From assembly GCF_015277775.1 (NCBI RefSeq), contig NZ_CP063849.1, forward strand, positions 6,091,501 to 6,155,500: a stretch of 64,000 nt of DNA. The letters are read 5' to 3'. Under the pieces are notes generated by a model. It ran no database searches and was not told the origin of the DNA. It saw nothing but the letters and a program-made list of their open reading frames with translations. Position numbers and translations under genes: made by a program. The stretch is from Paludibaculum fermentans. Its GTDB lineage: Bacteria > Acidobacteriota > Terriglobia > Bryobacterales > Bryobacteraceae. This document shows, one piece after another, positions 1-64,000 of this stretch (the first letter of the stretch is position 1; the number at the start of each line of letters is the position of its first letter).

Positions 1-51
1 GGTCGCAACGGTTCTAGCGAAATCGTCGGTCTGCTCAAGGCTCAAGGATGA
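1..51 (+). CDS. C-terminal end of an ankyrin-repeat-like protein (partial)
   Basis: The first 16 codons are open in frame 1 and end at TGA (49-51). The residues read GRNGSSEIVGLLKAQG, which matches the end of a typical ankyrin repeat (A..NGH.EIV.LLL..GA), the usual way such proteins finish. The gene begins before the window, so length, signal peptide and partners cannot be judged. A short inverted repeat (CCACC/GGTGG, about 64-79) follows but is a weak terminator. The call rests on a 16-residue stretch. Confidence 0.5.
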   Translation, partial: GRNGSSEIVGLLKAQG

Positions 52-145
52 GACCCCCGATCCCACCGCCGGAGAGGTGGAAATCGAGGGCCTCCGCGCC
101 CTGCCGATGCTGCCGGACTCCCGCCGGCCAACTCAGCCGTATTGC

Positions 146-814
146 CTATCGATCGCCCTGCTCAGGCGTCGCCGCAACAACTCTACGCCGCCGGTAGAGC
201 CCTACCCCGCCCAGGCCCATTCCAGCCAGCAGCATCATCGACCAACTCGACGGTTCGGGTACCGGGCTCGCCCCGGTCAGGGCCGCGACCTTGATGCTGT
301 TGATGAGAAACTCATTGTTGCCCGTGATGGTCAAGTGCGTGAGGACTCCAACTGGCACCGTGTGGGTAAACTGGTACGTCGTGAACTGGGTATTGGCCAC
401 AACCGTGATCATTTGAGGTGCGCCCAGTTCCGCCAGTACCAGCGCGTTGGCCGCGCCGCCCGCCATCTCGATTTGTACTATATAGTCGCCGGGGCCGAAG
501 GCGTGGGCCGATGTCAAAGTCGGATTGATGCCCTGATAGGTGGGCATCTGAAGGCAAGTCGCACTCGACGCGCCGGCCAGGAAGCACGGGTTGCCCGGGT
601 CATTGGCGATCCCGCCCAGATAGAAAACGTCTTTGCCGGTGACCGAGAAGGTGTCCGGCGACCCGACAGTCGACCCGGCTGGGGTGGGCGAGGTCGGCGA
701 CCCGTTGTCGAAGCTCGTCGTCAGGACGAGAGCTGCGGCCTGGGACGAAAGGGTGGAAGCAGCGCACAGTACGCCGAGCGCCGCCAGTTTGTAAAGGAAC
801 TTCAGTTGATACAT
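146..814 (-). CDS. PEP-CTERM sorting-domain exported protein
   Basis: A 222-residue exported protein. It has an N-terminal signal peptide (MYQLKFLYKLAALGVLCA, then an AxA-type site) and, near the C-terminus, VPEPSSW followed by a hydrophobic helix and an RRRR cluster. That is the PEP-CTERM sorting signal, recognised by exosortase in Gram-negative bacteria that make exopolysaccharide. The central region is Thr/Gly/Ala-rich and beta-like, with no catalytic motif I recognise. Start: AGGAG at 823-827 lies 8 bases from the ATG at 814; an ATG six bases upstream would sit too close to it. No exosortase gene is in the window. A weak variant of the shared promoter element (TGATCC, 953-958) lies upstream. 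Confidence 0.85.
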   Translation of the reverse strand: MYQLKFLYKLAALGVLCAASTLSSQAAALVLTTSFDNGSPTSPTPAGSTVGSPDTFSVTGKDVFYLGGIANDPGNPCFLAGASSATCLQMPTYQGINPTLTSAHAFGPGDYIVQIEMAGGAANALVLAELGAPQMITVVANTQFTTYQFTHTVPVGVLTHLTITGNNEFLINSIKVAALTGASPVPEPSSWSMMLLAGMGLGGVGLYRRRRVVAATPEQGDR

Positions 815-1230
815 TTCCATTTCTCCTGTCAATAACTCGCGCCAACAGGACGGCATTCGACGCCTGGCAACGGGCCCAGCAAAGTCTCGCGGAGCTCCGT
901 CTTGCGTTCCTCCGCGCTGGACGCCAACCAGAATCGGGCGACTGGGAGGTGAGGATCAATGAGTGAGTGGTGATTTGCAGGTGTGAAAGATATGCTCGGC
1001 TATCACATTGAAAAAAAGGGGGATGGCGATCACGGCGGAACCCTGGTGATCATGCACGCGTACGGCAATAGGTGGGCGAGGGATGACTCTCCCTCGGGCA
1101 GGGACAATTAACGGCGGCGGCGGTCCGGCACCGTGCATCCGGATTTCGGTCTGGAGCGGCACTCTGGGGCACTCCTGCCCACGATGGTCGCGGGAATTCG
1201 AACTTCAGCAGGAGAGCCGGACCGGCGCTT
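815..1230. other. 416-base non-coding stretch between two minus-strand genes
   Basis: It holds the upstream region of the PEP-CTERM gene and the 3' end region of the next gene. It contains a degenerate TGATCC...CGCCC element (958 downward on the minus strand) and an A7/G5 run at about 1012-1023. A minus-strand open frame of 68 codons (956-1162) has no recognisable protein character. I see no convincing RNA gene or terminator. Confidence 0.4.
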
Positions 1231-3480
1231 TCAGTTCTTCCAGAAATCCTGCACTAGAAGAAGGTCGGAACCTGACTTCTCCGATTGCCCGTAGTAGAGC
1301 ACATGGCCATCCGGAGACAGGCTCATGCCCTCCGCCGGCTGGGCGGTGAATTCGAAGATGCTCTGGGCAGGCTTGAGGTTTGAGGCAAGAAACTTGAGGG
1401 GATACCGGCCAGACGCGCTTGGCCCGATGTAATAGACCCCATCACCGGAGGGGCAGTAGTCGCGGCGCATCACCTCCGTAGCCAGGTTCGTCTCCTCATT
1501 GGTATTCAGGTTGAGTTCCCGCAGCGTGGTGACGCGAGCTTGGTTTGCGGCATAGACCAACCGGTTGTGGGCGATCACCGGCGAGAAACCGCCGTTCTGG
1601 GAGACCTGCTTGGCAGCTCCTCCTGTGGAAGCGATACGCCAGACTTCAGAGCGGCCGCTTCGGCCGGAACTGTAGTAGATCCAGGCGCCATCCGGCGACC
1701 AGGTTGGCACCACCCCTGCGGTTTCGGCGGTCGTCAGTGCATCGGCCGTGCCGCCCTGTGCGGACACGACATATATCCCAGGGACTCCGCCCACCCGGGA
1801 ATCGAACGCAATTCTCCGTCCGTCCGGGGACCACGCGGGCGAGCCGGAAATCGGGTTCATCAGGTTAGTCACCTGGGTCAGGTTAGTACTGTCGGTATTC
1901 GCCGTCCAGATCTCGCGGAAGCCCCCGCGATTGGACTCCATGGCGATTTTTGAGCCGTCCGGAGACACCTGCGGATTCGACTCCATCTGCGTTGAGTTCA
2001 GCACCGGCTTTGGTGCTGACGACAGGCCTCTCCGCAGAAGATCAACGTCGAGTTGGTAGATATCCACATCCAGATGCTGCCGAACCAGGGCGAGTTGGCC
2101 TCTGGAGGAGATGGCGGCGTCGATGTTGCCCGCGCCCAGCGCGGCCAATGACCTGGGCTTGGCGCCGTGCGACGGTTGCACCAGCCAGAGGGCAGCCTGG
2201 CCCATTCGGTTCGAGGAGAAGACCAGATAGCGGCTGTCCGGCGTCCACACGGGGCGTGAGGAAGTGGCGCTCTCGAAACCCGGCAATTCCAACATCACGG
2301 GATCGCCGTCTGCTCCGCCGTCCTGCTTCATCGGGAGAATCCAGATCCGGCTTACGCCGCTTCCGATATCCCGTGCAAACGCCACTCGGCGGCCATCCGG
2401 GGCAAAGGCTGGATGAAGATCCGTTGCGCCCCTCTGGGCGGAGGTCAGCCGTTGGATCGAGCTCGTGGCCACGTCGAGCTCGAAAAGCCCGTTCACCCGT
2501 TCATCGGTCGCGCTGCCTGCGTACACAATGCGCTTGCTGTCGGGAGACCACGTCAGGTAGCGGCTGCCGGGCGCGGCATCCCACTGTAGCTCAGCCAGTT
2601 TCCTTTCCGCTCCGTTGGCCAGGGAAATCAGCCAGATGGCGGAGTTTTCATGCCCACTGCCACGGCAAAACGCGATGGACCGTCCGTCCGGAGACCAGGC
2701 CGGGCTGTAGTCGGCCTCAGGCGAACTGGTGAGCCGCCTCACCCGTTGCGATCCAGTCTCCCTAAGATAGATGTCGAAGTTGTCCTGATGCGTGCCGTTC
2801 CAGCAGTAGGCGATCTCCCGTCCGTCTGGCGAAAACGACGGACCCGCCGCGATCCCGGCATCGCTGGTGAACGGCAGCACCGTGTAATTAGCGCTGAGCT
2901 CTACCTCCTGGCCGCGCCACCAGCGGTAGCTGCCGTACCCCGCCGCCACGAATATCAGTGCAACCGCACTCCACAACATGACCCTCGACCTGGCCTGCGG
3001 AAGCGGGGAAGATCGGGGTTGCTCCCCCTGCTCGGACCGAGGTTCCCCGGCATCCGGCGCTGGCCGCGCTGCTAAATCGGCTTCGCCGGCCTCTGCCACC
3101 GCCGTGTCAGGCTCATGCCCCGCCTGTTTTGGAGCAGGGAGCGAGGCGTCCGATTGCGGTTCCGGAATGCATCGAACCGGAGCGATAAAACGGTACCCTA
3201 CGCGGGGTACCGTCTCTATGTAGCGCGGCGAGTCGGCATCGTCCAGGAGCGTCGCCCGGATCCGGCGGATGCAGCGATTGACTCCGAGCTCGAAGTCTAC
3301 ATTAGTGTTATCGTTCCAGATCTCCTGCCTCAACTCCTCTCGCGTGACCAGTTCGCCGCTCCGTGAAACCAACCGGAGTAGGACAAGGGTAGGCTGCGGG
3401 GGAAGCCGAAGGACCGCACCACCCTTTCGGAGTTCTCCCGCTCTGGTCGAGAGCTCAAAGTTTCCGAACTGGTAAATCAT
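1231..3480 (-). CDS. Winged-helix DNA-binding protein with TM segment and TolB/PD40 beta-propeller
   Basis: About 749 residues. Residues 1-100 form an OmpR/PhoB-type winged helix (MIYQFGNFELSTRAGELRKG, later RYIETVPRVGYRF). A charged linker leads to one transmembrane helix (VMLWSAVALIFVAAGYGSY, about 165-183). The C-terminal half carries at least seven PD40/TolB blades with SPDGR or TPDSR signatures. By homology to CadC-like one-component regulators, the DNA-binding domain is cytoplasmic and the propeller is a periplasmic sensor; the ligand is unknown. Start: the ATG at 3480 opens the domain directly, although AAAGGA lies very close to it; an ATG 24 codons upstream (3552) is possible. An extended -10 box (TGTTACAAT, 3523-3531) lies 43 bases upstream. 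Divergent from the oxygenase gene. Confidence 0.85.
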   Translation of the reverse strand: MIYQFGNFELSTRAGELRKGGAVLRLPPQPTLVLLRLVSRSGELVTREELRQEIWNDNTNVDFELGVNRCIRRIRATLLDDADSPRYIETVPRVGYRFIAPVRCIPEPQSDASLPAPKQAGHEPDTAVAEAGEADLAARPAPDAGEPRSEQGEQPRSSPLPQARSRVMLWSAVALIFVAAGYGSYRWWRGQEVELSANYTVLPFTSDAGIAAGPSFSPDGREIAYCWNGTHQDNFDIYLRETGSQRVRRLTSSPEADYSPAWSPDGRSIAFCRGSGHENSAIWLISLANGAERKLAELQWDAAPGSRYLTWSPDSKRIVYAGSATDERVNGLFELDVATSSIQRLTSAQRGATDLHPAFAPDGRRVAFARDIGSGVSRIWILPMKQDGGADGDPVMLELPGFESATSSRPVWTPDSRYLVFSSNRMGQAALWLVQPSHGAKPRSLAALGAGNIDAAISSRGQLALVRQHLDVDIYQLDVDLLRRGLSSAPKPVLNSTQMESNPQVSPDGSKIAMESNRGGFREIWTANTDSTNLTQVTNLMNPISGSPAWSPDGRRIAFDSRVGGVPGIYVVSAQGGTADALTTAETAGVVPTWSPDGAWIYYSSGRSGRSEVWRIASTGGAAKQVSQNGGFSPVIAHNRLVYAANQARVTTLRELNLNTNEETNLATEVMRRDYCPSGDGVYYIGPSASGRYPLKFLASNLKPAQSIFEFTAQPAEGMSLSPDGHVLYYGQSEKSGSDLLLVQDFWKN

Positions 3481-3522
3481 TTCCTTTGGTTTTGGATCCA
3501 AGGTGGGCTGCTTTAGGTCCGG

Positions 3523-3531
3523 ATTGTAACA
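3523..3531 (-). promoter_or_regulatory. Extended -10 promoter of the winged-helix/PD40 gene
   Basis: The minus strand reads TGTTACAAT, an extended -10 (TGn plus a TATAAT-like hexamer), 43 bases before the ATG at 3480. It resembles the TGCTATA(T/C)T boxes in front of the two sigma factor genes and two kinase genes in this window. There is no strong -35. Confidence 0.5.
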
Positions 3532-3643
3532 GATGCGCCAGCAGGCATGCATTCGATCCTGCCGCCTGGGATCCACCGAGCTCCCGGCGCGGACACAGGG
3601 ACGGACGCCTCTGGCGACATTTCTGCAACTTCGTCACATTTGC

Positions 3644-3670
3644 TGATTAGTTTCGTGCCCGGATTCCCCA
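3644..3670 (+). promoter_or_regulatory. Variant of the shared TGATnA/CCCC element upstream of the oxygenase gene
   Basis: TGATTAGTTTC begins at 3644 and TTCCCCA occupies 3664-3670. Spacing matches the TGATCACTT...GCCCC element found before TatA, RND, MarC and other genes. It is 50 bases upstream of the ATG at 3694. Block 1 differs from TGATCA at one base, so it is a weaker member. Confidence 0.45.
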
Positions 3671-3693
3671 CCCAACTAGTGGAGGCGCTAATC

Positions 3694-5037
3694 ATGAAAC
3701 TAAGCGTAAGGATCCCATCCAGGTCGAATTCCGATCCACTTCCCTACAGACCGAATGCGCCGGTGTCAGTCGAACTGGACGCGACGAACCTATCGATTGA
3801 GGGCGAGATCCCCAACGGGCTCAACGGCGTCTTCCTCAAGAACAGCCCAACGTCACTCTTCCATCCCGCCGGCTCCGGATTTCCGGCAACAGGTGCGGGC
3901 AAGGTTCATGCCTTGTATTTTGAGAATGGCGCGGCGCGGTATCGAAACCGCTGGGTGCGGACAGAGGAGTACCGGGCGGAACGGGCCGCGGGGCATCCCC
4001 TCGCCGAATCCTCCGCCGGCGCACATCCGGCAAACAGCCGGATCGTCGCCCACGCCGGCCACCTGCTGGCCATGGGCGACGCCGGCCGGCCCTATCGCCT
4101 GGATTGGGGTTTACACACGCTGGGGCCGAATGACTTCCAGACCGCATTTCCGGGCGGCATGTTGTCCCATTCCAAACTGGACCCCGAAACCGGGGAGATG
4201 ATCCTGCTGGCCAACGAAACGCGGGAGTGCCGGCTGGACTGCCTGACCGTCGATCCCACCGGCAAACTGGCGAGAATCCTCAGTTTCGACAGCCCGTGGC
4301 CCTCCACGATCCACGATATCGCCGTCACCAGAAACTACATAGTCGTCATCGTCTCTCCCTTCGTCCTGGAGGATCCAGCCCCCCGTTGGCGCCCGGTGAT
4401 GGGCACAGCCGTGGCTTTGATTCCACGCCGAGGTACGGAACAGGGGATCCGCTGGTTCGAGACCCGGCCATTCTTCCACCTCCATGTAATGAATGCCTTT
4501 GAGAAGGATCGCTACATCGAACTCCAGCTGCCATGGTATTCCTCGTGGCGTGAAGGCGCGCCGCCGGTGGGAGCGGAACTCCGCCGCCTTCGCATCAATT
4601 TGGAGAACCGGACCATCATAGACGAGCAGATTGACGATTGTGCCTGTGAGTTTCCGCGCATCGACGACCGCTTTGCCATGCGGGAGAACCGGTTCGGATA
4701 CACTGCTTTCCGGAACACGCGGCCTGGCGAACAACCGGCGGAAGGCAGCTTCGAGGGCTTTGCCCGCTATGACTTCAAAGCGGCCAGCCGCACGGTGCAC
4801 ACCCTGCCCCCCGGAGAGTTTGTGGGGGAGCCTGTGTTTGTCCCGGCCAGGAATGCCGGCAATGAGGGCGAGGGGTACCTGATGGCAATTGTTTTCAATG
4901 CACTACAGGACCGGACCAGCTTGCGCATCTATGACGCACAGAACCTGTACGCGCCGCCTTTGGCCCAAATTCAGCTACCGTGCCGGGTGCCGGCGGGATG
5001 CCACGCCTCGTGGGTGCCGCACCCGGATGCGTCCTAA
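3694..5037 (+). CDS. Carotenoid-cleavage / lignostilbene-type non-haem iron dioxygenase
   Basis: 447 residues, usual for the RPE65/carotenoid oxygenase family, which uses Fe(II) held by four His to split a C=C bond of carotenoids, apocarotenals or stilbenes. The four ligand contexts are present: MLSHSKLDP (His159), TIHDIAVT (His207), FFHLHVMNAF (His262 or 264) and GCHASWVP (His437). The N-terminal HALYFENG..RYRNRWVRTEEY is also typical. Start: ATG at 3694 with GGAGG eight bases upstream (3681-3685); longer in-frame starts lack a ribosome site. There is no signal peptide, so it is probably cytoplasmic. No carotenoid synthesis genes are nearby, so the substrate cannot be named. Confidence 0.9.
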   Translation: MKLSVRIPSRSNSDPLPYRPNAPVSVELDATNLSIEGEIPNGLNGVFLKNSPTSLFHPAGSGFPATGAGKVHALYFENGAARYRNRWVRTEEYRAERAAGHPLAESSAGAHPANSRIVAHAGHLLAMGDAGRPYRLDWGLHTLGPNDFQTAFPGGMLSHSKLDPETGEMILLANETRECRLDCLTVDPTGKLARILSFDSPWPSTIHDIAVTRNYIVVIVSPFVLEDPAPRWRPVMGTAVALIPRRGTEQGIRWFETRPFFHLHVMNAFEKDRYIELQLPWYSSWREGAPPVGAELRRLRINLENRTIIDEQIDDCACEFPRIDDRFAMRENRFGYTAFRNTRPGEQPAEGSFEGFARYDFKAASRTVHTLPPGEFVGEPVFVPARNAGNEGEGYLMAIVFNALQDRTSLRIYDAQNLYAPPLAQIQLPCRVPAGCHASWVPHPDAS

Positions 5038-5041
5038 CGCT

Positions 5042-5614
5042 TCAGCCGGCGTCTGGATGCCACTCTTCCTTCAGCCAACGCTTGGCGAACTGCCAGTAGC
5101 GGTGGACAGTAATCGGAGAGCATTTGAGTTCGGCGGCAACTTCGGCGGAGGTCCGGCCCTCAAACACCTTCATCTCCACGATGGCCCGAAGCATGGGTTT
5201 CATGGCGTCGAGCCGCGAGAGCAGCGACTCCACCTCGGCCAGCCCGCCGTCGTCCACACACTTCACATCCTCCCAAAGCGGCACCTTCTGGGCCTTGGCC
5301 GAGAGGGGACGCGCGTGGTGGATCAGCAGCCGTTTCATGATCTGCCCCGACAGCGCGAGGAAGGCGGCTCGGTCGTTAGGTCGGTCCTGGTCGTCCGGTT
5401 GGAGCGCTTTGATCTTCACCAACTGGAGGTACAGCTCGTTGACCAGCAACGTCGGCTGCCAGCTATGCCCTTGCCGTTCGCCTCGCAGCTTCGAGGCAGC
5501 CATCCGTTTCAGCTCAGGGTAGAAGACCTCGATCAGCTTCGCGCCCGCGACGCTGTCGCCCTGCCGGAAGGCAGCCATGAGAGGTCCGATGTCCTGAACA
5601 GAATTCCGGGCCAC
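5042..5614 (-). CDS. ECF-type RNA polymerase sigma factor (TIGR02999 / Sig-70_X6 type)
   Basis: About 190 residues. Region 2 contains YPELKRMAASKLRGERQGHSWQPTLLVNELYLQL; region 4 contains MKVFEGRTSAEVAAELKCSPITVHRYWQFAKRWL. This architecture defines the TIGR02999 sigma factors, abundant in Acidobacteria and Planctomycetes and often linked to Ser/Thr kinases instead of anti-sigma factors. A close paralogue is at 31503-32069. Start: an extended -10 TGCTATATT (5623-5631) ends only eight bases before an in-frame GTG (5612-5614), so a leaderless GTG start is most likely; the upstream TTG at 5632 lies inside the promoter. It converges with the oxygenase gene (4 bases between stops). No anti-sigma gene is adjacent. 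Confidence 0.88.
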   Translation of the reverse strand: MARNSVQDIGPLMAAFRQGDSVAGAKLIEVFYPELKRMAASKLRGERQGHSWQPTLLVNELYLQLVKIKALQPDDQDRPNDRAAFLALSGQIMKRLLIHHARPLSAKAQKVPLWEDVKCVDDGGLAEVESLLSRLDAMKPMLRAIVEMKVFEGRTSAEVAAELKCSPITVHRYWQFAKRWLKEEWHPDAG

Positions 5615-5622
5615 GACAACAG

Positions 5623-5631
5623 AATATAGCA
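5623..5631 (-). promoter_or_regulatory. Extended -10 box of the first ECF sigma gene (leaderless)
   Basis: The minus strand reads TGCTATATT. Eight bases separate it from GTG (5614-5612), so transcription would start at or near the start codon. The second sigma gene has TGCTATACT with 11 bases to its TTG. A kinase gene has an identical TGCTATATT at 46249-46257. Confidence 0.6.
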
Positions 5632-5743
5632 AATGGACGGGGAAACCGCCCGGCGGGGAACTCCGGCCGGCAGCAGCATGATCCGTACTGGTTTGGACAG
5701 ATTGCGCCCACCACGTTCGGCCGGGCGATCACCTCGAGCAATA

Positions 5744-5756
5744 AATCATTATGATT
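5744..5756. promoter_or_regulatory. Palindrome AATCAT-T-ATGATT upstream of the MliC-like gene
   Basis: A perfect 13-base palindrome in the AT-rich intergenic region, about 105 bases before the ATG at 5859. A second imperfect pair, GTTGGA/TCCAAC, surrounds an A-rich stretch at 5763-5791. Either could be an operator; no regulator is identified. Confidence 0.3.
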
Positions 5757-5858
5757 CAGCAGGTTGGACAATCATAAACAAAACATCCAACGCTCACTCG
5801 CTTTCACTTGGCCCGGGCTGCTGCGGGCCGCATAGTAGTGGACAGAGAGATACGGAAA

Positions 5859-6263
5859 ATGATTATTTCTGCCCATGCCGGCGTCCGCCGGCCGATAGTC
5901 CTGTGGCTGGGGATGCTGCTTGCATCCACGTTGGCCTCCGCAACTGACCTGGTCGTCACCCTGCCAGGATCCAAACTGCTTTCTCGCAAGGTCGTGCAGT
6001 ACAGCTGCGACGCGAGTGCGGTCAAAATCGGTCTCCCCGCCGTCCCCTTCGACGTTGAGTACATCAACGGCAGCGGCAACAACCTCGCCACGGTACCCAT
6101 CCTGGGCGGCCTCCTGATCTTCGCCAATGTTTCGTCGGCCTCGGGCGCCCGCTACGCCGCCCAGCAGTATATATGGTGGGAAGCGAAAGGCTCCGCGACC
6201 CTCTATCTGGATTCTCCCGCCCAGAAAGACAAGTCCGTTTGTCAGCCGGTCACCCGGAAATAG
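5859..6263 (+). CDS. MliC/PliC-type lysozyme inhibitor-like secreted protein
   Basis: 134 residues. After a signal peptide (MIISAHAGVRRPIVLWLGMLL, then an AxA-type site) the body matches the MliC family of c-type lysozyme inhibitors: VQYSCDAS near the start, VEYIN, then SASGARYAAQQYIWWEAKGSATLYL. The SASGARY and WW.KG.A.L segments are the family's core. Such proteins act in the periplasm or outer membrane and block host or predator lysozyme. No lipobox Cys is seen, so it is probably periplasmic (PliC-like). Start: ATG at 5859 begins the signal peptide, with a weak GGA upstream. A hairpin follows the stop. Confidence 0.75.
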   Translation: MIISAHAGVRRPIVLWLGMLLASTLASATDLVVTLPGSKLLSRKVVQYSCDASAVKIGLPAVPFDVEYINGSGNNLATVPILGGLLIFANVSSASGARYAAQQYIWWEAKGSATLYLDSPAQKDKSVCQPVTRK

Positions 6264-6644
6264 TCCCCCGCAACTGCGCTTCCTCTATCGCCGGCCAGAT
6301 CCCAACTTTCCTGGAGGACAGGTGAGGGTCTGGCCGGCTTCCTCATTCTGGGCGGCAACACGCCCGCCCTAGGCCGCCACCCGCGCTCGGACATCCTCCC
6401 TTCCTGGGGACAAGCTCCATCCTTATTTATGTACCGGACCAGAACATTTCGGGCGGGTCCAATCATCCAGTCCCTGAACCAAGGTTGCATTCTGTATCTT
6501 TTCGTTTTGATCATTGCGCATCTAGGTAAATATCTTGTTTATTATCTGAATGTTAGGTGCGAAGCAGAGAATCATGGAAAAAGCCCCTCCCACGCATGGA
6601 AGCCAAGTGCCGCCCGGCGCAGAATCGCTTTCGAGGGAAAAACG
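6264..6644 (+). other. Intergenic leader before a kinase gene; AT-rich core
   Basis: 381 bases without a convincing gene. The first part contains a terminator-like hairpin. Bases 6480-6555 are markedly AT-rich for this genome and probably carry the promoter of the kinase gene (candidate -10 boxes around TTATCT at 6540-6546 and TATCTT at 6496-6501). An in-frame extension of the kinase across this stretch encodes no recognisable domain. Confidence 0.4.
6290..6338 (+). terminator. Hairpin after the MliC-like gene
   Basis: GCCGGCCAGA (6290-6299) pairs perfectly with TCTGGCCGGC (6329-6338); the loop is 29 bases. It begins 26 bases after the stop. The following tract (TTCCTCATTC) is only moderately T-rich. 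Confidence 0.5.
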
Positions 6645-7766
6645 ATGCAGGCAATTGGCGACGCAGAGTGGCTTCATATTCTGGATCTGGCGCACCAGGT
6701 GGCAGATCTTCCGGAATGCGACCGGTTTAGTTTCGTGTCAGGTCAAGATCTGGATGCTGAACTGGAGAGCCTCGTCCTGGAACTGGCGGCGGATTTTGAA
6801 CCGGCTCCGGAGTTCGGCGTGGGCTCCCAACTCGGACGCTACGAAGCCACCGGAGAGATCGGACGCGGCGCCACCAGCCAGATCTTTTCCGCCATCGACC
6901 GCGATTTGGGCCGCAACGTCGCCCTGAAGGTGTTGAACACGGAGGGGGCAGGCGAGGGCGATGCCCTGGGCTCTCTGCTCCGCGAAGCACGCGCCGCGTC
7001 GGCCCTCAGCCACCCGAACATCGTCACGATCTTTGAGGTGGTCCGTTCCGGCCGGCTCACCGCTCTCGCGATGGAGTATGTGCCTGGCACGCCGCTCCGG
7101 TCGATGATGCGCCGCCCTCTGGACCTCCGGGAATGTCTGCCCGTGTGGAGACAGGCGGCGAAGGCACTGGAGGCCGCGCACGCCGCCGGCATTGCCCATC
7201 GCGACATGAAGCCCGAGAACATCCTGGTCAGGCCGGACGGCCTGGTGAAGATACTCGACTTCGGCATGGCGCACTCTTCCACCCACGAGGCTGAATGGGA
7301 GGAGACCTCCGGCACGCCGCGGTATATGTCCCCGGAACAGTGCCGCGCCCCCCGCGTCGGCGTCGAAACCGACATCTTCTCCCTCGGAGTCGTCTTCTAC
7401 GAGATGATCACCGGGCGCTGCCCATTCGAAAGCGATTCCGCCTGGGACACGATGACCTCCATTGTGGAAGACGCACCCGAGCCACCCTCGAAGTGGAACC
7501 CCGCCATCCACCGCCAGCTCGATGCTCTGATCCTCTCTATGCTGAGGAAGAAGGCCGCCGACCGGCCCACCGCCGTCCAGGTGACAGAATCGCTCGAACG
7601 TCTGGCGTACACCGCGGTGGGCGCCCCGGCCCTCTGGCCCGCCGTGGAAACCATCCTGAGCTGCGCCGCCGCCTGGGTCTCCAGACCCGTGCACGCCATC
7701 TGGCGGGGCCTCTCGGTTGCCGGCGGCCGTACCTCCAGTGCGGTCCCAACGCCGTTGTTGGACTAG
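6645..7766 (+). CDS. Soluble Ser/Thr protein kinase (Hanks type)
   Basis: 373 residues. The order is a 65-residue N-terminal helical region, a glycine loop (GEIGRGATSQIF), VALK (Lys95), HRDMKPEN (about 185), DFG (about 205) and TPRYMSPEQC, then a short C-terminal tail with no transmembrane helix or sensor repeats. All catalytic residues are present, so it should be active and cytoplasmic. It resembles the kinase halves of the two large kinase/TolB proteins at 38992 and 43352, without their propellers. Start: ATG at 6645 with GAGGG about seven bases upstream; longer starts only add promoter-like DNA. It may act on a sigma factor or regulator, but nothing in the sequence shows the target. Confidence 0.9.
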   Translation: MQAIGDAEWLHILDLAHQVADLPECDRFSFVSGQDLDAELESLVLELAADFEPAPEFGVGSQLGRYEATGEIGRGATSQIFSAIDRDLGRNVALKVLNTEGAGEGDALGSLLREARAASALSHPNIVTIFEVVRSGRLTALAMEYVPGTPLRSMMRRPLDLRECLPVWRQAAKALEAAHAAGIAHRDMKPENILVRPDGLVKILDFGMAHSSTHEAEWEETSGTPRYMSPEQCRAPRVGVETDIFSLGVVFYEMITGRCPFESDSAWDTMTSIVEDAPEPPSKWNPAIHRQLDALILSMLRKKAADRPTAVQVTESLERLAYTAVGAPALWPAVETILSCAAAWVSRPVHAIWRGLSVAGGRTSSAVPTPLLD

Positions 7767-7794
7767 GCGATCCCCGGCATTGTTTAGGTCGGCC

Positions 7795-7827
7795 TGATCA
7801 GATTCTGCGATTGGGCGCCCCCTATAG
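7795..7827 (+). promoter_or_regulatory. Shared TGATCA/CGCCCCC element upstream of tatA
   Basis: TGATCAGAT at 7795-7803 and CGCCCCCTATAG at 7816-7827, ending 50 bases before the ATG at 7878. The distal block is closely similar to those before MarC (CGCCCCCTACTG) and the YXWGXW gene (CGCCCCCCATTAG). One of the best matches in the set. Confidence 0.65.
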
Positions 7828-7877
7828 AAGTGTGACGGCGGAACGCCGGAACGATGGAATGAAAGGAAACCAGCCAG

Positions 7878-8060
7878 ATGCGCAGTATCGGTCCCATGGA
7901 ATTAGTGCTCATTCTTGCCGTCGCAGTCCTTCTGTTTGGCGGCAGGAAAATCCCCGAACTCGCCAAGGGTCTTGGCGACGGACTCAGGAACTTCAAACAC
8001 GCTTTGCGCGAGGATCAGCAACTCGTGCCGGCAGACGAGAGGAAGCAATCGGCAAGCTGA
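7878..8060 (+). CDS. tatA: Sec-independent translocase protein TatA/TatE family
   Basis: 60 residues, matching a TatA-type pore subunit of the twin-arginine translocation system that exports folded proteins. After [43 protein letters not shown] the short charged tail ends. The membrane helix, the [10 protein letters not shown] hinge and the amphipathic helix are all present. No TatB or TatC is nearby, so it is an orphan copy as far as the window shows. Start: AAAGGA (7862-7867) lies ten bases before the ATG at 7878; an internal ATG has no ribosome site. A strong terminator follows, so the gene is monocistronic. The convergent neighbour has a twin-arginine-like signal. Confidence 0.93.
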
Positions 8061-8335
8061 AGCGGGCGGTGCGCTGAGCCGTGGACTCGGCCTAAGCCTT
8101 CACGATGAGCACCGCGAGTTCTCCTCTCCGTAGCGCAACGCAGCCCGGCAGCCCTCGAAGGCGCCGGGCTGCTTTCGCGTCCAAAGAGGGTGCCAGGACT
8201 GCCCCACTGCGGGCTCCACGCTGGGACGGAGAGGACCCCCATGCCCGGAGTAGGCGTCGCTGCGCTTCCAGCCCTCCTGTCTGGGCGACACGGGTTGGAA
8301 GAGCTCGAGCCCGGCACTCTGCTGCCCGTTCGGTC
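8061..8335. other. Intergenic region between tatA and the convergent Tat-signal gene
   Basis: 275 bases containing the tatA terminator and otherwise GC-rich sequence. Several short open frames here show no protein family character. Confidence 0.4.
8140..8172 (+). terminator. Rho-independent terminator of tatA
   Basis: GCAGCCCGGC (8140-8149) pairs with GCCGGGCTGC (8163-8172), a 10-bp GC-rich stem with a 13-base loop, followed by TTTCG. It lies 80 bases beyond the tatA stop. Confidence 0.75.
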
Positions 8336-9115
8336 CTACTTGTCGAGCGGAGTCAGCTTCACATCGATCGAGTAGTAGTAGACCCCGGTGACCGCCTCAT
8401 AGCCTGATTCGGTGCCGACTGCAATCCACAACTGCTCGTGGATCGTTGTGACCGGCTTCGGATGGTCGTACGTGCGTCGCAGCATGACCCACTTCCGGTC
8501 TTTGGGGTCCGGTTCGCACTCCTGGCCATTCCAGATGTTGCCGATCACCCCCAGGTCCTCCCCGCCCTCCGACTGTTGCCCTTTGTCGACGTTGATCGAA
8601 ACGTACTCCCCAATCAGCAGCGGCACCGGCTCCACGGCAGTACCGCCTGCTTTCAGGAAGACGTTGGCTTGGTTGCCGCCCGCGCCCGCGCAGTTGGTCG
8701 AGTTCGATGCGACCTCGAATTGCAGGCTGACCTTGTACCGTTGATCCTGCTCGACACCATCCGCGGCGGTAAGCGGCACCTTCAGAAACATGAAAATATC
8801 ATCCGGGCGATTGTTGCATGACAGGTAGAAGGCGCGCCGGTTCCGCGAGAAGACGTTCAGCTCCTTTGGCAGCTCACGAATCTCGGCCAGGAAGTTCAGG
8901 TCCGCGGTCTGCAGGTGGTAGTCAGTGAATCCCGCCAGGACGCCGCCGCTGCCCTGGCTGAAGTCGAAGTGTTTGATGATCTCCCGGCGCCGCTTCCCGC
9001 TTCTGGCGGACTGCTCCGCTTGCGATTGAGCCAGCAACGCGGGCGCCGCCAGCATTCCGGGCGCGGCTGCCAGCCAGATCCGGCGCGTCAATCCCGTCCG
9101 CGAACTCGAACTCAT
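8336..9115 (-). CDS. Exported protein with twin-arginine-like signal, unknown function
   Basis: 259 residues. The N-terminus SSSSRTGLTRRIWLAAAPGMLAAPALLAQ has a paired Arg before a hydrophobic stretch, compatible with a Tat signal (the consensus S-R-R-x-F-L-K is only partly met). The mature part is rich in beta-forming and polar residues (HFDFSQGSGGVLAGFTDYH; FYLSCNNRPDDIFMFLKVPL) and gives no family I recognise; it could be a carbohydrate-binding or jelly-roll fold. Start: CCTCCT (9126-9131; AGGAGG on the coding strand) lies ten bases from the ATG at 9115. A TGTTATAGC box at about 9152-9161 may be its promoter. Convergent with tatA. Confidence 0.7.
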   Translation of the reverse strand: MSSSSRTGLTRRIWLAAAPGMLAAPALLAQSQAEQSARSGKRRREIIKHFDFSQGSGGVLAGFTDYHLQTADLNFLAEIRELPKELNVFSRNRRAFYLSCNNRPDDIFMFLKVPLTAADGVEQDQRYKVSLQFEVASNSTNCAGAGGNQANVFLKAGGTAVEPVPLLIGEYVSINVDKGQQSEGGEDLGVIGNIWNGQECEPDPKDRKWVMLRRTYDHPKPVTTIHEQLWIAVGTESGYEAVTGVYYYSIDVKLTPLDK

Positions 9116-9255
9116 ACTCGTAAGCCCTCCTCGAACCATCTGCGGCAGCGCCGCTATAACAAGAGGGGCTTCCAGTAGTGAATCCTTTCGCCGCGTCGCA
9201 AAGAAAAATCGAAGGCGATGCCCCGCTCAACTGGGGTCCCCTCTACGCACAAAAA

Positions 9256-9282
9256 GACCGGGGGCCCGACAGGCCCCCGGTC
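9256..9282 (-). terminator. Rho-independent terminator of the large secreted protein A gene
   Basis: GACCGGGGGCC (9256-9266) pairs perfectly with GGCCCCCGGTC (9272-9282), and the minus strand continues with TTTTT (9255-9251). It lies 27 bases after the stop at 9310. Confidence 0.85.
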
Positions 9283-9309
9283 GTGTTTCAAAATGAACCC
9301 TTCCGCTCG

Positions 9310-12123
9310 CTACCGCGTACAATTACCAGAGCTGGAATATCGCGGCAGGTCGCCCTGGTTACGCAATCCCACCGGCCCCAGTGCAAACCAGACATCCTTG
9401 GGCAAACCAGGTATGCCGGTGGCGGCATCCGGCAGGAAGAGGATCTGACCATACAGCGCCGGCGGCATCTTCTCTTTCATCGTCGTGTCATAGTTGTTCG
9501 TGATCTCGCCCGTGAGAAAGAAGGTGTCATTCCCGCCCGTCGTGGCCGAGCTAAGCGCCGGGAACACACCCCAGACGTTCAAGCTGTCATCGTAAAGAGC
9601 CTCGCACTTCCTGACGGGATGGCTGATATCCAGGGGCCCCCAGGCTCCGACCTGGCTCGGCAGAGTCTCCCCCCGGCCGTAGTAGCTGTCGAGCTGATAT
9701 GTCCCGGTCAGCAGCGCCGATGTGAAGTAGCGCTTCGCCCCCAGTTGCATCACCTGGTCGACCTTATCCACCTGGCTGTCCTCGAACGCGACATTCAGGC
9801 TCATGGTGTTGAGTTTGGGCCAGTCCTGAACGAGGGTGCTGAACACCGCGTCATAGGTCTCATCCTGGTGTTGCAGGTAAGTGGCGAAATTGGCAGGCAC
9901 GGCTGCCGCATTGGCAAACACCGTGTAGTCGGGGATGCCGTCGTTTCGTGGATCGAGGAGGCCGGAGGAACTCATCGCGTGGATAAAGCCGCTGAGAATG
10001 CCGTACAAGGAGTCCTGATTGGTGTCCGACGCCAGTATTCCCGTGACGTTGGCCATTGAGGCTCCCCAGTTCATCACGTCATTCATGCGGAAAGAGAGTT
10101 GAGTCTGGCCGTTGCCCCCACTTTCCAGCGCGAGGCTGAGCTCGTTGGTCATATGCGGAATCACCGTGTCCAGCAGCGCGTCCCGCAGGCCGGGGCGCTC
10201 GGACCCGTACAAGCGGACGACCCGGTCCATCGCGGCGAATTCCGCCTGAAGCTGCTGCGCCACGTCGGTCATGTCCTGCTGGCTGAAACTGTAGATCGCT
10301 CCGTTGTCCGGATTCGTAAAGGTGCCACCCGAAGGATACGGATACTTCGTCAAGTCCGTGGGATCCACTCCGCCGAAGACCCCGTTGATCGAAGGCTCGC
10401 CATAAATCCCGCGAATATCCGTGGTCGCGGAGGTCGGTTGCTGGTCTGCTGCCCACAAATTGTGGAAGATCTTGTAGCTGAGGTACTGGTAGGCGTTCAC
10501 CCGGCCGGGCGTATCCATCATCGGCCAGGGCGTGGAGGGCTGCCAAAGGGTCTTCAGGAAGCTCAGGTCGATAAATGCCGGCCCCTGATCACCGTCAGCC
10601 GACAGGTTATTCTGCACGCCGTTGACCGGACGGTACAAATCGTACATGTCGCGCATCAACACCGCCGAAATCTGCCCCAGTTGGCCACTCGTGCTGGGCG
10701 TCGAAGACACCAGCGCCTGCCGGTTCGGAAGCCGCGCCCCGACCGCCGGGTCAGGAGTCACCAACCCGGCCAGCACCGAACCCGGATCGGTCATCGACGT
10801 CAGGCTATAGGAGGGAATGCCCATCTGGTTCAACATCGTGTAGGGTTGCTGGTCCGTCACCAAGGCGATCGAGTTCAGGCCGGGCTGTTTTCCCCAGGCA
10901 ACCACGTAGATCAGATCCCGCCACGAGATATTGCTCACGTACACGGTCATCGACGTTAGCTTCTCGAAATTGTCCGCATCGTAGACGGCGCCACAGAACT
11001 TTGGGCATTGCGAGTTGTCCCACTCGGGCTCCTGCACCGGAGTCAACGTCCGCCGCGAAATGGGCAGCACCCAGAACCCTGCCTTCAGGTTCGCCGCTGC
11101 AGCCGGAGGCGTGTAGGTCACACCGTCGATCTGAATCGTCTTGTTCACCGCATCCACGTGCGTAATCGCGTTGTTGGTCGGGTGGAAATCATAGAGGCCG
11201 TGCGCGTTCATCGTCAGCACGCCGTTCACCTGAGCCTGCTGGGCCGGATCCAACTCATAGCCCGTGTTGTAGGACTCTACGCCCAGGCCCCAGCCGGACT
11301 TCCCCATCCCCAGCATCATGTAGGTCCACGGGGCTTCTTGATCTCCGATCTTCCGGTAATCACTGCCGCCGATCGCTTGCGGGTAAAGGTTGCTCCAGTC
11401 CGCGTTGATGTAGGCCAGACTGCCAAAGACGGCGAACGACGTCGACGGAATCGCCGCCAGCGCCGAGCTCACTTGCGGCGACGCCAGGCACGTCGTTTTG
11501 ACTTCCTTTAACGTCCGACGGTCCACCTCAACCAGGAGGTACACACTGTTGGTGCAGGAGATCGGGTTCGACGGAAACGTCCTCGGACTGCCTGCCGAGA
11601 AGGCGTTAGAGCTGATCTGGAACCAGGGCTGCGAGCCGCCCTGATGGCCGCCAGGCGTCAGGGTGGTGAAGTTGAAGTCCGGCTGTGCCGAGGAGACGGT
11701 GGGGGAAGCGGTCGGATCCCCCAGGAGACTCCAGGTAAACGCGGCCCGCACGTTGGAATACTCGCCACCCCACTCGCGCACGCGCATCCGCACCACGTTC
11801 CGTCCCTCCTGCAACCCATCCACCTTGCTCAGCGCAGCCGACTCGGTGCACGTGATTGGATTGCCGCTGCAACTCCGCACAAACCTGGCGGTGATGTCCT
11901 TGCCGTTCAACGTGGCGCCAAATGTCGATTCAGTCGCCCGCGGGCTGATTTGGGCGGATACTCGCACGGTCACACCGTCGAGTGTGGCGTTCCGCTTTGG
12001 ACTGGTGACCACCAGCAGTGGCGATTTACGCGCCTGCTGAGGGGGGGGAGATGCCGCCCATCCCAGGGAAGTGAGAGCCAAAAAGGCGGAGATGCCGGAG
12101 GAGGCCCAGGATATCGATTTCAT
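9310..12123 (-). CDS. Large secreted protein A (paralogue of the protein at 21479-24283)
   Basis: 937 residues with a signal peptide (MKSISWASSGISAFLALTSL, then an AxA-type site). An N-terminal Ig-like segment of about 130 residues (PLLVVTSPKRNATLDGVTV; LNGKDITARF) is followed by FNFTTLTPGGHQGG and a region resembling the ILEI/FAM3 fold (YLLVEVDRRTLKEVKTTC, then IGGSDYR, MMLGMGKSGWGLGVESYNTG). A long C-terminal half (YDLYRPVNGVQNNLSADG; TFTNPDNGAIYSFSQQDM; LPKDVWFALGP) matches nothing I know. A' shares the same order. Start: ATG at 12123 with AAAGGA upstream. The upstream TGATAA/TCCCCC element and hairpin leader are conserved with A'. The ILEI resemblance is from memory and uncertain. It ends the minus-strand block. 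Confidence 0.75.
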   Translation of the reverse strand: MKSISWASSGISAFLALTSLGWAASPPPQQARKSPLLVVTSPKRNATLDGVTVRVSAQISPRATESTFGATLNGKDITARFVRSCSGNPITCTESAALSKVDGLQEGRNVVRMRVREWGGEYSNVRAAFTWSLLGDPTASPTVSSAQPDFNFTTLTPGGHQGGSQPWFQISSNAFSAGSPRTFPSNPISCTNSVYLLVEVDRRTLKEVKTTCLASPQVSSALAAIPSTSFAVFGSLAYINADWSNLYPQAIGGSDYRKIGDQEAPWTYMMLGMGKSGWGLGVESYNTGYELDPAQQAQVNGVLTMNAHGLYDFHPTNNAITHVDAVNKTIQIDGVTYTPPAAAANLKAGFWVLPISRRTLTPVQEPEWDNSQCPKFCGAVYDADNFEKLTSMTVYVSNISWRDLIYVVAWGKQPGLNSIALVTDQQPYTMLNQMGIPSYSLTSMTDPGSVLAGLVTPDPAVGARLPNRQALVSSTPSTSGQLGQISAVLMRDMYDLYRPVNGVQNNLSADGDQGPAFIDLSFLKTLWQPSTPWPMMDTPGRVNAYQYLSYKIFHNLWAADQQPTSATTDIRGIYGEPSINGVFGGVDPTDLTKYPYPSGGTFTNPDNGAIYSFSQQDMTDVAQQLQAEFAAMDRVVRLYGSERPGLRDALLDTVIPHMTNELSLALESGGNGQTQLSFRMNDVMNWGASMANVTGILASDTNQDSLYGILSGFIHAMSSSGLLDPRNDGIPDYTVFANAAAVPANFATYLQHQDETYDAVFSTLVQDWPKLNTMSLNVAFEDSQVDKVDQVMQLGAKRYFTSALLTGTYQLDSYYGRGETLPSQVGAWGPLDISHPVRKCEALYDDSLNVWGVFPALSSATTGGNDTFFLTGEITNNYDTTMKEKMPPALYGQILFLPDAATGIPGLPKDVWFALGPVGLRNQGDLPRYSSSGNCTR

Positions 12124-12143
12124 GGAGTTCTTTCCTTTCTTCA

Positions 12144-12180
12144 GGCCAGGCGCTATCCAGCGCCCCCTACAGGGAGGGGG
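12144..12180 (-). promoter_or_regulatory. Structured leader of gene A (two small hairpins)
   Basis: On the minus strand CCCCCT/AGGGGG folds around CCCTGT, followed directly by GGCGCT-GGAT-AGCGCC. The A' leader has the same arrangement at 24310-24342 (CCCCACT/AGTGGGG, then GGCG-CTGGA-CGCC). The C-run is shared with the promoter block, so the first stem may be an operator and not RNA. Confidence 0.45.
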
Positions 12181-12204
12181 ACAGTAGCTGGAGGGTTCTT
12201 ATCA
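12176..12204 (-). promoter_or_regulatory. TGATAA/TCCCCC element upstream of gene A
   Basis: The minus strand reads TGATAAGAACCC from 12204 and TGTCCCCC ending at 12176. Spacing and distance (81 bases) to the ATG are nearly the same as for A' (83 bases). It is a variant of the TGATCA/GCCCC element of the window. Confidence 0.6.
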
Positions 12205-12301
12205 GGGGTTGACAGACAATCACCGCGGCAGCAGTCTCAGCCGCCGGCTACGGGTAGACCCGCGGTGGTAACAGGGGCCACGCGATCAGGGTGGGGAGAG
12301 G

Positions 12302-12350
12302 CCCGCGGGTGCCAAGGGACTGTGCAGATCAGCCCCTGGCACCCCGCGGG
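12302..12350 (-). terminator. Hairpin after B1
   Basis: CCCGCGGGTGCCA (12302-12314) pairs with TGGCACCCCGCGGG (12337-12350) with one bulged C. It begins 13 bases after the B1 stop. There is no T-run, so it may work with Rho or protect the 3' end. Confidence 0.5.
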
Positions 12351-12362
12351 TTGCTCCAGCAC

Positions 12363-14036
12363 TTACCGATTCCTAGCGGAATCCAGCCGCCAGGCTGTGC
12401 TGTGAGCGGCCGGGACGAACTCCACCTCGCCCGGCAATGTCGTGGATACCGCTGCCGCCAACCGGCTGCCCACCGGCGCGATCTGGAAGACTCCCGCGCC
12501 CGCCTCCCGCAACTGGAACCTCTGCGCCGCCGAAGCCTCCGCACAGGCCGCCAACCCCAACCGGTAGCGCCCGCCATCCCCGCGCGCCTCGGCGCAACGG
12601 CCGGACTGGGCGTCAATGAACTTCACCGGCCAGTCCGGCCCCTCGCCGGTTGGCGCAACCAGCCACTTCTGCGCCGCGCCGCCTGCCGAGGTGCCCGAGG
12701 CGGCCGACACCGCGCCATCCGCATCATCCGCCGCCAGCCACTGGACTCCGGAATCGAGCGCCGCGATCGACGTCGATTCCAGAATTTTCCAGCGGTACAC
12801 CTGGCTAGGCGGGAACGTGGTCTTGTCGATCAACATCAGCCGCGAGGAGCCGGGCAGCGCCGTCACCGCGAGCCGAGGCATGTCCGCCATCACTACGTAG
12901 AAGTAGGAGCCTGTGTACTCCAGCCAGAAAGCCTGCGTCTGCGAGTTCTGCACGTCGGCCTGGCAGGGCCCCTGCGACACCTCGTAGTTCCTCAACTCCG
13001 CGCAGAGTCCGTTCGCCTCGTTGCGCAGTTGGTAGGCGGTCACCCCCGACTTCTTCACCGGCCAGAAGATCCAGGAGTCCGCGCGGCCGGTGCCGGCCGG
13101 CAAGGCATGCAACTCGGCGCCCGGCTGGTCCACCTTACCCTTCTGATGCCACAGCGTCGTGGTCCCCCCGGTGGTCGAGGTGATGGCGCCCCGGTTGTAG
13201 GAACCGGAGATTCCAATCGTGCCATTCCGCTCCACCCACCCGTAGCGGGCGCCGTTGTCCAGGAGAAACAGCGAATTCACTTCGTGGCTGTTCCCGCCCG
13301 TGGACCCCAGGAAGGTGGCGTCGCCGTAGCTGAACACCCCGCCGTCCCGCTTCAGCATCCAATACCCATTCACCGCGCCGCCCGCCGTGTGGCTGAGCGC
13401 CAGCCCCGTGTAGTCCTGTTTGAACGCGCCGCCGGTGGAACCGTAGAACACCGCGTCCCCCCGGGCATGCACGCCGCCATCGTCCTTCAGGATGTAGTAG
13501 CCGTTGCCCGACGGCGTCGGCGCGATCGTGGTCCCCATCAGATCGAACCCCTCCACGGCGTCCCCAAAATGCTTGGCGGTCCCCGCGCACCACACCTGGC
13601 CTCGATAGCTCAGCGCCCACAGCCCCTGTCCATCCGGTGTGGCCGCCGCGGACGTCACGTACTCATATTGGCCTGGATCCATGGGGTAGCCCGCGCAGTT
13701 CGACAGGCGCCCGCCGCAAATCTCGGGAGCTTCGCCGCGCGCATGGATCACGCCCCTCTTGGTCACCACCCAGTAGCCCGACTTGCCGGGAGCGGCCACC
13801 ACCGTGCCAGGCTCGTCCACACTCGGGTATGCGGGCGCGCCTCCAATCGCCAGGGTCTTGCCGGAGTCCTCACCGGTCTGCAATTGGAGCCAGATGCCGC
13901 CGTTAGGCGCCTGCGCCGCGCTGGTGAGCCAAACCATGCCGCCATAATCTGACGCCCGCGCCATCGGCGCCAGCGTCAACCACGCCAGCGCCAGGGGCGC
14001 CGCAAGTCTGCATAGAGTCTGATAAATCGTCTTCAT
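12363..14036 (-). CDS. Secreted beta-propeller-like / ricin-like repeat protein B1
   Basis: 557 residues, last of five tandem paralogues and the most divergent. Signal peptide MKTIYQTLCRLAAPLALAWL with an AxA-type site. The first 270 residues hold about six repeats of the type GYYILKDDGGVHARGDAVFY-GSTGG, NGYWMLKRDGGVFSYGDATF-LGSTGG; similar DGGV-GDA-GSTGG repeats occur in actinobacterial wall proteins, and I expect a beta-propeller. The C-terminal 280 residues have two ricin-type beta-trefoil-like parts (YQLRNEANGLCAELRNYEV; DAQSGRCAEARGDGG, AQRFQL). No enzyme motif; likely a secreted sugar-binding protein. Start: ATG 14036 with AGGA close upstream. It lacks the common last residues of B2-B5. 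Confidence 0.75.
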   Translation of the reverse strand: MKTIYQTLCRLAAPLALAWLTLAPMARASDYGGMVWLTSAAQAPNGGIWLQLQTGEDSGKTLAIGGAPAYPSVDEPGTVVAAPGKSGYWVVTKRGVIHARGEAPEICGGRLSNCAGYPMDPGQYEYVTSAAATPDGQGLWALSYRGQVWCAGTAKHFGDAVEGFDLMGTTIAPTPSGNGYYILKDDGGVHARGDAVFYGSTGGAFKQDYTGLALSHTAGGAVNGYWMLKRDGGVFSYGDATFLGSTGGNSHEVNSLFLLDNGARYGWVERNGTIGISGSYNRGAITSTTGGTTTLWHQKGKVDQPGAELHALPAGTGRADSWIFWPVKKSGVTAYQLRNEANGLCAELRNYEVSQGPCQADVQNSQTQAFWLEYTGSYFYVVMADMPRLAVTALPGSSRLMLIDKTTFPPSQVYRWKILESTSIAALDSGVQWLAADDADGAVSAASGTSAGGAAQKWLVAPTGEGPDWPVKFIDAQSGRCAEARGDGGRYRLGLAACAEASAAQRFQLREAGAGVFQIAPVGSRLAAAVSTTLPGEVEFVPAAHSTAWRLDSARNR

Positions 14037-14103
14037 TTTCCTGTTCTCTCGAAGTCTTTGGATTGCTTCCTGGTCCTATCGTGGGCGACTCCGCGCTTTC
14101 CGG

Positions 14104-14135
14104 CCATGGTCTGGAGAGGGTCTCGAGCTGAATCA
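14104..14135 (-). promoter_or_regulatory. B-type upstream element before B1 (degenerate)
   Basis: CCATGG at 14104-14109, then eight bases, then a sequence matching 10 of 18 positions of the block seen before B2, B3 and B5 (core CTCGA). It lies 68 bases before the B1 ATG. Confidence 0.4.
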
Positions 14136-14162
14136 ATATGTTGCGTGTTTCCAGTACTTTAC

Positions 14163-14195
14163 GGGCGCCGATCACATACCCGCGAGACGGCGCCC
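14163..14195 (-). terminator. Hairpin after B2
   Basis: GGGCGCCG (14163-14170) pairs with CGGCGCCC (14188-14195), 13 bases after the B2 stop. The loop is 17 bases and there is no T-run. Confidence 0.4.
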
Positions 14196-14208
14196 TCCGT
14201 ACCGCCCG

Positions 14209-15849
14209 CTATGGTAATTTGCTCAGGTCCATGATCCAGCGCACGCTCGCCGCGGAGAACATCACCCCGTGGTTCCAGGCCGGCGCGGCGCCCACCGAGT
14301 CGCTGAACGCGATGTTGATGCGATAAGCCTTCGGGCCGTCTTCCATCAGGCGAAACGTCTGCGGCTGCACGGCAGGCTGACACACGGACTGAAACAGGTG
14401 ATGCGCCCCGTCCAACCACTTGAACTCCCCGCAGTACCCCGTCTCCATGCTGATGAACCGGACCGTCGAACCCGGAACCGGGGCGGTGGCCGCCACAACC
14501 CAGTTCTGACGAGGCGTCTCGGGTCCCGGCACGCTGGTGCTGGTCTGGTTGCCCACCGCGTTCCACGTGTGCCACTGCGCACCCGGGGCTTCGGATGTGA
14601 CCGTCGTCACGTCCAGCGTGCGCCACTCGCCGTTGCCGGCGGTCAGCAGCCTCAGACGTGACCCTTCCTCCTTCACCAGGTAGTACTGCGGGTGTGGGGC
14701 CCAGACCACCCAGAAGGTTCCGTTGGCGCCGTCCACGATCCAGAATGCCTGTGGCTTCATCTTGAGGAGATCCTGTTGGCAGGCCGCCAGCACCAGCACA
14801 TCCGAGCGGACCTCCAGGCACATGCCATTGCGTTCGTTGCGCACCTGGTTGACGTACGTTCCGTTCCACCTGATGGGCCAGAAGATCCAACTTTCCACGC
14901 GGCTGGACCCGAGCGTCGCCGTGTGCAACTCCGTCCCGGGCTTGTCCACACCGCCATTCAGGGTCCACACCGGGCTGAGATCGTAGTCAGAAGTCGTCAC
15001 CGGCCCCCGGCGGTACGAGTCGGACAGCCCGATCTTGCCGTCATAGGTCACCCAACCGTACCGGATACCGCCATCCACCTGAAACAACGACGTGACCCGC
15101 GAAGCCTTGCCTCCCGTGGATCCCAGGAAGGCCGCATCGCCATAGGCGTGGACGCCGCCGTCCTGTTCCAGCATCCAGTAGCCATTCACCGCTCCGCCCG
15201 CCGTCCGGCTCAGCACCAGGCCGTTGTACTCCCGGTGGAAGTGGCCACCGGTAGACCCGAAGAACTCCGCGTCACCTCGGGCATGCACGCCGCCGTCACT
15301 CATCAGAATGTAGTAGCCTTTGCCGCTCGGAGTCGGCGTGATGGCAGTCCCGACAGTCGAGGTGTCACTCCGCTCGTCACCATAGGGCACGGCTGTTCCG
15401 GCTGTCCACACCTGGCCGTGATCACCCAAGGCCCAGAACCCCCCGCCATCGGGGGTGGCCGCGGCGTGAGTCACGTACGAGTTGGCGCCGGGATTGCTCG
15501 GGAAGTTGCTGCACTTCGAGAGGTGCCCTTCGCACAGCAGTGGCGCCTCTCCCCGTGCGTGGATGTCGCCCTTCTTGGTAATCACCCAATAGCCGTTCTT
15601 GCCAGGAATCGCCACCAGCGTGCCGGGCGCGTTCACGCTCTCAAACACCGGGGCTCCTCCCGATACAATGGTCCTGCCCCCATTCACGGTGTCGTTCACC
15701 TGAATCCAGAAGCCGCCATTGGGAGCCTGCGCGGCGCTGGTGACAAAGACGTTGCCATCGTAGTAATCCGAAGCCTTGGCGGCATGGCTCAACCCAAACG
15801 CCGCCAGCACCATGGGAACTACCATCCGGATCAGTTGACTCGTTATCAT
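14209..15849 (-). CDS. Secreted beta-propeller-like / ricin-like repeat protein B2
   Basis: 546 residues. Signal peptide MITSQLIRMVVPMVLAAFGL ends near AKA-SD. The same layout as the other B proteins: VTSAAQAPNGGFWIQVND opening blade, GYWVITKKGDIHARGEAPLLC with a conserved Cys pair (LLCEGHLSKCSN), GYYILMSDGGVHARGDAEFF-GSTGG, NGYWMLEQDGGVHAYGDAAF-LGSTGG, RYGWVTYDGKIGL, then the ricin-like half (YVNQVRNERNGMCLEVR; SMETGYCGEFKW; PQTFRL). It ends in MFSAASVRWIMDLSKLP, an ending shared by B2-B5. Start: ATG 15849 opens the signal peptide, with AGGAAAGG upstream; longer in-frame starts run through the conserved promoter. Function unknown. Confidence 0.75.
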   Translation of the reverse strand: MITSQLIRMVVPMVLAAFGLSHAAKASDYYDGNVFVTSAAQAPNGGFWIQVNDTVNGGRTIVSGGAPVFESVNAPGTLVAIPGKNGYWVITKKGDIHARGEAPLLCEGHLSKCSNFPSNPGANSYVTHAAATPDGGGFWALGDHGQVWTAGTAVPYGDERSDTSTVGTAITPTPSGKGYYILMSDGGVHARGDAEFFGSTGGHFHREYNGLVLSRTAGGAVNGYWMLEQDGGVHAYGDAAFLGSTGGKASRVTSLFQVDGGIRYGWVTYDGKIGLSDSYRRGPVTTSDYDLSPVWTLNGGVDKPGTELHTATLGSSRVESWIFWPIRWNGTYVNQVRNERNGMCLEVRSDVLVLAACQQDLLKMKPQAFWIVDGANGTFWVVWAPHPQYYLVKEEGSRLRLLTAGNGEWRTLDVTTVTSEAPGAQWHTWNAVGNQTSTSVPGPETPRQNWVVAATAPVPGSTVRFISMETGYCGEFKWLDGAHHLFQSVCQPAVQPQTFRLMEDGPKAYRINIAFSDSVGAAPAWNHGVMFSAASVRWIMDLSKLP

Positions 15850-15927
15850 TTCTCTGACCTTTCCTGCTCTTTCAATCTCTTGTGGAACTCTCTTCTGCCC
15901 CATATTCGGCCAACCCGGGCGGCAAAG

Positions 15928-15959
15928 CCATGGACCGGAGTTGAACTCGACATCAACCG
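15928..15959 (-). promoter_or_regulatory. B-type upstream element before B2
   Basis: The minus strand reads CGGTTGATGTCGAGTTCA (15959-15942), eight bases, then CCATGG (15933-15928), 79 bases before the B2 ATG. The block and the 8-base spacing recur before B3 and B5. Confidence 0.55.
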
Positions 15960-16043
15960 GTATCCGCCGTAAATTCAGTTGCTTACAGGCGCCAATGGCG
16001 GTCGCCTCACAGGGTGCCCGGAAGGCTACCGTGGCGAGGTGCC

Positions 16044-17687
16044 CTACAGCGAATCTGTGAGGTCCAGCACCCACCGCTGGCTCGCCATCGTGAACATCAC
16101 CCCGCCGGTGAAGCCCGGCGCGGCGCCAACCCCACTGTGAAAGGCAATGCTGATCCTGAAGACATTTCCACCATCAGGCACCAACCGGAACGTCTGAGTC
16201 TGCACCCCCATCTGGCAGGTGGCGTTGAACAGGTAGTCAGCCGTGCCGCTCCACTTGAACTCCCCGCAGTGTCCCGTCGCCATGCTGACGAACCGTACCG
16301 TCGAGCCAGCAACCGGAGCCGTCGTGGCCACCACCCATCTCTGCGGTGGCGTCTGCAGATCCGGTACGCCCAGGTGCGTCTTGTCGCCCACCGCGCCTGA
16401 CGTGTACCACTGCCCTCTGGTGGCCTCGGAGGTGACAGTCGTCGTGGCCAGCGTGCGCCACTGCGTACTCCCACTCATGGAAATCTCCAGCAGCGATTTG
16501 CCCGGCTTGATGACGATCGCCTGATATCCGTTTTGAGCCGGCGACACATACATGTTGTCGTCCCCTCCTGAACTGGCCAGAAACGCCTGTGCCCCGGAGT
16601 TGTTGAAATTGGCCTGGCACACTGCCTGCACCAACCGGTCTCCCTTGGCTTCCAGGCACAGGCCGTTGAACTCGTGCCGCAACTGATACACCGGCAGCCC
16701 TCCCCACTTGGCCGGCCAGAAGATCCAACTGTCCACCCGGCCGCTTCCCAGTTGCTTCGCGTGGACCTCGGCGCCCGGCTTGTCCACATCGCCCTGCAAT
16801 GTCCAAACCATGCTCAGATCGTGCTCCGTCGTCGACACCGGGCCCCGGCGATACGACGTGGAGTAACCAATCGTGCCGTTGTAGGTCACCCATCCGTAGC
16901 GGATACCGCCATCCAAACTGAACATCGAAGTCACTCGGGAGGTGTTCCCGCCAGTGGACCCCAGAAATTGCGCATCGCCGTACGCATGCACTCCTCCGTC
17001 TTCCTCCAAAATCCAGTAGCCGTTCACTGCGCCCACCGCCGTTTTGCTCAGCACCATGCCGGTATACTCACGGCCATACTGGCCGCCGGTGGAACCGAAG
17101 AAGACCGCGTCACCCCTGGTATGTACGCCCCCATCGCTCATCAGGATGTAGTAGCCCTTGCCGCTCGGCGTCGGAACAATGGCGGACCCGTAGATGTTGT
17201 TCTCTCCTTGCCGATCGCCGTAGGGCTGTGCTGTCCCCACAGTCCAGACTTGGCCGTCATAGCCCAAAACCCACAAGCCCAAACCGTCGGGCGTGGCTGC
17301 GGCATGGGTGACAAAGCTCTTATTGCCCGGATCACTCGGGTAGTTGCTGCACTTGGAAAGATGGCCTTCACAGAACGCTGGGGCATCGCCCCGCGAGACG
17401 ATGTCGCCACGCTTCGTCACTACCCAGTAGCCCATCTTGCCGGGCACGGCTACGATGGTGCCGGGCGCGTTGACACTCTCAAACACGGGAGCCGGACCCG
17501 ACACAATGGTCTTGCCGGTGTGCGCTGTGTCGTTCACCTGGATCCAGAAGCCGCCCTGAGGAGCCTGCGCGACGCTGGTGACCCACATGTTGCCGCTATC
17601 ATGATGGGCGGCAGTGGCCGAGTAGCTGAATGTGAACGCCGCCAACACTGCGGTAATATCGGCGCGGTTCAAGTAATTGGTCTGCAT
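16044..17687 (-). CDS. Secreted beta-propeller-like / ricin-like repeat protein B3
   Basis: 547 residues. Signal peptide MQTNYLNRADITAVLAAFTF followed by an ATA-A-type site. Repeats: VTSVAQAPQGGFWIQVND, GYWVVTKRGDIVSRGDAPAFC with EGHLSKCSN, LGLWVLGYDGQVWTVGTAQPYGD, GYYILMSDGGVHTRGDAVFF-GSTGG, NGYWILEEDGGVHAYGDAQF-LGSTGG, RYGWVTYNGTIGY; then two ricin-like segments (VYQLRHEFNGLCLEAKGDRL; SMATGHCGEFKWSGTADYLF). Ending MFTMASQRWVLDLTDSL. Start: ATG 17687 begins the signal peptide; the ribosome site is weak. It lies 194 bases from both neighbours, each gap holding a B-type element except the one before B4. Confidence 0.75.
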   Translation of the reverse strand: MQTNYLNRADITAVLAAFTFSYSATAAHHDSGNMWVTSVAQAPQGGFWIQVNDTAHTGKTIVSGPAPVFESVNAPGTIVAVPGKMGYWVVTKRGDIVSRGDAPAFCEGHLSKCSNYPSDPGNKSFVTHAAATPDGLGLWVLGYDGQVWTVGTAQPYGDRQGENNIYGSAIVPTPSGKGYYILMSDGGVHTRGDAVFFGSTGGQYGREYTGMVLSKTAVGAVNGYWILEEDGGVHAYGDAQFLGSTGGNTSRVTSMFSLDGGIRYGWVTYNGTIGYSTSYRRGPVSTTEHDLSMVWTLQGDVDKPGAEVHAKQLGSGRVDSWIFWPAKWGGLPVYQLRHEFNGLCLEAKGDRLVQAVCQANFNNSGAQAFLASSGGDDNMYVSPAQNGYQAIVIKPGKSLLEISMSGSTQWRTLATTTVTSEATRGQWYTSGAVGDKTHLGVPDLQTPPQRWVVATTAPVAGSTVRFVSMATGHCGEFKWSGTADYLFNATCQMGVQTQTFRLVPDGGNVFRISIAFHSGVGAAPGFTGGVMFTMASQRWVLDLTDSL

Positions 17688-17763
17688 TTTCTGATCGCTT
17701 TTCTTTTGTGGAGTTTTGTTCGATCCGGACATGACCCATGTTCGGCGAGTTCCCGGTTCAAAA

Positions 17764-17795
17764 CCATGGAACACGCATGAACTCGTTCTGAACCG
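17764..17795 (-). promoter_or_regulatory. B-type upstream element before B3
   Basis: The minus strand reads CGGTTCAGAACGAGTTCA (17795-17778), eight bases, CCATGG (17769-17764), 77 bases before the ATG. The flanking GCGCCT..AAGC.ACTGAAT upstream is also shared with B2. The CCATGG forms part of GGTTCAAAACCATGGAAC, an imperfect palindrome. Confidence 0.55.
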
Positions 17796-17881
17796 ATAAC
17801 TTATGCGTATTCAGTCGCTTAGGCGCACCACTGACGTCTCCCGCGCCAGCGGTCAGTCAGCTTCCGGAGTTGAGCGGAACC

Positions 17882-19525
17882 CTACGGCAAATTCGTAAGC
17901 TCCATACCCCAGCGCTTGCTGACCACCGTGAACATCACCCCGCCGTTGCTGGCTGGCGCGGCGCCGAAGCCATCGACAGAGGCAAAGTTAATGCGGTAGG
18001 TATTCACGCCATCGGGTGCCAACCGGAACATCTGCGGCTGCACTGCCGGCTGGCACGGAGATTGATACAGGTAGTAAGTCGTGATGTTCCACCTTTGCTC
18101 CGCGCAATGGCCTGTTTCCATGCTCACGAAGCGCACCGTCGAGTTGGGAACCGGGGCCGTCGTGGCAACCGCCCATCTCCGGGGCGGCGCCTGAATGCCG
18201 GGTGCACCGAGGGTTGTCAGGTTGCCCGCCGCGCCCCCCGTCTGCCATTGAGCCCCGGTGCCCTCGGCGGTCACCGTCGTCGTGTTCAGCGTGCGCCACA
18301 CCGTGGCGTCCGTGATGGAGATCTCCAGCCGGGACCGCCCCGGCATCTTCGCGATCGAGTATTGGGCCCGCTCGGCCGGCGCCAGGTACATGTTCTCGCC
18401 CGCTCCGGCGTAAAGCCGAAACGCCTGCGCCACGGAATCATTGAAGTTGGCGTGGCAGACGGCCTGCACCAGTCGGGCGCCGCTGGCCTCCACGCACAGC
18501 CCGTTGCGTTCATGCCGCAACTGGTAGACCGGCGCTCCCATCCACTTCACCGGCCAGAAGATCCAACTGTCCACGGGACCGGACCCGAGAGTGAATGCGT
18601 GCAACTCGGCGCCCGGCTTGTCCACATCGCCCTGCAGCGTCCAGACCGGGCTGAGGTCGTGCTCCGAAGTCGTCACCGGGCCCCGCCGGTACGACGTGGA
18701 CAACTCGATCTTCCCGTCATAGGTCACCCACCCATAGCGCACGCCGCCGTCCACTGGAAACAAAGAGGTTATCCGGGAACTCTTACCGCCTGTGGACCCC
18801 AGAAAGACCGCGTCGCCATAGGCATGCACGCCTCCGTCCTGCTCCAGCATCCAGTACCCGTTCACGGTCCCGCCCGCCGTCCGGCTCAGCACCAGGCCGT
18901 TGTACTTGCGGTTGAAGTGGCCACCAGTGGATCCGAAGAACACCGCGTCGCCCCGGGCATGCACGCCGCCGTCGTTCTTCAGGATGTAGTAGCCCTTCCC
19001 GCTGGGAGTCGGCGCAATGGCCGTCCCATAGATATGAGCCTCTCCCCGGGCGTCGCCGTAGGGCTGGGCTGTGCCCACCGTCCACACCTGACCGTCATAG
19101 CCCAGCGCCCAAAAGCCCCCGCCGTCCGGCGAGGCCGCCGCATGGCTGATGTAATTCATGCTGCTCGGACTTGCAGGGTAGTTGCTGCACTTCGACAGGT
19201 GCCCCTCACAAAGCATCGGAGCTTCCCCCCGTGCGTGGATGTCGCCACGCTTCGAGATCACCCAGTAGCCGTTCTTGCCCGGAACGCCCACAATGCTGCC
19301 GGGCGCATCGACACTCTCAAACACAGGAGCCCCGCCCGACACGATCGTCCTGCCGCTGTTCACTTTGTCGTTCACCTGGATCCAGAGGCCCCCATTGGGG
19401 GCCTGCGCCACGCTGGTGACGTAAAGATTGCCATCATAGTGATCAGCCGCGCCAATCTGGGGGCTGAAGGCGACCGCCGCCGCCACCAGGGCAATCGCGC
19501 TACGAATCAGTCGAATTGGTGTCAT
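17882..19525 (-). CDS. Secreted beta-propeller-like / ricin-like repeat protein B4
   Basis: 547 residues. Signal peptide MTPIRLIRSAIALVAAAVAF with the site near IGA-AD. Same blade and lectin-like order as the other B proteins (GYYILKNDGGVHARGDAVFF-GSTGG; NGYWMLEQDGGVHAYGDAVF-LGSTGG; YQLRHERNGLCVEASGARL). The middle of the gene (about 18241-18752) is about 98 percent identical in DNA to B5 (about 20007-20520), while the propeller part is much more different. Start: ATG 19525; the ribosome site is poor (AGAAAGA). It is the only B gene without the CCATGG element; its 122-base leader instead has short CAAAAC direct repeats, so it may be co-transcribed with B5. Confidence 0.75.
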   Translation of the reverse strand: MTPIRLIRSAIALVAAAVAFSPQIGAADHYDGNLYVTSVAQAPNGGLWIQVNDKVNSGRTIVSGGAPVFESVDAPGSIVGVPGKNGYWVISKRGDIHARGEAPMLCEGHLSKCSNYPASPSSMNYISHAAASPDGGGFWALGYDGQVWTVGTAQPYGDARGEAHIYGTAIAPTPSGKGYYILKNDGGVHARGDAVFFGSTGGHFNRKYNGLVLSRTAGGTVNGYWMLEQDGGVHAYGDAVFLGSTGGKSSRITSLFPVDGGVRYGWVTYDGKIELSTSYRRGPVTTSEHDLSPVWTLQGDVDKPGAELHAFTLGSGPVDSWIFWPVKWMGAPVYQLRHERNGLCVEASGARLVQAVCHANFNDSVAQAFRLYAGAGENMYLAPAERAQYSIAKMPGRSRLEISITDATVWRTLNTTTVTAEGTGAQWQTGGAAGNLTTLGAPGIQAPPRRWAVATTAPVPNSTVRFVSMETGHCAEQRWNITTYYLYQSPCQPAVQPQMFRLAPDGVNTYRINFASVDGFGAAPASNGGVMFTVVSKRWGMELTNLP

Positions 19526-19647
19526 TTTTGTAGTCTTTCTTGCACGTTTTGAGCTGTTTTGAGCCTGTTTTGCTGCAATCCGCAGCCTCCACACACCAGT
19601 CGCATCCGCAACCCAAGCCTGCGGAGCATTGCCGGTTTGACCGCGTC

Positions 19648-21282
19648 CTAAGGCAGATTGCTGAGTTCCATACGCCAGCTCCTGCTGGCCACCGTGAACA
19701 TCACCCCGCCGTTGCTGGCCGGCGCCGCGCCGAAGTTATCCACGAAGGCGACGTTGATGCGGTATGTATTTACGCCATCGGGCGCCAACCGGAACGTCTG
19801 CGGCTGCACCGCCGCCTGGCACAGGGATTGATACAGGTAGTAAGTCGTGGTGTTCCACTTAAACTCCGCGCAATGGCCGGTTTCCATGCTGACGAAGCGC
19901 ACCGTCGAGTTGGGAACCGGGGCCGTCGTGGCAACCACCCATTTCCGGGGCGGCGCCTGGATCCCGGGTGCGCCGGTGGTCGTCAGGTTGCCTGCCGAGC
20001 CCCCCGTCTGCCATTGAGCCCCGGTGCCCTCGGCGGTCACCGTCGTCGTGTTCAGCGTGCGCCACACCGTGGCGTCCGTGATGGAGATCTCCAGCCGGGA
20101 CCGCCCCGGCATCTTCGCGATCGAGTACTGGGCCCGCTCGGCCGGCGCCAGGTACATGTTCTCGCCCGCCCCGGCGTAAAGCCGAAACGCCTGCGCCACG
20201 GAATCATTGAAGTTGGCGTGGCAGACGGCCTGCACCAGTCGGGCGCCGCTGGCCTCCACGCACAGCCCGTTGCGTTCATGCCGCAACTGGTAGACCGGCG
20301 CTCCCATCCACTTCACCGGCCAGAAGATCCAACTGTCCACGGGACCGGACCCGAGGGTAAATGCATGCAACTCGGCGCCCGGCTCGTCCACATCGCCCTG
20401 CAGCGTCCAGACCGGGCTGAGGTCGTGCTCCGACGTCGTCACCGGGCCCCGCCGATACGACGTGGACAACTCGAACTTCCCGTCATAGGTCACCCACCCA
20501 TAGCGCACGCCGCCGTCCACCGGGAACATCGATGTGGCGCGCGGAGTTTTGCCGCCGCCGGAACCCAGAAAGACAGCATCGCCGTAAGTGTGCACGCCCC
20601 CGTCTTCTTCCAGCATCCAGTACCCATTCACCGTCCCGCCCGCGGTCCGGCTCAGCACCAACCCCGTATAGTCCCGTGTGTAATGGCCCCCCGTGGAGCC
20701 AAAGAACATCGCGTCGCCGCGCACATGCACCCCGCCATCGGTCTTCAGGATGTAGTAGCCATTGCCGGATGGCGAGGCCGCGATCGCCGTCGCCACATGC
20801 TTGTCCTCGTACGCGTCGCCGTGGAACGCCGCCGTCCCCGCGGTCCACACCTGGCCCGACCGGCCCAGTGCCCAGAAACCCCGCCCATCGGGTGTCGCCG
20901 CGGCATGGGTCACGTACTGTTTGTCATTGGGCGTCACCGGGAATCCCGAGCACTTCGACAGGTGTCCCTCACACAACTCCGGCGCCTCGCCGCGTGCGTA
21001 GATGTCGCCATTCTTCGAGATCACCCAATATCCGTTCTTCCCCGGAACACCCACGATGGTGCCGGCCGCGTTGACGTTCTCATACAGCGGGGCCCCTCCG
21101 GTGGCCACGGTCCGGCCGCCGTTGACCGTATCGTTCACTTGAATCCACAAACCGCCATTGGGCGCCTGAGCCACACTGGTGACATACACGTTGAAATCGT
21201 GCGAATGGGCCGCCTGAACGCCTGGATGGAGGCTGAGCACGGCCACTGCCGCCTGAATGGTGAGTCGAATCGAAGTCCGCAT
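19648..21282 (-). CDS. Secreted beta-propeller-like / ricin-like repeat protein B5
   Basis: 544 residues, first of the five in transcription order. Signal peptide MRTSIRLTIQAAVAVLSL, site near VQA-AH. Repeats: VTSVAQAPNGGLWIQVND, GYWVISKNGDIYARGEAPELC with EGHLSKCSG, GRGFWALGRSGQVWTAGTAAFHGD, GYYILKTDGGVHVRGDAMFF-GSTGG, NGYWMLEEDGGVHTYGDAVF-LGSGGG; then ricin-like segments ending in SMETGHCAEFKWNTTTYYLY and PQTFRLAPDG. Start: ATG 21282 with GAGGA five bases upstream, the best ribosome site in the set. Secretion and sugar binding are inferred. Confidence 0.75.
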   Translation of the reverse strand: MRTSIRLTIQAAVAVLSLHPGVQAAHSHDFNVYVTSVAQAPNGGLWIQVNDTVNGGRTVATGGAPLYENVNAAGTIVGVPGKNGYWVISKNGDIYARGEAPELCEGHLSKCSGFPVTPNDKQYVTHAAATPDGRGFWALGRSGQVWTAGTAAFHGDAYEDKHVATAIAASPSGNGYYILKTDGGVHVRGDAMFFGSTGGHYTRDYTGLVLSRTAGGTVNGYWMLEEDGGVHTYGDAVFLGSGGGKTPRATSMFPVDGGVRYGWVTYDGKFELSTSYRRGPVTTSEHDLSPVWTLQGDVDEPGAELHAFTLGSGPVDSWIFWPVKWMGAPVYQLRHERNGLCVEASGARLVQAVCHANFNDSVAQAFRLYAGAGENMYLAPAERAQYSIAKMPGRSRLEISITDATVWRTLNTTTVTAEGTGAQWQTGGSAGNLTTTGAPGIQAPPRKWVVATTAPVPNSTVRFVSMETGHCAEFKWNTTTYYLYQSLCQAAVQPQTFRLAPDGVNTYRINVAFVDNFGAAPASNGGVMFTVASRSWRMELSNLP

Positions 21283-21340
21283 CTGTTCCTCTTTTTGATA
21301 ACCTTGCTGACCCTATCGTGCGCGCTTCGGCCGCACAGGA

Positions 21341-21372
21341 CCATGGTTTCGAGGTGACTTCGCAATCAACCG
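21341..21372 (-). promoter_or_regulatory. B-type upstream element before B5
   Basis: The minus strand reads CGGTTGATTGCGAAGTCA (21372-21355), eight bases, CCATGG (21346-21341), 59 bases before the ATG at 21282. Confidence 0.55.
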
Positions 21373-21434
21373 ATATCTACCGTCTTATCAATGACATCAG
21401 AGTCCCGCTGGAGCGCCTTCCCCCAACAAAAAAA

Positions 21435-21454
21435 CGGGGCTCCGAAGAGCCCCG
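21435..21454 (-). terminator. Rho-independent terminator of the A' gene
   Basis: CGGGGCTC (21435-21442) pairs with GAGCCCCG (21447-21454) around a tetraloop; the minus strand continues into T7 (21434-21428). It lies 25 bases after the A' stop and separates A' from B5. Confidence 0.88.
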
Positions 21455-21478
21455 CGCTGTCGACTGGAACCGGTTGTG

Positions 21479-24283
21479 TTACGGCAGGACGCACCCGCCG
21501 TAGCCGTACTGTGGAGAGTCCGCGCCCGATCGGACGGGCAGGGCGCCCATCGTGAACCAGACGTCTTTCGGCATGGCGAACTGGCCGTTGGCCTGCTCGG
21601 TTCCGAAGAGCATCAATCCCAGATCGGCGCCCGGAGTCTGGACGGTCATGAGCTTCGACTCGTTGTCCTTGATCGGTGTTGCGATCTGGAACAGGTCGTA
21701 CTTGCCATTGGGCGGGAAGCTCGAAAACGCCGTTGAGGAGTTCGGCGACGGCGAATCCGTGTAGACGCCCCGGCACTGCGGCGTGCATGAACCGAAGCTG
21801 CACTCTTCCTTCATCGATCCGACTTTCAGGGGATCCGTCGTGCTGGTGAACCAGTAAGCGTCATGCGAGTAGTAGGTGCGCATGAACGTCGTGTAGAAGA
21901 ACCGGTTGGCTCCCAACTGGAGCGTTGGGCTGTGATCCAGAACGGTGTAGTCGTCGAGGAACCATTTCGACTTGATCGCCTGGCTGAGGATTTGCAGCCG
22001 GTTCCAGTCGGACACGGCGAGGTCCATGATCTGGTCATAGGCGCGATCGGCGTTGCCGACCCACGTGACGTAATTGAAGACGAAGTCTTTGATCGTGGTA
22101 TTGGCCGCGTAGCCTGCCGTCGGCACCCCGCTGTTGTTCACATCCATGGCGCCGGTGGAACCCACCGCGATCACCAACTCGCCCAACATCCCCTCAATCG
22201 GGGCGAACAGCGGGTTGCCCATCGCCGCTTGATTGGGAGTCAGCGCTGAGGACTGGTACACAAGATCGTCGAAGCTGAAGCCGATGGGCCCGCTTTGGTT
22301 CACCCAGGGCGACTGATTGAGAATGATCGTATTGCTGGTCACCCAGGCCGGCATCCAGGCGTTGTCGTTTTCAATCAGCCGCCCCAGCAGATTGGCGCCG
22401 GTGGTGCTGGTACCCAGGAAGGGGAGAACCTGGGCGAGGGCCGTGAACTCGGCGCGCAACTGCTTGGCGACGCCCGACAGGTCGGACTCCGTGAACACAT
22501 AGCTCTCGCCGGTGTCCGGATTGGTGTAAGTGCCCCCAACCGGGTACGTGAAGGCCGGGTCGGCGTCCGGATTGACTTTGGTCAGCAGGCTGGCGCCGGC
22601 AGAGGTGTAAATGTAGCGGATGTCGTCAGTGGGACCGGCGGGCAATTTGTCCGGCCAGACCACGTGCAGAATCCGGTTGCTGAGGTACTTGTAGGCGTTC
22701 ACGCGGCTCGTGCTGTGCATCATCGGCCAGGTGGAGTTCGGGAGCCAGATTGTCTTCAGGAAGCTCGCGTCGATCGGCGACGACGAGGACAGGTCGGCTT
22801 GCGCGGTGTACATCGAGCGGTACAGGTAGTATTTGTCCCGGCCCAGGGAGCCCACCAACTGTCCGGTCTGGCCGTTTTCGCTGGGCGTCATCGAGAACGG
22901 CACGCGCCGGTTGGGCAGCGCAATGGCAACCGTCGGATCCGGAGTCACCAGGGCGGCCATCGCCGATTGGTCAGTGGTCATCTGCTGAATGGTGGTATAC
23001 GGGACACCCATCGAAGCCAGGGTGGTCACCAACGGGTTGAGACTCTGCGGCAAGCTGAGTCCTGGCTGCTTGCCCCACCCGATGACAACCGCCATTTGCC
23101 GCCAGGTGAGGTTGCTCAGCAGGGTGTTCATGGCGGTGAGATCCGCGGCTTTCGTGGCGTCATAGACCACGCCCTGGGTTCCGGCCAGCGGCGCGAACGT
23201 GTTGCGTGTGAAGGGGAAAACCCAGAAACCGGTGGTGGGCACGGCGGACGGCACCGTGAACCTCTGGCCATCGAAGGTGGCCCGCTTGTTCGGGCCGTCG
23301 ATCGAATAGGTGATGTAGTCAACGGGGTGGTAGTCGAAGAGGCTGTGGCCGTTCCGGGTGAGTGCGCCCTGAATCTGTGTCAGGGAGGTCTCGTTTACCT
23401 CGTAGCCGGTGTTGTAGGACTCCATGGCCACGCCATAGGGGGCCTTTCCGATGCCCAGCACCATGTACCCGTAAGGCACTTCCGCTGACGGCGCATTGCC
23501 GCGAAAATCGGTGCCCCCAATCGGCAGCGTGTTCAGATTCTGCCAGTCCGCATTGTAGGTGGAGTTCGTGCCGAACACAGCAAACTGGGTGGAAGGAACC
23601 GCTTTGAGCGCGGCGTCGACATCCGGGGTGTTGAGACAGGTCGTGGCGACTTCGTTCAGGTTGTTCCGATCGATCTGGACGAGCGTGTACGTGTAACCCC
23701 GTCCTCCGCACATTGGCGGTTGAGCCGGATAGGTCCGCGTGACTCCATGCAGACCGTTGCTGGAGATCTGGAACCACGGCTCGCCGGTGCTTCGATAGCC
23801 GCCGGGCGTCAGCGTCGTGAAGTTGTAGTTCGGCTGGGGCAATTCGGTGACGTCGCCGTCATTGACGCCGGTGGGGTTTCCCGGAGTCCAGGCAAACACA
23901 ACGCGGGCGCGGGTTGTGTTGGCGCCCCAGCCCTTGATGCGCAGGCGGAGGACGTTCTGTCCCTTGATCAGCCCGTCCGCCTGGGTCAGCAACGCCGTTT
24001 CGGTGCAAACCGCCCCCCGGCACGGAGCCTTGACCGCGAATTGGCCAGTGATGTCCTTGCCGTTGAGGACGGCGGCGAGGGTGTTCCGGATCGCCTCCGG
24101 TTGGATCTGTATCTCTGCCAGCAGGCTTTGGCCGTTCAGCTGGGCGCCCGCCTGGGGGCTGGTGACAGTGAGCAACGGTGCCCGCTGGGCACTGGGTGTG
24201 GTGGTGGACGCTGCGTAACCCACCGAAGCCAGCGCCAGCAAGGCGGTCAGGCGGCGGGAGCAGGCCCCGGATATCATCTGCAT
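21479..24283 (-). CDS. Large secreted protein A' (paralogue of the protein at 9310-12123)
   Basis: 934 residues. Signal peptide MQMISGACSRRLTALLALAS, site near YAA-S. It follows A along its length: Ig-like N-terminus (PLLTVTSPQAGAQLNGQSLL; LNGKDITGQF), YNFTTLTPGGY, an ILEI/FAM3-like segment (YTLVQIDRNNLNEVATTC; IGGTDFR; MVLGIGKAPYGVAMESYNTG), DKYYLYRSMYTAQADLSSS, TYTNPDTGESYVFTESDLSG, MPKDVWFTMG. It is clearly diverged from A, so the duplication is old. Start: ATG 24283, with AAGGAAC upstream as in A. Its promoter-like TGATAA overlaps the TGA stop of the preceding regulator. No enzyme signature seen; a periplasmic or surface role is inferred. Confidence 0.75.
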   Translation of the reverse strand: MQMISGACSRRLTALLALASVGYAASTTTPSAQRAPLLTVTSPQAGAQLNGQSLLAEIQIQPEAIRNTLAAVLNGKDITGQFAVKAPCRGAVCTETALLTQADGLIKGQNVLRLRIKGWGANTTRARVVFAWTPGNPTGVNDGDVTELPQPNYNFTTLTPGGYRSTGEPWFQISSNGLHGVTRTYPAQPPMCGGRGYTYTLVQIDRNNLNEVATTCLNTPDVDAALKAVPSTQFAVFGTNSTYNADWQNLNTLPIGGTDFRGNAPSAEVPYGYMVLGIGKAPYGVAMESYNTGYEVNETSLTQIQGALTRNGHSLFDYHPVDYITYSIDGPNKRATFDGQRFTVPSAVPTTGFWVFPFTRNTFAPLAGTQGVVYDATKAADLTAMNTLLSNLTWRQMAVVIGWGKQPGLSLPQSLNPLVTTLASMGVPYTTIQQMTTDQSAMAALVTPDPTVAIALPNRRVPFSMTPSENGQTGQLVGSLGRDKYYLYRSMYTAQADLSSSSPIDASFLKTIWLPNSTWPMMHSTSRVNAYKYLSNRILHVVWPDKLPAGPTDDIRYIYTSAGASLLTKVNPDADPAFTYPVGGTYTNPDTGESYVFTESDLSGVAKQLRAEFTALAQVLPFLGTSTTGANLLGRLIENDNAWMPAWVTSNTIILNQSPWVNQSGPIGFSFDDLVYQSSALTPNQAAMGNPLFAPIEGMLGELVIAVGSTGAMDVNNSGVPTAGYAANTTIKDFVFNYVTWVGNADRAYDQIMDLAVSDWNRLQILSQAIKSKWFLDDYTVLDHSPTLQLGANRFFYTTFMRTYYSHDAYWFTSTTDPLKVGSMKEECSFGSCTPQCRGVYTDSPSPNSSTAFSSFPPNGKYDLFQIATPIKDNESKLMTVQTPGADLGLMLFGTEQANGQFAMPKDVWFTMGALPVRSGADSPQYGYGGCVLP

Positions 24284-24309
24284 GGAGATTTGTTCCTTGT
24301 CTTAGGGCG

Positions 24310-24342
24310 GCGTCCAGCGCCTCCCCACTGAATAAGTGGGGG
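24310..24342 (-). promoter_or_regulatory. Structured leader of gene A' (two small hairpins)
   Basis: The minus strand folds CCCCACT-TATTC-AGTGGGG, followed by GGCG-CTGGA-CGCC. Same order and similar position as in the A leader. The first stem includes part of the C-run of the promoter-like block. Confidence 0.45.
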
Positions 24343-24366
24343 ACAACAGCAGGCGGGAAATTATCA
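24338..24366 (-). promoter_or_regulatory. TGATAA/TCCCCC element upstream of A'
   Basis: TGATAATTTCCC from 24366 and TGTCCCCC ending 24338 (minus strand), 83 bases before the ATG. The first three bases are the stop codon of the upstream regulator gene. Confidence 0.6.
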
Positions 24367-26127
24367 GGGGTGGGCGGTGAATTCGCGCGGCAGGTTCATC
24401 TGCCGGTGGATCCGGGCAAACGCGGGCTCCGCGCGGAGTGTATCGAAGGGCGGCAACTGGGAATGCAGCGGCAGATTCACATCGTGCAACTCGGCCGCCT
24501 TCTCCAGCCATTGGAGCGCCTGATCTCGCTCCCCCAGGCCAAGATAGCCCAAGGCCATGGTCACGGGCCGCACGTGCGCCGAGCTTTGCAGTTGCGCCAG
24601 ACGGCGGAAGCAGTCGCGGGCTTCGCTGGAACGCCCCAAGCCGGAGTAGGCGTGGATCATGCCCGTCAGGGCGATGGGAAGCGGCGTCGCCGCATAAGCG
24701 CGCTCCAGCGCCGCCAGTGCATCGGCGTACCTCTCCACGGCGAGCAATGCCGCGGCATAGACCAACAGGCCCAGGGCGAATTCGGAGTTGCCCTCCAGCA
24801 GGTCTTCGCTTTCCCTGAGCGATTCGGCGGAACGGTTGGCGAACAAAAGAATCTGCGCGCGCTCACTGCGCAGGAAGAGCGACGATGGCTCGATTGCCAG
24901 CGCCCGGTCGACATGCTGCAGCGCCTCCTGGTGCCGGCCTTCGGCCAGCAGCACCATGGCGTACAAATGCTCGGCGTGAGCCGATTGAGGATTGTAGTCC
25001 AGCGCGGCCTTGAGCCGTTCCTCCCCCTCTTTCCAGTTCCAGTCGTGCAGCGCGAGGATGGCCCCCATCGTGGCGTGGGCCTGCGCCTGCGCGGGATCGA
25101 GAGCCAGCGCCTGCACCGCGTAGCTGGTTGCCAGCTTGGCCGCATCCTGAGAGGGGATGTGTTCGAAGAAGTCCAGCCGCCGGTAGGTCTCCGCCAGGCC
25201 GGCAAAGGGCGCGGCCCACGACGGAGCCTCGGCAATCGCGGCCAGAAACCAATCGATGGCTCTCATCAATGATTTTGGGGCGCGCACGGACAACAGATAG
25301 TTTGCTTTGAGATAAGCCTCATACGCCGTGGGACTGATCCGAACCGGCTCCGGTGCATGCTCGGTCCGCAAGGCTCGAGAGGTAGAGGTCACGATCGCCT
25401 GCGCCACTTCTCTTTGCAGGAACAGAATGTCACGCAAGTCGCGATCGTAGGTTTGCGCCCAGAGATGCCGGTCCGCTTGCGCGTCCAGCAGCCGGACGGA
25501 GATTCGGATGCGGTCACCAGAGCGGAGAATGGAGCCCTCCACGATGGACTGTACCTCCAACTCCTGCGCGATCTGCCGGAGGCTGAGTGACGATTCCCGG
25601 TAGTGCAGCATGGTCAGGTGCGAGATCACCCGCAGGCCCGACTGCTGGGCCAGTTCCGTAATCAGCATGTCCGTCAGGCCGTCGGCGAAGTACTGTGTCT
25701 CGGTGTTGCCGGAGAGGTCCCGCAGGGGAAGAACGGCAATGCCGGGGACGTCCTTCGCTGAGGCCTCCTCGAGGATCGGCGCCATCAGCCGGTACCCTTT
25801 GCGGGCGACTGTCTCGATGTAGGTAGGCGAAGCCGCATTCTCCCGCAGGGCCTGGCGGAGCTTCATTACCGCCGTATTGATGCTGCCTTCGAAGTCAACG
25901 AAGTAGTCGTCCGGCCAAAGCGTCCGTTGGATCTCCTGCCTGGATACAAATCGCCCCCGGTGCACGAGCAACAGCTTGAGGATCTCGAACGGCTGCTGCT
26001 GCAGCTTGATCGGCACGCCCTTGCGGCGCAACTCCTGCTTCTCCAGGTCGACGTCGAACACGCCGAAGCGGAAGAGATTCCCGGCCGGCGCGCCACCGTC
26101 GGCCCTTCGCAAATCGCTTGAGTTCAT
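24364..26127 (-). CDS. Winged-helix regulator with FlgO/TolB_N-like domain and TPR repeats
   Basis: 587 residues. Residues 15-115 are an OmpR-type winged helix (FRFGVFDVDLEKQELRRKG; WPDDYFVDFEGSINTAVMKL; TYIETVARKGYRLM). Residues 130-250 match the TolB-N/FlgO-like module often found after such domains (IAVLPLRDLSGNTETQYFADG; GLRVISHLTM; VEGSILRSGDRIRISVRLLD). The rest is TPR-like helices (ALDPAQAQAHATMGAILALHDW; DYNPQSAHAEHLYAMVLLAEGRHQEAL). No obvious transmembrane helix. It probably binds DNA in response to a protein or small ligand. Start: ATG 26127 with AGGAGGG upstream. It lies directly upstream of A' in the same direction and is a good candidate regulator of the A/B block. Its own leader carries TGATGAGTT...CGCCCCTATT. 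Confidence 0.85.
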   Translation of the reverse strand: MNSSDLRRADGGAPAGNLFRFGVFDVDLEKQELRRKGVPIKLQQQPFEILKLLLVHRGRFVSRQEIQRTLWPDDYFVDFEGSINTAVMKLRQALRENAASPTYIETVARKGYRLMAPILEEASAKDVPGIAVLPLRDLSGNTETQYFADGLTDMLITELAQQSGLRVISHLTMLHYRESSLSLRQIAQELEVQSIVEGSILRSGDRIRISVRLLDAQADRHLWAQTYDRDLRDILFLQREVAQAIVTSTSRALRTEHAPEPVRISPTAYEAYLKANYLLSVRAPKSLMRAIDWFLAAIAEAPSWAAPFAGLAETYRRLDFFEHIPSQDAAKLATSYAVQALALDPAQAQAHATMGAILALHDWNWKEGEERLKAALDYNPQSAHAEHLYAMVLLAEGRHQEALQHVDRALAIEPSSLFLRSERAQILLFANRSAESLRESEDLLEGNSEFALGLLVYAAALLAVERYADALAALERAYAATPLPIALTGMIHAYSGLGRSSEARDCFRRLAQLQSSAHVRPVTMALGYLGLGERDQALQWLEKAAELHDVNLPLHSQLPPFDTLRAEPAFARIHRQMNLPREFTAHP

Positions 26128-26497
26128 GCGCTGGTTCCCTCCTGGATGATGGGTGTTTGCGACCCCATAGGAATAGGGGCGCGGGCAGCGCTACAACTCA
26201 TCACCCGGAAGGAATATCCAAGGAACCCGAAACGCCAAACGCATCACAGGACCAGCTTCCCTGGACGAAAGCGCCAACCGGCCGTAGCCCCGCCTGTCCG
26301 TCTAGCGCCCCGCCTCCGGCCGTAGATCGCCGCCCGGGACCCCCGACAATCGGTGACGGAAGTCCCGCCAGCCGCGCGCCTTCTGCCGCAGGCTGCTCAC
26401 AGCCATGGCCTGAATCGGCCCGCTTTCCGTCCGGACGATCGCCTGGGCCGGGCAATCACGCATTGAATCGGAGTTTTCAGTCTGATAAAAAACGGAC
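26128..26497. other. Intergenic region between divergent genes (370 bases)
   Basis: It contains the regulator's promoter-like element (26174-26203), a direct repeat CCGGCCGTAG (about 26278 and 26316), an inverted pair CGGGAC/GTCCCG around 26335-26366, and an AT-rich segment (26463-26490) that looks like the promoter of the small plus-strand gene. No other gene is evident. Confidence 0.4.
26174..26203 (-). promoter_or_regulatory. TGATGA/CGCCCCTATT element upstream of the winged-helix/TPR regulator
   Basis: The minus strand reads TGATGAGTT from 26203 and CGCCCCTATT around 26181-26172. Spacing is the same as in the TGATCA set; 76 bases before the ATG. The C-run block is a perfect match; block 1 differs at one base. 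Confidence 0.5.
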
Positions 26498-26969
26498 GTG
26501 CTTCTCCACCCGGCGCTGATTCTCTCCCTATTACTCGCCCCAGCCCCGGATCGCCGGCTCATTCAATCACGTTCCGGGCGGGTGTACGTCATCGATTTCA
26601 AGAAGGTGAGCCGGCCTGTGAATGGATGGCATCGCCAGGCCGGCGAAAGTGTATCAACTCGGCCTCATCACACTTTGGCCGGAAGGGGCCGGCACACTCT
26701 CGTTCGACGATGTCGAAGTGAGCGGCCTCTCGGGGCCTTCCCTGTCTGACCAGCTCTATTATGTCCGTGCAGTCGACACGTCAGGTGCCCGCGACAAGGC
26801 GTGGTCGGTCGAAGGCGCCGCCCAGCCCGATGGCACCTATCGCCGCGCCGTGGTTCGCACGCCCGTATTCACCTTGAAAGCGCCCCACGTTCGAGTGATC
26901 GAAACGGGAGACGCTGTGAAGATCCAGGTGCTCGCCCGCGTCTGTGAGGGCTCCTGCGCGTCTCAGTAG
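26498..26969 (+). pseudogene. Possible frameshifted secreted beta-sandwich protein gene
   Basis: Two overlapping frames look like parts of one gene. From GTG 26498, frame 2 encodes a hydrophobic leader (LLHPALILSLLLAPAPD) and RVYVIDFKKVSRPVNGWHRQAGE; from about 26640, frame 3 continues with KVYQLGLITLWPEGAGTL-SFDDVEVSG to the stop at 26969 (CEGSCASQ). The GAGTLSFDDVEV piece looks like the edge of a carbohydrate-binding or laminin-like beta sandwich. Joining needs a single-base shift near 26630-26640. A TTGAAT..GATAAA promoter lies just before the GTG with no ribosome site (leaderless). Alternatively only the 115-codon frame from 26622 is real. No family is firmly recognised. Confidence 0.4.
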
Positions 26970-27303
26970 CCTGCCACGTGCCGCTCCGGCTCATTCAACC
27001 GCCGGCCGCGGAAACTGCGAGGGTTGCGGCGCCTACCCTGTGAAAGCTTCCAGGAGGCCCGGGGACCGGCCGGAATCCTGCCATGAGGAGCGCCTCGGAG
27101 AGCGGCAGCCCGGGACGCGGGCGCTGAGCCCGGACGATCACCCCGCCACCCCCGCAGACTTCTCCCCCATTCCCCCACGTTAAGCCTCCTTCATCACAGA
27201 ACAATCAAAAATTTCTTCTCCCCTGCAATCAATCAATTACAGACATCCCTCTCCTCAATCCTTGGTCCACGCCCCCTAAGAATGGGTATAGAGGACATTT
27301 TCC
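26970..27303. other. Intergenic region, 334 bases
   Basis: GC-rich first half with several short hairpins; after about 27190 an AT-richer leader ends in GGTATAGAGGA just before the next gene. A CGCCCCCTAAG block at 27269-27279 resembles the distal half of the shared promoter element, but no TGATCA partner is at the right distance. Confidence 0.35.
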
Positions 27304-27783
27304 ATGTACACCACCGAACCAATCGACTGCGCCTTCCCCGACATCGACCTCCTCACCCGCCACACTGAGGTCGAAGAAGACGGCATCCTCACCGGCCCCA
27401 ACGCCACCGGAGCCATCACCTTCTGCGAACGCAAGGGCTTCTACAAAAAAGTACGTGCCGCCGTCCACGAACAGTACAAACCCGCCAACGTCTACCAGCA
27501 CATCCTCGCCGACCGCATGGCCGACTGCATCTGGCGCGCCGAACGCTACGCCTCCTTCGAAACCACTGCCCTGAACTTTCAGATCCAGCGCCAATGGGAC
27601 CACACCAATGAGCTCGTCCCCAAAGCCAGCGTCGGCGTCCACGCCTACCAGGCTTTCCAGACCATGGACCCCGCCCAACGCAAATCCCTCATGGAAGCCC
27701 TCAAACTCGAGGAACGCTACTGGCGCCGCCATCGCGTCCTCGCCGCCGAACTGCGTCTCGTCCAGCGCCTCTACCCCAACTGA
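27304..27783 (+). CDS. Conserved hypothetical protein of acidobacterial type
   Basis: 159 residues, soluble, charged and largely helical (AITFCERKGFYKKVRAAVHE; LNFQIQRQWDHTNELVPKA; RKSLMEALKLEERYWRRHRV). No motif I recognise. Start: ATG 27304 with GAGGA nine bases upstream. It lies 41 bases before, and in the same direction as, the 'ANRANAQKSTGPRT' family gene, so the two are probably one transcript. The pair suggests an accessory family specific to this lineage; I cannot assign a function. Confidence 0.65.
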   Translation: MYTTEPIDCAFPDIDLLTRHTEVEEDGILTGPNATGAITFCERKGFYKKVRAAVHEQYKPANVYQHILADRMADCIWRAERYASFETTALNFQIQRQWDHTNELVPKASVGVHAYQAFQTMDPAQRKSLMEALKLEERYWRRHRVLAAELRLVQRLYPN

Positions 27784-27824
27784 GCGCGCACTCCAACCCC
27801 AAGTATCGACGAAAGGACCACGTC

Positions 27825-28955
27825 ATGCCCCTTGCCCAAATCTCGGAAAAGCGCCTTGCCGCCAACCGGGCCAACGCCCAAAAATCCACCGGCCCGCGCA
27901 CTGCAAAGGGCAAAGCCAAAGTCGCCGAAAATGCCCGCCGCACCGGAGTCCACAGCGCCGGCCACCGCATGCCGCCCCGCATCGAAGCCCACTTCCGGGC
28001 CATCGCCGAAGCCCGCACTCAACACCTGGCCGATCCATCCATTCATGCCCTCAGCTTCGAATGGCACATGCTCCAGGGCCACCTCGCCCTCCACGATAGC
28101 CGCGAACGCGCCCTCTTCAACGCCGGTCTCGAATACGGCCGCGGCAACGAGGACGCCGCGCGCGAATGGGTCCTCCGTCAGCACGGTTACATTCAGGCCC
28201 TCAATCGCTACGCCGGCTGGATCCAGATGCGCCTCCGCCGTGTCGAAGCCGCCATCCTGGCCACCTCGGCCGGACTGGACCACCTCGTCCGACTCCTGGC
28301 CTCCTGCGAGCAGGCCGGGTCCGAAGCCACCCAACCCACTGCGAATTTTGAGGGAACAAACCCATCTGCTCCGGAACCGCCGTCCGCCGCGCCGGAACCC
28401 ACCGCGGAATTTGAGGGAACAAACCCACTTTCCGTCTCCGGACTGCCGCCGGGGGCGCCTGCGGAACCAGCCTGCCCCACGCCAGCTCCATCGGTTCCCT
28501 CCCCCTGCGCCAGGCCGCAGCACGCGGACCTTCGGCGGCGTCTCCCCCGCCAGGGCCGACACCGAAGGTCTCAGTCCTCTTTGTCGAACGCTTCGCGGTG
28601 GTTCCCCTGCACTCCCGGACGGGCTAGAGGACACGGACGAAGTGCGCGATCGCGTGCCCGCTGGCCTCGCTGGAATAGACCACGACGTGGGCGCCGGCGG
28701 CAACTCCGTGCGCCGTGTCCTTGGCGGCGGTCTTGGTGGCGTGCTCACTCAGCTTGTACGTCTTCACTGAGCCGTCCTTCGCCTTCACTGCCACGGTCCG
28801 CGCGCCTTCGTCGATCGCCTGCACCGTCCCTTCGGTCGCCTTCAATCCCTTGTCGCCGACCTTCTGGATCTTCAGCGCGCTTTGGCGCGTGCCGGCAACG
28901 GTGTAGTACACCACCACATCTGAGCCCTTGGTCACACCGTGCAGTGCGCCCTTGA
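27825..28955 (+). CDS. 'ANRANAQKSTGPRT' family protein with probable 3' frameshift
   Basis: The first 180 residues match a family common in Acidobacteria and Planctomycetes that opens RLAANRANAQKSTGPRTAKGKA (helical, basic; function unknown) and continues EWHMLQGHLALHDSRERALF and QALNRYAGWIQMRLRRVEAAIL. Two copies of a 21-residue unit with FEGTNP follow. From about 28480 the frame turns into low-complexity Arg/Ser sequence that runs antisense through the neighbour to 28955. In another frame the DNA reads GPTPKVSVLFVERFAVVPLH and stops at TAG 28625-28627, a more natural end. So the real gene may end near 28627 after a one-base shift. Start: ATG 27825 with AAAGGA upstream. Confidence 0.6.
   Translation: MPLAQISEKRLAANRANAQKSTGPRTAKGKAKVAENARRTGVHSAGHRMPPRIEAHFRAIAEARTQHLADPSIHALSFEWHMLQGHLALHDSRERALFNAGLEYGRGNEDAAREWVLRQHGYIQALNRYAGWIQMRLRRVEAAILATSAGLDHLVRLLASCEQAGSEATQPTANFEGTNPSAPEPPSAAPEPTAEFEGTNPLSVSGLPPGAPAEPACPTPAPSVPSPCARPQHADLRRRLPRQGRHRRSQSSLSNASRWFPCTPGRARGHGRSARSRARWPRWNRPRRGRRRQLRAPCPWRRSWWRAHSACTSSLSRPSPSLPRSARLRRSPAPSLRSPSIPCRRPSGSSARFGACRQRCSTPPHLSPWSHRAVRP
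28347..28427 (+). repeat. 63-base-period direct repeat encoding FEGTNP
   Basis: TTTGAGGGAACAAACCCA occurs at 28347-28364 and again, identical, at 28410-28427. The flanks encode PTANFEGTNP and PTAEFEGTNP. It is an in-frame tandem duplication in a proline-rich linker. Confidence 0.75.
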
Positions 28956-29172
28956 CCACACCCTGGCGCTCAGGTTCGAACCCCAGCACCTCGCTGGTCT
29001 TCGTTACCTCCACCGTATACAGCGTGCCGTCGGCCGCCTTCACCACCGCGGTCTCGCGTTCCACCGCAATCTCGTCCACGGTTCCATAGACAGCGCGCAC
29101 ATCCGTCCGCGCGGAACAGAGGGCCGGCACCATCACCAGTGCCGCCAGTGCGGTCATCATCATCGACTTCAT
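28624..29172 (-). CDS. Secreted protein with internally duplicated small beta domain (DUF5666-like)
   Basis: 182 residues. Signal peptide MKSMMMTALAALVMVPALCS, then two copies of one domain: GTVDEIAVERETAVVKAADG-TLYTVEV...GALHGVTKGSDVVVYYTVAG and GTVQAIDEGARTVAVKAKDG-SVKTYKL...AHGVAAGAHVVVYSSEASG. The pattern resembles OB-like domains of the DUF5666 type in secreted proteins. No catalytic residue is evident; a periplasmic binding role is a guess. Start: ATG 29172 with AAGGAGA upstream. A clear TGATCA/CGCCCC element lies 90 bases upstream, touching the stop codon of the next minus-strand gene. Confidence 0.7.
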   Translation of the reverse strand: MKSMMMTALAALVMVPALCSARTDVRAVYGTVDEIAVERETAVVKAADGTLYTVEVTKTSEVLGFEPERQGVVKGALHGVTKGSDVVVYYTVAGTRQSALKIQKVGDKGLKATEGTVQAIDEGARTVAVKAKDGSVKTYKLSEHATKTAAKDTAHGVAAGAHVVVYSSEASGHAIAHFVRVL

Positions 29173-29231
29173 ATCGTTCTCCTTGCTTGTTGATCTGGTA
29201 GCCGGAAGGCTCTCTTCGCGGCCGCACTCAC

Positions 29232-29262
29232 TAAGGGGCGCATGGGGCGCGGAAAATGATCA
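29232..29262 (-). promoter_or_regulatory. Shared TGATCA/CGCCCC element upstream of the DUF5666-like gene
   Basis: The minus strand reads TGATCATTTTCC from 29262 and CGCCCCTTAG at 29240-29231. It begins immediately after the TGA stop of the GH64-like gene (29263-29265). Confidence 0.62.
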
Positions 29263-31398
29263 TCATCTCGATCCGCGCCGCCGGCCGGTGATGGCCAGGG
29301 TTACCGTGTTGGACATCACGCCATCGGCTTCGACGGCCACCGGCACGGCCCGGCCGCTGCTGACGCCTTCGGGGACCAGGAAACTGATCTCGTAACGGCC
29401 CACTTCGCCCGGAGTGAGCCCGGAGTCCAGCACCACGGCCTCCACGCCATGCACCCATACTCGCGGCCTCGACAGCGTGCCGGCGCGCGGCGACGAGGGA
29501 GCCGGCTCTCCGGTGCGCGGCTGATGGTTCACCGCCCCCAGGCCCGTGCAGTAGAGGACTACCTCCGATCCGGGCCACGCCGGATTGCTCGCGTCCGCCA
29601 GTTGGGAGTCCCGGCTATAGATGAGCCCCTGCCCCGAGCCGTGACCGTTCAGGGCGAAGAGTTCAGGGGCGGCATGCGCCAGCGAAACTGTCTCCACTTC
29701 GGTGGCCTGGGTTCGGCCCACCAGTTGAAGCCCGGCGCTGGCCTGGCCCTGGAGCTCCCAGGGAATCTGGATCAGCGCTTCGTCGGGACGCACCAGGAGA
29801 ATCGGCGCCGCGACCGAGCCGTTCCACCGGGCGGTCAGCCCACCCAGGCTGTAGGGTAAGGGAACCTGCACACCGGGCGCTCGAAACTGCGCGCTGACCG
29901 GCACGCCGCCATGGATCGCAATCACGCTGCCAGGGACAGCCGGAGAAGCTATCTCCCGGGTGGCGACGCTATGTGCGGTGATCTCCGCCGGCCCGCTGGC
30001 CTGGGGCGCCTGGGTATCGGGCAGGATGGACAAGGTCACGGTGGCGCCGTCCGTGAAGGAGGCCAGGGGCGACTGGAGGCGGTCGTTGTAGGCGAAGCCG
30101 TAAGCGTCGCTGATGCTGGTGAGGTAGGCCGCGTATTGCATGTAGCGATCATCGTGCGACGGCTCGGCGGACGAGAACGCGTCGGTGATGAGGAGCCGGG
30201 GCTGGTCGGTCCCGTCAGGGCGGTTGCCGTACCAGGTCCAGGAGGGCGAGTCGCCAATCGCGGTGCCGGGCTGCGCGGGGTTGTCGATGGTGCTCCCCGC
30301 CAGTCCGAGGTCGAGAGCGGCGAAATAGTCAGCGGTCACCTTCTCGACGATACTGTTGGCGTTGGTCCCCGCCAGCAAAGTCCAGTCGGGATTGGCCCCG
30401 TAGATGGCATGGTCCGTCAGGTTGACGGCAGGCACCCGGATCACCAGCGGCAAATCTCCTGAGCCACTATTCACAGTGCCCTGCATCACCAGATCGCCGG
30501 CGGCGATGGCTGTGCCGGCAATGGTGGTGGGTGTGTTGTAGAGACTGGCCGTCAGGTTGTAGCTCTGGAAGGGGCCGCCCTTGCTGATCTGGCCGTTGTG
30601 GCCTCTGATTTCCGTCTGGACCGGCTGGCCGGGATTCGTCCGGCTGCCGGTCTTCAGGTAGGTGACATAGCTGGCCAGGCTCTTGTAGACCGTCGCGCCG
30701 GAAGCACTGGTCGGTGCGACGCTGGCGGGGCTGATGATGCGCACGATGGACCCGCCGCTCACCTGGGGGATCGTGACGCCATACTCACCCAGGCCGATGG
30801 CGCCGGTCGCATTCTGCCGGCTGCTCACCGCGTAGCTCGTGAGGGCGCCCAGGGCGGTGAATGCATTGGCCGTGGTTTCGCGCCACGTCAGGTGGGCCGG
30901 CGCAAAGCGCCCTCCGTCTGAGTCGATCTGCAAAGGGATGCCGAAAAAGTCCTGTGCCGAGAGATTGGCGCCTCCCGCCAGGCCGGTCTCGGCGGAGTCG
31001 AGGTCTATCTCAACTTTGTCCCACCGCGTGGAGAAGTCGGGCAGGCTGGGGTTGGCAAAGTTCGGGCTATAGCCATTACTGCTGTTCGCTGTGGTGAGCG
31101 GGGACCCCAGCGAGAAGTAGATGCGGCCTGAGTTGAAATGGCTCAGCGCCACACCCGCGCTGAGATCGGTAAGGCGGTAGGCGACTCCCTTGGCCAGCGG
31201 TGTGTGATCGGCGAGATTGACCGCCGTCAGCACGCCGCCGCCGCCAAAGGAGACATAGGCCGGGAGAGTCGAGGCGTCAGGCCGCAGATTGGCGAATTTC
31301 AATAGGACCGGCGCCACAGTATCCGCCTGGAGAACACCCAGGAACGGAAGGACAATCAGAGCGGCCAGCTTGTTGGAGGTGCGCAATGTTGGAAACAT
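29263..31398 (-). CDS. Secreted GH64 (beta-1,3-glucanase)-like protein with TIGR03437 C-terminal domain
   Basis: 711 residues. Signal peptide MFPTLRTSNKLAALIVLPFL. Residues 35-430 resemble the thaumatin-like fold of GH64 laminaripentaose-producing glucanases: GRIYFSLGSPL, FANPSLPDFSTRWDKVEIDL, LSAQDFFGIPLQIDSDGG and, later, SVATREIASP. The last 220 residues are a TIGR03437 Solibacter-type C-terminal domain (PILLVRPDEALIQIPWEL; WPGSEVVLYCTGLGAVN; GEVGRYEISFLVPEGVSSG). It would be an exported glucan-binding or glucan-cleaving protein. I cannot verify the GH64 catalytic acids by eye. Start: ATG 31398; the ribosome site is weak. A TGATCA at 31436-31441 lies 43 bases upstream, but the C-run block is poor. 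Divergent from the sigma gene. Confidence 0.75.
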   Translation of the reverse strand: MFPTLRTSNKLAALIVLPFLGVLQADTVAPVLLKFANLRPDASTLPAYVSFGGGGVLTAVNLADHTPLAKGVAYRLTDLSAGVALSHFNSGRIYFSLGSPLTTANSSNGYSPNFANPSLPDFSTRWDKVEIDLDSAETGLAGGANLSAQDFFGIPLQIDSDGGRFAPAHLTWRETTANAFTALGALTSYAVSSRQNATGAIGLGEYGVTIPQVSGGSIVRIISPASVAPTSASGATVYKSLASYVTYLKTGSRTNPGQPVQTEIRGHNGQISKGGPFQSYNLTASLYNTPTTIAGTAIAAGDLVMQGTVNSGSGDLPLVIRVPAVNLTDHAIYGANPDWTLLAGTNANSIVEKVTADYFAALDLGLAGSTIDNPAQPGTAIGDSPSWTWYGNRPDGTDQPRLLITDAFSSAEPSHDDRYMQYAAYLTSISDAYGFAYNDRLQSPLASFTDGATVTLSILPDTQAPQASGPAEITAHSVATREIASPAVPGSVIAIHGGVPVSAQFRAPGVQVPLPYSLGGLTARWNGSVAAPILLVRPDEALIQIPWELQGQASAGLQLVGRTQATEVETVSLAHAAPELFALNGHGSGQGLIYSRDSQLADASNPAWPGSEVVLYCTGLGAVNHQPRTGEPAPSSPRAGTLSRPRVWVHGVEAVVLDSGLTPGEVGRYEISFLVPEGVSSGRAVPVAVEADGVMSNTVTLAITGRRRGSR

Positions 31399-31482
31399 CT
31401 GTCAGAAAGGACAGTGGCCAGTTCCAGGTGCCAGATGATCAATGTTGCGAAAACCGGGCTGGCTCGGCCGCCGCGGGCCAAT

Positions 31483-31491
31483 TGCTATACT
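31483..31491 (+). promoter_or_regulatory. Extended -10 box of the second ECF sigma gene (leaderless)
   Basis: TGCTATACT, with 11 bases between it and the TTG at 31503. It matches TGCTATATT before the first sigma gene. No ribosome site lies between, so the messenger is probably leaderless or nearly so. Confidence 0.6.
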
Positions 31492-31502
31492 CACAAAAAG
31501 CA

Positions 31503-32069
31503 TTGAGCACCAGCACCGACAACATCACCCAGTTGATGGAGGCCCTTCGGAAAGGCGATGGCCGTGCGGCGGAGCGCCTGACGGAGATCTTCTACCCCGA
31601 ACTGAAACGCCTGGCCGCGGCCAAGCTGCGGGGGGAACGCAAGGATCATAGCTGGCAGCCGACCCTCCTGGTGAATGAGCTGTACCTCCAGCTCATGAAA
31701 ATCAAGTCCCTTCAGCCGTCCGAATTCGATCGCCAGGACGACCGCGCCGCCTTCCTGTCGCTGGCGGGCCAGATCATGAAGCGGTTGCTCATCCATCACT
31801 CCAGGCCGCTGTCCGCCAAGGCGAAAAAAGTGCCCGTCTGGGACGACATGCAAATCACCGAGGACGACAGCCTCCTCGAAGTGGAACGCATGTTGGTTCA
31901 GCTCGGGAACATCCGGCCCGTACTGCGGACCGTCGTCGAAATGAAGGTCTTTGAGGGCAAGACGTCGGAAGAGATCGCGCTGGAGCTAGGCTGCTCCACC
32001 GTGACGATCCACCGCCACTGGCAGTTCGCCCGGCACTGGCTGCGGGATGCCTGGCCGGTCGATGAGTAG
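31503..32069 (+). CDS. ECF-type RNA polymerase sigma factor (TIGR02999 type), paralogue of 5042-5614
   Basis: 188 residues from TTG 31503 (STSTDNITQLMEALRKGDG). Region 2: YPELKRLAAAKLRGERKDHSWQPTLLVNELYLQL; region 4: MKVFEGKTSEEIALELGCSTVTIHRHWQFARHWL. Very similar to the sigma factor at 5042. No anti-sigma factor is adjacent. Starts further upstream would place the promoter inside the gene, so the TTG is preferred. The gene lies next to the RND operon and two kinase genes, and in its TIGR02999/ECF43-like class control by Ser/Thr phosphorylation is known in some members. It is a candidate to read the TGATCA/CCCC element, but that is inference. Confidence 0.88.
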   Translation: MSTSTDNITQLMEALRKGDGRAAERLTEIFYPELKRLAAAKLRGERKDHSWQPTLLVNELYLQLMKIKSLQPSEFDRQDDRAAFLSLAGQIMKRLLIHHSRPLSAKAKKVPVWDDMQITEDDSLLEVERMLVQLGNIRPVLRTVVEMKVFEGKTSEEIALELGCSTVTIHRHWQFARHWLRDAWPVDE

Positions 32070-32080
32070 ACCCCGGTCCC

Positions 32081-32968
32081 TCAGGAAAGCACCCCATCCG
32101 TTGCCTCCACCGCGGCGGGTATCCGCGCCTCCCCGAGTTGTTCCAGCAGGTTGATCTCGATCGTCCGTGAGATGGCCAGCATCGGGGTGCCGTAAGCAGT
32201 GCTGTCGAACGGATCCTCCAGGTTCTTGCCGATCCGGTTCAGCGATAGGAATATGAACGTGACGACGCCGGTGAACACCGGGGTCATCAGGCCGACATCC
32301 TGCACGATGCTCAACGGCACAATCAGGCAGTAGAGATAGATGAAGATCTCCGGGAAGTAGTCATACTGCCGAGGCAGAGGCGTATTCTTGATCCGCTCGC
32401 AGCCGCCCAGCGTGCTGGTCAGGGCTCGCAGCGTCTGGTCGAGCAGGGTCAGGCGGAGCTCAGTGAGAGACCCCGCGTCCGCCGCGGCGGTGATGCGGCG
32501 CTGCATGACCTGCAGCAGCGCGGAGGGTATGTTGCTCTGGGCCGTCACCGGCGGGATCTCCTCCGGCGCCAGGCGTCCAGGCAGCTCTATTGAAGGATCC
32601 TCGCCGCGCAGGTGGCGCCGCAGCGCGTGCACAAATGCGATCTGGCTGAAGATTACGCGCTCGGCCACGCGGCGCTCCGGCGTGTAGGCCAGCACCTGGC
32701 GGGCGAGTGTGCGCGAGGAGTTCACCAGTTCACCCCATAGGATCCGCGCCTCCCACCAGCGCTGGTAGGCGGAGTTGGTGCGGAAGCCGAGGATCATCCC
32801 CAGGCCTGCGCCAATCAGGCTCACGGTGGTGGCGGGCGCCGCCGGAATCAGGAACCAGTGCAACTCCTGCGCCATGCTGATCAGCAGCGCGAATCCAATA
32901 TCGAAGGCCAGGGGCTTGCGGATCTGCCATAGCACCTGGCTCCAGTCAAGCCGGTTCTGAACTAGCAT
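32081..32968 (-). CDS. Bestrophin-family membrane protein (anion channel-like)
   Basis: 295 residues. The motif FRTNSAYQRWWEARILWGEL is diagnostic of the bestrophin/RFP-TM family; hydrophobic stretches near residues 22-45 and 50-65 and again near 205-240 (FIYLYCLIVPLSIVQDVGLM; VFTGVVTFIFLSL) fit its four-helix layout, and GKNLEDPFD is also typical. Bacterial members form pentameric ion channels in the inner membrane. Start: ATG 32968 with GGAGAG upstream. It follows the outer-membrane factor gene by 15 bases, so it should be the last gene of the efflux operon. That link is unusual but the spacing is clear. Confidence 0.88.
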   Translation of the reverse strand: MLVQNRLDWSQVLWQIRKPLAFDIGFALLISMAQELHWFLIPAAPATTVSLIGAGLGMILGFRTNSAYQRWWEARILWGELVNSSRTLARQVLAYTPERRVAERVIFSQIAFVHALRRHLRGEDPSIELPGRLAPEEIPPVTAQSNIPSALLQVMQRRITAAADAGSLTELRLTLLDQTLRALTSTLGGCERIKNTPLPRQYDYFPEIFIYLYCLIVPLSIVQDVGLMTPVFTGVVTFIFLSLNRIGKNLEDPFDSTAYGTPMLAISRTIEINLLEQLGEARIPAAVEATDGVLS

Positions 32969-32983
32969 CGGAGACTCTCCGCC

Positions 32984-34417
32984 CTAGCGTTCACTGCCAG
33001 CAGGCGGATTCGCCCACTCCTCGTCGTTGAGCTTCCAGCCGCCGCCCAGCGCCTTGTAAAGCTGGACGATCACCACGCGGCGGTTGATCTCTGTCACTGC
33101 CTCGGCGTTCTCAGCCGGAAACAGCTGCTGCTGGGCCTCCAGCACTTCGAAGTAGCTCGACCGGCCCGAGGCATAGCGCTTCAGCACGACATCGACGGAC
33201 TCCCGGTAGGCCGCCACCGTGGCCAGTTGCTGCGCGCGGATCTGCTCGAACTTCTCATGCGAGGCGAGGGCGTCCGCGACATCCCGGAAGGCGCCCAGGG
33301 CTGTCTGCTGATAGCCGAGGCGGGCCTGCTCCCAGGCCGCTACGGCCTCGCGTTTGCGCGCCTTGAGGGCGCCTCCCTGATACAGCGGGCCGGCCAGGTT
33401 CGAGGCGAAGCTGAAGGCGGGCGTCCGGCCATCGACGATGTCGGACAGCGGGGTGCTCAACGCGCCCACCAGCGCCGTCAGTCCAATGCGGGGAAAGTAG
33501 GCCGCCTGGGCCACGCCCACCTGCGCGTTCGTCTGGCGCACCAGTTGTTCGGCCGACCGCACATCCGGCCGGCGCTCCAACAGGTCCGACGGCAATCCGG
33601 CCGGGATGGCCGGCGGCGGCTGGCGCTCCAGCAGTGAGCCGTGGCGTTCGATCGGGCCCGGGTTGCGGCCCAGCACGACGCTGATCTGGTTCTCCTTCAG
33701 CAGGATCTGCCGCTCCAGTTCGGGAATGGTGGCGGCGGCGGCCGCGCGCGCAGCCGCAGCTCGGGAAGTATCGAGACGGGAGGCGGCGCCCCCCTCCAGG
33801 CGCCGCTGGAACAGGCTCACCGTCGCGTCGAACGACTCGGTAGTCCGCCTGGCGATCTGCAGTTGGAGATCGAGCCCGAGCAGTTCGAAATAGGCCTGCG
33901 CCGTCTCACTGGCCACCAGCAGCCGCACGCCGCGGCGTGCTTCTTCCGTCTGCAGGTAGGCGGCGAGGGCGGCTTCGTTGGAACGCCGGATGCGCCCCCA
34001 CATGTCTGCCTCCCAACTCACACGGCCCACGGCCGCAAACGCGCCACGCACCGCTCCGCCATTCACCGTGGGGTTGCCGGCGAACTCGTTGCGGCCCGTG
34101 CTGAGGGCCGATTCGTAGCCCACGGCCGGATAGAAGGCAGCGCGGGCCTCCGCGGCCATGGCGCGCGCCTGTTCCACCCGCCGTGTGGCGGTGAGCAAGT
34201 CGTAGTTGTTGGCCAGGGCCGTGCGCACCAGGTCCTGTAGAACCGGATCCGCGTACACGCCCCACCAGGGCAGGTCCGCCAGCGGCTCCGCCTGCGGTGC
34301 GAACGTTTCGGCGCCGCGGAACTGCGCGGGCGTCTGGACACGGGGCCGGTGGTAGTTCGGCCCCACGACACAGCCGGAAAGGGCGAGGATCAATGGGAAC
34401 AGCGCGGCGAGGCGCAT
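32984..34417 (-). CDS. RND efflux outer-membrane factor lipoprotein (NodT/OprM type)
   Basis: 477 residues. Lipoprotein signal [20 protein letters not shown] with the lipobox LSGC, then PNYHRP, typical of NodT/OprM channels. Long helical repeats (SNLAGPLYQGGALKARKREA; RYASGRSSYFEVLEAQQQLF) follow the TolC-type layout. It forms the outer-membrane duct of the tripartite pump with the next two proteins. Start: ATG 34417; its A is also the last base of the TGA stop of the pump gene, so translation is coupled. An open extension upstream of this ATG in the same frame is only the pump gene read out of frame. Confidence 0.93.
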   Translation of the reverse strand: MRLAALFPLILALSGCVVGPNYHRPRVQTPAQFRGAETFAPQAEPLADLPWWGVYADPVLQDLVRTALANNYDLLTATRRVEQARAMAAEARAAFYPAVGYESALSTGRNEFAGNPTVNGGAVRGAFAAVGRVSWEADMWGRIRRSNEAALAAYLQTEEARRGVRLLVASETAQAYFELLGLDLQLQIARRTTESFDATVSLFQRRLEGGAASRLDTSRAAAARAAAAATIPELERQILLKENQISVVLGRNPGPIERHGSLLERQPPPAIPAGLPSDLLERRPDVRSAEQLVRQTNAQVGVAQAAYFPRIGLTALVGALSTPLSDIVDGRTPAFSFASNLAGPLYQGGALKARKREAVAAWEQARLGYQQTALGAFRDVADALASHEKFEQIRAQQLATVAAYRESVDVVLKRYASGRSSYFEVLEAQQQLFPAENAEAVTEINRRVVIVQLYKALGGGWKLNDEEWANPPAGSER

Positions 34418-37400
34418 CAGGCTTCTCCTTCTTCCGCGGTACGCAGTGGAAGTGCGGCGCGGTGGCCTGCGCCGAGCCGTTCCACCAGGTAGAACAGCGC
34501 GGGCACCAGGAATATCGCAATCAATGTGACGGCCAGCATGCCCCCGATGACCACCGTGCCGAGAATGCGCCGCGAGACCGCGCCGGCGCCGTCGGCGGTC
34601 CACAGCGGTACGCAGCCAAGGACAAAGGCGAACGACGTCATGAGAATCGGGCGCAGCCGCAGGCGGGCCGCCGAGATGGCTGCGTCGGCCGCGGACATTC
34701 CTTTGTCCACGCCCTCCTTGGCAAACTCGACGATGAGGATCGCATTCTTCGCGGCCAGCCCGATCAGCATCACCAGCCCGATCTGCGCGTAGACGTCGTT
34801 CTCGAACGACAGGCTGGTGAAGCGGCGCAGCATCAGGGCCGCGTAGGCGCCGAAGACCGCGATGGGCGTGCTCAGCAGGACGCTGAACGGCAGACTCCAA
34901 CTGTTATACAGTGCCGCCAGGATCAGGAAGACGAACAGCAGCGATAGCCCGAAGACCAGCGCCGGCGGGACACCCTGCTCCGACTTCTTCTCCTGGTACG
35001 ACATGCCGAGGTAGTCGTAGCCCATCCCGCTCGGCATCGTCTCGGCGAAGACCTCTTCCAGCGCCTTCGTCGCCTGGGCCGAGCTGTAGCCTTCGGCGGC
35101 ACTGCCGTTGATCTGCGCGCCCCGGTAGAGGTTGTAGCGCATCGTGAACTCGGGGCCCGTGGCCGGTCCGATGGTGGTCAGCGCCGATAACGGCGCCATC
35201 GAGCCCGATGAGCCTCGGACATAGAACTGGCCGACATCTTCCGGCTTGGTCCGGTACTCGCCCTCAGCCTGTACATAAACCGGCCACTGGCGGCCGAACC
35301 GGTTGAAGTAGTTCACGAACGTGCCGCCCATGAACGTCTGCACCGTCCGGTAGACGTCGTTCAGATTGACGCCCTGCCGCAGCACCCGGTCCCGGTCCAC
35401 CTTCAGCGAGAGCTGGGGGACGGCGGGCAGGAAGGTGGTGAAGAGTCCGCTGAGCTCCGGCCGCTTGCGCGCAGCCTGCATGAACTTCGCGACGTTCGCG
35501 GCCAGGAATTTGACGTCCTTGCCGGCGCGGTCTTCCAGCACGAAGGTGAACCCGCCGGAACTGCCCACGCCGGGGATGGCCGGTGGAGCGAAAGAGAACG
35601 CGACGCCTTCGGGCAGCGCGGCCAGCGACCGGTTGATATGTCCCTTGATGGCGCCGAACTGCTCCTCCGGCTTCACCCGGTCCTTCCAGTCCTTCAGGCT
35701 GACGTAGAAGAACGAGCTGTAGGAGTTGCTCACCTTGCTCAGCATGTTGTAGCCGATAACGCTGGTGACGTGCTCCACCCCGGGCGTCGTCTGGAGGATC
35801 CGCTCAATCCTCCCCGAGGCTTCCTGCGTGCGCTGCAGCGACGCCGCGTCGGGCAGTTGCAGGCCGACGAACAGATAGCCCTGATCCTCTTCCGGCAGGA
35901 AGCCGGAGGGCACTTTCCTGCCCATCCACAGGCCGATGACCGTGAAGCCGGCCAGGATCAGGCACGTGGCCGCCGCCTTGCGCAGCAGCAGGCTGCAGCC
36001 GCGGACATAACGGCCGGTGAGCGCGTCGAAGGAGCGGTTGAATCGCAGGAAAAACCGCCCCATCGGTCCGCGCTGCTCCGCGCGCGGCCTGAGGAGCAGG
36101 GCCGACAGCGCGGGGCTAAGCGTTAGTGCATTGAACGCCGAAATGACCACCGACACGGCGATGGTGACGGCGAACTGCTGATAAAGCCGCCCGGTGATCC
36201 CCGGGATGAATGCGGTGGGAATGAAGACCGCGGCCAGCACGATGGCGATACCCATCACCGGTCCGGCCACTTCACGCATCGCCTCCAGCGTGGCTGCCTT
36301 CGGGTCCAGGCCCTGGGCGATGTGGTGTTCCACCGCCTCCACCACGACGATGGCGTCGTCGACCACAAGTCCGATTGCCAGCACCAGGCCGAAGAGCGAC
36401 AGGGTGTTGATGGAGAAGCCCAGCAGCGGGAAGAACAGAAAGACGCCCACCAGCGAGACCGGCACGGCCAGCAGCGGGATCAGCGTCGCGCGCCAGCTCT
36501 GCAGGAACAGGTAGACCACGAGGATGACCAGGATCAGGGCTTCCACCAGCGTCTCGATAATTTCGCGCATGCCGTCCGTGACCGGCTTGGTGGAGTCCAG
36601 GGCGATCGTGTACTCGAGACCCGGCGGAAACGACTTCTTCGCCTCCTCCATCAGTTGGCGCACGCCCTTCGCCGTCTGCAGGGCGTTCGACCCCGGCGCC
36701 TGGTAGACCGCCACCACCGCCGAGGGCTTGCCGTCCGTCCTTCCGATGATGCTGTAGGTCTGCGCGCCCAGCTCCACCCGCGCCACGTCTTTCACTCGCA
36801 CCACTGAGCCGTCCTCATTGATGCGCACGGCAATCTCGCCGAACTCCTCCGGCGTCGTCAGCCGTCCGTCCGTGCGGACGGTGTAGGTGAACTCCTGCCC
36901 CTTGGGTACCGGCTCACCGCCAACCTGGCCCGCCGGGTTGACCGTGTTCTGCGTCTGGACGGAATTGACGATCTCGGGGATCGTGATGCCCATCTTGGCC
37001 AGTTGGTCGGGCTTCACCCACAGGCGCATGGCGTACAGGCCCGCGCCGAACACCGAGAGGTTGCCTACGCCGGGCGTCCGCATCAGCTGGTCGTTCAGTT
37101 GGATCACTCCGTAGTTGGCCAGGAAGGCGGCATCATAGCGGCCGTCTGGAGAGTACAGGTTGATCAGCATCATCGGCGCCGAGGTCGCCTTCTGCACGGT
37201 CACGCCCAGCGTGTTGACGTCCATCGGCAGTTGCGAGGCCGCCTGCGCCTGCCTCATCTGCGCCAGAATCTGGTCTGTGTTCGGGCTGCTGCCCACGTCG
37301 AAGTTGACCGTTAGCTGCATCGTGCCGTTGCTGGCGTTCACTGAATACATGTACGCCATGCCGTCGACGCCGCTCATCTGTTGCTCAATGGGCGTGGCGA

Positions 37401-37581
37401 CCGACTGCTCCATCGTGAGCGCGTCCGCGCCGTTGTAGTTGGCCTTCACCAGGATCTCCGGCGGGGCAATATCGGGAAACTGCGCCACGGGCAGGGTGAC
37501 CGCCGCCAGCGTGCCGAGGATTACGAAGAAGATCGCCAGGACGCAGGCGACGACAGGATGGTCGATGAAGTATTTGTACAT
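34417..37581 (-). CDS. RND multidrug efflux permease (HAE1/AcrB family)
   Basis: 1054 residues, full length for HAE1 permeases. It opens [20 protein letters not shown], the first transmembrane helix; two large periplasmic loops follow, with the two halves duplicated. The proton-relay aspartates ([17 protein letters not shown]) in TM4 and the lysine of TM10 ([17 protein letters not shown]) are present. It exports hydrophobic drugs, bile-like compounds or dyes using proton flow; substrates cannot be read from the sequence. Start: ATG 37581 with GGGGAGAA upstream, 15 bases after the adaptor gene. Second gene of a four-gene operon. Confidence 0.95.
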
Positions 37582-37596
37582 GGCCGTTCTCCCCGC

Positions 37597-38871
37597 TTAG
37601 CGCGAGGCGCCCTCTGCCCGCGTCTCGAACGGTTGGGGTTGGACCTTCATGCCGTCGCGGATCTTCTGGATCCCTTCGGCCACCACGCGGTCGCCGGGCT
37701 GCAGGCCTTCCTTGATGACCCGCAATGGGCCCACGGCGGCGCCGAGCTTCACCGGGCGCAGTTGGATGGTGTTCTCCGGCGTGACCACCGCCACCAGGTA
37801 GGCGCCCTGGATCTCACTGATCGCCCGCTGGGGGACCGTCAGCGCCCCGTGGTCGACCCCGGCCACGGTCGAGATCCGCCCGAATCCTCCAGGCCGCAGC
37901 TCCCCGCGCGGGTTCGGGAACGCAACCTGCACGGCAATCGCCCCGGTCTTGATATCCACATTGCGGTCCACTGCGTGCAGCTTGCCCTTGAGCGGGTAAG
38001 TGGAACCGTCGGTGAGTTGCAGGCTGAACTCCAGCTCGCTGCTGCGCTTGCCTGCATCACTGCCTTCCGGCAGGCGCCGGATGCCCAGGTACTCCTGTTC
38101 CGAGAACGTGAAACTGACCAGGATGGGATCCACCGTGGAGACGATGGTCAAGGCCGGGCTCTGCGGCCCGACAAGGTCGCCGATCTGGGCGGCGTTGATG
38201 CCGGCGATCCCGTCCACGGGCGAGACCACCGTCGCAAAACCGAGATTGAGCCTGGCCGTTTCCAGCTTCGCCTGTGCCGCGTCTATCGCCGACTTGGCCT
38301 GGCTGACCGCAGCCTGGGCGGAGGCCACCTGGGCCGCGGCCACGAGGTCCGCCTGGACCGCGTCATCCAGTTCCTGGCGGCTGATCGCCTGCTCCGCGGC
38401 CAGCGGCCGGGCGCGGTTCAGGTCGAGCTTGCTCTTGCCGCGCTGCGCCTCGGCGTTCTGCACCTGGCCCTGTGCTTCCAGCAGGTGTCCGCGCGCCTGT
38501 TCGACGTTGGCTTTCGCCTCGTTCACCGCCGCCTGCAGGGTCCGGGTGTCGATCTGGAACAGCGGCGTCCCCCGGCTCACCCGGTCGCCGTTGCGGTAGA
38601 GCTGGCGTACCAGATAGCCCGTTACCTGGGGCCGCACCTGGGCGTTCACCAGCCCGTCCATGGTCGCTACCCATTCCCGGACGTTGGGTACGTCCTGCTG
38701 CCGGACCTGGACCACCTCCACGGGGGGCGGCGGCATCGCGTGGGCCTGCTCCTTGCGTCCGCAGGCCGCCAGCGCCAGCGCGCCGCAGGCCAGCGTGAGC
38801 AACGGGATGGCGCGCGCACCCTGGCGCGGGCTGCCCGTCGATATCGGATTCGTTCGGTGGGGTGTAGTCAA
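37597..38871 (-). CDS. RND efflux periplasmic adaptor lipoprotein (AcrA/MexA type)
   Basis: 424 residues. Lipobox in GALALAACGRK; then ATMDGLVNAQVRPQVTGYLV, the barrel-sandwich half; a long coiled-coil hairpin (VEQARGHLLEAQGQVQNAEA ... QASAQAAVSQAKSAIDAAQ type); and SPVDGIAGINAAQIGDLVGP. It bridges the pump and outer-membrane factor. Start: TTG 38871, with GGAG seven bases upstream; there is no ATG before the lipobox. First gene of the operon adaptor-pump-OMF-bestrophin, with a TGATCA/GCCCCCC element 67 bases upstream. Confidence 0.93.
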   Translation of the reverse strand: MTTPHRTNPISTGSPRQGARAIPLLTLACGALALAACGRKEQAHAMPPPPVEVVQVRQQDVPNVREWVATMDGLVNAQVRPQVTGYLVRQLYRNGDRVSRGTPLFQIDTRTLQAAVNEAKANVEQARGHLLEAQGQVQNAEAQRGKSKLDLNRARPLAAEQAISRQELDDAVQADLVAAAQVASAQAAVSQAKSAIDAAQAKLETARLNLGFATVVSPVDGIAGINAAQIGDLVGPQSPALTIVSTVDPILVSFTFSEQEYLGIRRLPEGSDAGKRSSELEFSLQLTDGSTYPLKGKLHAVDRNVDIKTGAIAVQVAFPNPRGELRPGGFGRISTVAGVDHGALTVPQRAISEIQGAYLVAVVTPENTIQLRPVKLGAAVGPLRVIKEGLQPGDRVVAEGIQKIRDGMKVQPQPFETRAEGASR

Positions 38872-38908
38872 GCGGTGCTCCGTCTTCCTTGTCGGGGTTC
38901 CGATAGCA

Positions 38909-38938
38909 CTGGGGGGCGGAGGCGGGTAAAAGTGATCA
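38909..38938 (-). promoter_or_regulatory. Shared TGATCA/GCCCCCC element upstream of the RND operon
   Basis: The minus strand reads TGATCACTTTTACCC from 38938 and GCCCCCCAG at 38917-38909. Distance to the TTG start is 67 bases. A full match to the shared pattern. Confidence 0.65.
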
Positions 38939-38991
38939 GCCGGACGCAGCTTTTCCGGCGGGAGCCGGCAGGGGCGAGGGCGCTGCCGGGA

Positions 38992-41829
38992 CTAATGCCG
39001 TTCGATCATCCAGGCGTTGGCGGCCACGATGCGGTCGAGGTAGGCCACACGCCGCCCGTCCGGCGACGGCACGGCCCAACCCTGGATGTCTCCAATCAGG
39101 TGCCGGCGGCCATCCAGATAGACGTAGTACAGGTGCTTTCCGACGGTCGTGTTCACGCTGACGAACCACCCGGTGCCGTCGGCCGACCAGGTCAACCCCG
39201 ACAGGTCCGACAGGCCCTTCAGTTCCACCGTCCACTCGGCCGGTTCGTTCGCCCTGTGGTCGAGCCGGACCAGGCGGATCGTCGCTGAGCGGTTGTCGTG
39301 ATTCGGCAGTGCTACCAGGGATCCGTCCGGCGAGACGTCCCAATCGGCTAACACCCCCACCATCCACGGCGTGCGCGCCAATTCCGCGCCGATCCCCTTC
39401 TCGGGGTCGAGCGCGTGGAACGCGTAGTATTCACGGCCGATGCTGCGCCGGATCACACAGGGCTGCCGCGGGCCGATGCCACAGCGGAACGTGTCTACCG
39501 GCGAACCCACCTGCACCTGTTCAGGCGTTCCACCACCCAGCGGCACACGCATCACCGCATCCAGACCCTTCGCTTCCTGGCCTTTCGGGGCGGTGCTGTA
39601 CAACATCCACTTGCCCTGGCCTGCCACCTGGGGCAGCACCTCCGCGCGGGCCGGGTGGTTGACGATGACGTCCGGCAGGCGCTGGTCCGCCCGCTGCTTG
39701 AAGATATCCCAGTTGCCGCTGCGATCGGACTCGAAGATCACGGCCGCGTTATCCGGAGTCCAGGCATGCGGGAAGTTCAGGCGGTCGTCCAGGGTCAGCC
39801 TGCGCGATTTCGAGAAGGACGGCGGCGCACTCGAGTAATCGGCCACATACACCGCCGGCGCGTTGTTGCGTAGCACGAACATGATGCGGTTCCCGTCGGC
39901 CGTGCAGGAGATGCCGCTCAGCTGGCCGCGGAAGCTCTCTTCCATGCCCTGGATCTCATGGGCGGAGCCGTGGATGACGCCCGTTCTGGGATTCATGTGG
40001 ATCTCCCAGACCGCGCTGCGTGAATCCGAGCCCCGATCCATCTTGAGCAGCAGCACCGTCCCGTCCTTCAGGGCCACCGCCGAATCGGCCCACATCTCGG
40101 GCATGCTGCTCACTACTTTGCCCGTATCCAGGTCCAGCACCTCCAGGCTTCTGCGATAGTACCGGTCCACCACCACATTGCCGAGATCCTGGTCCGTCGC
40201 GTAGTGGCGGCGCTGGAAGATCAGGTGGCGGCCATCGGCGGCCCAGCAGACGAACGTAAAGGTGTCGCTGGCCGGGCTGGAGAGCACTTTGCGCGGCCGC
40301 TCGCCGCTGATGTTCGTGACCCAGATCTCAGACCAGTCCTCGCTGAGCGACGCCAGTTGGGTTCCGTCGAACGAGGGCACGCCCGCCCGTGCCTCCTCCC
40401 GCAACAGCCGCGGAGCCATGCCCGTAATGGAGACCGCCCACACACTGGGCTGGTTGGTGATTGTGGAAAAGCCGCTGACCGCCAGTCTCGTGCCATCGGG
40501 AAACCAGGCCATCCGGTCGGCCAGAAAGCTTTCGGGCTGGCGCAGGGTGACCGTCTCCCCGCTTTGGCTCGACTTCAGAAAGACGCCGTCCACGTTGGCG
40601 TAGGCGGCAAAACGGCCATCCGGGGAAATCGCCGCTGCGGTGGCGTGGTTTTCCGCCACCAGGGTGGTCACCTGCTGCAGCACCGCCGTCGGGACCTTGG
40701 GGTTCCAGCGCCACATAAACACGCCGGCGGCCGCGGCGAGTGCCAGGGCGGCCGCGATCCCGCCCACCCACGGGGCGGCCCGCCTCGATCGCCTCATCAG
40801 CAGTTGAGGCGGTGTCCAGTTGGGATCCGCCCCCTTGCGGAGGGCGGAAAAAGCGGCGGCCACCTTCTCGGCATCCGGCCGGGCGGACGGCTCCGTGGCC
40901 AGCATCCGCAGGACGAGGGTATCCAACTCCTTAGGTATCTCCGGGTTCCACGCCGAGGGCGGCCGCACGTCCTGGCTGCGCATGGCCGCCGCGCCTGCGG
41001 CACCCGCCTCACCCGAGCCGAAAGGCTGTCGCGCGCAGAGCTCGTGAAAGACGATCCCCAGCGAAAAGATGTCCGTGGCCCCGGTCAGGTTCTCACCCCG
41101 GCACTGTTCGGGCGACATGTAGCGCCAGGTGCCTACAGGCAGGCCCGGCGCCGAGACCCAGATGCCGGACCGGTTCTCCGCCTCGATCCACCGCGCCAGC
41201 CCGAAGTCCATCACCTTCACCCGCCCGTCAGGACGGACGATGATGTTCTCCGGTTTGATGTCCCTGTGAATGATGCCGGCCGCATGGGCGGCCGCCAGGG
41301 CATTGGCAATCTGCTCTCCAATGTCCAGCAGGCGTCCGGTCTCCAGCTTCTCGTACCGCAGTTCCCGCAGCGTCTTGCCCTCGACCAGCTCCATGACGAT
41401 CGCCAGGCTCGATTCCGTCCGGATCACCTCGTAGATTGTGACGATATTCGGGTGGTTCAGCATGGAGGCTGTCCGCCCCTCGCGGATGAACCTCTCGACG
41501 GCTCCTTCCACCATGCTGACTTCCGGCCTCAGGAACTTGAGCGCCACCGGACGGCGCAGTTCCGTGTCCGTCGCCGCATAGACATCGCCCATCCCGCCGC
41601 TGCCCAGGTGTCCGGTGACCACAAAGTGGCTGATCGTGCTGCCGTGCTGCACCGCGGTCTGCGTGGGTGCTTCAAACTCTTCCAGCAGGGTGAGCGCCTG
41701 TTGGATCACCACCTTCTCCTGGCCGCTGGCATCCAGGAACTGGCGCCGCTCCGCCGCGGGGACTTCAGCCGCCGCGTGCGCAAGCTCGAAAGCAGCCTTC
41801 CACTGCTCTTCGTTTAGTTTCTGGCCCAT
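38992..41829 (-). CDS. Transmembrane Ser/Thr kinase with C-terminal TolB/PD40 propeller
   Basis: 945 residues. Residues 1-70 are a helical N-terminus; the kinase has GHLGSGGMGDVY (75-81), VALK (Lys98), HRDIKPEN (188-), DFG (208-210) and GTWRYMSPEQC. One transmembrane helix (VGGIAAALALAAAAGVFMWR, about 348-366), then a 560-residue propeller with PD40 repeats (AAISPDGRFAAYANV; HAWTPDNAAVIFESDRSGNW). Kinase in the cytoplasm and sensor outside are inferred from the family. Start: ATG 41829, no clear ribosome site. An extended -10 (TGCTATCGT) lies 87 bases upstream. A paralogue is at 43352-46183; together they flank the LssY_C gene. Confidence 0.9.
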   Translation of the reverse strand: MGQKLNEEQWKAAFELAHAAAEVPAAERRQFLDASGQEKVVIQQALTLLEEFEAPTQTAVQHGSTISHFVVTGHLGSGGMGDVYAATDTELRRPVALKFLRPEVSMVEGAVERFIREGRTASMLNHPNIVTIYEVIRTESSLAIVMELVEGKTLRELRYEKLETGRLLDIGEQIANALAAAHAAGIIHRDIKPENIIVRPDGRVKVMDFGLARWIEAENRSGIWVSAPGLPVGTWRYMSPEQCRGENLTGATDIFSLGIVFHELCARQPFGSGEAGAAGAAAMRSQDVRPPSAWNPEIPKELDTLVLRMLATEPSARPDAEKVAAAFSALRKGADPNWTPPQLLMRRSRRAAPWVGGIAAALALAAAAGVFMWRWNPKVPTAVLQQVTTLVAENHATAAAISPDGRFAAYANVDGVFLKSSQSGETVTLRQPESFLADRMAWFPDGTRLAVSGFSTITNQPSVWAVSITGMAPRLLREEARAGVPSFDGTQLASLSEDWSEIWVTNISGERPRKVLSSPASDTFTFVCWAADGRHLIFQRRHYATDQDLGNVVVDRYYRRSLEVLDLDTGKVVSSMPEMWADSAVALKDGTVLLLKMDRGSDSRSAVWEIHMNPRTGVIHGSAHEIQGMEESFRGQLSGISCTADGNRIMFVLRNNAPAVYVADYSSAPPSFSKSRRLTLDDRLNFPHAWTPDNAAVIFESDRSGNWDIFKQRADQRLPDVIVNHPARAEVLPQVAGQGKWMLYSTAPKGQEAKGLDAVMRVPLGGGTPEQVQVGSPVDTFRCGIGPRQPCVIRRSIGREYYAFHALDPEKGIGAELARTPWMVGVLADWDVSPDGSLVALPNHDNRSATIRLVRLDHRANEPAEWTVELKGLSDLSGLTWSADGTGWFVSVNTTVGKHLYYVYLDGRRHLIGDIQGWAVPSPDGRRVAYLDRIVAANAWMIERH

Positions 41830-41915
41830 GTGTTGCAGGCAGGGTGCCAGGTGCGGCGCGGGTACATCCAGGAACTGCCTTGGATTGCGCCGTCAGCCCA
41901 GGCTCCAACTAAATC

Positions 41916-41924
41916 ACGATAGCA
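41916..41924 (-). promoter_or_regulatory. Extended -10-like box of the first kinase/TolB gene
   Basis: The minus strand reads TGCTATCGT, with the same TGCTAT start as the sigma and second kinase promoters. It lies 87 bases upstream of the ATG, in the region shared with the divergent LssY_C gene. Confidence 0.4.
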
Positions 41925-41980
41925 GTTTCGTTATTGGCCCAAAATGTGCCAAAACGAGTTCCATAAGGATGAACCTGAAT

Positions 41981-42011
41981 TGATCACTTCTCCCGGCCTG
42001 CTCTCCACTTA
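41981..42011 (+). promoter_or_regulatory. Shared TGATCACTTC element upstream of the LssY_C gene
   Basis: TGATCACTTCTCCC at 41981-41994 and a CTCTCCACTTA block at 42001-42011. Block 1 is perfect; the distal block has fewer C's. It is 52 bases before the ATG. Confidence 0.5.
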
Positions 42012-42032
42012 TCAAAGTGAAGGCTTGTCATT

Positions 42033-43355
42033 ATGAATGTCGATCCAACACGCGGAATGGTCCAAGGACCCTCGAGTCAGCCCTTGCGCGCGACCGACGA
42101 TCCGTGCGTCCCGCTCCCGAAGACTGCCGTCCTGTCCATGAGGCGATCGCGCCTCATCCGGTGGATTTTTCTGCTGGCGCTGGTGGCCTTCGTCATCCTG
42201 GAAAGCCATGCGCAAAGCGAGCCATTGGCCCCCACGGTCCAGCCGCTGTGGGTCCGGCTCGAATCCTCGGTGAACTCCGCCCACCCGGGCGCTGAGGTGC
42301 GGGCGGTGGTGTTGCGTCCGTTCCCGGCAGGGGACGGGCGGGGTATTCCCATGGGCAGCCAATTGATGGGCCGGTCCGTGACGGAAGCCCCGAAGACACG
42401 CACCAAGCTGCAATTGCAGTTCGACCGGGTCCGGATCGGCGCTCGCGATTTCCCGATCTCCGCCCGGGTGCTGGATGTGGACAACGCCCGCGAAACCGTG
42501 GAAAAGGATGGAACCATCGTGGCCCTGCAGCCGCTGCGCAAGCGGCCTGGCACCGTCGAGGCGGTACTTCTCGCGGCGGCCTATGCCCATCCGGCCTTGC
42601 TGGTATCCCTGGAGACGACGAAGTACGTGGTGCGCGAGGTCGACCGTCCAGAGGTCCACTATCCGCCCGGGGTGAACCTGTCGCTGGCACTCACGACGAC
42701 CCCTCCCCTCGCCGCCCTCCCGGAGTTGTCCGGGAGTGAAGCCCCCCTGCCGCCGGGCGTTGCCGCCATCCTGAACCAACTGCCCGATCGGACCGAGGCC
42801 AAACACCTCTCGGCTCCTTCTGATTGGATCAATCTCGCCTTCGTGGGCAGCCGGGACGAGTTGACGCACGCCTTCCGGCAGGCCGGCTGGCATACCGCAG
42901 CCCATCTCTCGCTGGAGTCGGGCACCCGTACCTTCCTGGCCGTGGCCGCCCACCACTCCTACCAGCGCGCTCCGGTCTCCACCCTTGTGGTCGGCGGCAG
43001 GGAGCCGGATCTCGTATTCCAGAAGCAGAACAACACCTTCGCCAAACGGGATCACATCCGCATCTGGTCCAGCGGGACGGACTGGCGGGGCCGGCCCATC
43101 TGGATCGCCGCGGCCACGCACGACATTGGAATCGAGTTCTCCACCAAGGCCCGCACCTTCTCCCATAAGGTGGACTCAAATGTCGACGATGAGCGCAGCA
43201 AAGTGATCTTCGATCTGCGGTTTGCCCGGCAGGTGGGCTCCGTGTCTTATCTGGTCCGCCCCGCGGTGCCACGTGAGAGCACCAACGGAACCGGCGACCG
43301 CATCCGGACCGACGGCCGGATGGCCCTGGTCGAGCTGATCAAGCCGCAAGGCTAG
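42033..43355 (+). CDS. LssY_C-domain membrane-anchored protein
   Basis: 440 residues. One membrane helix (RLIRWIFLLALVAFVILESH, about 40-60) after a polar N-terminus. A middle beta domain (residues 70-220; GSQLMGRSVTEAP, LQLQFDRVRIG) precedes an LssY_C domain (PSDWINLAFVGSRDELTHAF; AGWHTAAHLSL; AHHSYQRAPVSTLVVGGREP; HIRIWSSGTDWRGRPIWIAA; HDIGIEF). LssY_C occurs with undecaprenyl-phosphate phosphatase-like or DedA-like membrane proteins, so an envelope role is likely; no activity is known to me. Start: ATG 42033 with GAAGG about 10 bases upstream; an internal ATG at 42138 directly before the helix is possible. The stop overlaps the next kinase gene tail to tail by 4 bases. Confidence 0.8.
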   Translation: MNVDPTRGMVQGPSSQPLRATDDPCVPLPKTAVLSMRRSRLIRWIFLLALVAFVILESHAQSEPLAPTVQPLWVRLESSVNSAHPGAEVRAVVLRPFPAGDGRGIPMGSQLMGRSVTEAPKTRTKLQLQFDRVRIGARDFPISARVLDVDNARETVEKDGTIVALQPLRKRPGTVEAVLLAAAYAHPALLVSLETTKYVVREVDRPEVHYPPGVNLSLALTTTPPLAALPELSGSEAPLPPGVAAILNQLPDRTEAKHLSAPSDWINLAFVGSRDELTHAFRQAGWHTAAHLSLESGTRTFLAVAAHHSYQRAPVSTLVVGGREPDLVFQKQNNTFAKRDHIRIWSSGTDWRGRPIWIAAATHDIGIEFSTKARTFSHKVDSNVDDERSKVIFDLRFARQVGSVSYLVRPAVPRESTNGTGDRIRTDGRMALVELIKPQG

Positions 43356-46183
43356 CGGAATCTGACCTTCCAGACGTTGGCCGCGACAATATGGTCGACA
43401 AACGCCACTTTGCGGCCGTTCGGAGCCTGCACCACCGCCTGCAGGTTGCCCAGCGGTGCGACGCGGCCGTTGGGATAGGCGAATACCGTCCGCACCCCAA
43501 CCGTCGTCGTCAGGCTGAGAAACCAACCGGAACCATCCACGGCCCAAGTCAAGCCCTTGAGATCCGCGATGTTTGGGAGCACCACTTCGCGCTCGGCCTC
43601 GCCGGGCGTCAGCGCCACCAGGCGGATACGGGCGGACTTCGCATCGTGATTCGGCAGGGCCACCCACCGTCCGTCCGGCGAGACATCCCAGTCGCCGAGG
43701 ATGCCCGGCATCCAGGCCGTCCTCGCGATCTCGCGGCCCACGCCTCGTTCCGGATCCAACTCATAGAAGAGGTAGGACTTCTGTTCCTCCGCCCGGCGCA
43801 GCACACAGCGGCCGGCCGGGCCGGACGAGCAGCGGAACTCGCCCAATGACCCATTCAAAGGGACCTCCACGGGCAGCCCGCCGTTGAGGGGTACCCTCAT
43901 CATCCGGTCGATCTTGCCGCTGCTGTTGCCTGAGCCAGTGGCATACAGGACGTTGCGGCCGCCGGGCGCGAGCTGCGGCAGAACCTCCGCCCGGCGCGCT
44001 TCGGCCACCACCGCCTCCGGCTCCGCGCTGTCCACTCTCTGCCGGAATACATCCCACGAGGTATTGCGTTCGGAATCGAAGATCACCTGGAGGCTGTCGG
44101 GGGTCCAGGCATGGGGAAAGCTACGTCCCCGATCCAGGGTCAGGCGCTGGATATGGGTCAGACGTGGCGGCGAAGGGTCGAAGTCGGCGGTGTAGATGGC
44201 ATGTTCGTCGGTTGCCTGCAGCATGGTGGCCACTTCACCGCTGTCAGTGCTGGTCAACCCGGCCAGGTAGCCGCCGTACTCCCGCTCCGGCCCGCCGAGG
44301 TGGAGTGGCTCCCCTTGAATGATGCCCGACTCCGGCAGCGTTCGGATCTCCCACAGCTCCTTTGCATAGTACGCGCCCGGTGAGGAGTAGCGCAGGAACC
44401 GGAGGCGGCCGTCCGGCAGCATGGCCGCCGATTCGATCCACAACTCGGGCATCTTGCTGACCACCCGGCGAGTCCGCAGATCGAACGACTCCAGGCTTCG
44501 CTGGAAGTACCTGTCAAAGCTGCCGGAGCCCAGATCGCGAGTGGAAGGAGACCGGCGCTGGAACAGGATGCAGCGCCCGGTTGGGCACCAGAGAACGAAC
44601 GGAAAGGTGTCGCCGGCGCCTCCTTGCAGGGCTTTCTCCGTCTGTTGCCCGTCGGCTCGCGACACCCAGATCTCAGAGCTGTCTTCGCTGGCGAACGCAA
44701 GCTCGTTCCCGTCCGGCGAAGGCACGCCGCCGCGGGCGCCCTGCCGCAGCAGGCGTGGCGGCGTATCGGTGATGGACACCTGCCAGATCGCGGGCTGGTT
44801 CCGTGTCGCCGAGAAACCGCTGACGGCCATCCGCGCATGATCCGGATACCAGGCGATGTGGTCCACCACGAAATCGGCCGGAACCTGCAGCGGCTGCGTG
44901 TCGCCCGATTCCAGCATCCGCAGGCTGATCCCCTGCGAGTTCGCGAAGGCCAGGAAGCGGCCGTCCCCCGAGATTGCGGCCGCCGTGGCCCGGTTCGACG
45001 GCAGCAGCTTGGTCAATGCATCGGCCAGTTCGATCTCCGGAGTCCTGGGGCGTGTCTTCCAATACGCGACTCCGCCCAGCCCGGCCAGGCCAAGCACACT
45101 GGCGGCCCAGATCGCGGCCTTCCACAGGCGGCGTCGAGGGGCGGGCCCCTTTACTCCGGATCCGCTGGACGAAGTGGAGCCCCGCAGGTCTTCCAGGATC
45201 GACTCCACCGCCGCGCCCACTGCCCCAGCCGCCGGGCGGGCCGCGGGGGCCTTCGCCATCATGGCCTCGATCAGCCCGTAGAGGGCGGGCGGCAACCCGG
45301 GCGCGCGGTCCCGCAGCGCCGGCGGCTTGTCGTTCACAATCGACCACATCGTCCGGATGGGCGATGTCCCGGGGAACGGGTGCTGCCCGGCCAACAGTTC
45401 GTAGAGCACGGTGCCGAAGGAGTGGACGTCGCTGGCCGGGGTCAGCCCGGAACCGTCGCACTGCTCGGGCGACATATACCGGAACGTCCCCGCCCACAGC
45501 CCGGCCGACGAGACACTGTGCAACGGATCGCCGGAAACCGTACGGGCCAGCCCGAAATCGAGAACTTTCACGTGGCCATCCGGCCGCAGAATCACGTTCT
45601 CCGGCTTGATGTCGCGGTGAATGACGCCGGCGTTGTGCGCCGCCTCCAACGCCGCGGCGATCTGCCGGGCCGCCTTCAGGCACGCGGCGGCATTCATTGG
45701 TTTGGCCGCCAGGACCCGCAGGGAATCCCCGGGAACGAACTCCATCACGATGGCGACGGTCTGGCCTGTGTGGACCACCTCATGGATGGTGACAATATTC
45801 GGATGGTTCAACGAGGAAGCAGTGCGGGCCTCGCGGATCATCGGCTCCGCCCGCTGCCCGGCCTGGGCCTGATCTTCGGTGAGAACCTTGATGGCGACCG
45901 TGCGGTTCAGCACATCGTCTACCGCCGAGAACACCTGGCCCATGCCGCCCTGTCCGATGCGGGCCAGGATGGTGAACCGGCCGAGGCGCGAGCCCGGTTG
46001 CATCGCCGGAGCTGCCGCCGGAGCATGGAACTTCTGCGCCAGGTCGAGAACGCTGGAGACAATCACCGGGTTGTCGCAACGCGTCCGGAGGAAGGACTCC
46101 CGCTGTTCACTGGGGACCTCCGCCACCTCGTGGGCTAACTCCAGGATCCGCTGCCAGTTGTGCTCTTGATTTGGTGCTGCCAT
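43352..46183 (-). CDS. Transmembrane Ser/Thr kinase with C-terminal TolB/PD40 propeller (second copy)
   Basis: 943 residues from ATG 46183 (a GTG four codons upstream is possible; neither has a good ribosome site). Kinase motifs: ARIGQGGMGQVF (75-), VAIK (Lys99), HRDIKPEN (189-), DFG (209-211), TFRYMSPEQC. One transmembrane helix (AAIWAASVLGLAGLGGVAYW, about 358-377), then a propeller matching that of the kinase at 38992 (HAWTPDSLQVIFDSERNTSW; LAALTPGEAEREVVLP-like regions). Clearly a paralogue. An extended -10 box identical to that of the first sigma gene (TGCTATATT, 46249-46257) lies 66 bases upstream. Target unknown; it sits between LssY_C and MarC genes. Confidence 0.9.
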   Translation of the reverse strand: MAAPNQEHNWQRILELAHEVAEVPSEQRESFLRTRCDNPVIVSSVLDLAQKFHAPAAAPAMQPGSRLGRFTILARIGQGGMGQVFSAVDDVLNRTVAIKVLTEDQAQAGQRAEPMIREARTASSLNHPNIVTIHEVVHTGQTVAIVMEFVPGDSLRVLAAKPMNAAACLKAARQIAAALEAAHNAGVIHRDIKPENVILRPDGHVKVLDFGLARTVSGDPLHSVSSAGLWAGTFRYMSPEQCDGSGLTPASDVHSFGTVLYELLAGQHPFPGTSPIRTMWSIVNDKPPALRDRAPGLPPALYGLIEAMMAKAPAARPAAGAVGAAVESILEDLRGSTSSSGSGVKGPAPRRRLWKAAIWAASVLGLAGLGGVAYWKTRPRTPEIELADALTKLLPSNRATAAAISGDGRFLAFANSQGISLRMLESGDTQPLQVPADFVVDHIAWYPDHARMAVSGFSATRNQPAIWQVSITDTPPRLLRQGARGGVPSPDGNELAFASEDSSEIWVSRADGQQTEKALQGGAGDTFPFVLWCPTGRCILFQRRSPSTRDLGSGSFDRYFQRSLESFDLRTRRVVSKMPELWIESAAMLPDGRLRFLRYSSPGAYYAKELWEIRTLPESGIIQGEPLHLGGPEREYGGYLAGLTSTDSGEVATMLQATDEHAIYTADFDPSPPRLTHIQRLTLDRGRSFPHAWTPDSLQVIFDSERNTSWDVFRQRVDSAEPEAVVAEARRAEVLPQLAPGGRNVLYATGSGNSSGKIDRMMRVPLNGGLPVEVPLNGSLGEFRCSSGPAGRCVLRRAEEQKSYLFYELDPERGVGREIARTAWMPGILGDWDVSPDGRWVALPNHDAKSARIRLVALTPGEAEREVVLPNIADLKGLTWAVDGSGWFLSLTTTVGVRTVFAYPNGRVAPLGNLQAVVQAPNGRKVAFVDHIVAANVWKVRFR

Positions 46184-46248
46184 GGTGGTGGGCACGGCCA
46201 GCTTCGTTCACGGATATCCCGACGAAAATGGTATGGCTCGGAGCCCGC

Positions 46249-46257
46249 AATATAGCA
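46249..46257 (-). promoter_or_regulatory. Extended -10 box of the second kinase/TolB gene
   Basis: The minus strand reads TGCTATATT, the same nine bases as before the sigma gene at 5614. The transcript leader would be about 60 bases. Confidence 0.55.
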
Positions 46258-46344
46258 CATGCCGCACCACCATGATCTGCGGGGCGCTGGCTGCAAATCC
46301 GGGCTGCCCGCCATTGCCCGGGCGGAGCCGCCGAGGCCCGGCCA

Positions 46345-47001
46345 CTATGGACGGCGCAGCGCCACCGCCAGCCCGTTCCAGAGGATTTGCAAGCCCAGGG
46401 CGAACAGGACGAACGAGGAAAGCCGGTTCAGGATCTCGGTGCCGGTGGTGCCCAGCAACTGCTCCAGCCGGTGCGCATTGTGATACACGATCCACACCAC
46501 GATGGACAGCACCACCATGCCCAAGGTGGAGGCAATCATCAGCTCAATGCCGTTGCTGTTCAGGTGGGCGCCCAGGCCGATCGCCGTTGAGATGGAGCCG
46601 GGTCCCACGGTCAGGGGCAGCGTCAGCGGATAGAACGCGCGTGTCAGCGGCGCCTGCACAGGCGTCTCCCTGACTGCTGTGTCGTCGACCGGGCTCTCGT
46701 GCCGGAGGAGTTCCCAACCTGTGTGCGCGATCACCATTCCACCGGCCACCTGGACCACATTCAGCGAGATTCCGAAGAAAGCCAGGATCTTCACGCCCAG
46801 GAAGAGGGAGCTGACCAGCAGCAGTAAACCGTACAGGGCAACCTTACGGGCCAGGGTCTCCTGTATATCGCGTGGATATTGCCGCACGAATGCCTGGAAG
46901 ATGGGGGCGGTCCCGACGGGGTTGACCAACGGCAGCAGCGCCACGAACGAAACCGACGCAGCCTTGGCCAGCTCCAGAAAAAGTAGTTTGTCTTCCAGCA
47001 T
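46345..47001 (-). CDS. MarC-family integral membrane protein
   Basis: 218 residues with six hydrophobic helices. Signature segments of the MarC/UPF0056 family: LLPLVNPVGTAPIFQAFV, NVVQVAGGMVIAHTGWELL, FYPLTLPLTVGPGSISTAIG. The biochemical role of MarC proteins is unsettled; they are inner-membrane proteins once wrongly tied to antibiotic resistance. Start: ATG 47001; a TGATCA/CGCCCCC element lies 81 bases upstream, back-to-back with that of the divergent 47165 gene. The 3' end faces the kinase promoter at 46249. Confidence 0.9.
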   Translation of the reverse strand: MLEDKLLFLELAKAASVSFVALLPLVNPVGTAPIFQAFVRQYPRDIQETLARKVALYGLLLLVSSLFLGVKILAFFGISLNVVQVAGGMVIAHTGWELLRHESPVDDTAVRETPVQAPLTRAFYPLTLPLTVGPGSISTAIGLGAHLNSNGIELMIASTLGMVVLSIVVWIVYHNAHRLEQLLGTTGTEILNRLSSFVLFALGLQILWNGLAVALRRP

Positions 47002-47052
47002 TCAGTGCCTCCCCTTCGCCCGAAACAGGCGGCGGCGAACCGTCCATTTCAG

Positions 47053-47082
47053 TAGGGGGCGGAAGGCGCCAGGATCTGATCA
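47053..47082 (-). promoter_or_regulatory. Shared TGATCA/CGCCCCC element upstream of marC-like gene
   Basis: The minus strand reads TGATCAGATCC from 47082 and CGCCCCCTACTG at 47061-47050. Next to it, 47084-47095 is a perfect 12-base palindrome CCGGGCGCCCGG lying between this element and the one facing the other way. Confidence 0.65.
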
Positions 47083-47083
47083 A

Positions 47084-47095
47084 CCGGGCGCCCGG
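47084..47095. promoter_or_regulatory. Palindrome CCGGGCGCCCGG between divergent promoter elements
   Basis: A perfect 12-base palindrome exactly between the outward-facing elements of the MarC-like gene (47082) and the 47165 gene (47115). A possible operator serving both; in GC-rich DNA chance occurrence is not negligible. Confidence 0.35.
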
Positions 47096-47114
47096 AAAAA
47101 CAGAAGCCTGTTCC

Positions 47115-47144
47115 TGATCACTTCCGCCGCGCCACCGCCCCTGA
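47115..47144 (+). promoter_or_regulatory. Shared TGATCACTTCC/CGCCCC element upstream of the 47165 gene
   Basis: TGATCACTTCCGCC at 47115-47128 and CCGCCCCTGATT from 47135. It lies 50 bases before the GTG start. Confidence 0.65.
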
Positions 47145-47164
47145 TTCAGTGGGAGTGCATCCAA

Positions 47165-49360
47165 GTGAAATTTCCGAGATTGAGAATGAGCACGGCTCTC
47201 TGCCTGGCCAGCCTGGCGCTGGGCGCCGCTAGCCTGGCAAAGGCCAACGATGCCGGGTGGCCCCGCGTCGTCCATGACGGCAGTACGGAGATCATCGTCT
47301 ATCAGCCCCAGCCCGACTCGCTCGACGGTGTTACGCTGCAGAGCCGCGTCGCGGTTTCCATCAAACGGCCGCAGGACAAGCAACCGGTATTCGGCGCCCT
47401 ATGGGTGGCCGCTACCCTGAGAACCGACCGGGATCGTGACATCGCGGAGGTGAGGTCGGTCCAGGTGATCCGCACGCGGTTTACCGAGATTCCCGACAGC
47501 GACCTGCAGGGGATTGTCGCCTTCCTGGAGAAGGCAGTCCCGCGTTGGGATCTCTCGCTCTCGCTCAGCAGGCTGCGCGCGGCGCTCCAACCGGTGGATT
47601 CCGGCGGAGACCCGGGTTATCGCAACGATCCGCCGCGCATCGTCGTCGAGAACCGGCCGGCGCTGCTGCTGCTGCTGGACGGCCCCCCTCGCTTCCAGGA
47701 CACCGGCAAGAAGGACTTGCAGGTGGTTGCCAATACGGCGCTGCCTGTCATCTATGACACCAAGCACAAGGAATACTGGCTATCCGGTTCCAGCGTCTGG
47801 TTCACTACACGCGACATCCTGCAGGGCGAATGGAAGGCCGTCGACAGCGCCCCAGCCTCCATTCAGGACCTGGTGAAGGATTCCAATACCCAGGCCTCGC
47901 CGGGCGTGGAGGGCCAGAAGACCGCGTCGGCCGACCAGTTGCGCTCGGCCCGGATCGTAGTGGCGACCGAACCGACCGAACTGGTGGTGGTGCAGGGCGC
48001 GCCCAACTACGCGCCGCTGGCCGGCGGCGACATTCTCTACGTCAGCAACTCAGAGAGCGACATCTTCCTGGAAGTCGCGACCCAGCGCCACTATCTGCTG
48101 ATCTCCGGACGCTGGTACGCGGCGCCGTCGCTCCGCGGGCCCTGGGCCTTCATTGCCCCCGACACTTTGCCGAAGGCCTTCGCCCGGATCCCCGAGAGCT
48201 CGCCCAAGGCCAGCGTCCTGGCGTTCATTCCCGGCACCGACCGGGCGAAGGATGCGCTGATGGACAATGTGATCCCGCAGACCGCGGAAGTCTCCCGGAG
48301 CAACGTCAAAATCGATGTCGCCTACGACGGGGAACCCCGGTTCTCGCCCATTCAGGGCACCACGATGGCGTATGCGGTGAACACGCCGTCGCAGGTCATC
48401 CAGGCCGATGGGCGGTATTTCGCCTGCGAAGGAGGAGTCTGGTACTCCGCGCCCACGCCGGGCGGCCCCTGGCAGGTCTCGGATGTCCGCCCCACGGCCA
48501 TCGACCGCATTCCGCCCAGCAGCCCGGTCTACAACACACGGTATGTCTACATCTACGATTCGACGCCCGATGTCGTGTATGTCGGGTATCTGCCCGGCTA
48601 CCGCTGGTCGCTGCCCTACCGCGGGGTGATCGTCTACGGGACCGGTTGGAACTACCCGGGCTGGTATGGAACCGTCTATTATCCACGCCCGGCGACCTGG
48701 GGTTTCGCCGTGCGCTACAACCCCTGGGCCGGCTGGAGCTTCGGCATGAGCTGGAACTCGGGCTGGATGGGCCTCTCCGCCCGTTGGGGCTCCGGATGGG
48801 GCGGCTGGGGGCCGGCGTATCCGGGCCCCTATCGTCACTACAACGGCGGATGGTTTGGTCCGGGCGGCTACCGCCCGCCGCGCCCGCCGGATTGGCGTCC
48901 TCCCTACCGGCCGATTGGTCCGCAACCTTACCCCGGTCCTCGGCCCTGGGCCGGCCCCGGTGGCAACATCTACAACCGTCCCGGCCAGCCCGGGATCCGC
49001 CCACAGCCCTATCAGCCTGGCCGTCCGCCGGCCGGTGGAAATCCGGGCCGGCCTGTGCCCATGCGGCCCGATCCCGGCCGGCCGAATAACGTCTACGTCG
49101 ACCGCAACGGGGATCTGCACCGCGATACCGGCGGAGGCTGGCAGCGCCGGGATGGCGGAAACTGGGCGCCCGAGCGGCCGGCCCCAGCCCCGCGTTCCAT
49201 GCAGCCCGAACGGCAACGCCAGTTTCCCGGCCCCAGCGTGGAACCGCGAGGCCCCGGCATCGATGATGAGCGCAGGAGCCGGGAGCGCGGAGCGGGCATG
49301 GCCGGCCCCGGCTTTCCCAGAGGCGGAGGAGGCGGCGGAGGCCGGCGAGGGCCGCGCTAA
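47165..49360 (+). CDS. Exported W/G/P-rich-tailed protein, conserved in Acidobacteria-type genomes
   Basis: 731 residues. Signal peptide (RLRMSTALCLASLALGAASL, site near AKA-ND). The first 450 residues contain repeats of about 110 residues around a PRIVVENRPALLLLLDGPPR / RIVVATEPTELVVVQGAP / VKIDVAYDGEPRFSPIQGTT pattern, each followed by YAVNTPSQVIQ..YFACEGGVWYSA-type or ERDIFLEVATQRHYLL-type strands. The C-terminus is extremely Trp/Gly/Tyr/Pro/Arg-rich (GWNYPGWYGTVYYP; SGWGGWGPAYPGPYRHYNGG). Likely periplasmic or surface located. Start: GTG 47165 with GGGAG nine bases upstream; ATG 47186 is an alternative seven codons later. Confidence 0.75.
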   Translation: MKFPRLRMSTALCLASLALGAASLAKANDAGWPRVVHDGSTEIIVYQPQPDSLDGVTLQSRVAVSIKRPQDKQPVFGALWVAATLRTDRDRDIAEVRSVQVIRTRFTEIPDSDLQGIVAFLEKAVPRWDLSLSLSRLRAALQPVDSGGDPGYRNDPPRIVVENRPALLLLLDGPPRFQDTGKKDLQVVANTALPVIYDTKHKEYWLSGSSVWFTTRDILQGEWKAVDSAPASIQDLVKDSNTQASPGVEGQKTASADQLRSARIVVATEPTELVVVQGAPNYAPLAGGDILYVSNSESDIFLEVATQRHYLLISGRWYAAPSLRGPWAFIAPDTLPKAFARIPESSPKASVLAFIPGTDRAKDALMDNVIPQTAEVSRSNVKIDVAYDGEPRFSPIQGTTMAYAVNTPSQVIQADGRYFACEGGVWYSAPTPGGPWQVSDVRPTAIDRIPPSSPVYNTRYVYIYDSTPDVVYVGYLPGYRWSLPYRGVIVYGTGWNYPGWYGTVYYPRPATWGFAVRYNPWAGWSFGMSWNSGWMGLSARWGSGWGGWGPAYPGPYRHYNGGWFGPGGYRPPRPPDWRPPYRPIGPQPYPGPRPWAGPGGNIYNRPGQPGIRPQPYQPGRPPAGGNPGRPVPMRPDPGRPNNVYVDRNGDLHRDTGGGWQRRDGGNWAPERPAPAPRSMQPERQRQFPGPSVEPRGPGIDDERRSRERGAGMAGPGFPRGGGGGGGRRGPR

Positions 49361-49381
49361 CCGCCACACCGCTTAGGTGGA

Positions 49382-49413
49382 TGATCACTTTTCCGGCCCG
49401 CCGCCCCCCATTA
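49382..49413 (+). promoter_or_regulatory. Shared TGATCACTTTTCC/CGCCCCCC element upstream of the YXWGXW gene
   Basis: TGATCACTTTTCCGG at 49382-49396 and CGCCCCCCATTAG around 49402-49414. It is 62 bases before the ATG at 49444. One of the clearest members. Confidence 0.65.
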
Positions 49414-49443
49414 GAAGTGAAACGGATAGTAAGGAGGATTCGG

Positions 49444-49737
49444 ATGAAACGCCTGTTATCAGTTGGGTTCTTTGCATTTGCGATGCTTGCCGGCGCTGCC
49501 GAGGTGAGCGTCAGTGCACGCTTCGGCCCGCCGCCCCCGCCGCCTCGCGAGGTGATTGTTGTGCGGCCCGGACCGCGCCATGTCTGGGTCCCCGGCCACT
49601 ACTTCTGGGATGGCCGGCGCTATGTCTGGGCCAGCGGATACTGGACGGTCCCGCCGCGCGGGCGGGCGGGCTGGGTCCCCGGACGCTGGGAGCGCCGGAA
49701 TGGAATGCACATCTGGGTGGAGGGCCGCTGGCGCTAG
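49444..49737 (+). CDS. Small exported YXWGXW-repeat protein
   Basis: 97 residues. Signal peptide MKRLLSVGFFAFAMLAGAAE. The mature part has three copies of a W-V-P-G-x-W-like unit: VRPGPRHVWVPGHYFWDG, YVWASGYWTVPPRGRAGWVP, GRWERRNGMHIWVEGRW, typical of YXWGXW (PF12779-type) proteins in the periplasm or outer membrane. No catalytic residues. Start: ATG 49444 with AAGGAGG seven bases upstream. A hairpin terminator follows, so it is a single-gene unit controlled by the TGATCA element. Confidence 0.85.
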   Translation: MKRLLSVGFFAFAMLAGAAEVSVSARFGPPPPPPREVIVVRPGPRHVWVPGHYFWDGRRYVWASGYWTVPPRGRAGWVPGRWERRNGMHIWVEGRWR

Positions 49738-49756
49738 ATCCGGTGGTCCACAACAG

Positions 49757-49791
49757 GAAGACGCGCTCGTGCGAGGCATGGGCGCGTCTTC
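49757..49791 (+). terminator. Terminator after the YXWGXW gene
   Basis: GAAGACGCGC (49757-49766) pairs with GCGCGTCTTC (49782-49791), a perfect 10-bp stem, followed by GTCTTTG. It begins 20 bases after the stop. Confidence 0.65.
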
Positions 49792-49825
49792 GTCTTTGAA
49801 CGCCCCATTTCACCTTCGGAAAACC

Positions 49826-50935
49826 ATGAACAATCGACTCCTGTTCGCTCTATCCCTGATTCCTTTCAGTCACGCCGCGCTGGCGCAGATGCCCACCGGT
49901 ACTCTCGTAGACCGGATCGTTCGCCGGATCGATATTCGCGGCGACCGCACGTTCGACATCCTCCTGCTGTCCGGCGGCGGTGAGTATGGAGCCTATGGCA
50001 CCGGCTTCCTGCGCGGCTGGCAATCCAGGGCCACTGATCCGATGCCGAAGTTCGACATGGTGACCGGTGTCAGCACTGGTGCGCTGATCTCGCCCTTCGC
50101 CTTCGCCGGCGACGAGCAGTCCCTGGCTGAGATCAGCCGGGAGTACACCGAGAACGCCGCATCGATGAAGCCCAGCTTTGAGTACCTCTTCTTCCTGAAG
50201 CGGGATGGCGGTCTGCTTGATCGCAGGAACCTGGAGAACTCGATCGACCGGCTCTATGGCGAGTCCCTGGCTGCTCGTGCCCGGCGCGGTTTTGACGAAG
50301 GACGCATCCTGCTGGTGGGCACAACCAATCTCCGCAGCGGCCTGGGATCGATCTGGAACATCGAGGAGGAACTGGGGCGCGGGCCAGGCGGCCTGGGCTC
50401 CTTCCAGAAGATCCTGCTGGCGTCCGCCGCGATTCCGGGCGCATTTGCTCCCGTGGAGATCAAGGGCGATCCGCATGTGGATGGTGGCGTCGCCAGCAAT
50501 ACGCTGCTGGGGCTCGACCTCTCCGATTTCCAACGGCTGGCGGAACGGCTACGGGCTGGTCGAACGAGGGGGACGGTACGGATCCGGCTGTGGGTGATCG
50601 TCAACAAGCCGCTCTACCCCAGTGTGGAGACGAGCGGCTATCGGGGTGTCGGCGCGGTGCGTGATCGGGGGGAGAGGCTGCTGTTCGGCTTGAAGGAACT
50701 CCAGACGCTCACGCGCTACTGGGAGCTCTCTGAGGCGGTCAACTCAGGGGTGCCCGGCCTGTCCATGGAGGTGCGCTGCACCGCCGTACCGCAGGACATG
50801 ACGGCGAAGGTGACCATCAACAAGATCTTCGACCAGGCCTTCATGAAGAAGCTCGACCAGTTCGGGTTCGAACGGGCGCGGGGGCGGCAACAATGGGATC
50901 GTCTTCCGCTCTCCCCCTACCAGCGGCCGCAATAG
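49826..50935 (+). CDS. Patatin-like phospholipase, exported
   Basis: 369 residues. Signal peptide MNNRLLFALSLIPFSHAALA. The patatin lipase core is complete: oxyanion hole SGGGEYGAYGTGF, nucleophile in GVSTGAL (Ser near 83), and the catalytic aspartate in HVDGGVASN (near 218). It would hydrolyse phospholipids or other lipids in the envelope or outside. No transmembrane or porin-like C-terminus is present, unlike PlpD. Start: ATG 49826; the ribosome site is weak. It follows the YXWGXW gene after a terminator, so it has its own promoter, but no TGATCA element was found before it. Confidence 0.9.
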   Translation: MNNRLLFALSLIPFSHAALAQMPTGTLVDRIVRRIDIRGDRTFDILLLSGGGEYGAYGTGFLRGWQSRATDPMPKFDMVTGVSTGALISPFAFAGDEQSLAEISREYTENAASMKPSFEYLFFLKRDGGLLDRRNLENSIDRLYGESLAARARRGFDEGRILLVGTTNLRSGLGSIWNIEEELGRGPGGLGSFQKILLASAAIPGAFAPVEIKGDPHVDGGVASNTLLGLDLSDFQRLAERLRAGRTRGTVRIRLWVIVNKPLYPSVETSGYRGVGAVRDRGERLLFGLKELQTLTRYWELSEAVNSGVPGLSMEVRCTAVPQDMTAKVTINKIFDQAFMKKLDQFGFERARGRQQWDRLPLSPYQRPQ

Positions 50936-50948
50936 ACGGGGAGAGGTA

Positions 50949-50976
50949 ATCGGGAGCCGGAGAGGCGGCTCCCGAT
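50949..50976. terminator. Hairpin between convergent patatin and DUF4136 genes
   Basis: ATCGGGAGCCG (50949-50959) pairs with CGGCTCCCGAT (50966-50976), 11 bp with a 6-base loop. It lies between the two stops and can serve both strands. It has no long T-run. Confidence 0.6.
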
Positions 50977-50987
50977 CCAGGCAACTG

Positions 50988-51545
50988 TCAGGACTGCTTC
51001 TTCACCGGGGGCGGGAAGTTCTTCAGCAGCTTCTCGGCACCGGCCTGAATGGTCTTCTGCCACTTCTCCGGCTTCATGTTGGGATCCAGGGTCTTCGACG
51101 CGACACCCCGCCAGACCAGTTCATGCTTCTCCCGGTCGTAGATGTCGAGGGCAAACTCGCCCACCCGGATGGTGGAAGTCTCGGCGGTCGTGATGCCAGG
51201 ACCGTAGCCGGACCAACGGCGTCCCCAGCCACGGCCATAGCCCCAGCCGCTGTCGAATGAGGTGATCTGCTTCTCGTTGCGCGTCGAAGGCTCGTAGACC
51301 AGCAGCAGGTCGGTGCGTCCTTCTTCCTGCCGGACAAAGCCCTTCTTCGTCATCTCGGCGTCAACGGCCTCCCGCAGCTGGCGGTCGGTGATGGTATCCA
51401 GCTTTTCCGCCGCCCGGCTCTGGCCCCATTTGTAGGTCTTGTACTGGCTGAAATCAGTGCCGTTGGCATAGTTGTACCGGACATCCTGCGCGAAGCCCGC
51501 CGAGGTGAGGCAGGCCAGCGCCAAGATCGTGTTTCTGAGTTTCAT
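50988..51545 (-). CDS. DUF4136-domain exported protein
   Basis: 185 residues. Signal peptide MKLRNTILALACLTSAGFAQ. The body matches DUF4136: TDFSQYKTYKWG near the start, ITDRQLREAVDAEMTKKGFV, then a GWGYGRGWGRRWSGYGPG tract and FALDIYDREKHELVWRGVAS, with the C-terminal GAEKLLKNFPP. DUF4136 proteins are periplasmic or lipid-anchored and of unknown function; this copy has no lipobox. Start: ATG 51545; GGAG sits upstream. A TGATCA/CGCCCC element lies 79 bases upstream. Confidence 0.88.
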   Translation of the reverse strand: MKLRNTILALACLTSAGFAQDVRYNYANGTDFSQYKTYKWGQSRAAEKLDTITDRQLREAVDAEMTKKGFVRQEEGRTDLLLVYEPSTRNEKQITSFDSGWGYGRGWGRRWSGYGPGITTAETSTIRVGEFALDIYDREKHELVWRGVASKTLDPNMKPEKWQKTIQAGAEKLLKNFPPPVKKQS

Positions 51546-51594
51546 GGACTCGCTCCTTTTCGCATGGGCGCTTTGTCACGCGCCTTCATTCCTT

Positions 51595-51624
51595 CTGGGG
51601 CGAGTTAGGGGCAGGAAGTGATCA
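51595..51624 (-). promoter_or_regulatory. Shared TGATCACTTCC/CGCCCC element upstream of the DUF4136 gene
   Basis: The minus strand reads TGATCACTTCCTGCC from 51624 and CGCCCCAGAAG at 51602-51592. It lies 79 bases before the ATG. Confidence 0.62.
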
Positions 51625-51697
51625 ACTTCCCCGCGCATTCAGGGCTCAGCTTTCCGCTTTCGCTCTTGGTGCTCCAGCACACGGCGGTCACTTGTTC

Positions 51698-52450
51698 CTA
51701 CTTGTGCGTCAATTCGGGCACCGGCCTTGCCGGGTGCAGGGCAGCGTCCTGAGCCCGGTTGTAGCTCTCCAGGACCGCGGCATAGTTCGGCGCAACCAGC
51801 GTGTATAGCTGGGCGATCTCCGCCGCGTCCGGCCGGTTCCATGTGCGCTGCAGTTCGCACAGAACCGCGTTGGCGCTGATGGGGACAACGCCTGCCTGGG
51901 AGAAGCGGGCGAGTGTGATGCGAGAGGCCATTTCGCTGGGGTCTCCCGATGCATCGACTACGGCATAGACGTTGAATCCGGCTGCCAGCGCATCCAGTGC
52001 GGGGAACATGACGCAGACACTGGTCCAGACACCGGCAATGACCAGCGTCCGCCTGCCCGTCTCGCGGACTGTCTGAACGAACAGTTCGTTGTCCCAGGCA
52101 TTGACCTCGCCCTTGCGGGGCACGTATACGGCGTGGGGCGCGAACTGGTGAATCTCCGGCATGAGTGGGCCATTGGGGCCGTCAGGCACCGAAGCCGTCG
52201 TGATGACGGGGATCTTCATGAGCGCAGCCAGTTTGGCGAGCATCGCGGTATTGGCTCGAAGTTCCGCAACGCTGATATCCTTGACCACTTGAAACAGGCC
52301 CGATTGATGATCGAGCAATAGAAACACGACGTCATCGAGCCGAAGCAGGGCGTCGCCGCCACCCTCCGCGTGCACCAGGCCGTCCTGAATTGCATTCAAA
52401 CCATGATGGTTCGCTGTGTTGCCGGAGCGAGAGGTGTTGAGATCCGTCAT
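51698..52450 (-). CDS. Isochorismatase-family (cysteine hydrolase, YcaC-like) protein
   Basis: 250 residues. The catalytic aspartate lies in FLLLDHQSGL (about 46) and the cysteine in AGVWTSVCVMFPALDALAAG; the stretch PVITTASVPDGPNGPLMPEI is typical of the YcaC subgroup. Substrates of this subgroup are mostly unknown. Start: ATG 52450 with AGGAGA nine bases upstream. It lies 104 bases after the RclC/DUF417-like gene in the same direction, and the pair is adjacent to a sigma-54 activator; a stress-response role is inferred. Confidence 0.9.
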   Translation of the reverse strand: MTDLNTSRSGNTANHHGLNAIQDGLVHAEGGGDALLRLDDVVFLLLDHQSGLFQVVKDISVAELRANTAMLAKLAALMKIPVITTASVPDGPNGPLMPEIHQFAPHAVYVPRKGEVNAWDNELFVQTVRETGRRTLVIAGVWTSVCVMFPALDALAAGFNVYAVVDASGDPSEMASRITLARFSQAGVVPISANAVLCELQRTWNRPDAAEIAQLYTLVAPNYAAVLESYNRAQDAALHPARPVPELTHK

Positions 52451-52554
52451 TGAAGTCTCCTGTTCCCGTAAGTTCTTCTACTTCGCGATGCAACGAAATT
52501 GGGTCGTGGCGCTCATTTCCGGCCACGCGGTCAAAGCGTGCCAACCAGTTCCGA

Positions 52555-53196
52555 TCAGGATTCGTATTGAAGGTATGCCTTCGCGGAATCCGACATCGTC
52601 ACGATGGCGGCGCCGAGCATGATAATGTCCTTGACTACCAACCGGCCCCCAACCGAGAGAAATGGGAAGCCGTGCGCGGTGTCGCCAAGGGCTGGAACCC
52701 AGGCCTCAGGCGTGGTGACCAGAAACGACAGTGTCGTGAGTGACATGAGGATGAGGAGCAGGCTCCCGGCCGCGGCCACTTGAGGACGGAACGGGTGGAG
52801 CGCGATCAGGCAGCCGATCAGGATGATGGCGCAGCCCAAACCGTGCGAAAACTCATAGGTGCCGTTCGTCTCGTGCCAGCGGCGATTGTCGTCATTCAGC
52901 TCACCCTCCCTGTTCATGTGTTGCCGGTATTCCGGTGCCGAATGATGGTAGAAGAACTCCATCAACGGACTATTGGCAACCAGTGGCACTATGCCATCCG
53001 CTTCGTAATTCGCGAACTTGAGTCCTCCGATCCAGAACAACACGACAACCAGTGAAAAGCGGAGGGCGCCCACTCCAAATCGGTCCAGCCTGGCGGCGAG
53101 AGCATATATTGAGATCAATCCGCTGTCGCTGTGCCACGGCCGTCCGGCTGGTGTCACGTGAGCGGGTGGTGATTGTTGGGTGGATATGTTGTTCAT
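52555..53196 (-). CDS. RclC/YkgB-like (DUF417) inner-membrane protein
   Basis: 213 residues, four hydrophobic helices. Family signature: FWIGGLKFANYEADGIVPLV, NSPLMEFFYHHSAPEYRQHM, FLVTTPEAWVPALGDTAHGF, GRLVVKDIIMLGAAIV. In E. coli the relative RclC belongs to a reactive-chlorine resistance operon. Start: ATG 53196; the upstream palindrome CTACCA-GA-TGGTAG (53200-53213) covers the normal ribosome-site region. It heads a probable two-gene unit with the isochorismatase-like gene. Confidence 0.85.
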   Translation of the reverse strand: MNNISTQQSPPAHVTPAGRPWHSDSGLISIYALAARLDRFGVGALRFSLVVVLFWIGGLKFANYEADGIVPLVANSPLMEFFYHHSAPEYRQHMNREGELNDDNRRWHETNGTYEFSHGLGCAIILIGCLIALHPFRPQVAAAGSLLLILMSLTTLSFLVTTPEAWVPALGDTAHGFPFLSVGGRLVVKDIIMLGAAIVTMSDSAKAYLQYES

Positions 53197-53199
53197 CGT

Positions 53200-53213
53200 T
53201 CTACCAGATGGTA
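53200..53213. promoter_or_regulatory. Operator-like palindrome CTACCAGATGGTAG
   Basis: 6-bp arms around GA, 4-17 bases upstream of the RclC-like ATG. A second palindrome (TATAGATCTATA, 53239-53250 region) lies next to it. The position, over the ribosome site or early leader, fits repressor binding. Confidence 0.45.
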
Positions 53214-53282
53214 GGAGCGATGAAGAGCGGTGTCTATTATAGATCTATATAGGTAGCCGTAACTCGATGGGACACTCGGCCT

Positions 53283-54857
53283 TTACGGGCGGGGCCGCCT
53301 AATCTTGAGCGCGGCGATCTTAGAGGAGAGTGTGGTTGGACGCAGCCCAAGGAGTGCCGCGGCGCCGTCCGACCCGTAGATTTTGCCCTTGCACCGTTCC
53401 AAGGCTTCCACGATCTGGCTGCGTTCCAACTCCAGCAACTGACCCCGGGTATGCAACCGGCCAACGGGTTGGGCCGCCGGGGATGGCGGCGGAGCGGAGT
53501 TCCTGAGATCGAAGCGCAGCTGCCTGCCACCGGACACAATCAATGCGCGTTCGAGAACATTCTGTAGCTCCCTCACATTTCCTGGCCAATCGTAGTTGCA
53601 CAGGTCTCGAATGTTATCGGCGGTCAAGCGAGGAATGGAGAGATTCAACCGCTTGGAGGCTTTCTCCAGGAAATCGGCGGCCAGGATGACGACGTCCTCG
53701 AGGCGGTCGCGCAGCGGCGGCGTTTGGATGGGGAAGACGCTCAAGCGGAAATAGAGATCCGCTCGAAAGCGCCCCGCGGCCATTTCGGAACGCAGATCCC
53801 GGTTGGTCGCGGCGATGACGCGGACGTCCACGGGCCGGGTCCGCTCTTCCCCCACGCGTTCGAACTCGCCCTCCTGCAATACCCGCAGCAGCTTGGATTG
53901 GAGTTCCAGGGGGATCTCTGCAATCTCGTCGAGAAACAGGGTTCCGCCATCGGCCAGTTCGAAGCGCCCAAGGCGATCGCGCATCGCGCCTGTGAACGCG
54001 CCTTTCACGTGGCCAAAAAACTCGCTTTCGAACAGCTCGCGGGGGATCGAGGCACAGTTCGCCTTGACGAGCACCCGGTTCGCGCGGCGGCTGTTGTCAT
54101 GGATCGCGCGCGCCACCAGTTCCTTGCCTGTGCCCGACTCACCGAGAATCAGCACGCTTGCATCCGTCGGGGCCACCTGGCCAATCTGAGAAAGCAGCCT
54201 CTGCAGGGCCGGGCTTTGGCCCCGGAAGCCACCGAGATTTTCCTTCACCTCTGTCTTGAGGTAATCGTTCTCCCGCTCCGCGCGCAGCTGCAAGGTCTGG
54301 ATCTCCTCGAACGCTCGCGCATTGGCGATGGACACGGCTGCCTGGTCCGCGAACACCCTGAGCAATTTGAACTGCTGTTCCGTGATGTGCACCCGGGCGA
54401 AGACTCCGAGCACGCCCAAGATCTCACCGCCATAGACCAGCGGATGGCCAGCGAAGCCGTGTATGTTCTCATTCCGCACCCAACCGGGGTGGAGAGTCCA
54501 TCGCGTGTCCGAGACGGCATCCTCAATGAGCATGGATTGGCCGGAGGAGGCGATCCAGCCAATCTTCCGAACCTGGAGCGGGAAGCGCCGGAAGGCACCA
54601 TCGAGCGACGACCAATCGGAGCCGTCCATCCGGGAGCGGCCCGCACTCGCCGCCAGGTGAAGACAGGTGTGCCGATCCGCGCACTCTGAACTCATCCGGC
54701 ACGTTGGACAGATGTCGCCCGGGCCGATGAGCCAGATTCTTGCGAGGGCGACCCCAGCCGTATCGACCAGGCCGGACACAATCATCTTCAGGACCGTTTC
54801 GACCGTCCGGACCTGACTCACGGCAAGGGAAATAGACTGGAGGAGTTCCAGTTCCAT
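53283..54857 (-). CDS. Sigma-54-dependent transcriptional activator with GAF domain
   Basis: 524 residues. A GAF domain (about 1-190) carries four cysteines, CPTC-x5-C-x5-C (residues 50, 53, 59, 65), before HLAASAG. The AAA+ domain has Walker A GESGTGKE (about 238), ESEFFGHVKGAFTGA (GAFTGA loop contacting sigma-54), Walker B GTLFLDEIAEI and RADLYFRL; the C-terminal Fis-type helix-turn-helix is ERSQIVEALERCKGKIYGSD. The layout is that of FhlA/NorR-like enhancer-binding proteins; the cysteine set may bind metal or sense redox. Start: ATG 54857, because the upstream TTG (54893) lies inside the palindrome at 54891-54909. The ribosome site is weak. It lies before the RclC-like and isochorismatase genes. 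Confidence 0.92.
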   Translation of the reverse strand: MELELLQSISLAVSQVRTVETVLKMIVSGLVDTAGVALARIWLIGPGDICPTCRMSSECADRHTCLHLAASAGRSRMDGSDWSSLDGAFRRFPLQVRKIGWIASSGQSMLIEDAVSDTRWTLHPGWVRNENIHGFAGHPLVYGGEILGVLGVFARVHITEQQFKLLRVFADQAAVSIANARAFEEIQTLQLRAERENDYLKTEVKENLGGFRGQSPALQRLLSQIGQVAPTDASVLILGESGTGKELVARAIHDNSRRANRVLVKANCASIPRELFESEFFGHVKGAFTGAMRDRLGRFELADGGTLFLDEIAEIPLELQSKLLRVLQEGEFERVGEERTRPVDVRVIAATNRDLRSEMAAGRFRADLYFRLSVFPIQTPPLRDRLEDVVILAADFLEKASKRLNLSIPRLTADNIRDLCNYDWPGNVRELQNVLERALIVSGGRQLRFDLRNSAPPPSPAAQPVGRLHTRGQLLELERSQIVEALERCKGKIYGSDGAAALLGLRPTTLSSKIAALKIRRPRP

Positions 54858-54890
54858 TTCGTCAAGCTTACAGGAGCCCTTCGGGTTCAG

Positions 54891-54928
54891 CAACGACGGA
54901 TCGTCGTTGTTGCGCCTGAGCGTCGTTG
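54891..54928. promoter_or_regulatory. Triplicate CGTCGTTG operator (palindrome plus third half-site)
   Basis: CAACGACG (54891-54898), GAT, CGTCGTTG (54902-54909) form a perfect palindrome; a third CGTCGTTG follows at 54921-54928, 19 bases from the second. The position is between the sigma-54 activator gene and the divergent histidine-kinase operon. It may be the binding site of the activator or of the FixJ-type regulator. Confidence 0.55.
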
Positions 54929-55059
54929 GAAGGCGACGGGATGACCTTTTGTTCTCTGCGTGTTACGCGATGTGCCCAGTGGAAGGCAAATTGCTGTTAG
55001 CGGAGTGGTCAGCGCATTCCTGGGAACAGTTCCTGGTGGGATCAGCGAGGGAGGGGCAG

Positions 55060-55161
55060 ATGAGGATGAGCGGGTACCATCGGGTGGATCAGGCCGGCCA
55101 GGGCAGTCGAACGCCCGCGACCCGGAACGGACGAACGGGCGATGGAGAGGAGTCCAAATGA
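55060..55161 (+). CDS. Possible small upstream ORF overlapping the histidine kinase start
   Basis: ATG 55060 with AGGGAGGGG immediately upstream opens 33 codons (MRMSGYHRVDQAGQGSRTPA...), stopping at TGA 55159-55161. The stop overlaps the kinase ATG (55158) as ATGA, the classic sign of translational coupling. The peptide is polar, with no signal or known motif. It may control translation of the kinase and not act as a protein. Confidence 0.4.
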   Translation: MRMSGYHRVDQAGQGSRTPATRNGRTGDGEESK

Positions 55162-57365
55162 ACCGTACCGGCAGTTGGGTTTGGGATGTCCAGCAGGCGC
55201 AGCCGGCCTATTGGTCAGCACAGATGAACAAAATCCATGGGCGCGACATAAGCCAGGCGCCCCCCGGCGCCGGCGAGTACTCCGGGCTGTTCCCCGCTGA
55301 GGACTGGCCGCTCTGGGTATCCGGAGTGCAACAGGCGGTGGAGAACAAAGCGGCGTTCAGTTGTGAGTGCAGAATTTGGCAGGAAAACGGCAGGACTCAG
55401 TTGGTCAGGCACCTTGGTTGGGCGGTTCTGGGCTCGGCTGACGAGGTGACCGAGATCATCGGGACGACTCTGGAGCTGGGTGATCCAACGCGAGAGCCCA
55501 TGGACCGGCCGCAGCCTGGGGACAGCCCGGTCAGCGAACTGGTCGATCTGATACCCGCGCTGGCGTGGTCCTGCCAACCGGACGGATCGGCCGACTTCTT
55601 CAACCGCGGCTGGCTGGAGTACACAGGCCTTTCGCAGGAGGAAGCGTGGGGGTGGGGATGGACCAAGGCCTTCCATCCCGACGATCTGGACAAGGCCTTG
55701 TCCTGCTGGAAGACTCTGGAGGGGACCGGGCAACCGGGTCAGCTTGAGGCGCGGCTACGCCGCTTCGACGGGCAGTATCGCTGGTTCCTGGTTCAAGCCA
55801 AGCCGCAACTGGACGAAGCCGGGCGGGTGGTGAAGTGGTATGGCACCAACACGGATATCGAGAACCGGAAGCACGCCGAAGCTGCGCTGGGTGAGAGCGA
55901 GCGCAATTTCCGTCAGATTGTGGATTCGATCCCGGCGCTTGTCTGCACGATGACGGCGCGCGGCGAGGTTGAGTGTGTTAACCAGCAGGTGCTCGAATAC
56001 TTCGGCAAGACTCTGGAGGAGCTCAGGAACTGGGCTTATACCGGAGCTGTCCATGAGCAAGATCTCCCTGGCGTGATTGCCAGGTGGCAGCACTCGGTGG
56101 AAACAGGCGAGCCATATGACGTAACTCATCGCATCCGGCGTTTCGACGGCGTCTTCCAGTGGTTTCATGTGCGCGGCCTTCCCCTGCGGCACCCGGATGG
56201 CGACATTGCCCGGTGGTACATCCTTCTGACCGACATCGAGGACCGGAAGCGGGCGGAGGACGCGGTTCGCGCGAGCGAGGCCCATCTGCGTTTGACTATC
56301 GACACGATCCCCGCGCTGGTATGGCGCGCCGATCCGGCCGGCGAGCCTGACTATCTGAATGCGCGTGTTGTGACGTACACCGGAAGGAACCTGGGCGAGT
56401 TCACCCGATTTCGATGGGAGGATCTGATTCACCCGGACGACCTCGAGTTAACAAACAAGGCGTGGCGGGCTTCGATCCGGTCTGGAGCTCCGTACAGCGT
56501 CAAACAACGGCTTCGCAGCGCCGACGGGTCCTATCGATGGTTTCAGGTGAATGGAGCGCCGTTGAGGAACGAAAACGGAGAGATCCTCAGTTGGTTCGGC
56601 CTGGACATCGATATCGACGACAACTGGAAAATGGCTGAAGAGTTGAGGCAGACGCAGGCGAAGCTTTCGCGCGCCACGCAGATCGCAACCGTTGCTGAGC
56701 TGTCGGCATCCATTGCGCACGAGATCAATCAGCCATTGGCGGCCGCGGTGGCCAACGGGCATGCGTGCCAGGCCTGGTTGTCGGCGGAGCCGCCCAACCT
56801 CGAGCGAGCCCGTCTGACGGCCGGAAGAATGATCCGCGATGTGAACTCCGCGGCGGGGGTGGTCCAGCGGATTCGAGCACTCTTCAAGCGATCGGCGCAG
56901 GACCTGGTTCCTTCCAACATCAACGAGGTGATCTCGGCGGTTCTCCAGTTGACGGCAGACGAATTGCGCGAAAGCGGAATCAGCACTCGCGCCAGCCTCG
57001 CGGATGATCTACCCGGGGTCGCAGTCGATCGCGTGCAGATGCAGCAGACGCTGCTCAACCTGATTCGCAATGCTATCGAGGCGATGGAGGGCTCCGGTGA
57101 TCGCCCGAAGGTGTTGTCAATCACCTCGCGGCTGGACGACAGCGGCCTGCTGATTCAGATCAGCGATACCGGCTGCGGCCTTACGGACACCTCAACGGTG
57201 TTCGAACCGTTTGTCAGTACAAAAGAAAGAGGGATGGGCATGGGTCTTTCGATTTGCCGGTCGATCGTGGAAAGCCACGGCGGGCGACTCTGGGCGGCCT
57301 CCAATGAGGGAGTGGGAACGACTTTCAGCTTTACGCTCCCTCTCCATCGGGACGAACCCTCATGA
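55158..57365 (+). CDS. Multi-PAS sensor histidine kinase (cytoplasmic)
   Basis: 735 residues, no transmembrane helix. An N-terminal PAS-like segment precedes three clear PAS/PAC modules: PALAWSCQPDGSADFFNRGW; PALVCTMTARGEVECVNQQV; PALVWRADPAGEPDYLNARV, each ending in a YRWFLVQAKP or YRWFQVNGAP PAC strand. The H-box is SIAHEINQPLAAAVANGHAC (phospho-His about 521); N-box NLIRNAIEAMEG; G-boxes DTGCGL and GMGMGLSICRSIVESHGG. FixL-like class. Start: ATG 55158 with GAGGAG upstream. Its stop overlaps the next regulator's start (ATGA). It should phosphorylate the FixJ-type regulator; the signal is unknown. Confidence 0.9.
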   Translation: MNRTGSWVWDVQQAQPAYWSAQMNKIHGRDISQAPPGAGEYSGLFPAEDWPLWVSGVQQAVENKAAFSCECRIWQENGRTQLVRHLGWAVLGSADEVTEIIGTTLELGDPTREPMDRPQPGDSPVSELVDLIPALAWSCQPDGSADFFNRGWLEYTGLSQEEAWGWGWTKAFHPDDLDKALSCWKTLEGTGQPGQLEARLRRFDGQYRWFLVQAKPQLDEAGRVVKWYGTNTDIENRKHAEAALGESERNFRQIVDSIPALVCTMTARGEVECVNQQVLEYFGKTLEELRNWAYTGAVHEQDLPGVIARWQHSVETGEPYDVTHRIRRFDGVFQWFHVRGLPLRHPDGDIARWYILLTDIEDRKRAEDAVRASEAHLRLTIDTIPALVWRADPAGEPDYLNARVVTYTGRNLGEFTRFRWEDLIHPDDLELTNKAWRASIRSGAPYSVKQRLRSADGSYRWFQVNGAPLRNENGEILSWFGLDIDIDDNWKMAEELRQTQAKLSRATQIATVAELSASIAHEINQPLAAAVANGHACQAWLSAEPPNLERARLTAGRMIRDVNSAAGVVQRIRALFKRSAQDLVPSNINEVISAVLQLTADELRESGISTRASLADDLPGVAVDRVQMQQTLLNLIRNAIEAMEGSGDRPKVLSITSRLDDSGLLIQISDTGCGLTDTSTVFEPFVSTKERGMGMGLSICRSIVESHGGRLWAASNEGVGTTFSFTLPLHRDEPS

Positions 57366-57970
57366 AGGCGGCGGATGAGGTGGTCTACGTCCTTGACGAT
57401 GACCATCGGATTCGCGAGGCACTTTCCGAAGTCTTCGCAGCAATGGGGATGCCACACGTCTCATTTGGATCCGCGACGGAGTATCTGCGCTACCGCCGGA
57501 CGGACGCCTGTGCGTGCCTGATCCTCGATGTCGACCTGCCGGATATCAACGGCCTGGATCTACAGAGGCAACTGGGGGAAGATATCGGGCCGCCGATCAT
57601 CTTTCTCAGTGGATATGGCGACATCCCCTCCACTGTGCGGGCGATGAAGGCAGGCGCCGTGGAGTTCCTCACAAAACCGGCTGACCACGAAATGCTGCTG
57701 GGCGCAATCCGGACAGCGTTTACCAGAGACTTGCAGCAAAGGCAGCGGGTTGCGGAAATAGCCGATCTGCAACGGCGGTTTGCTCTCCTCACTCCACGCG
57801 AAAAAGAAGTCCTGCCACTGATCGCCGATGGAATGTTGAACAAGCAGGCAGCTGCGGCGCTGGGCATTTCGGAAGTGACGCTGCAGGTCCACCGTGGGCA
57901 GATTATGCGGAAGATGTCCGCGGCCTCATTCGCGGATCTGGTCAGAATGGCCTTCCGGCTCGCTGCGTGA
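57362..57970 (+). CDS. FixJ-family response regulator (REC plus LuxR helix-turn-helix)
   Basis: 202 residues. The receiver domain has Asp56 (CLILDVDLPDING), the SGYGDI segment and LTKP (Lys about 107). The LuxR-type helix-turn-helix LTPREKEVLPLIADGMLNKQ-AAAALGISEVTLQVHRGQ follows a short linker. Overlap with the histidine kinase stop (57362-57365) shows an operon and partnership. A close paralogue is at 61864-62586 (the same QVHRGQIMRKM and SFADLVRMA ends). Target genes are unknown; the CGTCGTTG triplet upstream of the kinase is a candidate site. Confidence 0.92.
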   Translation: MKAADEVVYVLDDDHRIREALSEVFAAMGMPHVSFGSATEYLRYRRTDACACLILDVDLPDINGLDLQRQLGEDIGPPIIFLSGYGDIPSTVRAMKAGAVEFLTKPADHEMLLGAIRTAFTRDLQQRQRVAEIADLQRRFALLTPREKEVLPLIADGMLNKQAAAALGISEVTLQVHRGQIMRKMSAASFADLVRMAFRLAA

Positions 57971-58060
57971 GCACCGGGCGGACCTACTATAGAAACCCAT
58001 AATATGCAGCCGAAGCCCGGTGGAGTACGATGAGCCCTTGCCTGTAAAGCAGTTGACCCC

Positions 58061-58435
58061 ATGGGCCTGAGCCAATTCCTTATCGGCGTCGTGGACGACG
58101 ACCACAGCATGCGGCAGTCGCTGGAAGAACTGCTCGCTTCCGGCGGTTACAATGTGCTGCTGTACTCTTCTGCCCGGGAATTCCTGGACTCCGATGGCTT
58201 CCAGCGCGTGAGTTGCCTGATCACCGACGTGGAGATGCCCGCGATCTCGGGTTGGGAGCTCCTGCGGATGGCCCGAACCGACCACAGTGAACTGCCGGTG
58301 ATTCTGATCACGGCGGAGGAACCGGACGATCCAGAGAGTCGATTCGAATTCCAGGGAGCCCGATTCTCCTTCAAAAAACCCTTCGACGGGCGCGCGCTAC
58401 TCGCGGCCCTTGATAGTATTTTCCGCAAGGCATGA
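58061..58435 (+). CDS. Single-domain response regulator (receiver only)
   Basis: 124 residues, a CheY-like receiver: DDD near 12-14, Asp56 (CLITDVEMPAISG), ILITAEEPDD, and KKP near 107. There is no output domain, so it acts by protein contacts or as a phosphate sink for the kinase upstream. Start: ATG 58061; ribosome site unclear. It lies 90 bases after the FixJ-type gene and converges with the kinase/TPR gene (10 bases between stops). A candidate TACTATAGA -10 lies at about 57985. Confidence 0.88.
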   Translation: MGLSQFLIGVVDDDHSMRQSLEELLASGGYNVLLYSSAREFLDSDGFQRVSCLITDVEMPAISGWELLRMARTDHSELPVILITAEEPDDPESRFEFQGARFSFKKPFDGRALLAALDSIFRKA

Positions 58436-58445
58436 CAACCTGCGT

Positions 58446-61400
58446 TCACCTCAGCACAGCGTATTCGGCTTTAGCTGTATCCAACACAGGGATGCCAGGG
58501 TCCGCATCCTTCCAAAGGGACAGGAACTCCTGGTACGATTTTCGGGCTGCCGGCTTGTCGCCCAACAACACCTGCGCACGCCCAAGTTGCAGACGAGCCA
58601 ATACCCCAGTCACAGATTGTCCGACAAGGGCGGGGTGGTCGAGCAGCTTTCGAAACTGAGCGGCGGCCGGACCGCCTTGGCCCAATCGAAGATAGGCGAG
58701 TCCGCGGAGGTAAGCAGGATAGATCCAATCGAAGGAACGGCTGAAGATCAGGTCGTATTCTTCAACCGGGCGAAGTATGTCTACCGCACCTTGAGCGTCG
58801 CCCTCATGAAGCCTGATCGCCGCGCGAATTGTAGGCAGGCTGAATTTCTGAACCAGGGTATCGGATGGGGACGCCCGATCGATCTCGTCAACCAACGTTG
58901 CTGCTTGTGCCGGCTCACCGGAGCGAGCCAGCGCCAGGGCCAGCCCCAACCGGTCGTCCCGGCCGTTCACCACCGGAATCGCTGCAATTAGCGACAGCCT
59001 CGCATCTGCCGTTCGACCCACTTCAGATTGCCACAGGGCGGTGTCCAGGTTGAAAAGGGCCACGGCGGATTTTGACCGTGCCTTCACCGCCGCTTTTCGT
59101 GCTTTATCCATCCATTGAACCGCATCTTCGAAACGACCGGAGTATATACGAGCATCCGCCGCTTGGGAAAATAGTTGCCAGGCATCATGAGTTTCTGCCC
59201 AGGCAAGTTGCTCCTTCATCGCCGGCTCGTCATGTTGCAGGAAGGCGATCAGGTGGCGCGAAGCATGCAACGGGAATTCGTCAAAATTCCGCGCCTGGGC
59301 CTCGGCGAAGATGATCTTCGCCTCGTCCAAACGATCCGCCTTCGTGGTTGCAATCATGAGCGTCGTGTAGTTTCCACCGGCGAGCGATGGCATCAGCCGG
59401 ATGGCCTCTCTCGCTGCGGCGGCCGACTCGTTATACTTGCCCAGCGACAGCGCAGCGCCAGCATAGTTGTTGTGCGCGACTCCATCCAGGGGAAAGGTCT
59501 GGATCCATTGGCGATAAATGGGATACGCCTTCTCCTGATCGCCCAGGCCGACCGAGTAATACAGCGTCACCGCGAGGAATCTCAGCTGTCCCGTCAGCCG
59601 GTCTCGAAGATCATAGGCCCTCTTCTCCGCCGCGACCGCCTCCCCGACTCTTCCTTGGGACAGATAAATAATACCGACTGAGGCGTAAGCCAACGCGAAA
59701 TCGGGGTCTATGTCGATGGCGCGCTCATAGTAAGACGTAACGGACGCCTTGTCCGGAGAAAAGTGGTTTCTGAACCCTTTTGCCAGGAGTTGCAGGGCTT
59801 CGGGAGACGATGACGTCGCTTGCTCAAGCGGCACATCGTATGATCGCAGAGAGCTGGCGGGTTCCCCCATTCTTCCACGAAGCTCAACGCCAGCCAGGCC
59901 CAGCGCGTGCACGATGTCTTTACGCAAAGCCACGTCCCGCCTGGATTCCGCAAACGTGTTGCCGCTCTGGCAGTTGATACCACTGAGCAGGATGCGAAAG
60001 TGATTGCCCACATCGGCGATGGAACTGGTGACGACCGCCTTGCTATTGGTCTTCCGGCAGACCTCCCGGGCAATCTCCGTCGTCACCTTGCCATCCTGTG
60101 GATGCTGCAACTGCTTCATTGACTCGCGCACTTTGTCCTGCGCCAGTACCTGGAGGAATGGCGTTTGCGCCAATTCGACCGGCAAGGCGAGATTGAGGGC
60201 ATCATCCAGCACCGGGTCGCTGGTGTGGTTGGACAAATCGGCAATCACAATGGTGTCGTTGGCGGTGAGCTGATAGCGGGTCAGGTAACGCCAGTAGCTC
60301 CAGGAGGCAGCCGAGGCGAGCAGCACCACCGCGGCGATGGCCAACCATTGCCGGATGCGACGGAGACGCAGTTGCCGTGGAGTTGGCACGTCGTCCAGAG
60401 CCTTGCGCATCTCCTTCGCCGTCGGGTATCGGTTGTCCCGGTCCTTCTGCAGCGCTTTGGCGATGATTGCCTCGAGCGCCGGAGGGACCGCCGGATTCAG
60501 CTCGCGAACGGGAGGGGGCTGCTTGTTGAGCAGGGCATGGTGGATCCCTGTGGCATTGTCTCCCGGGAATGCGCGCTGGCCGGTTGCCATTTCATACAGC
60601 ACCAGTCCCAGGGAGAACAGGTCGGTGCGGGCGTCCAGTTTCTCCTTCCTGATCTGCTCGGGCGACATGTAGCTTGCTGTCCCCATCGCGCCACCAGGGG
60701 CCACGAGGCTGAGATCAGCGGTTCTGGACGCCAGTGGAGATTGGGCCGCTTGCCCGTCCCCCAGATCCTGCCCCTCCACAAGCTTCGCCAACCCAAAATC
60801 AAGGATCTTGACCGCACCTTCGGTGGAGAGATAAATGTTGGCAGGTTTGATGTCCCGATGGATGATCCCTTGGGAATGGGCAACCTGCAGACCGTCGCAA
60901 GTCTGCTTGGCAATTGGCAGCAGTTGCTCCACAGGCATCCCTCCGGACTCGAAGGGGACCAGGCAATCGCGGAGGGTCGCGCCTTCCAGCAACTCCATAA
61001 CGAGCATCGGCTGTCCTTCGTGCTCGTCGATCTCGAAAATCGTGCAAATGTTGGCGTGGTTGAGAGAGGATGCCGTCTGGGCTTCCCGTTCAAAGCGCTT
61101 GAGTGCGACCGTATCGGTGGCCATCTCTTCCGGCAGGAACTTCAGGGCCACCTGGCGGCCGAGTTTCAGGTCTTCCGCCTTGTAGACCATCCCCATGCCG
61201 CCGCCGCCGATCACCTCAAGTACCCTGAAGTGTGAAACCTTCCTGCCGATCAGGCTGCCCGCGGCTGTGGTGAGCGCAGGCGTCGAGACCTCGGGTTCCC
61301 GGGAGGGCTCGTCGATGGCTGCGAGTGGCTCAGGCTGAACCAGCAACCGGTAACCGCGCCGAGCGACGGTTTCGATGTACATGGGCTGCGCCGCGGAATC

Positions 61401-61670
61401 GCCGAACGCGCGGCGAAGTGTCCCAATGGCCACATTGATGCTGTGGTCAAAATCCACGATCGTATCGTTTGGCCAGAGCGTTTTCCTGATCTCGTCGCGG
61501 GTGGCGATCTCGCCGGTCCGCTCAATCAGGATTCGCAGCACCCGGAAGGGTTGCTCCTGCAGCAGGGTCCTGCGGCCCCTCTCGCCGTTCTCCGGCAGGC
61601 TCAATTCACCCGTGCGGAGATCAAGATGGTACGACCCCAGCCGCAGGCGAGTTGGCTGATCAGGCGTCAT
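58446..61670 (-). CDS. Fusion of winged-helix DNA-binding domain, Ser/Thr kinase and TPR sensor
   Basis: 1074 residues. Residues 1-110: OmpR-type winged helix (LRLGSYHLDLRTGELSL; WPNDTIVDFDHSINVAIGTL; YIETVARRGYRLLVQPE). Residues 147-430: kinase with IGGGGMGMVYKAE, VALK (Lys177), HRDIKPAN (271-), DFG (291-), GTASYMSPEQIRKEKLDART. A transmembrane helix (WLAIAAVVLLASAASWSYWR, about 440-460) and a TPR region follow (YYERAIDIDPDFALAYASVG; LGKYNESAAAAREAIRL). DNA-binding output is thus joined to a kinase and, across a membrane, to a sensor. Start: ATG 61670. No partner gene is obvious; it lies between two response regulators. Confidence 0.9.
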   Translation of the reverse strand: MTPDQPTRLRLGSYHLDLRTGELSLPENGERGRRTLLQEQPFRVLRILIERTGEIATRDEIRKTLWPNDTIVDFDHSINVAIGTLRRAFGDSAAQPMYIETVARRGYRLLVQPEPLAAIDEPSREPEVSTPALTTAAGSLIGRKVSHFRVLEVIGGGGMGMVYKAEDLKLGRQVALKFLPEEMATDTVALKRFEREAQTASSLNHANICTIFEIDEHEGQPMLVMELLEGATLRDCLVPFESGGMPVEQLLPIAKQTCDGLQVAHSQGIIHRDIKPANIYLSTEGAVKILDFGLAKLVEGQDLGDGQAAQSPLASRTADLSLVAPGGAMGTASYMSPEQIRKEKLDARTDLFSLGLVLYEMATGQRAFPGDNATGIHHALLNKQPPPVRELNPAVPPALEAIIAKALQKDRDNRYPTAKEMRKALDDVPTPRQLRLRRIRQWLAIAAVVLLASAASWSYWRYLTRYQLTANDTIVIADLSNHTSDPVLDDALNLALPVELAQTPFLQVLAQDKVRESMKQLQHPQDGKVTTEIAREVCRKTNSKAVVTSSIADVGNHFRILLSGINCQSGNTFAESRRDVALRKDIVHALGLAGVELRGRMGEPASSLRSYDVPLEQATSSSPEALQLLAKGFRNHFSPDKASVTSYYERAIDIDPDFALAYASVGIIYLSQGRVGEAVAAEKRAYDLRDRLTGQLRFLAVTLYYSVGLGDQEKAYPIYRQWIQTFPLDGVAHNNYAGAALSLGKYNESAAAAREAIRLMPSLAGGNYTTLMIATTKADRLDEAKIIFAEAQARNFDEFPLHASRHLIAFLQHDEPAMKEQLAWAETHDAWQLFSQAADARIYSGRFEDAVQWMDKARKAAVKARSKSAVALFNLDTALWQSEVGRTADARLSLIAAIPVVNGRDDRLGLALALARSGEPAQAATLVDEIDRASPSDTLVQKFSLPTIRAAIRLHEGDAQGAVDILRPVEEYDLIFSRSFDWIYPAYLRGLAYLRLGQGGPAAAQFRKLLDHPALVGQSVTGVLARLQLGRAQVLLGDKPAARKSYQEFLSLWKDADPGIPVLDTAKAEYAVLR

Positions 61671-61863
61671 GTAGTCCTAAGGGCACACGCAAGCGTCGAT
61701 CGTCCCGGCTATCGTTACTGCTGAGAGAGGATAAGCGTAGTGTACACCAGGCAATCTTCGCCCTTTAGAATCTGTCAGCTCCCACCTCCTCGCCTGAATT
61801 GACCGCGAATTGACCTGCAGCGAATTGGATTCCACAGCGCTCTCGCGCATATTCAGCCCAGAG

Positions 61864-62586
61864 ATGACATCTATGCAAAACGCACAGTGGAAGTGTGATC
61901 CCTCGGCGAGAACCAGCGCCGGCGCCCGGTTTCAGGATGCCCCCTGCCAGCGGCAGCAGGGCTTTGATGTGGCCTATCTGGTAGAAGATGATCCGAGTGT
62001 TCGTGAGGCCCTTGGTGAACTCTTTGCCTCAAATGGGATCCTTCACGTGCCTTTCAGTTCGGCCGCGGAGTTCCTGCGCTGTGTCAGAAATGACACAACT
62101 GCCTGTCTCATCCTCGATGTGCGCCTGCCCGACATGAACGGCCTTGAGTTGCAGCGCAAGCTGGGGAGCGAAGGTGCGCCGCCGATTGTCTTCATCAGCG
62201 GCTATGGTGACATTCCTTCAATCATCCAGGCGTTCAAGGCCGGAGCGATGGAGTTCCTCACCAAGCCAGTCAACCCACAATTGCTGCTGCCGGCAGTTCG
62301 GGCGGCCTTTGATCTGGATCGTGAAAGGCGGCGCAGCACGGCGGCGAGGATGGAGCTACAGCGGAGGTTTTCCCGTCTGACGCCAAGGGAGAGGGAGGTA
62401 TTTCCGCTCATCATCGGGGGCATGCTGAACAAGCAGGCAGCCGCCCACCTTGGTATCACGGAGGTGACCTTGCAGGTTCACCGGGGACAGATCATGAGGA
62501 AGATGCAGGCGGAATCATTCGCGGATCTGGTGAGAATGGCAGGAGTGCTCGGGATCCCGGGGCCGGATTCGGTCCAGGCAGGCTAG
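61864..62586 (+). CDS. FixJ-family response regulator, paralogue of 57362-57970
   Basis: 240 residues from ATG 61864 (ATG 61873 is also possible; ribosome sites are weak). An extra polar N-terminal tail of about 35 residues precedes the receiver (YLVEDDPSVREALGELFA); Asp85 (CLILDVRLPDMNG); SGYGDI; LTKP. The LuxR-type helix-turn-helix LTPREREVFPLIIGGMLNKQ closely matches the copy at 57362. No histidine kinase is adjacent, so it may share the kinase at 55158. The tail's role is unknown. The stop overlaps the MBL-fold gene tail to tail by 4 bases. Confidence 0.88.
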   Translation: MTSMQNAQWKCDPSARTSAGARFQDAPCQRQQGFDVAYLVEDDPSVREALGELFASNGILHVPFSSAAEFLRCVRNDTTACLILDVRLPDMNGLELQRKLGSEGAPPIVFISGYGDIPSIIQAFKAGAMEFLTKPVNPQLLLPAVRAAFDLDRERRRSTAARMELQRRFSRLTPREREVFPLIIGGMLNKQAAAHLGITEVTLQVHRGQIMRKMQAESFADLVRMAGVLGIPGPDSVQAG

Positions 62587-63617
62587 TCGCCCCGCAGGCT
62601 CTGTTCCATTGCATAGCACTGATCCCAGATGAAAGCGTCGAATCCGGCCAGCCTCGTTGACCACTTCGGGGTGAGGGTGTTGACACACTGGACCATCACC
62701 CGGTCCGTGTAGTTGTCGAAGAGGGCCCAGGGATTGGCCATGTCCCTTGGGTCCATGCCCTCACCCGGTTTCGTTGTGTTGAGAGCCTGGCCTGCCGCGA
62801 GCTTCAAGTCCTTGAGAAACTCGCTCTGCAACTCCACGTCCGCCTTGGTACCCGTGCGCGCTACGTGTCCGGCCACGAGGGTGTCGAAGGGGAGGTGTCT
62901 GATCTCTTCCACCTGGGCGAAGTAACCGGGAATATCCTCGGCCAGGGAGAGCCTGCGCCAAGGCATCCAACCAGGACAGATCACATCGACTACCATGAGC
63001 GTCTTTGACGCTGGTACGGAGATGAAGATGTTGCCTGGCTCGTGCGCATTCCCGTGATAGGAGAGTTCGAGAATCCGGCTGCCGGCCCTCAGTGTGAAGC
63101 GATCCCGGAAGGTCACGGCCGGCACCGGGCGATTGGGGTCGTTCGCGCGGACGAGCAGGCGGCGTGTCTCTTCGTGCGCAACGATGACGGGATGGCCGCC
63201 AAGCCCCTTCGCTCCGCCAATGTGGTCGAGATGCGAATGACTGTAGATCAGGTGAGTCACCGGTTTGAGGGTGATCTCCGCAATTGCCTGGCGAATGTGG
63301 CCGGCGAAAGAGGGTGGAGCGTCGACGACGACAACGCCGGTTTCGTATACCAGGAACATCGACTGGTATGCGTTGTCCGTGATGACGAACAAACCCTCGC
63401 CAAGATCCTGGAGCCGGTAGCCCTTCGCCGGATCAACGGCCGGGCCCTTCGCCGATTCAGGAACGTCCATATACCTGGCAATCCGGCTCCCGATCGGTGC
63501 GATCCGTGGCATGTCCGGATACGGTGCTCCGGCGGCGCCTGGAGAATCGTCCCCAGCCACGGATGCCAGGAGCATGCTCCCAACTAACGCGGCCATGGCC
63601 GCAAATCCTGATTTCAT
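62583..63617 (-). CDS. Secreted metallo-beta-lactamase-fold hydrolase
   Basis: 344 residues. Signal peptide MKSGFAAMAALVGSMLLASV. The metal-binding core is YSHSHLDHIGGAKG (HxHxDH), with HGNAHEPGNIFISVP (third His and Asp region) and VAGHVARTG (late His). The domain order fits class-B-like or glyoxalase II-like enzymes; the substrate is unknown. Start: ATG 63617 with GAGG six bases upstream; longer starts run into the divergent promoter of the DUF305 gene. Confidence 0.88.
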   Translation of the reverse strand: MKSGFAAMAALVGSMLLASVAGDDSPGAAGAPYPDMPRIAPIGSRIARYMDVPESAKGPAVDPAKGYRLQDLGEGLFVITDNAYQSMFLVYETGVVVVDAPPSFAGHIRQAIAEITLKPVTHLIYSHSHLDHIGGAKGLGGHPVIVAHEETRRLLVRANDPNRPVPAVTFRDRFTLRAGSRILELSYHGNAHEPGNIFISVPASKTLMVVDVICPGWMPWRRLSLAEDIPGYFAQVEEIRHLPFDTLVAGHVARTGTKADVELQSEFLKDLKLAAGQALNTTKPGEGMDPRDMANPWALFDNYTDRVMVQCVNTLTPKWSTRLAGFDAFIWDQCYAMEQSLRGD

Positions 63618-63785
63618 AAGTGGCCTCACTGCCTCCGAGCGTACGGTGCCAGGATCCGTAGGACTTGCAGAAAGAATCGAAGCTGGCGGAATGTTGCGAT
63701 AAAAAGCCTCCGCACGATTATGAAAGCCACAGAAGGCAGGTCCAAATACGATGGGGCTACCACCAAGCGACCCAGGAGTGACGCA

Positions 63786-64000
63786 ATGAAGACGATTGCC
63801 GTGATCGGCGGGCTGCTGGTCCTGACTGCAGCGGCGCAGAATGCTCCCCACGAGGACAGCTTCAGGAAGGAGATGCACGCCACCATGCAGGTGATGGATC
63901 GCGGGATGACCGCTGCCCCCATGCTTGGCGATGTGGATCACGATTTTGCGGCCATGATGATCCCGCACCACCAGGGTGCGATCGATATGGCGAAGTCGGA
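63786..64000 (+). CDS. DUF305-family exported protein (partial, runs off window)
   Basis: The first 71 codons are present. Signal peptide MKTIAVIGGLLVLTAAAQ, then DVDHDFAAMMIPHHQGAIDM, the DUF305 hallmark (MMIPHHQGAI). Such proteins are periplasmic, with His and Met residues that can bind metals such as copper. Start: ATG 63786 with AGGAG seven bases upstream. It is divergent from the MBL-fold gene. The end is beyond the window. Confidence 0.85.
   Translation, partial: MKTIAVIGGLLVLTAAAQNAPHEDSFRKEMHATMQVMDRGMTAAPMLGDVDHDFAAMMIPHHQGAIDMAKS

What the first reader, a model, noticed from the sequence alone, without database searches (positions are those of the whole stretch)
14104..21372. A second conserved regulatory element before four of five B genes
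On the minus strand, B2, B3 and B5 share CGGTTnAnnnCGAnnTCA, exactly eight bases, then CCATGG, 59-79 bases before the ATG; B1 has CCATGG with a degenerate first block at the same spacing. B4 lacks it. Conserved spacing over diverged surroundings points to a binding site or promoter that was copied with the genes and kept by selection.
Basis: seen in the sequence. Interest (0 to 1): 0.6.

Follow-up and report, generated by a model that had tools for sequence, protein, structure and literature searches.

The report
Shared promoter module before B genes
A short, rigidly spaced DNA element sits in front of most copies of one duplicated family of probably secreted proteins in a wetland Acidobacterium, including a copy more than four million bases away and the copies in a sister species, and it is most likely the switch by which one regulator controls them together.

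Summary
CGGTTnAnnnCGAnnTCA-N8-CCATGG is exact before B2, B3 and B5; B1 has a weaker copy, B4 none. A sixth B gene 4.2 Mb away carries the element (17 of 18 positions), as do five B loci of a sister species, one a pseudogene. A profile from B2, B3, B5 and B6 recovers held-out B1 (E=9e-6) and all five sister copies (E<=2e-7); next-best places score E=0.05 and 0.2. Specified positions change less between species than interleaved ones (3/72 against 12/56, P=0.004, B1 left out). A third block, NATRGG exactly 23 bases after CCATGG, was missed; it may be a weak -10. I read the whole as an activator-type operator plus promoter, copied with the genes and kept by selection. Modest 11-bp self-similarity recalls sites of OmpR/PhoB-type winged-helix proteins, which fits the neighbouring HilA-like winged-helix/TPR regulator; an inverted-repeat reading is not excluded and no binding was tested. 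B4 is perhaps read through from B5. A new element of a well-known kind.

The parts
21341..21372 (-). Element before B5: CGGTTGATTGCGAAGTCA-N8-CCATGG, exact
   Evidence: sister copy with 1 mismatch
21312..21317 (-). Third block before B5, GATAGG, 23 bases after CCATGG (possible -10)
17764..17795 (-). Element before B3: CGGTTCAGAACGAGTTCA-N8-CCATGG, exact
17735..17740 (-). Third block before B3, CATGGG
15928..15959 (-). Element before B2: CGGTTGATGTCGAGTTCA-N8-CCATGG, exact
15899..15904 (-). Third block before B2, TATGGG
14104..14135 (-). Degenerate element before B1 with intact CCATGG
   Evidence: held-out profile hit E=9.3e-6
14075..14080 (-). Third block before B1, GATAGG
21434..21455 (-). 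Terminator-like hairpin (9 pairs, then a T run) between A2 and B5, so B5 probably needs its own promoter downstream of it; the same hairpin is in the sister species
   Evidence: the number of terminator-like sites overall is at chance level in both scans; this one has the most pairs listed
19526..19647 (-). 122-base gap B5 to B4 with no element and no terminator-like site called; 116 of 122 identical in the sister species; B4 perhaps read through from B5 (inference)
19648..21282 (-). B5, probably secreted: propeller-like repeats plus ricin-B-lectin-like match (27.7 bits, cut-off 25.6)
17882..19525 (-). B4 (82% identical to B5)
16044..17687 (-). B3
14209..15849 (-). B2
12363..14036 (-). B1 (ricin-B-lectin-like domain, E 9.6e-11)
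24364..26127 (-). Candidate regulator: OmpR/PhoB-type winged helix (residues 39-114) plus TPR region, HilA/CadC-like layout

Best explanation
The element is the conserved operator half of a promoter module that was duplicated with the B genes and kept by purifying selection. A trans-acting transcription factor, most likely an activator, binds the 32-bp site. If the third block (NATRGG) is a weak -10, the site lies at about -67 to -36, ends where the -35 hexamer would begin, and so could help RNA polymerase start at a promoter with a poor -35 and -10. Because the same site precedes the remote B6 gene, one factor would switch the B genes on together; B4 would be co-transcribed with B5. The factor is probably an OmpR/PhoB-type winged-helix protein bound head to tail to 11-bp units, with the neighbouring winged-helix/TPR regulator (24364-26127) the first candidate. 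Shown: the element, its spacing, its association with B genes, its conservation. Inferred: promoter function, -10 assignment, activation, direct-repeat binding, read-through into B4, identity of the factor.
For: Association: 3 exact window copies and a 1-mismatch copy just before B6 at C1:1928132-1928163; of 12 matches in the sister genome at up to 3 mismatches (control 6), the 4 with one mismatch are before B2, B3, B5 and the B6-like pseudogene, and one of the 8 with three is before B1. Profile from 4 copies: held-out B1 at E=9.3e-6, next non-B 0.048; sister genome 5 of 5 copies at E<=2.1e-7, next 0.21. Selection: 3/72 against 12/56 changes between species, Fisher P=0.004, B1 left out. Module: NATRGG at exactly +23 in 5 of 5 own copies and 4 of 5 sister copies; 7 invariant columns in the 55 bases after CCATGG among the own five, slide null mean 0.53, maximum 6 in 20,000. 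A terminator-like hairpin separates A2 from B5 in both species. Self-similarity of the element peaks at lag 11, P=0.0125 after allowing for lags 5-19, own five. The regulator's DNA-binding domain matches VicR, CadC, OmpR and PhoB chains; OmpR/PhoB-family response regulators bind direct repeats, in PhoP 7-bp motifs with a 4-bp spacer (passages of PMC4832192). The regulator's full-length close relative (96%) is seen only in the 2 of 9 genus genomes with B genes.
Against: No transcript or binding data. The third block matches TATAAT at only 2-3 of 6 positions (by eye), and no sigma-70-type promoter is called on the B strand in the gaps. Terminator-like sites overall are no more than chance (9 against 8.9; 8 against 11.8). 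Direct-repeat evidence is modest: for B2, B3, B5, B6 alone P=0.0425, and 0.0805 with 22 more bases, where the palindrome reading reaches 0.057; a unit-matrix test was ambiguous, the matrices from units 1 and 2 each scoring the other unit better in reverse than forward. Identity between paralogues is also raised outside the named blocks (about 0.50 in the 23-base gap, 0.45 upstream), so part of the likeness may be shared ancestry. B genes and regulator are restricted to two sister species, so co-occurrence may be one event, and A2 shows the same distribution. The two genomes hold 29-30 matches to the regulator each, and DNA-binding-domain matches reach 51% identity in a genome without B genes. 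No element was found before the regulator.
Confidence: 0.72

Rival explanations
1. The blocks are the core promoter of an alternative sigma factor rather than an activator site: TTnAnn (-35-like), 17 bases, CCATGG (-10-like), with the third block in the 5' leader.
For: The spacing from TTnAnn to CCATGG is 17 bases (by eye); the alignment of ten copies has no gap.
Against: CCATGG matches TATAAT at 0 of 6 positions (by eye); a sigma factor normally serves more than one gene family (general knowledge), yet no other place in the own genome scores better than E=0.048 (150 of 3,452 first-look candidates scored); the third block at fixed distance would be unexplained.
Confidence: 0.12
2. The site is an inverted-repeat operator of a symmetric dimer (for example a repressor), TTGA-nn-TCGA-nn-TCAA centred in the first block, with CCATGG a second palindrome.
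For: The best palindrome axis of the profile lies in the first block in all six settings tried (score 0.524 for the own five); for B2, B3, B5, B6 over the longer stretch P is 0.057, slightly better than the direct-repeat P of 0.0805 there; CCATGG is itself a palindrome; the matrices of units 1 and 2 score each other better in reverse.
Against: Not significant over all axes for the element alone (P=0.17 own five, 0.12 four copies, 0.28 all ten); B3 keeps only 6 of 16 symmetric positions (by eye); a position just upstream of the possible -35 suits an activator better (inference).
Confidence: 0.13
3. The element acts in the 5' leader as RNA or as a short upstream reading frame starting at the ATG of CCATGG.
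For: CCATGG contains an ATG and the third block is in its frame; in B1 the frame ends overlapping the B1 start (by eye).
Against: No unusually stable fold: z-scores -0.69 to +1.56 in 5 of 5 own leaders. Between species several changes in this frame alter residues, and no clear ribosome-binding site precedes the ATG (both by eye).
Confidence: 0.05
4. Plain duplication residue: the blocks are identical only because the genes were copied, with no function.
For: The genes are tandem duplicates; B4/B5 show signs of sequence exchange; identity is also somewhat raised in the 23-base gap and upstream.
Against: Interleaved positions are near random between paralogues while the specified ones are kept; species differences avoid specified positions (P=0.004); before B5 the upstream sequence has diverged and differs by 69 gap columns while 39 of the 40 bases after CCATGG are kept.
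Confidence: 0.04

Closest known systems
Pho box / PhoB and other OmpR/PhoB-family sites
   Same: Winged-helix DNA-binding domain in the candidate factor; 11-bp unit length (PhoB: two 11-bp direct repeats, passage of PMC3978041; PhoP: 7-bp motif with 4-bp spacer, passages of PMC4832192).
   Different: Different sequence; three possible units, of which the third holds the palindrome CCATGG; the candidate factor has no receiver-domain match in Pfam at E<=0.1.
HilA and the HilA box
   Same: Best NCBIfam match of the candidate regulator is the HilA/EilA family over residues 40-446: winged helix plus TPR region. That HilA also binds repeats near -35 is recalled; the paper was not held.
   Different: 96.3 bits against a cut-off of 589, so not a member; soil bacterium; different target genes; box sequence not compared.
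AfsR/SARP family (Streptomyces) and the afs box
   Same: OmpR-type winged helix, with TPR in AfsR; 11-bp direct repeats at a promoter with poor -35/-10 (passages of PMC10936776).
   Different: In SARP promoters the 3' repeat lies 8 bp from the -10; here the only candidate -10 seen lies 23 bases after CCATGG.
CadC/ToxR-like one-component regulators
   Same: Same DNA-binding domain class.
   Different: Those are membrane proteins (recalled); no membrane segment is evident in the candidate by eye.

Membership tests
Bacterial transcription-factor operator/promoter module | Same site, same internal spacing, before several genes, conserved above surroundings | tested here: met
Bacterial transcription-factor operator/promoter module | Bound by a protein and affects transcription | not testable with these tools
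   needs gel shift, footprint, reporter
OmpR/PhoB-type direct-repeat site | Tandem units at 11-bp spacing | tested here: inconclusive
   lag 11 is the best lag in all six settings, P 0.0095-0.0805; unit-matrix test ambiguous
SARP (afs-box type) promoter | 3' repeat 8 bp from the -10 | tested here: inconclusive
   no -10-like block seen there by eye in the ten copies; candidate -10 is 23 bases after CCATGG; no mapped start
Sigma-70 promoter | TTGACA/TATAAT-like hexamers at 16-18 bases on the B strand | tested here: not met
   none called on the minus strand in the B upstream gaps; one plus-strand site overlaps the B2 element (15947-15975), totals at chance level; third block 2-3 of 6 by eye
HilA/EilA regulator family (for protein 24364-26127) | NCBIfam NF009037 cut-off of 589 bits | tested here: not met
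   96.3 bits
OmpR/PhoB-type winged-helix protein (for protein 24364-26127) | Trans_reg_C domain above Pfam gathering score | tested here: met
   63.1 bits against 26.2
Structured RNA leader | Fold more stable than shuffles | tested here: not met
   z -0.69 to +1.56 in 5 of 5 own leaders

The most novel reading that the evidence does not exclude
The winged-helix/TPR regulator and this element form a dedicated regulator-operator pair, in which a HilA-like one-component activator binds three 11-bp units ending in CCATGG and drives a private regulon of duplicated propeller/lectin genes, including one 4.2 Mb away. It would give a worked target site for one of the many winged-helix/TPR regulators of these Acidobacteria.
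Probability: 0.3. Interest if true: 0.5.

Novelty: new member of a known kind. Interest (0 to 1): 0.33.

Why it matters
It turns a tandem gene family of unknown role into a testable co-regulated set and gives a concrete DNA target for one of the many related winged-helix/TPR regulators (29-30 matches in each of the two genomes). The A genes, B genes and regulator were seen together in only two of nine genus genomes, so it also shows how a lineage-specific gene set is copied and moved with its control site. The kind of element itself is ordinary.

Tried and rejected
RNA structure in the leaders: no support. Sigma-70 promoter by consensus scan: none on the B strand in the gaps, totals at chance level. 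Short upstream reading frame at CCATGG: in frame with the third block, but residues are not kept between species (by eye). Palindromic operator: best axis in the first block, P 0.057-0.28 by setting. Unit-matrix test of the direct-repeat idea: ambiguous. Element before the regulator or the A genes: none among the 11 matches at E<=10 in window, L015, L025 and L063; the only non-B match (12.9 bits, L063) lies inside the sister regulator gene. Wider B relatives for footprinting: weak partial matches in two other genomes of 200 in the family, 1 of 396 sampled phylum genomes, the window's own (which scored at most 3 candidates in the genomes listed), four distant partial matches in metagenome-assembled genomes, none in viral contigs. 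The B5 model is poor overall (mean pLDDT 58.3); Foldseek matches are mostly propellers at low TM-scores, used only as a hint. The plasmid collection did not name the small contig; the organism was named from published contig lengths. Literature: Acidobacteria/winged-helix/TPR/CadC, 0 papers; HilA/OmpR/TPR/DNA-binding domain, 0 papers; HilA box, listing and one reference-list passage; Acidobacteria promoter papers, a listing of 3 not opened. I make no claim that the element is absent from print.
Full report
What is there. On the minus strand the window holds five paralogous genes, B1 (12363-14036), B2 (14209-15849), B3 (16044-17687), B4 (17882-19525) and B5 (19648-21282), between two other paralogues, A1 and A2. 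The pattern CGGTTnAnnnCGAnnTCA-N8-CCATGG is exact at 15928-15959, 17764-17795 and 21341-21372. B1 has CCATGG at 14104 with a degenerate first block; nothing was found before B4.

Where the window comes from. The own assembly has contigs of 9,476,802 and 55,292 bases. These are the chromosome and plasmid lengths published for Paludibaculum fermentans P105T, a wetland Acidobacterium (whole text of PMC8407742).

Genome-wide test. With up to 3 mismatches the genome has 7 matches: the three above, one with a single mismatch at C1:1928132-1928163, and three with three mismatches; the reversed control pattern has 6. The single-mismatch copy lies directly before a sixth full-length B gene (B6, 51% identical to B5), 4.2 Mb from the window. 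This is an independent confirmation, since B6 lies outside the window. Beside it lies a fragment of another B gene with three TGA codons.

Sister species. Of 9 genus genomes only the window's own and G100 have B genes; among the 5 that are at least 90% complete and at most 5% contaminated it is 2 of 5. G100 has 12 matches at up to 3 mismatches against 6 for the control: the 4 with one mismatch lie before B2, B3, B5 and a B6-like pseudogene, and one of the 8 with three mismatches lies before B1. B4 again has none; the B5-B4 gap is 116 of 122 identical. In 237 family genomes an exact pattern, relaxed after seeing B6, occurs 6 times, all before B genes in these two genomes.

Held-out test. A sequence-only profile of 71 columns was built from B2, B3, B5 and B6. 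On the own genome it gave 15 matches at E<=10: the four training copies, B1 at 9.3e-6, and ten others from 0.048 upwards. On G100 it gave 9: five at 3.8e-14 to 2.1e-7, all before B loci, and four others from 0.21. In both searches 150 of about 3,400 first-look candidates were scored. So, as far as this search reaches, the module is tied to the B genes and serves no other gene.

Selection. Between species, specified positions changed 3 times in 72 and interleaved positions 12 times in 56 for B2, B3, B5 and B6 (Fisher P=0.004; B1 left out). Between paralogues the interleaved positions are 31% identical, but the 23-base gap is about 50% and the upstream stretch about 45%, so the surroundings are not wholly random. 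Before B5 the sequence upstream has diverged and the alignment has 69 gap columns, while 26 of 32 element bases and 39 of the next 40 are kept.

Anatomy beyond the report. Anchoring the ten copies on CCATGG shows a third block, NATRGG, exactly 23 bases downstream in 5 of 5 own and 4 of 5 sister copies (GATAAG in the pseudogene copy). The 55 bases after CCATGG hold 7 invariant columns among the own five; sliding the sequences gives 0.53 on average and never more than 6 in 20,000 trials. Conservation also reaches upstream (8 invariant columns in the 40 bases before the element; an ATA just before it and a TG further back), which may partly reflect shared ancestry of the tandem units.

Mechanism. 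A terminator-like hairpin lies between A2 and B5 in both species, although such sites overall are not above chance there; if it works, the B5 promoter must lie in the remaining gap, where the element is. If NATRGG is the -10, the 32-bp element lies at about -67 to -36, immediately upstream of the -35 position, where activators commonly bind (established knowledge). The hexamers are poor sigma-70 matches, which fits a promoter that depends on an activator. These are inferences; the -10 assignment in particular is uncertain.

What binds. Self-similarity within the element is highest at a lag of 11 bases (0.45 of positions against 0.13-0.33 at the other lags from 3 to 16, own five). Allowing for the choice of lag, P is 0.0125 for the own five, 0.0095 for all ten and 0.0425 for four copies over the element, and 0.04-0.08 with 22 more bases. 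A palindrome in the first block gives P 0.12-0.28 over the element and 0.057-0.23 over the longer stretch. A unit-matrix test did not separate the two readings and leaned to reverse matches between units 1 and 2. Direct repeats of 11-bp spacing are reported for PhoB, PhoP and AfsR (passages of PMC3978041, PMC4832192 and PMC10936776). But A2 has the same distribution, the two species are sisters, and each of the two genomes has 29-30 matches to this regulator, so the link is circumstantial.

The genes controlled. B proteins have an N-terminal helix that looks like a signal peptide (by eye; low model confidence), propeller-like repeats, and a ricin-B-lectin-like region that passes the Pfam cut-off in B1, B3 and B5 and just misses it in B2 and B4. 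A role in binding sugars outside the cell is a guess.

Verdict. It is a new, lineage-specific element of a known kind; the factor that reads it is not established.

Noticed in passing
L025:1078-2188 (-), sister genome G100: In the sister species a B6-like pseudogene (2 TAA inside, second piece separate) lies just beyond A1 in the cluster, with its upstream element still at 1 mismatch; in the window's species the intact B6 lies 4.2 Mb away, so the gene and its element may have moved together.
   Followed up: partly
L015:8211-8750 (-): A fragment of a B gene (39% identity to B5's C-terminal third, 3 TGA) lies directly upstream of the B6 element, as a B gene precedes B1, B2 and B3 in the cluster.
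   Followed up: no
window 17882-21282: B4 and B5 are nearly identical in their middle part (about residues 260-450) but differ more before it, in both species, which suggests sequence exchange (gene conversion) between them.
   Followed up: no
   Followed up: no
G100:C1:4337563-4340533: A further A homologue (40% to A2) stands beside a short fragment of the winged-helix/TPR regulator (73% to residues 541-584, opposite strand, 1 TAA in its frame), hinting that A gene and regulator were once duplicated as a pair.
   Followed up: no
window 12363-21282: The B family was found almost nowhere else: 2 of 9 genus genomes, weak partial matches in two other genomes of 200 in the family, only the window's own of 396 sampled in the phylum, and four distant partial matches in other metagenome-assembled genomes.
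   Followed up: yes
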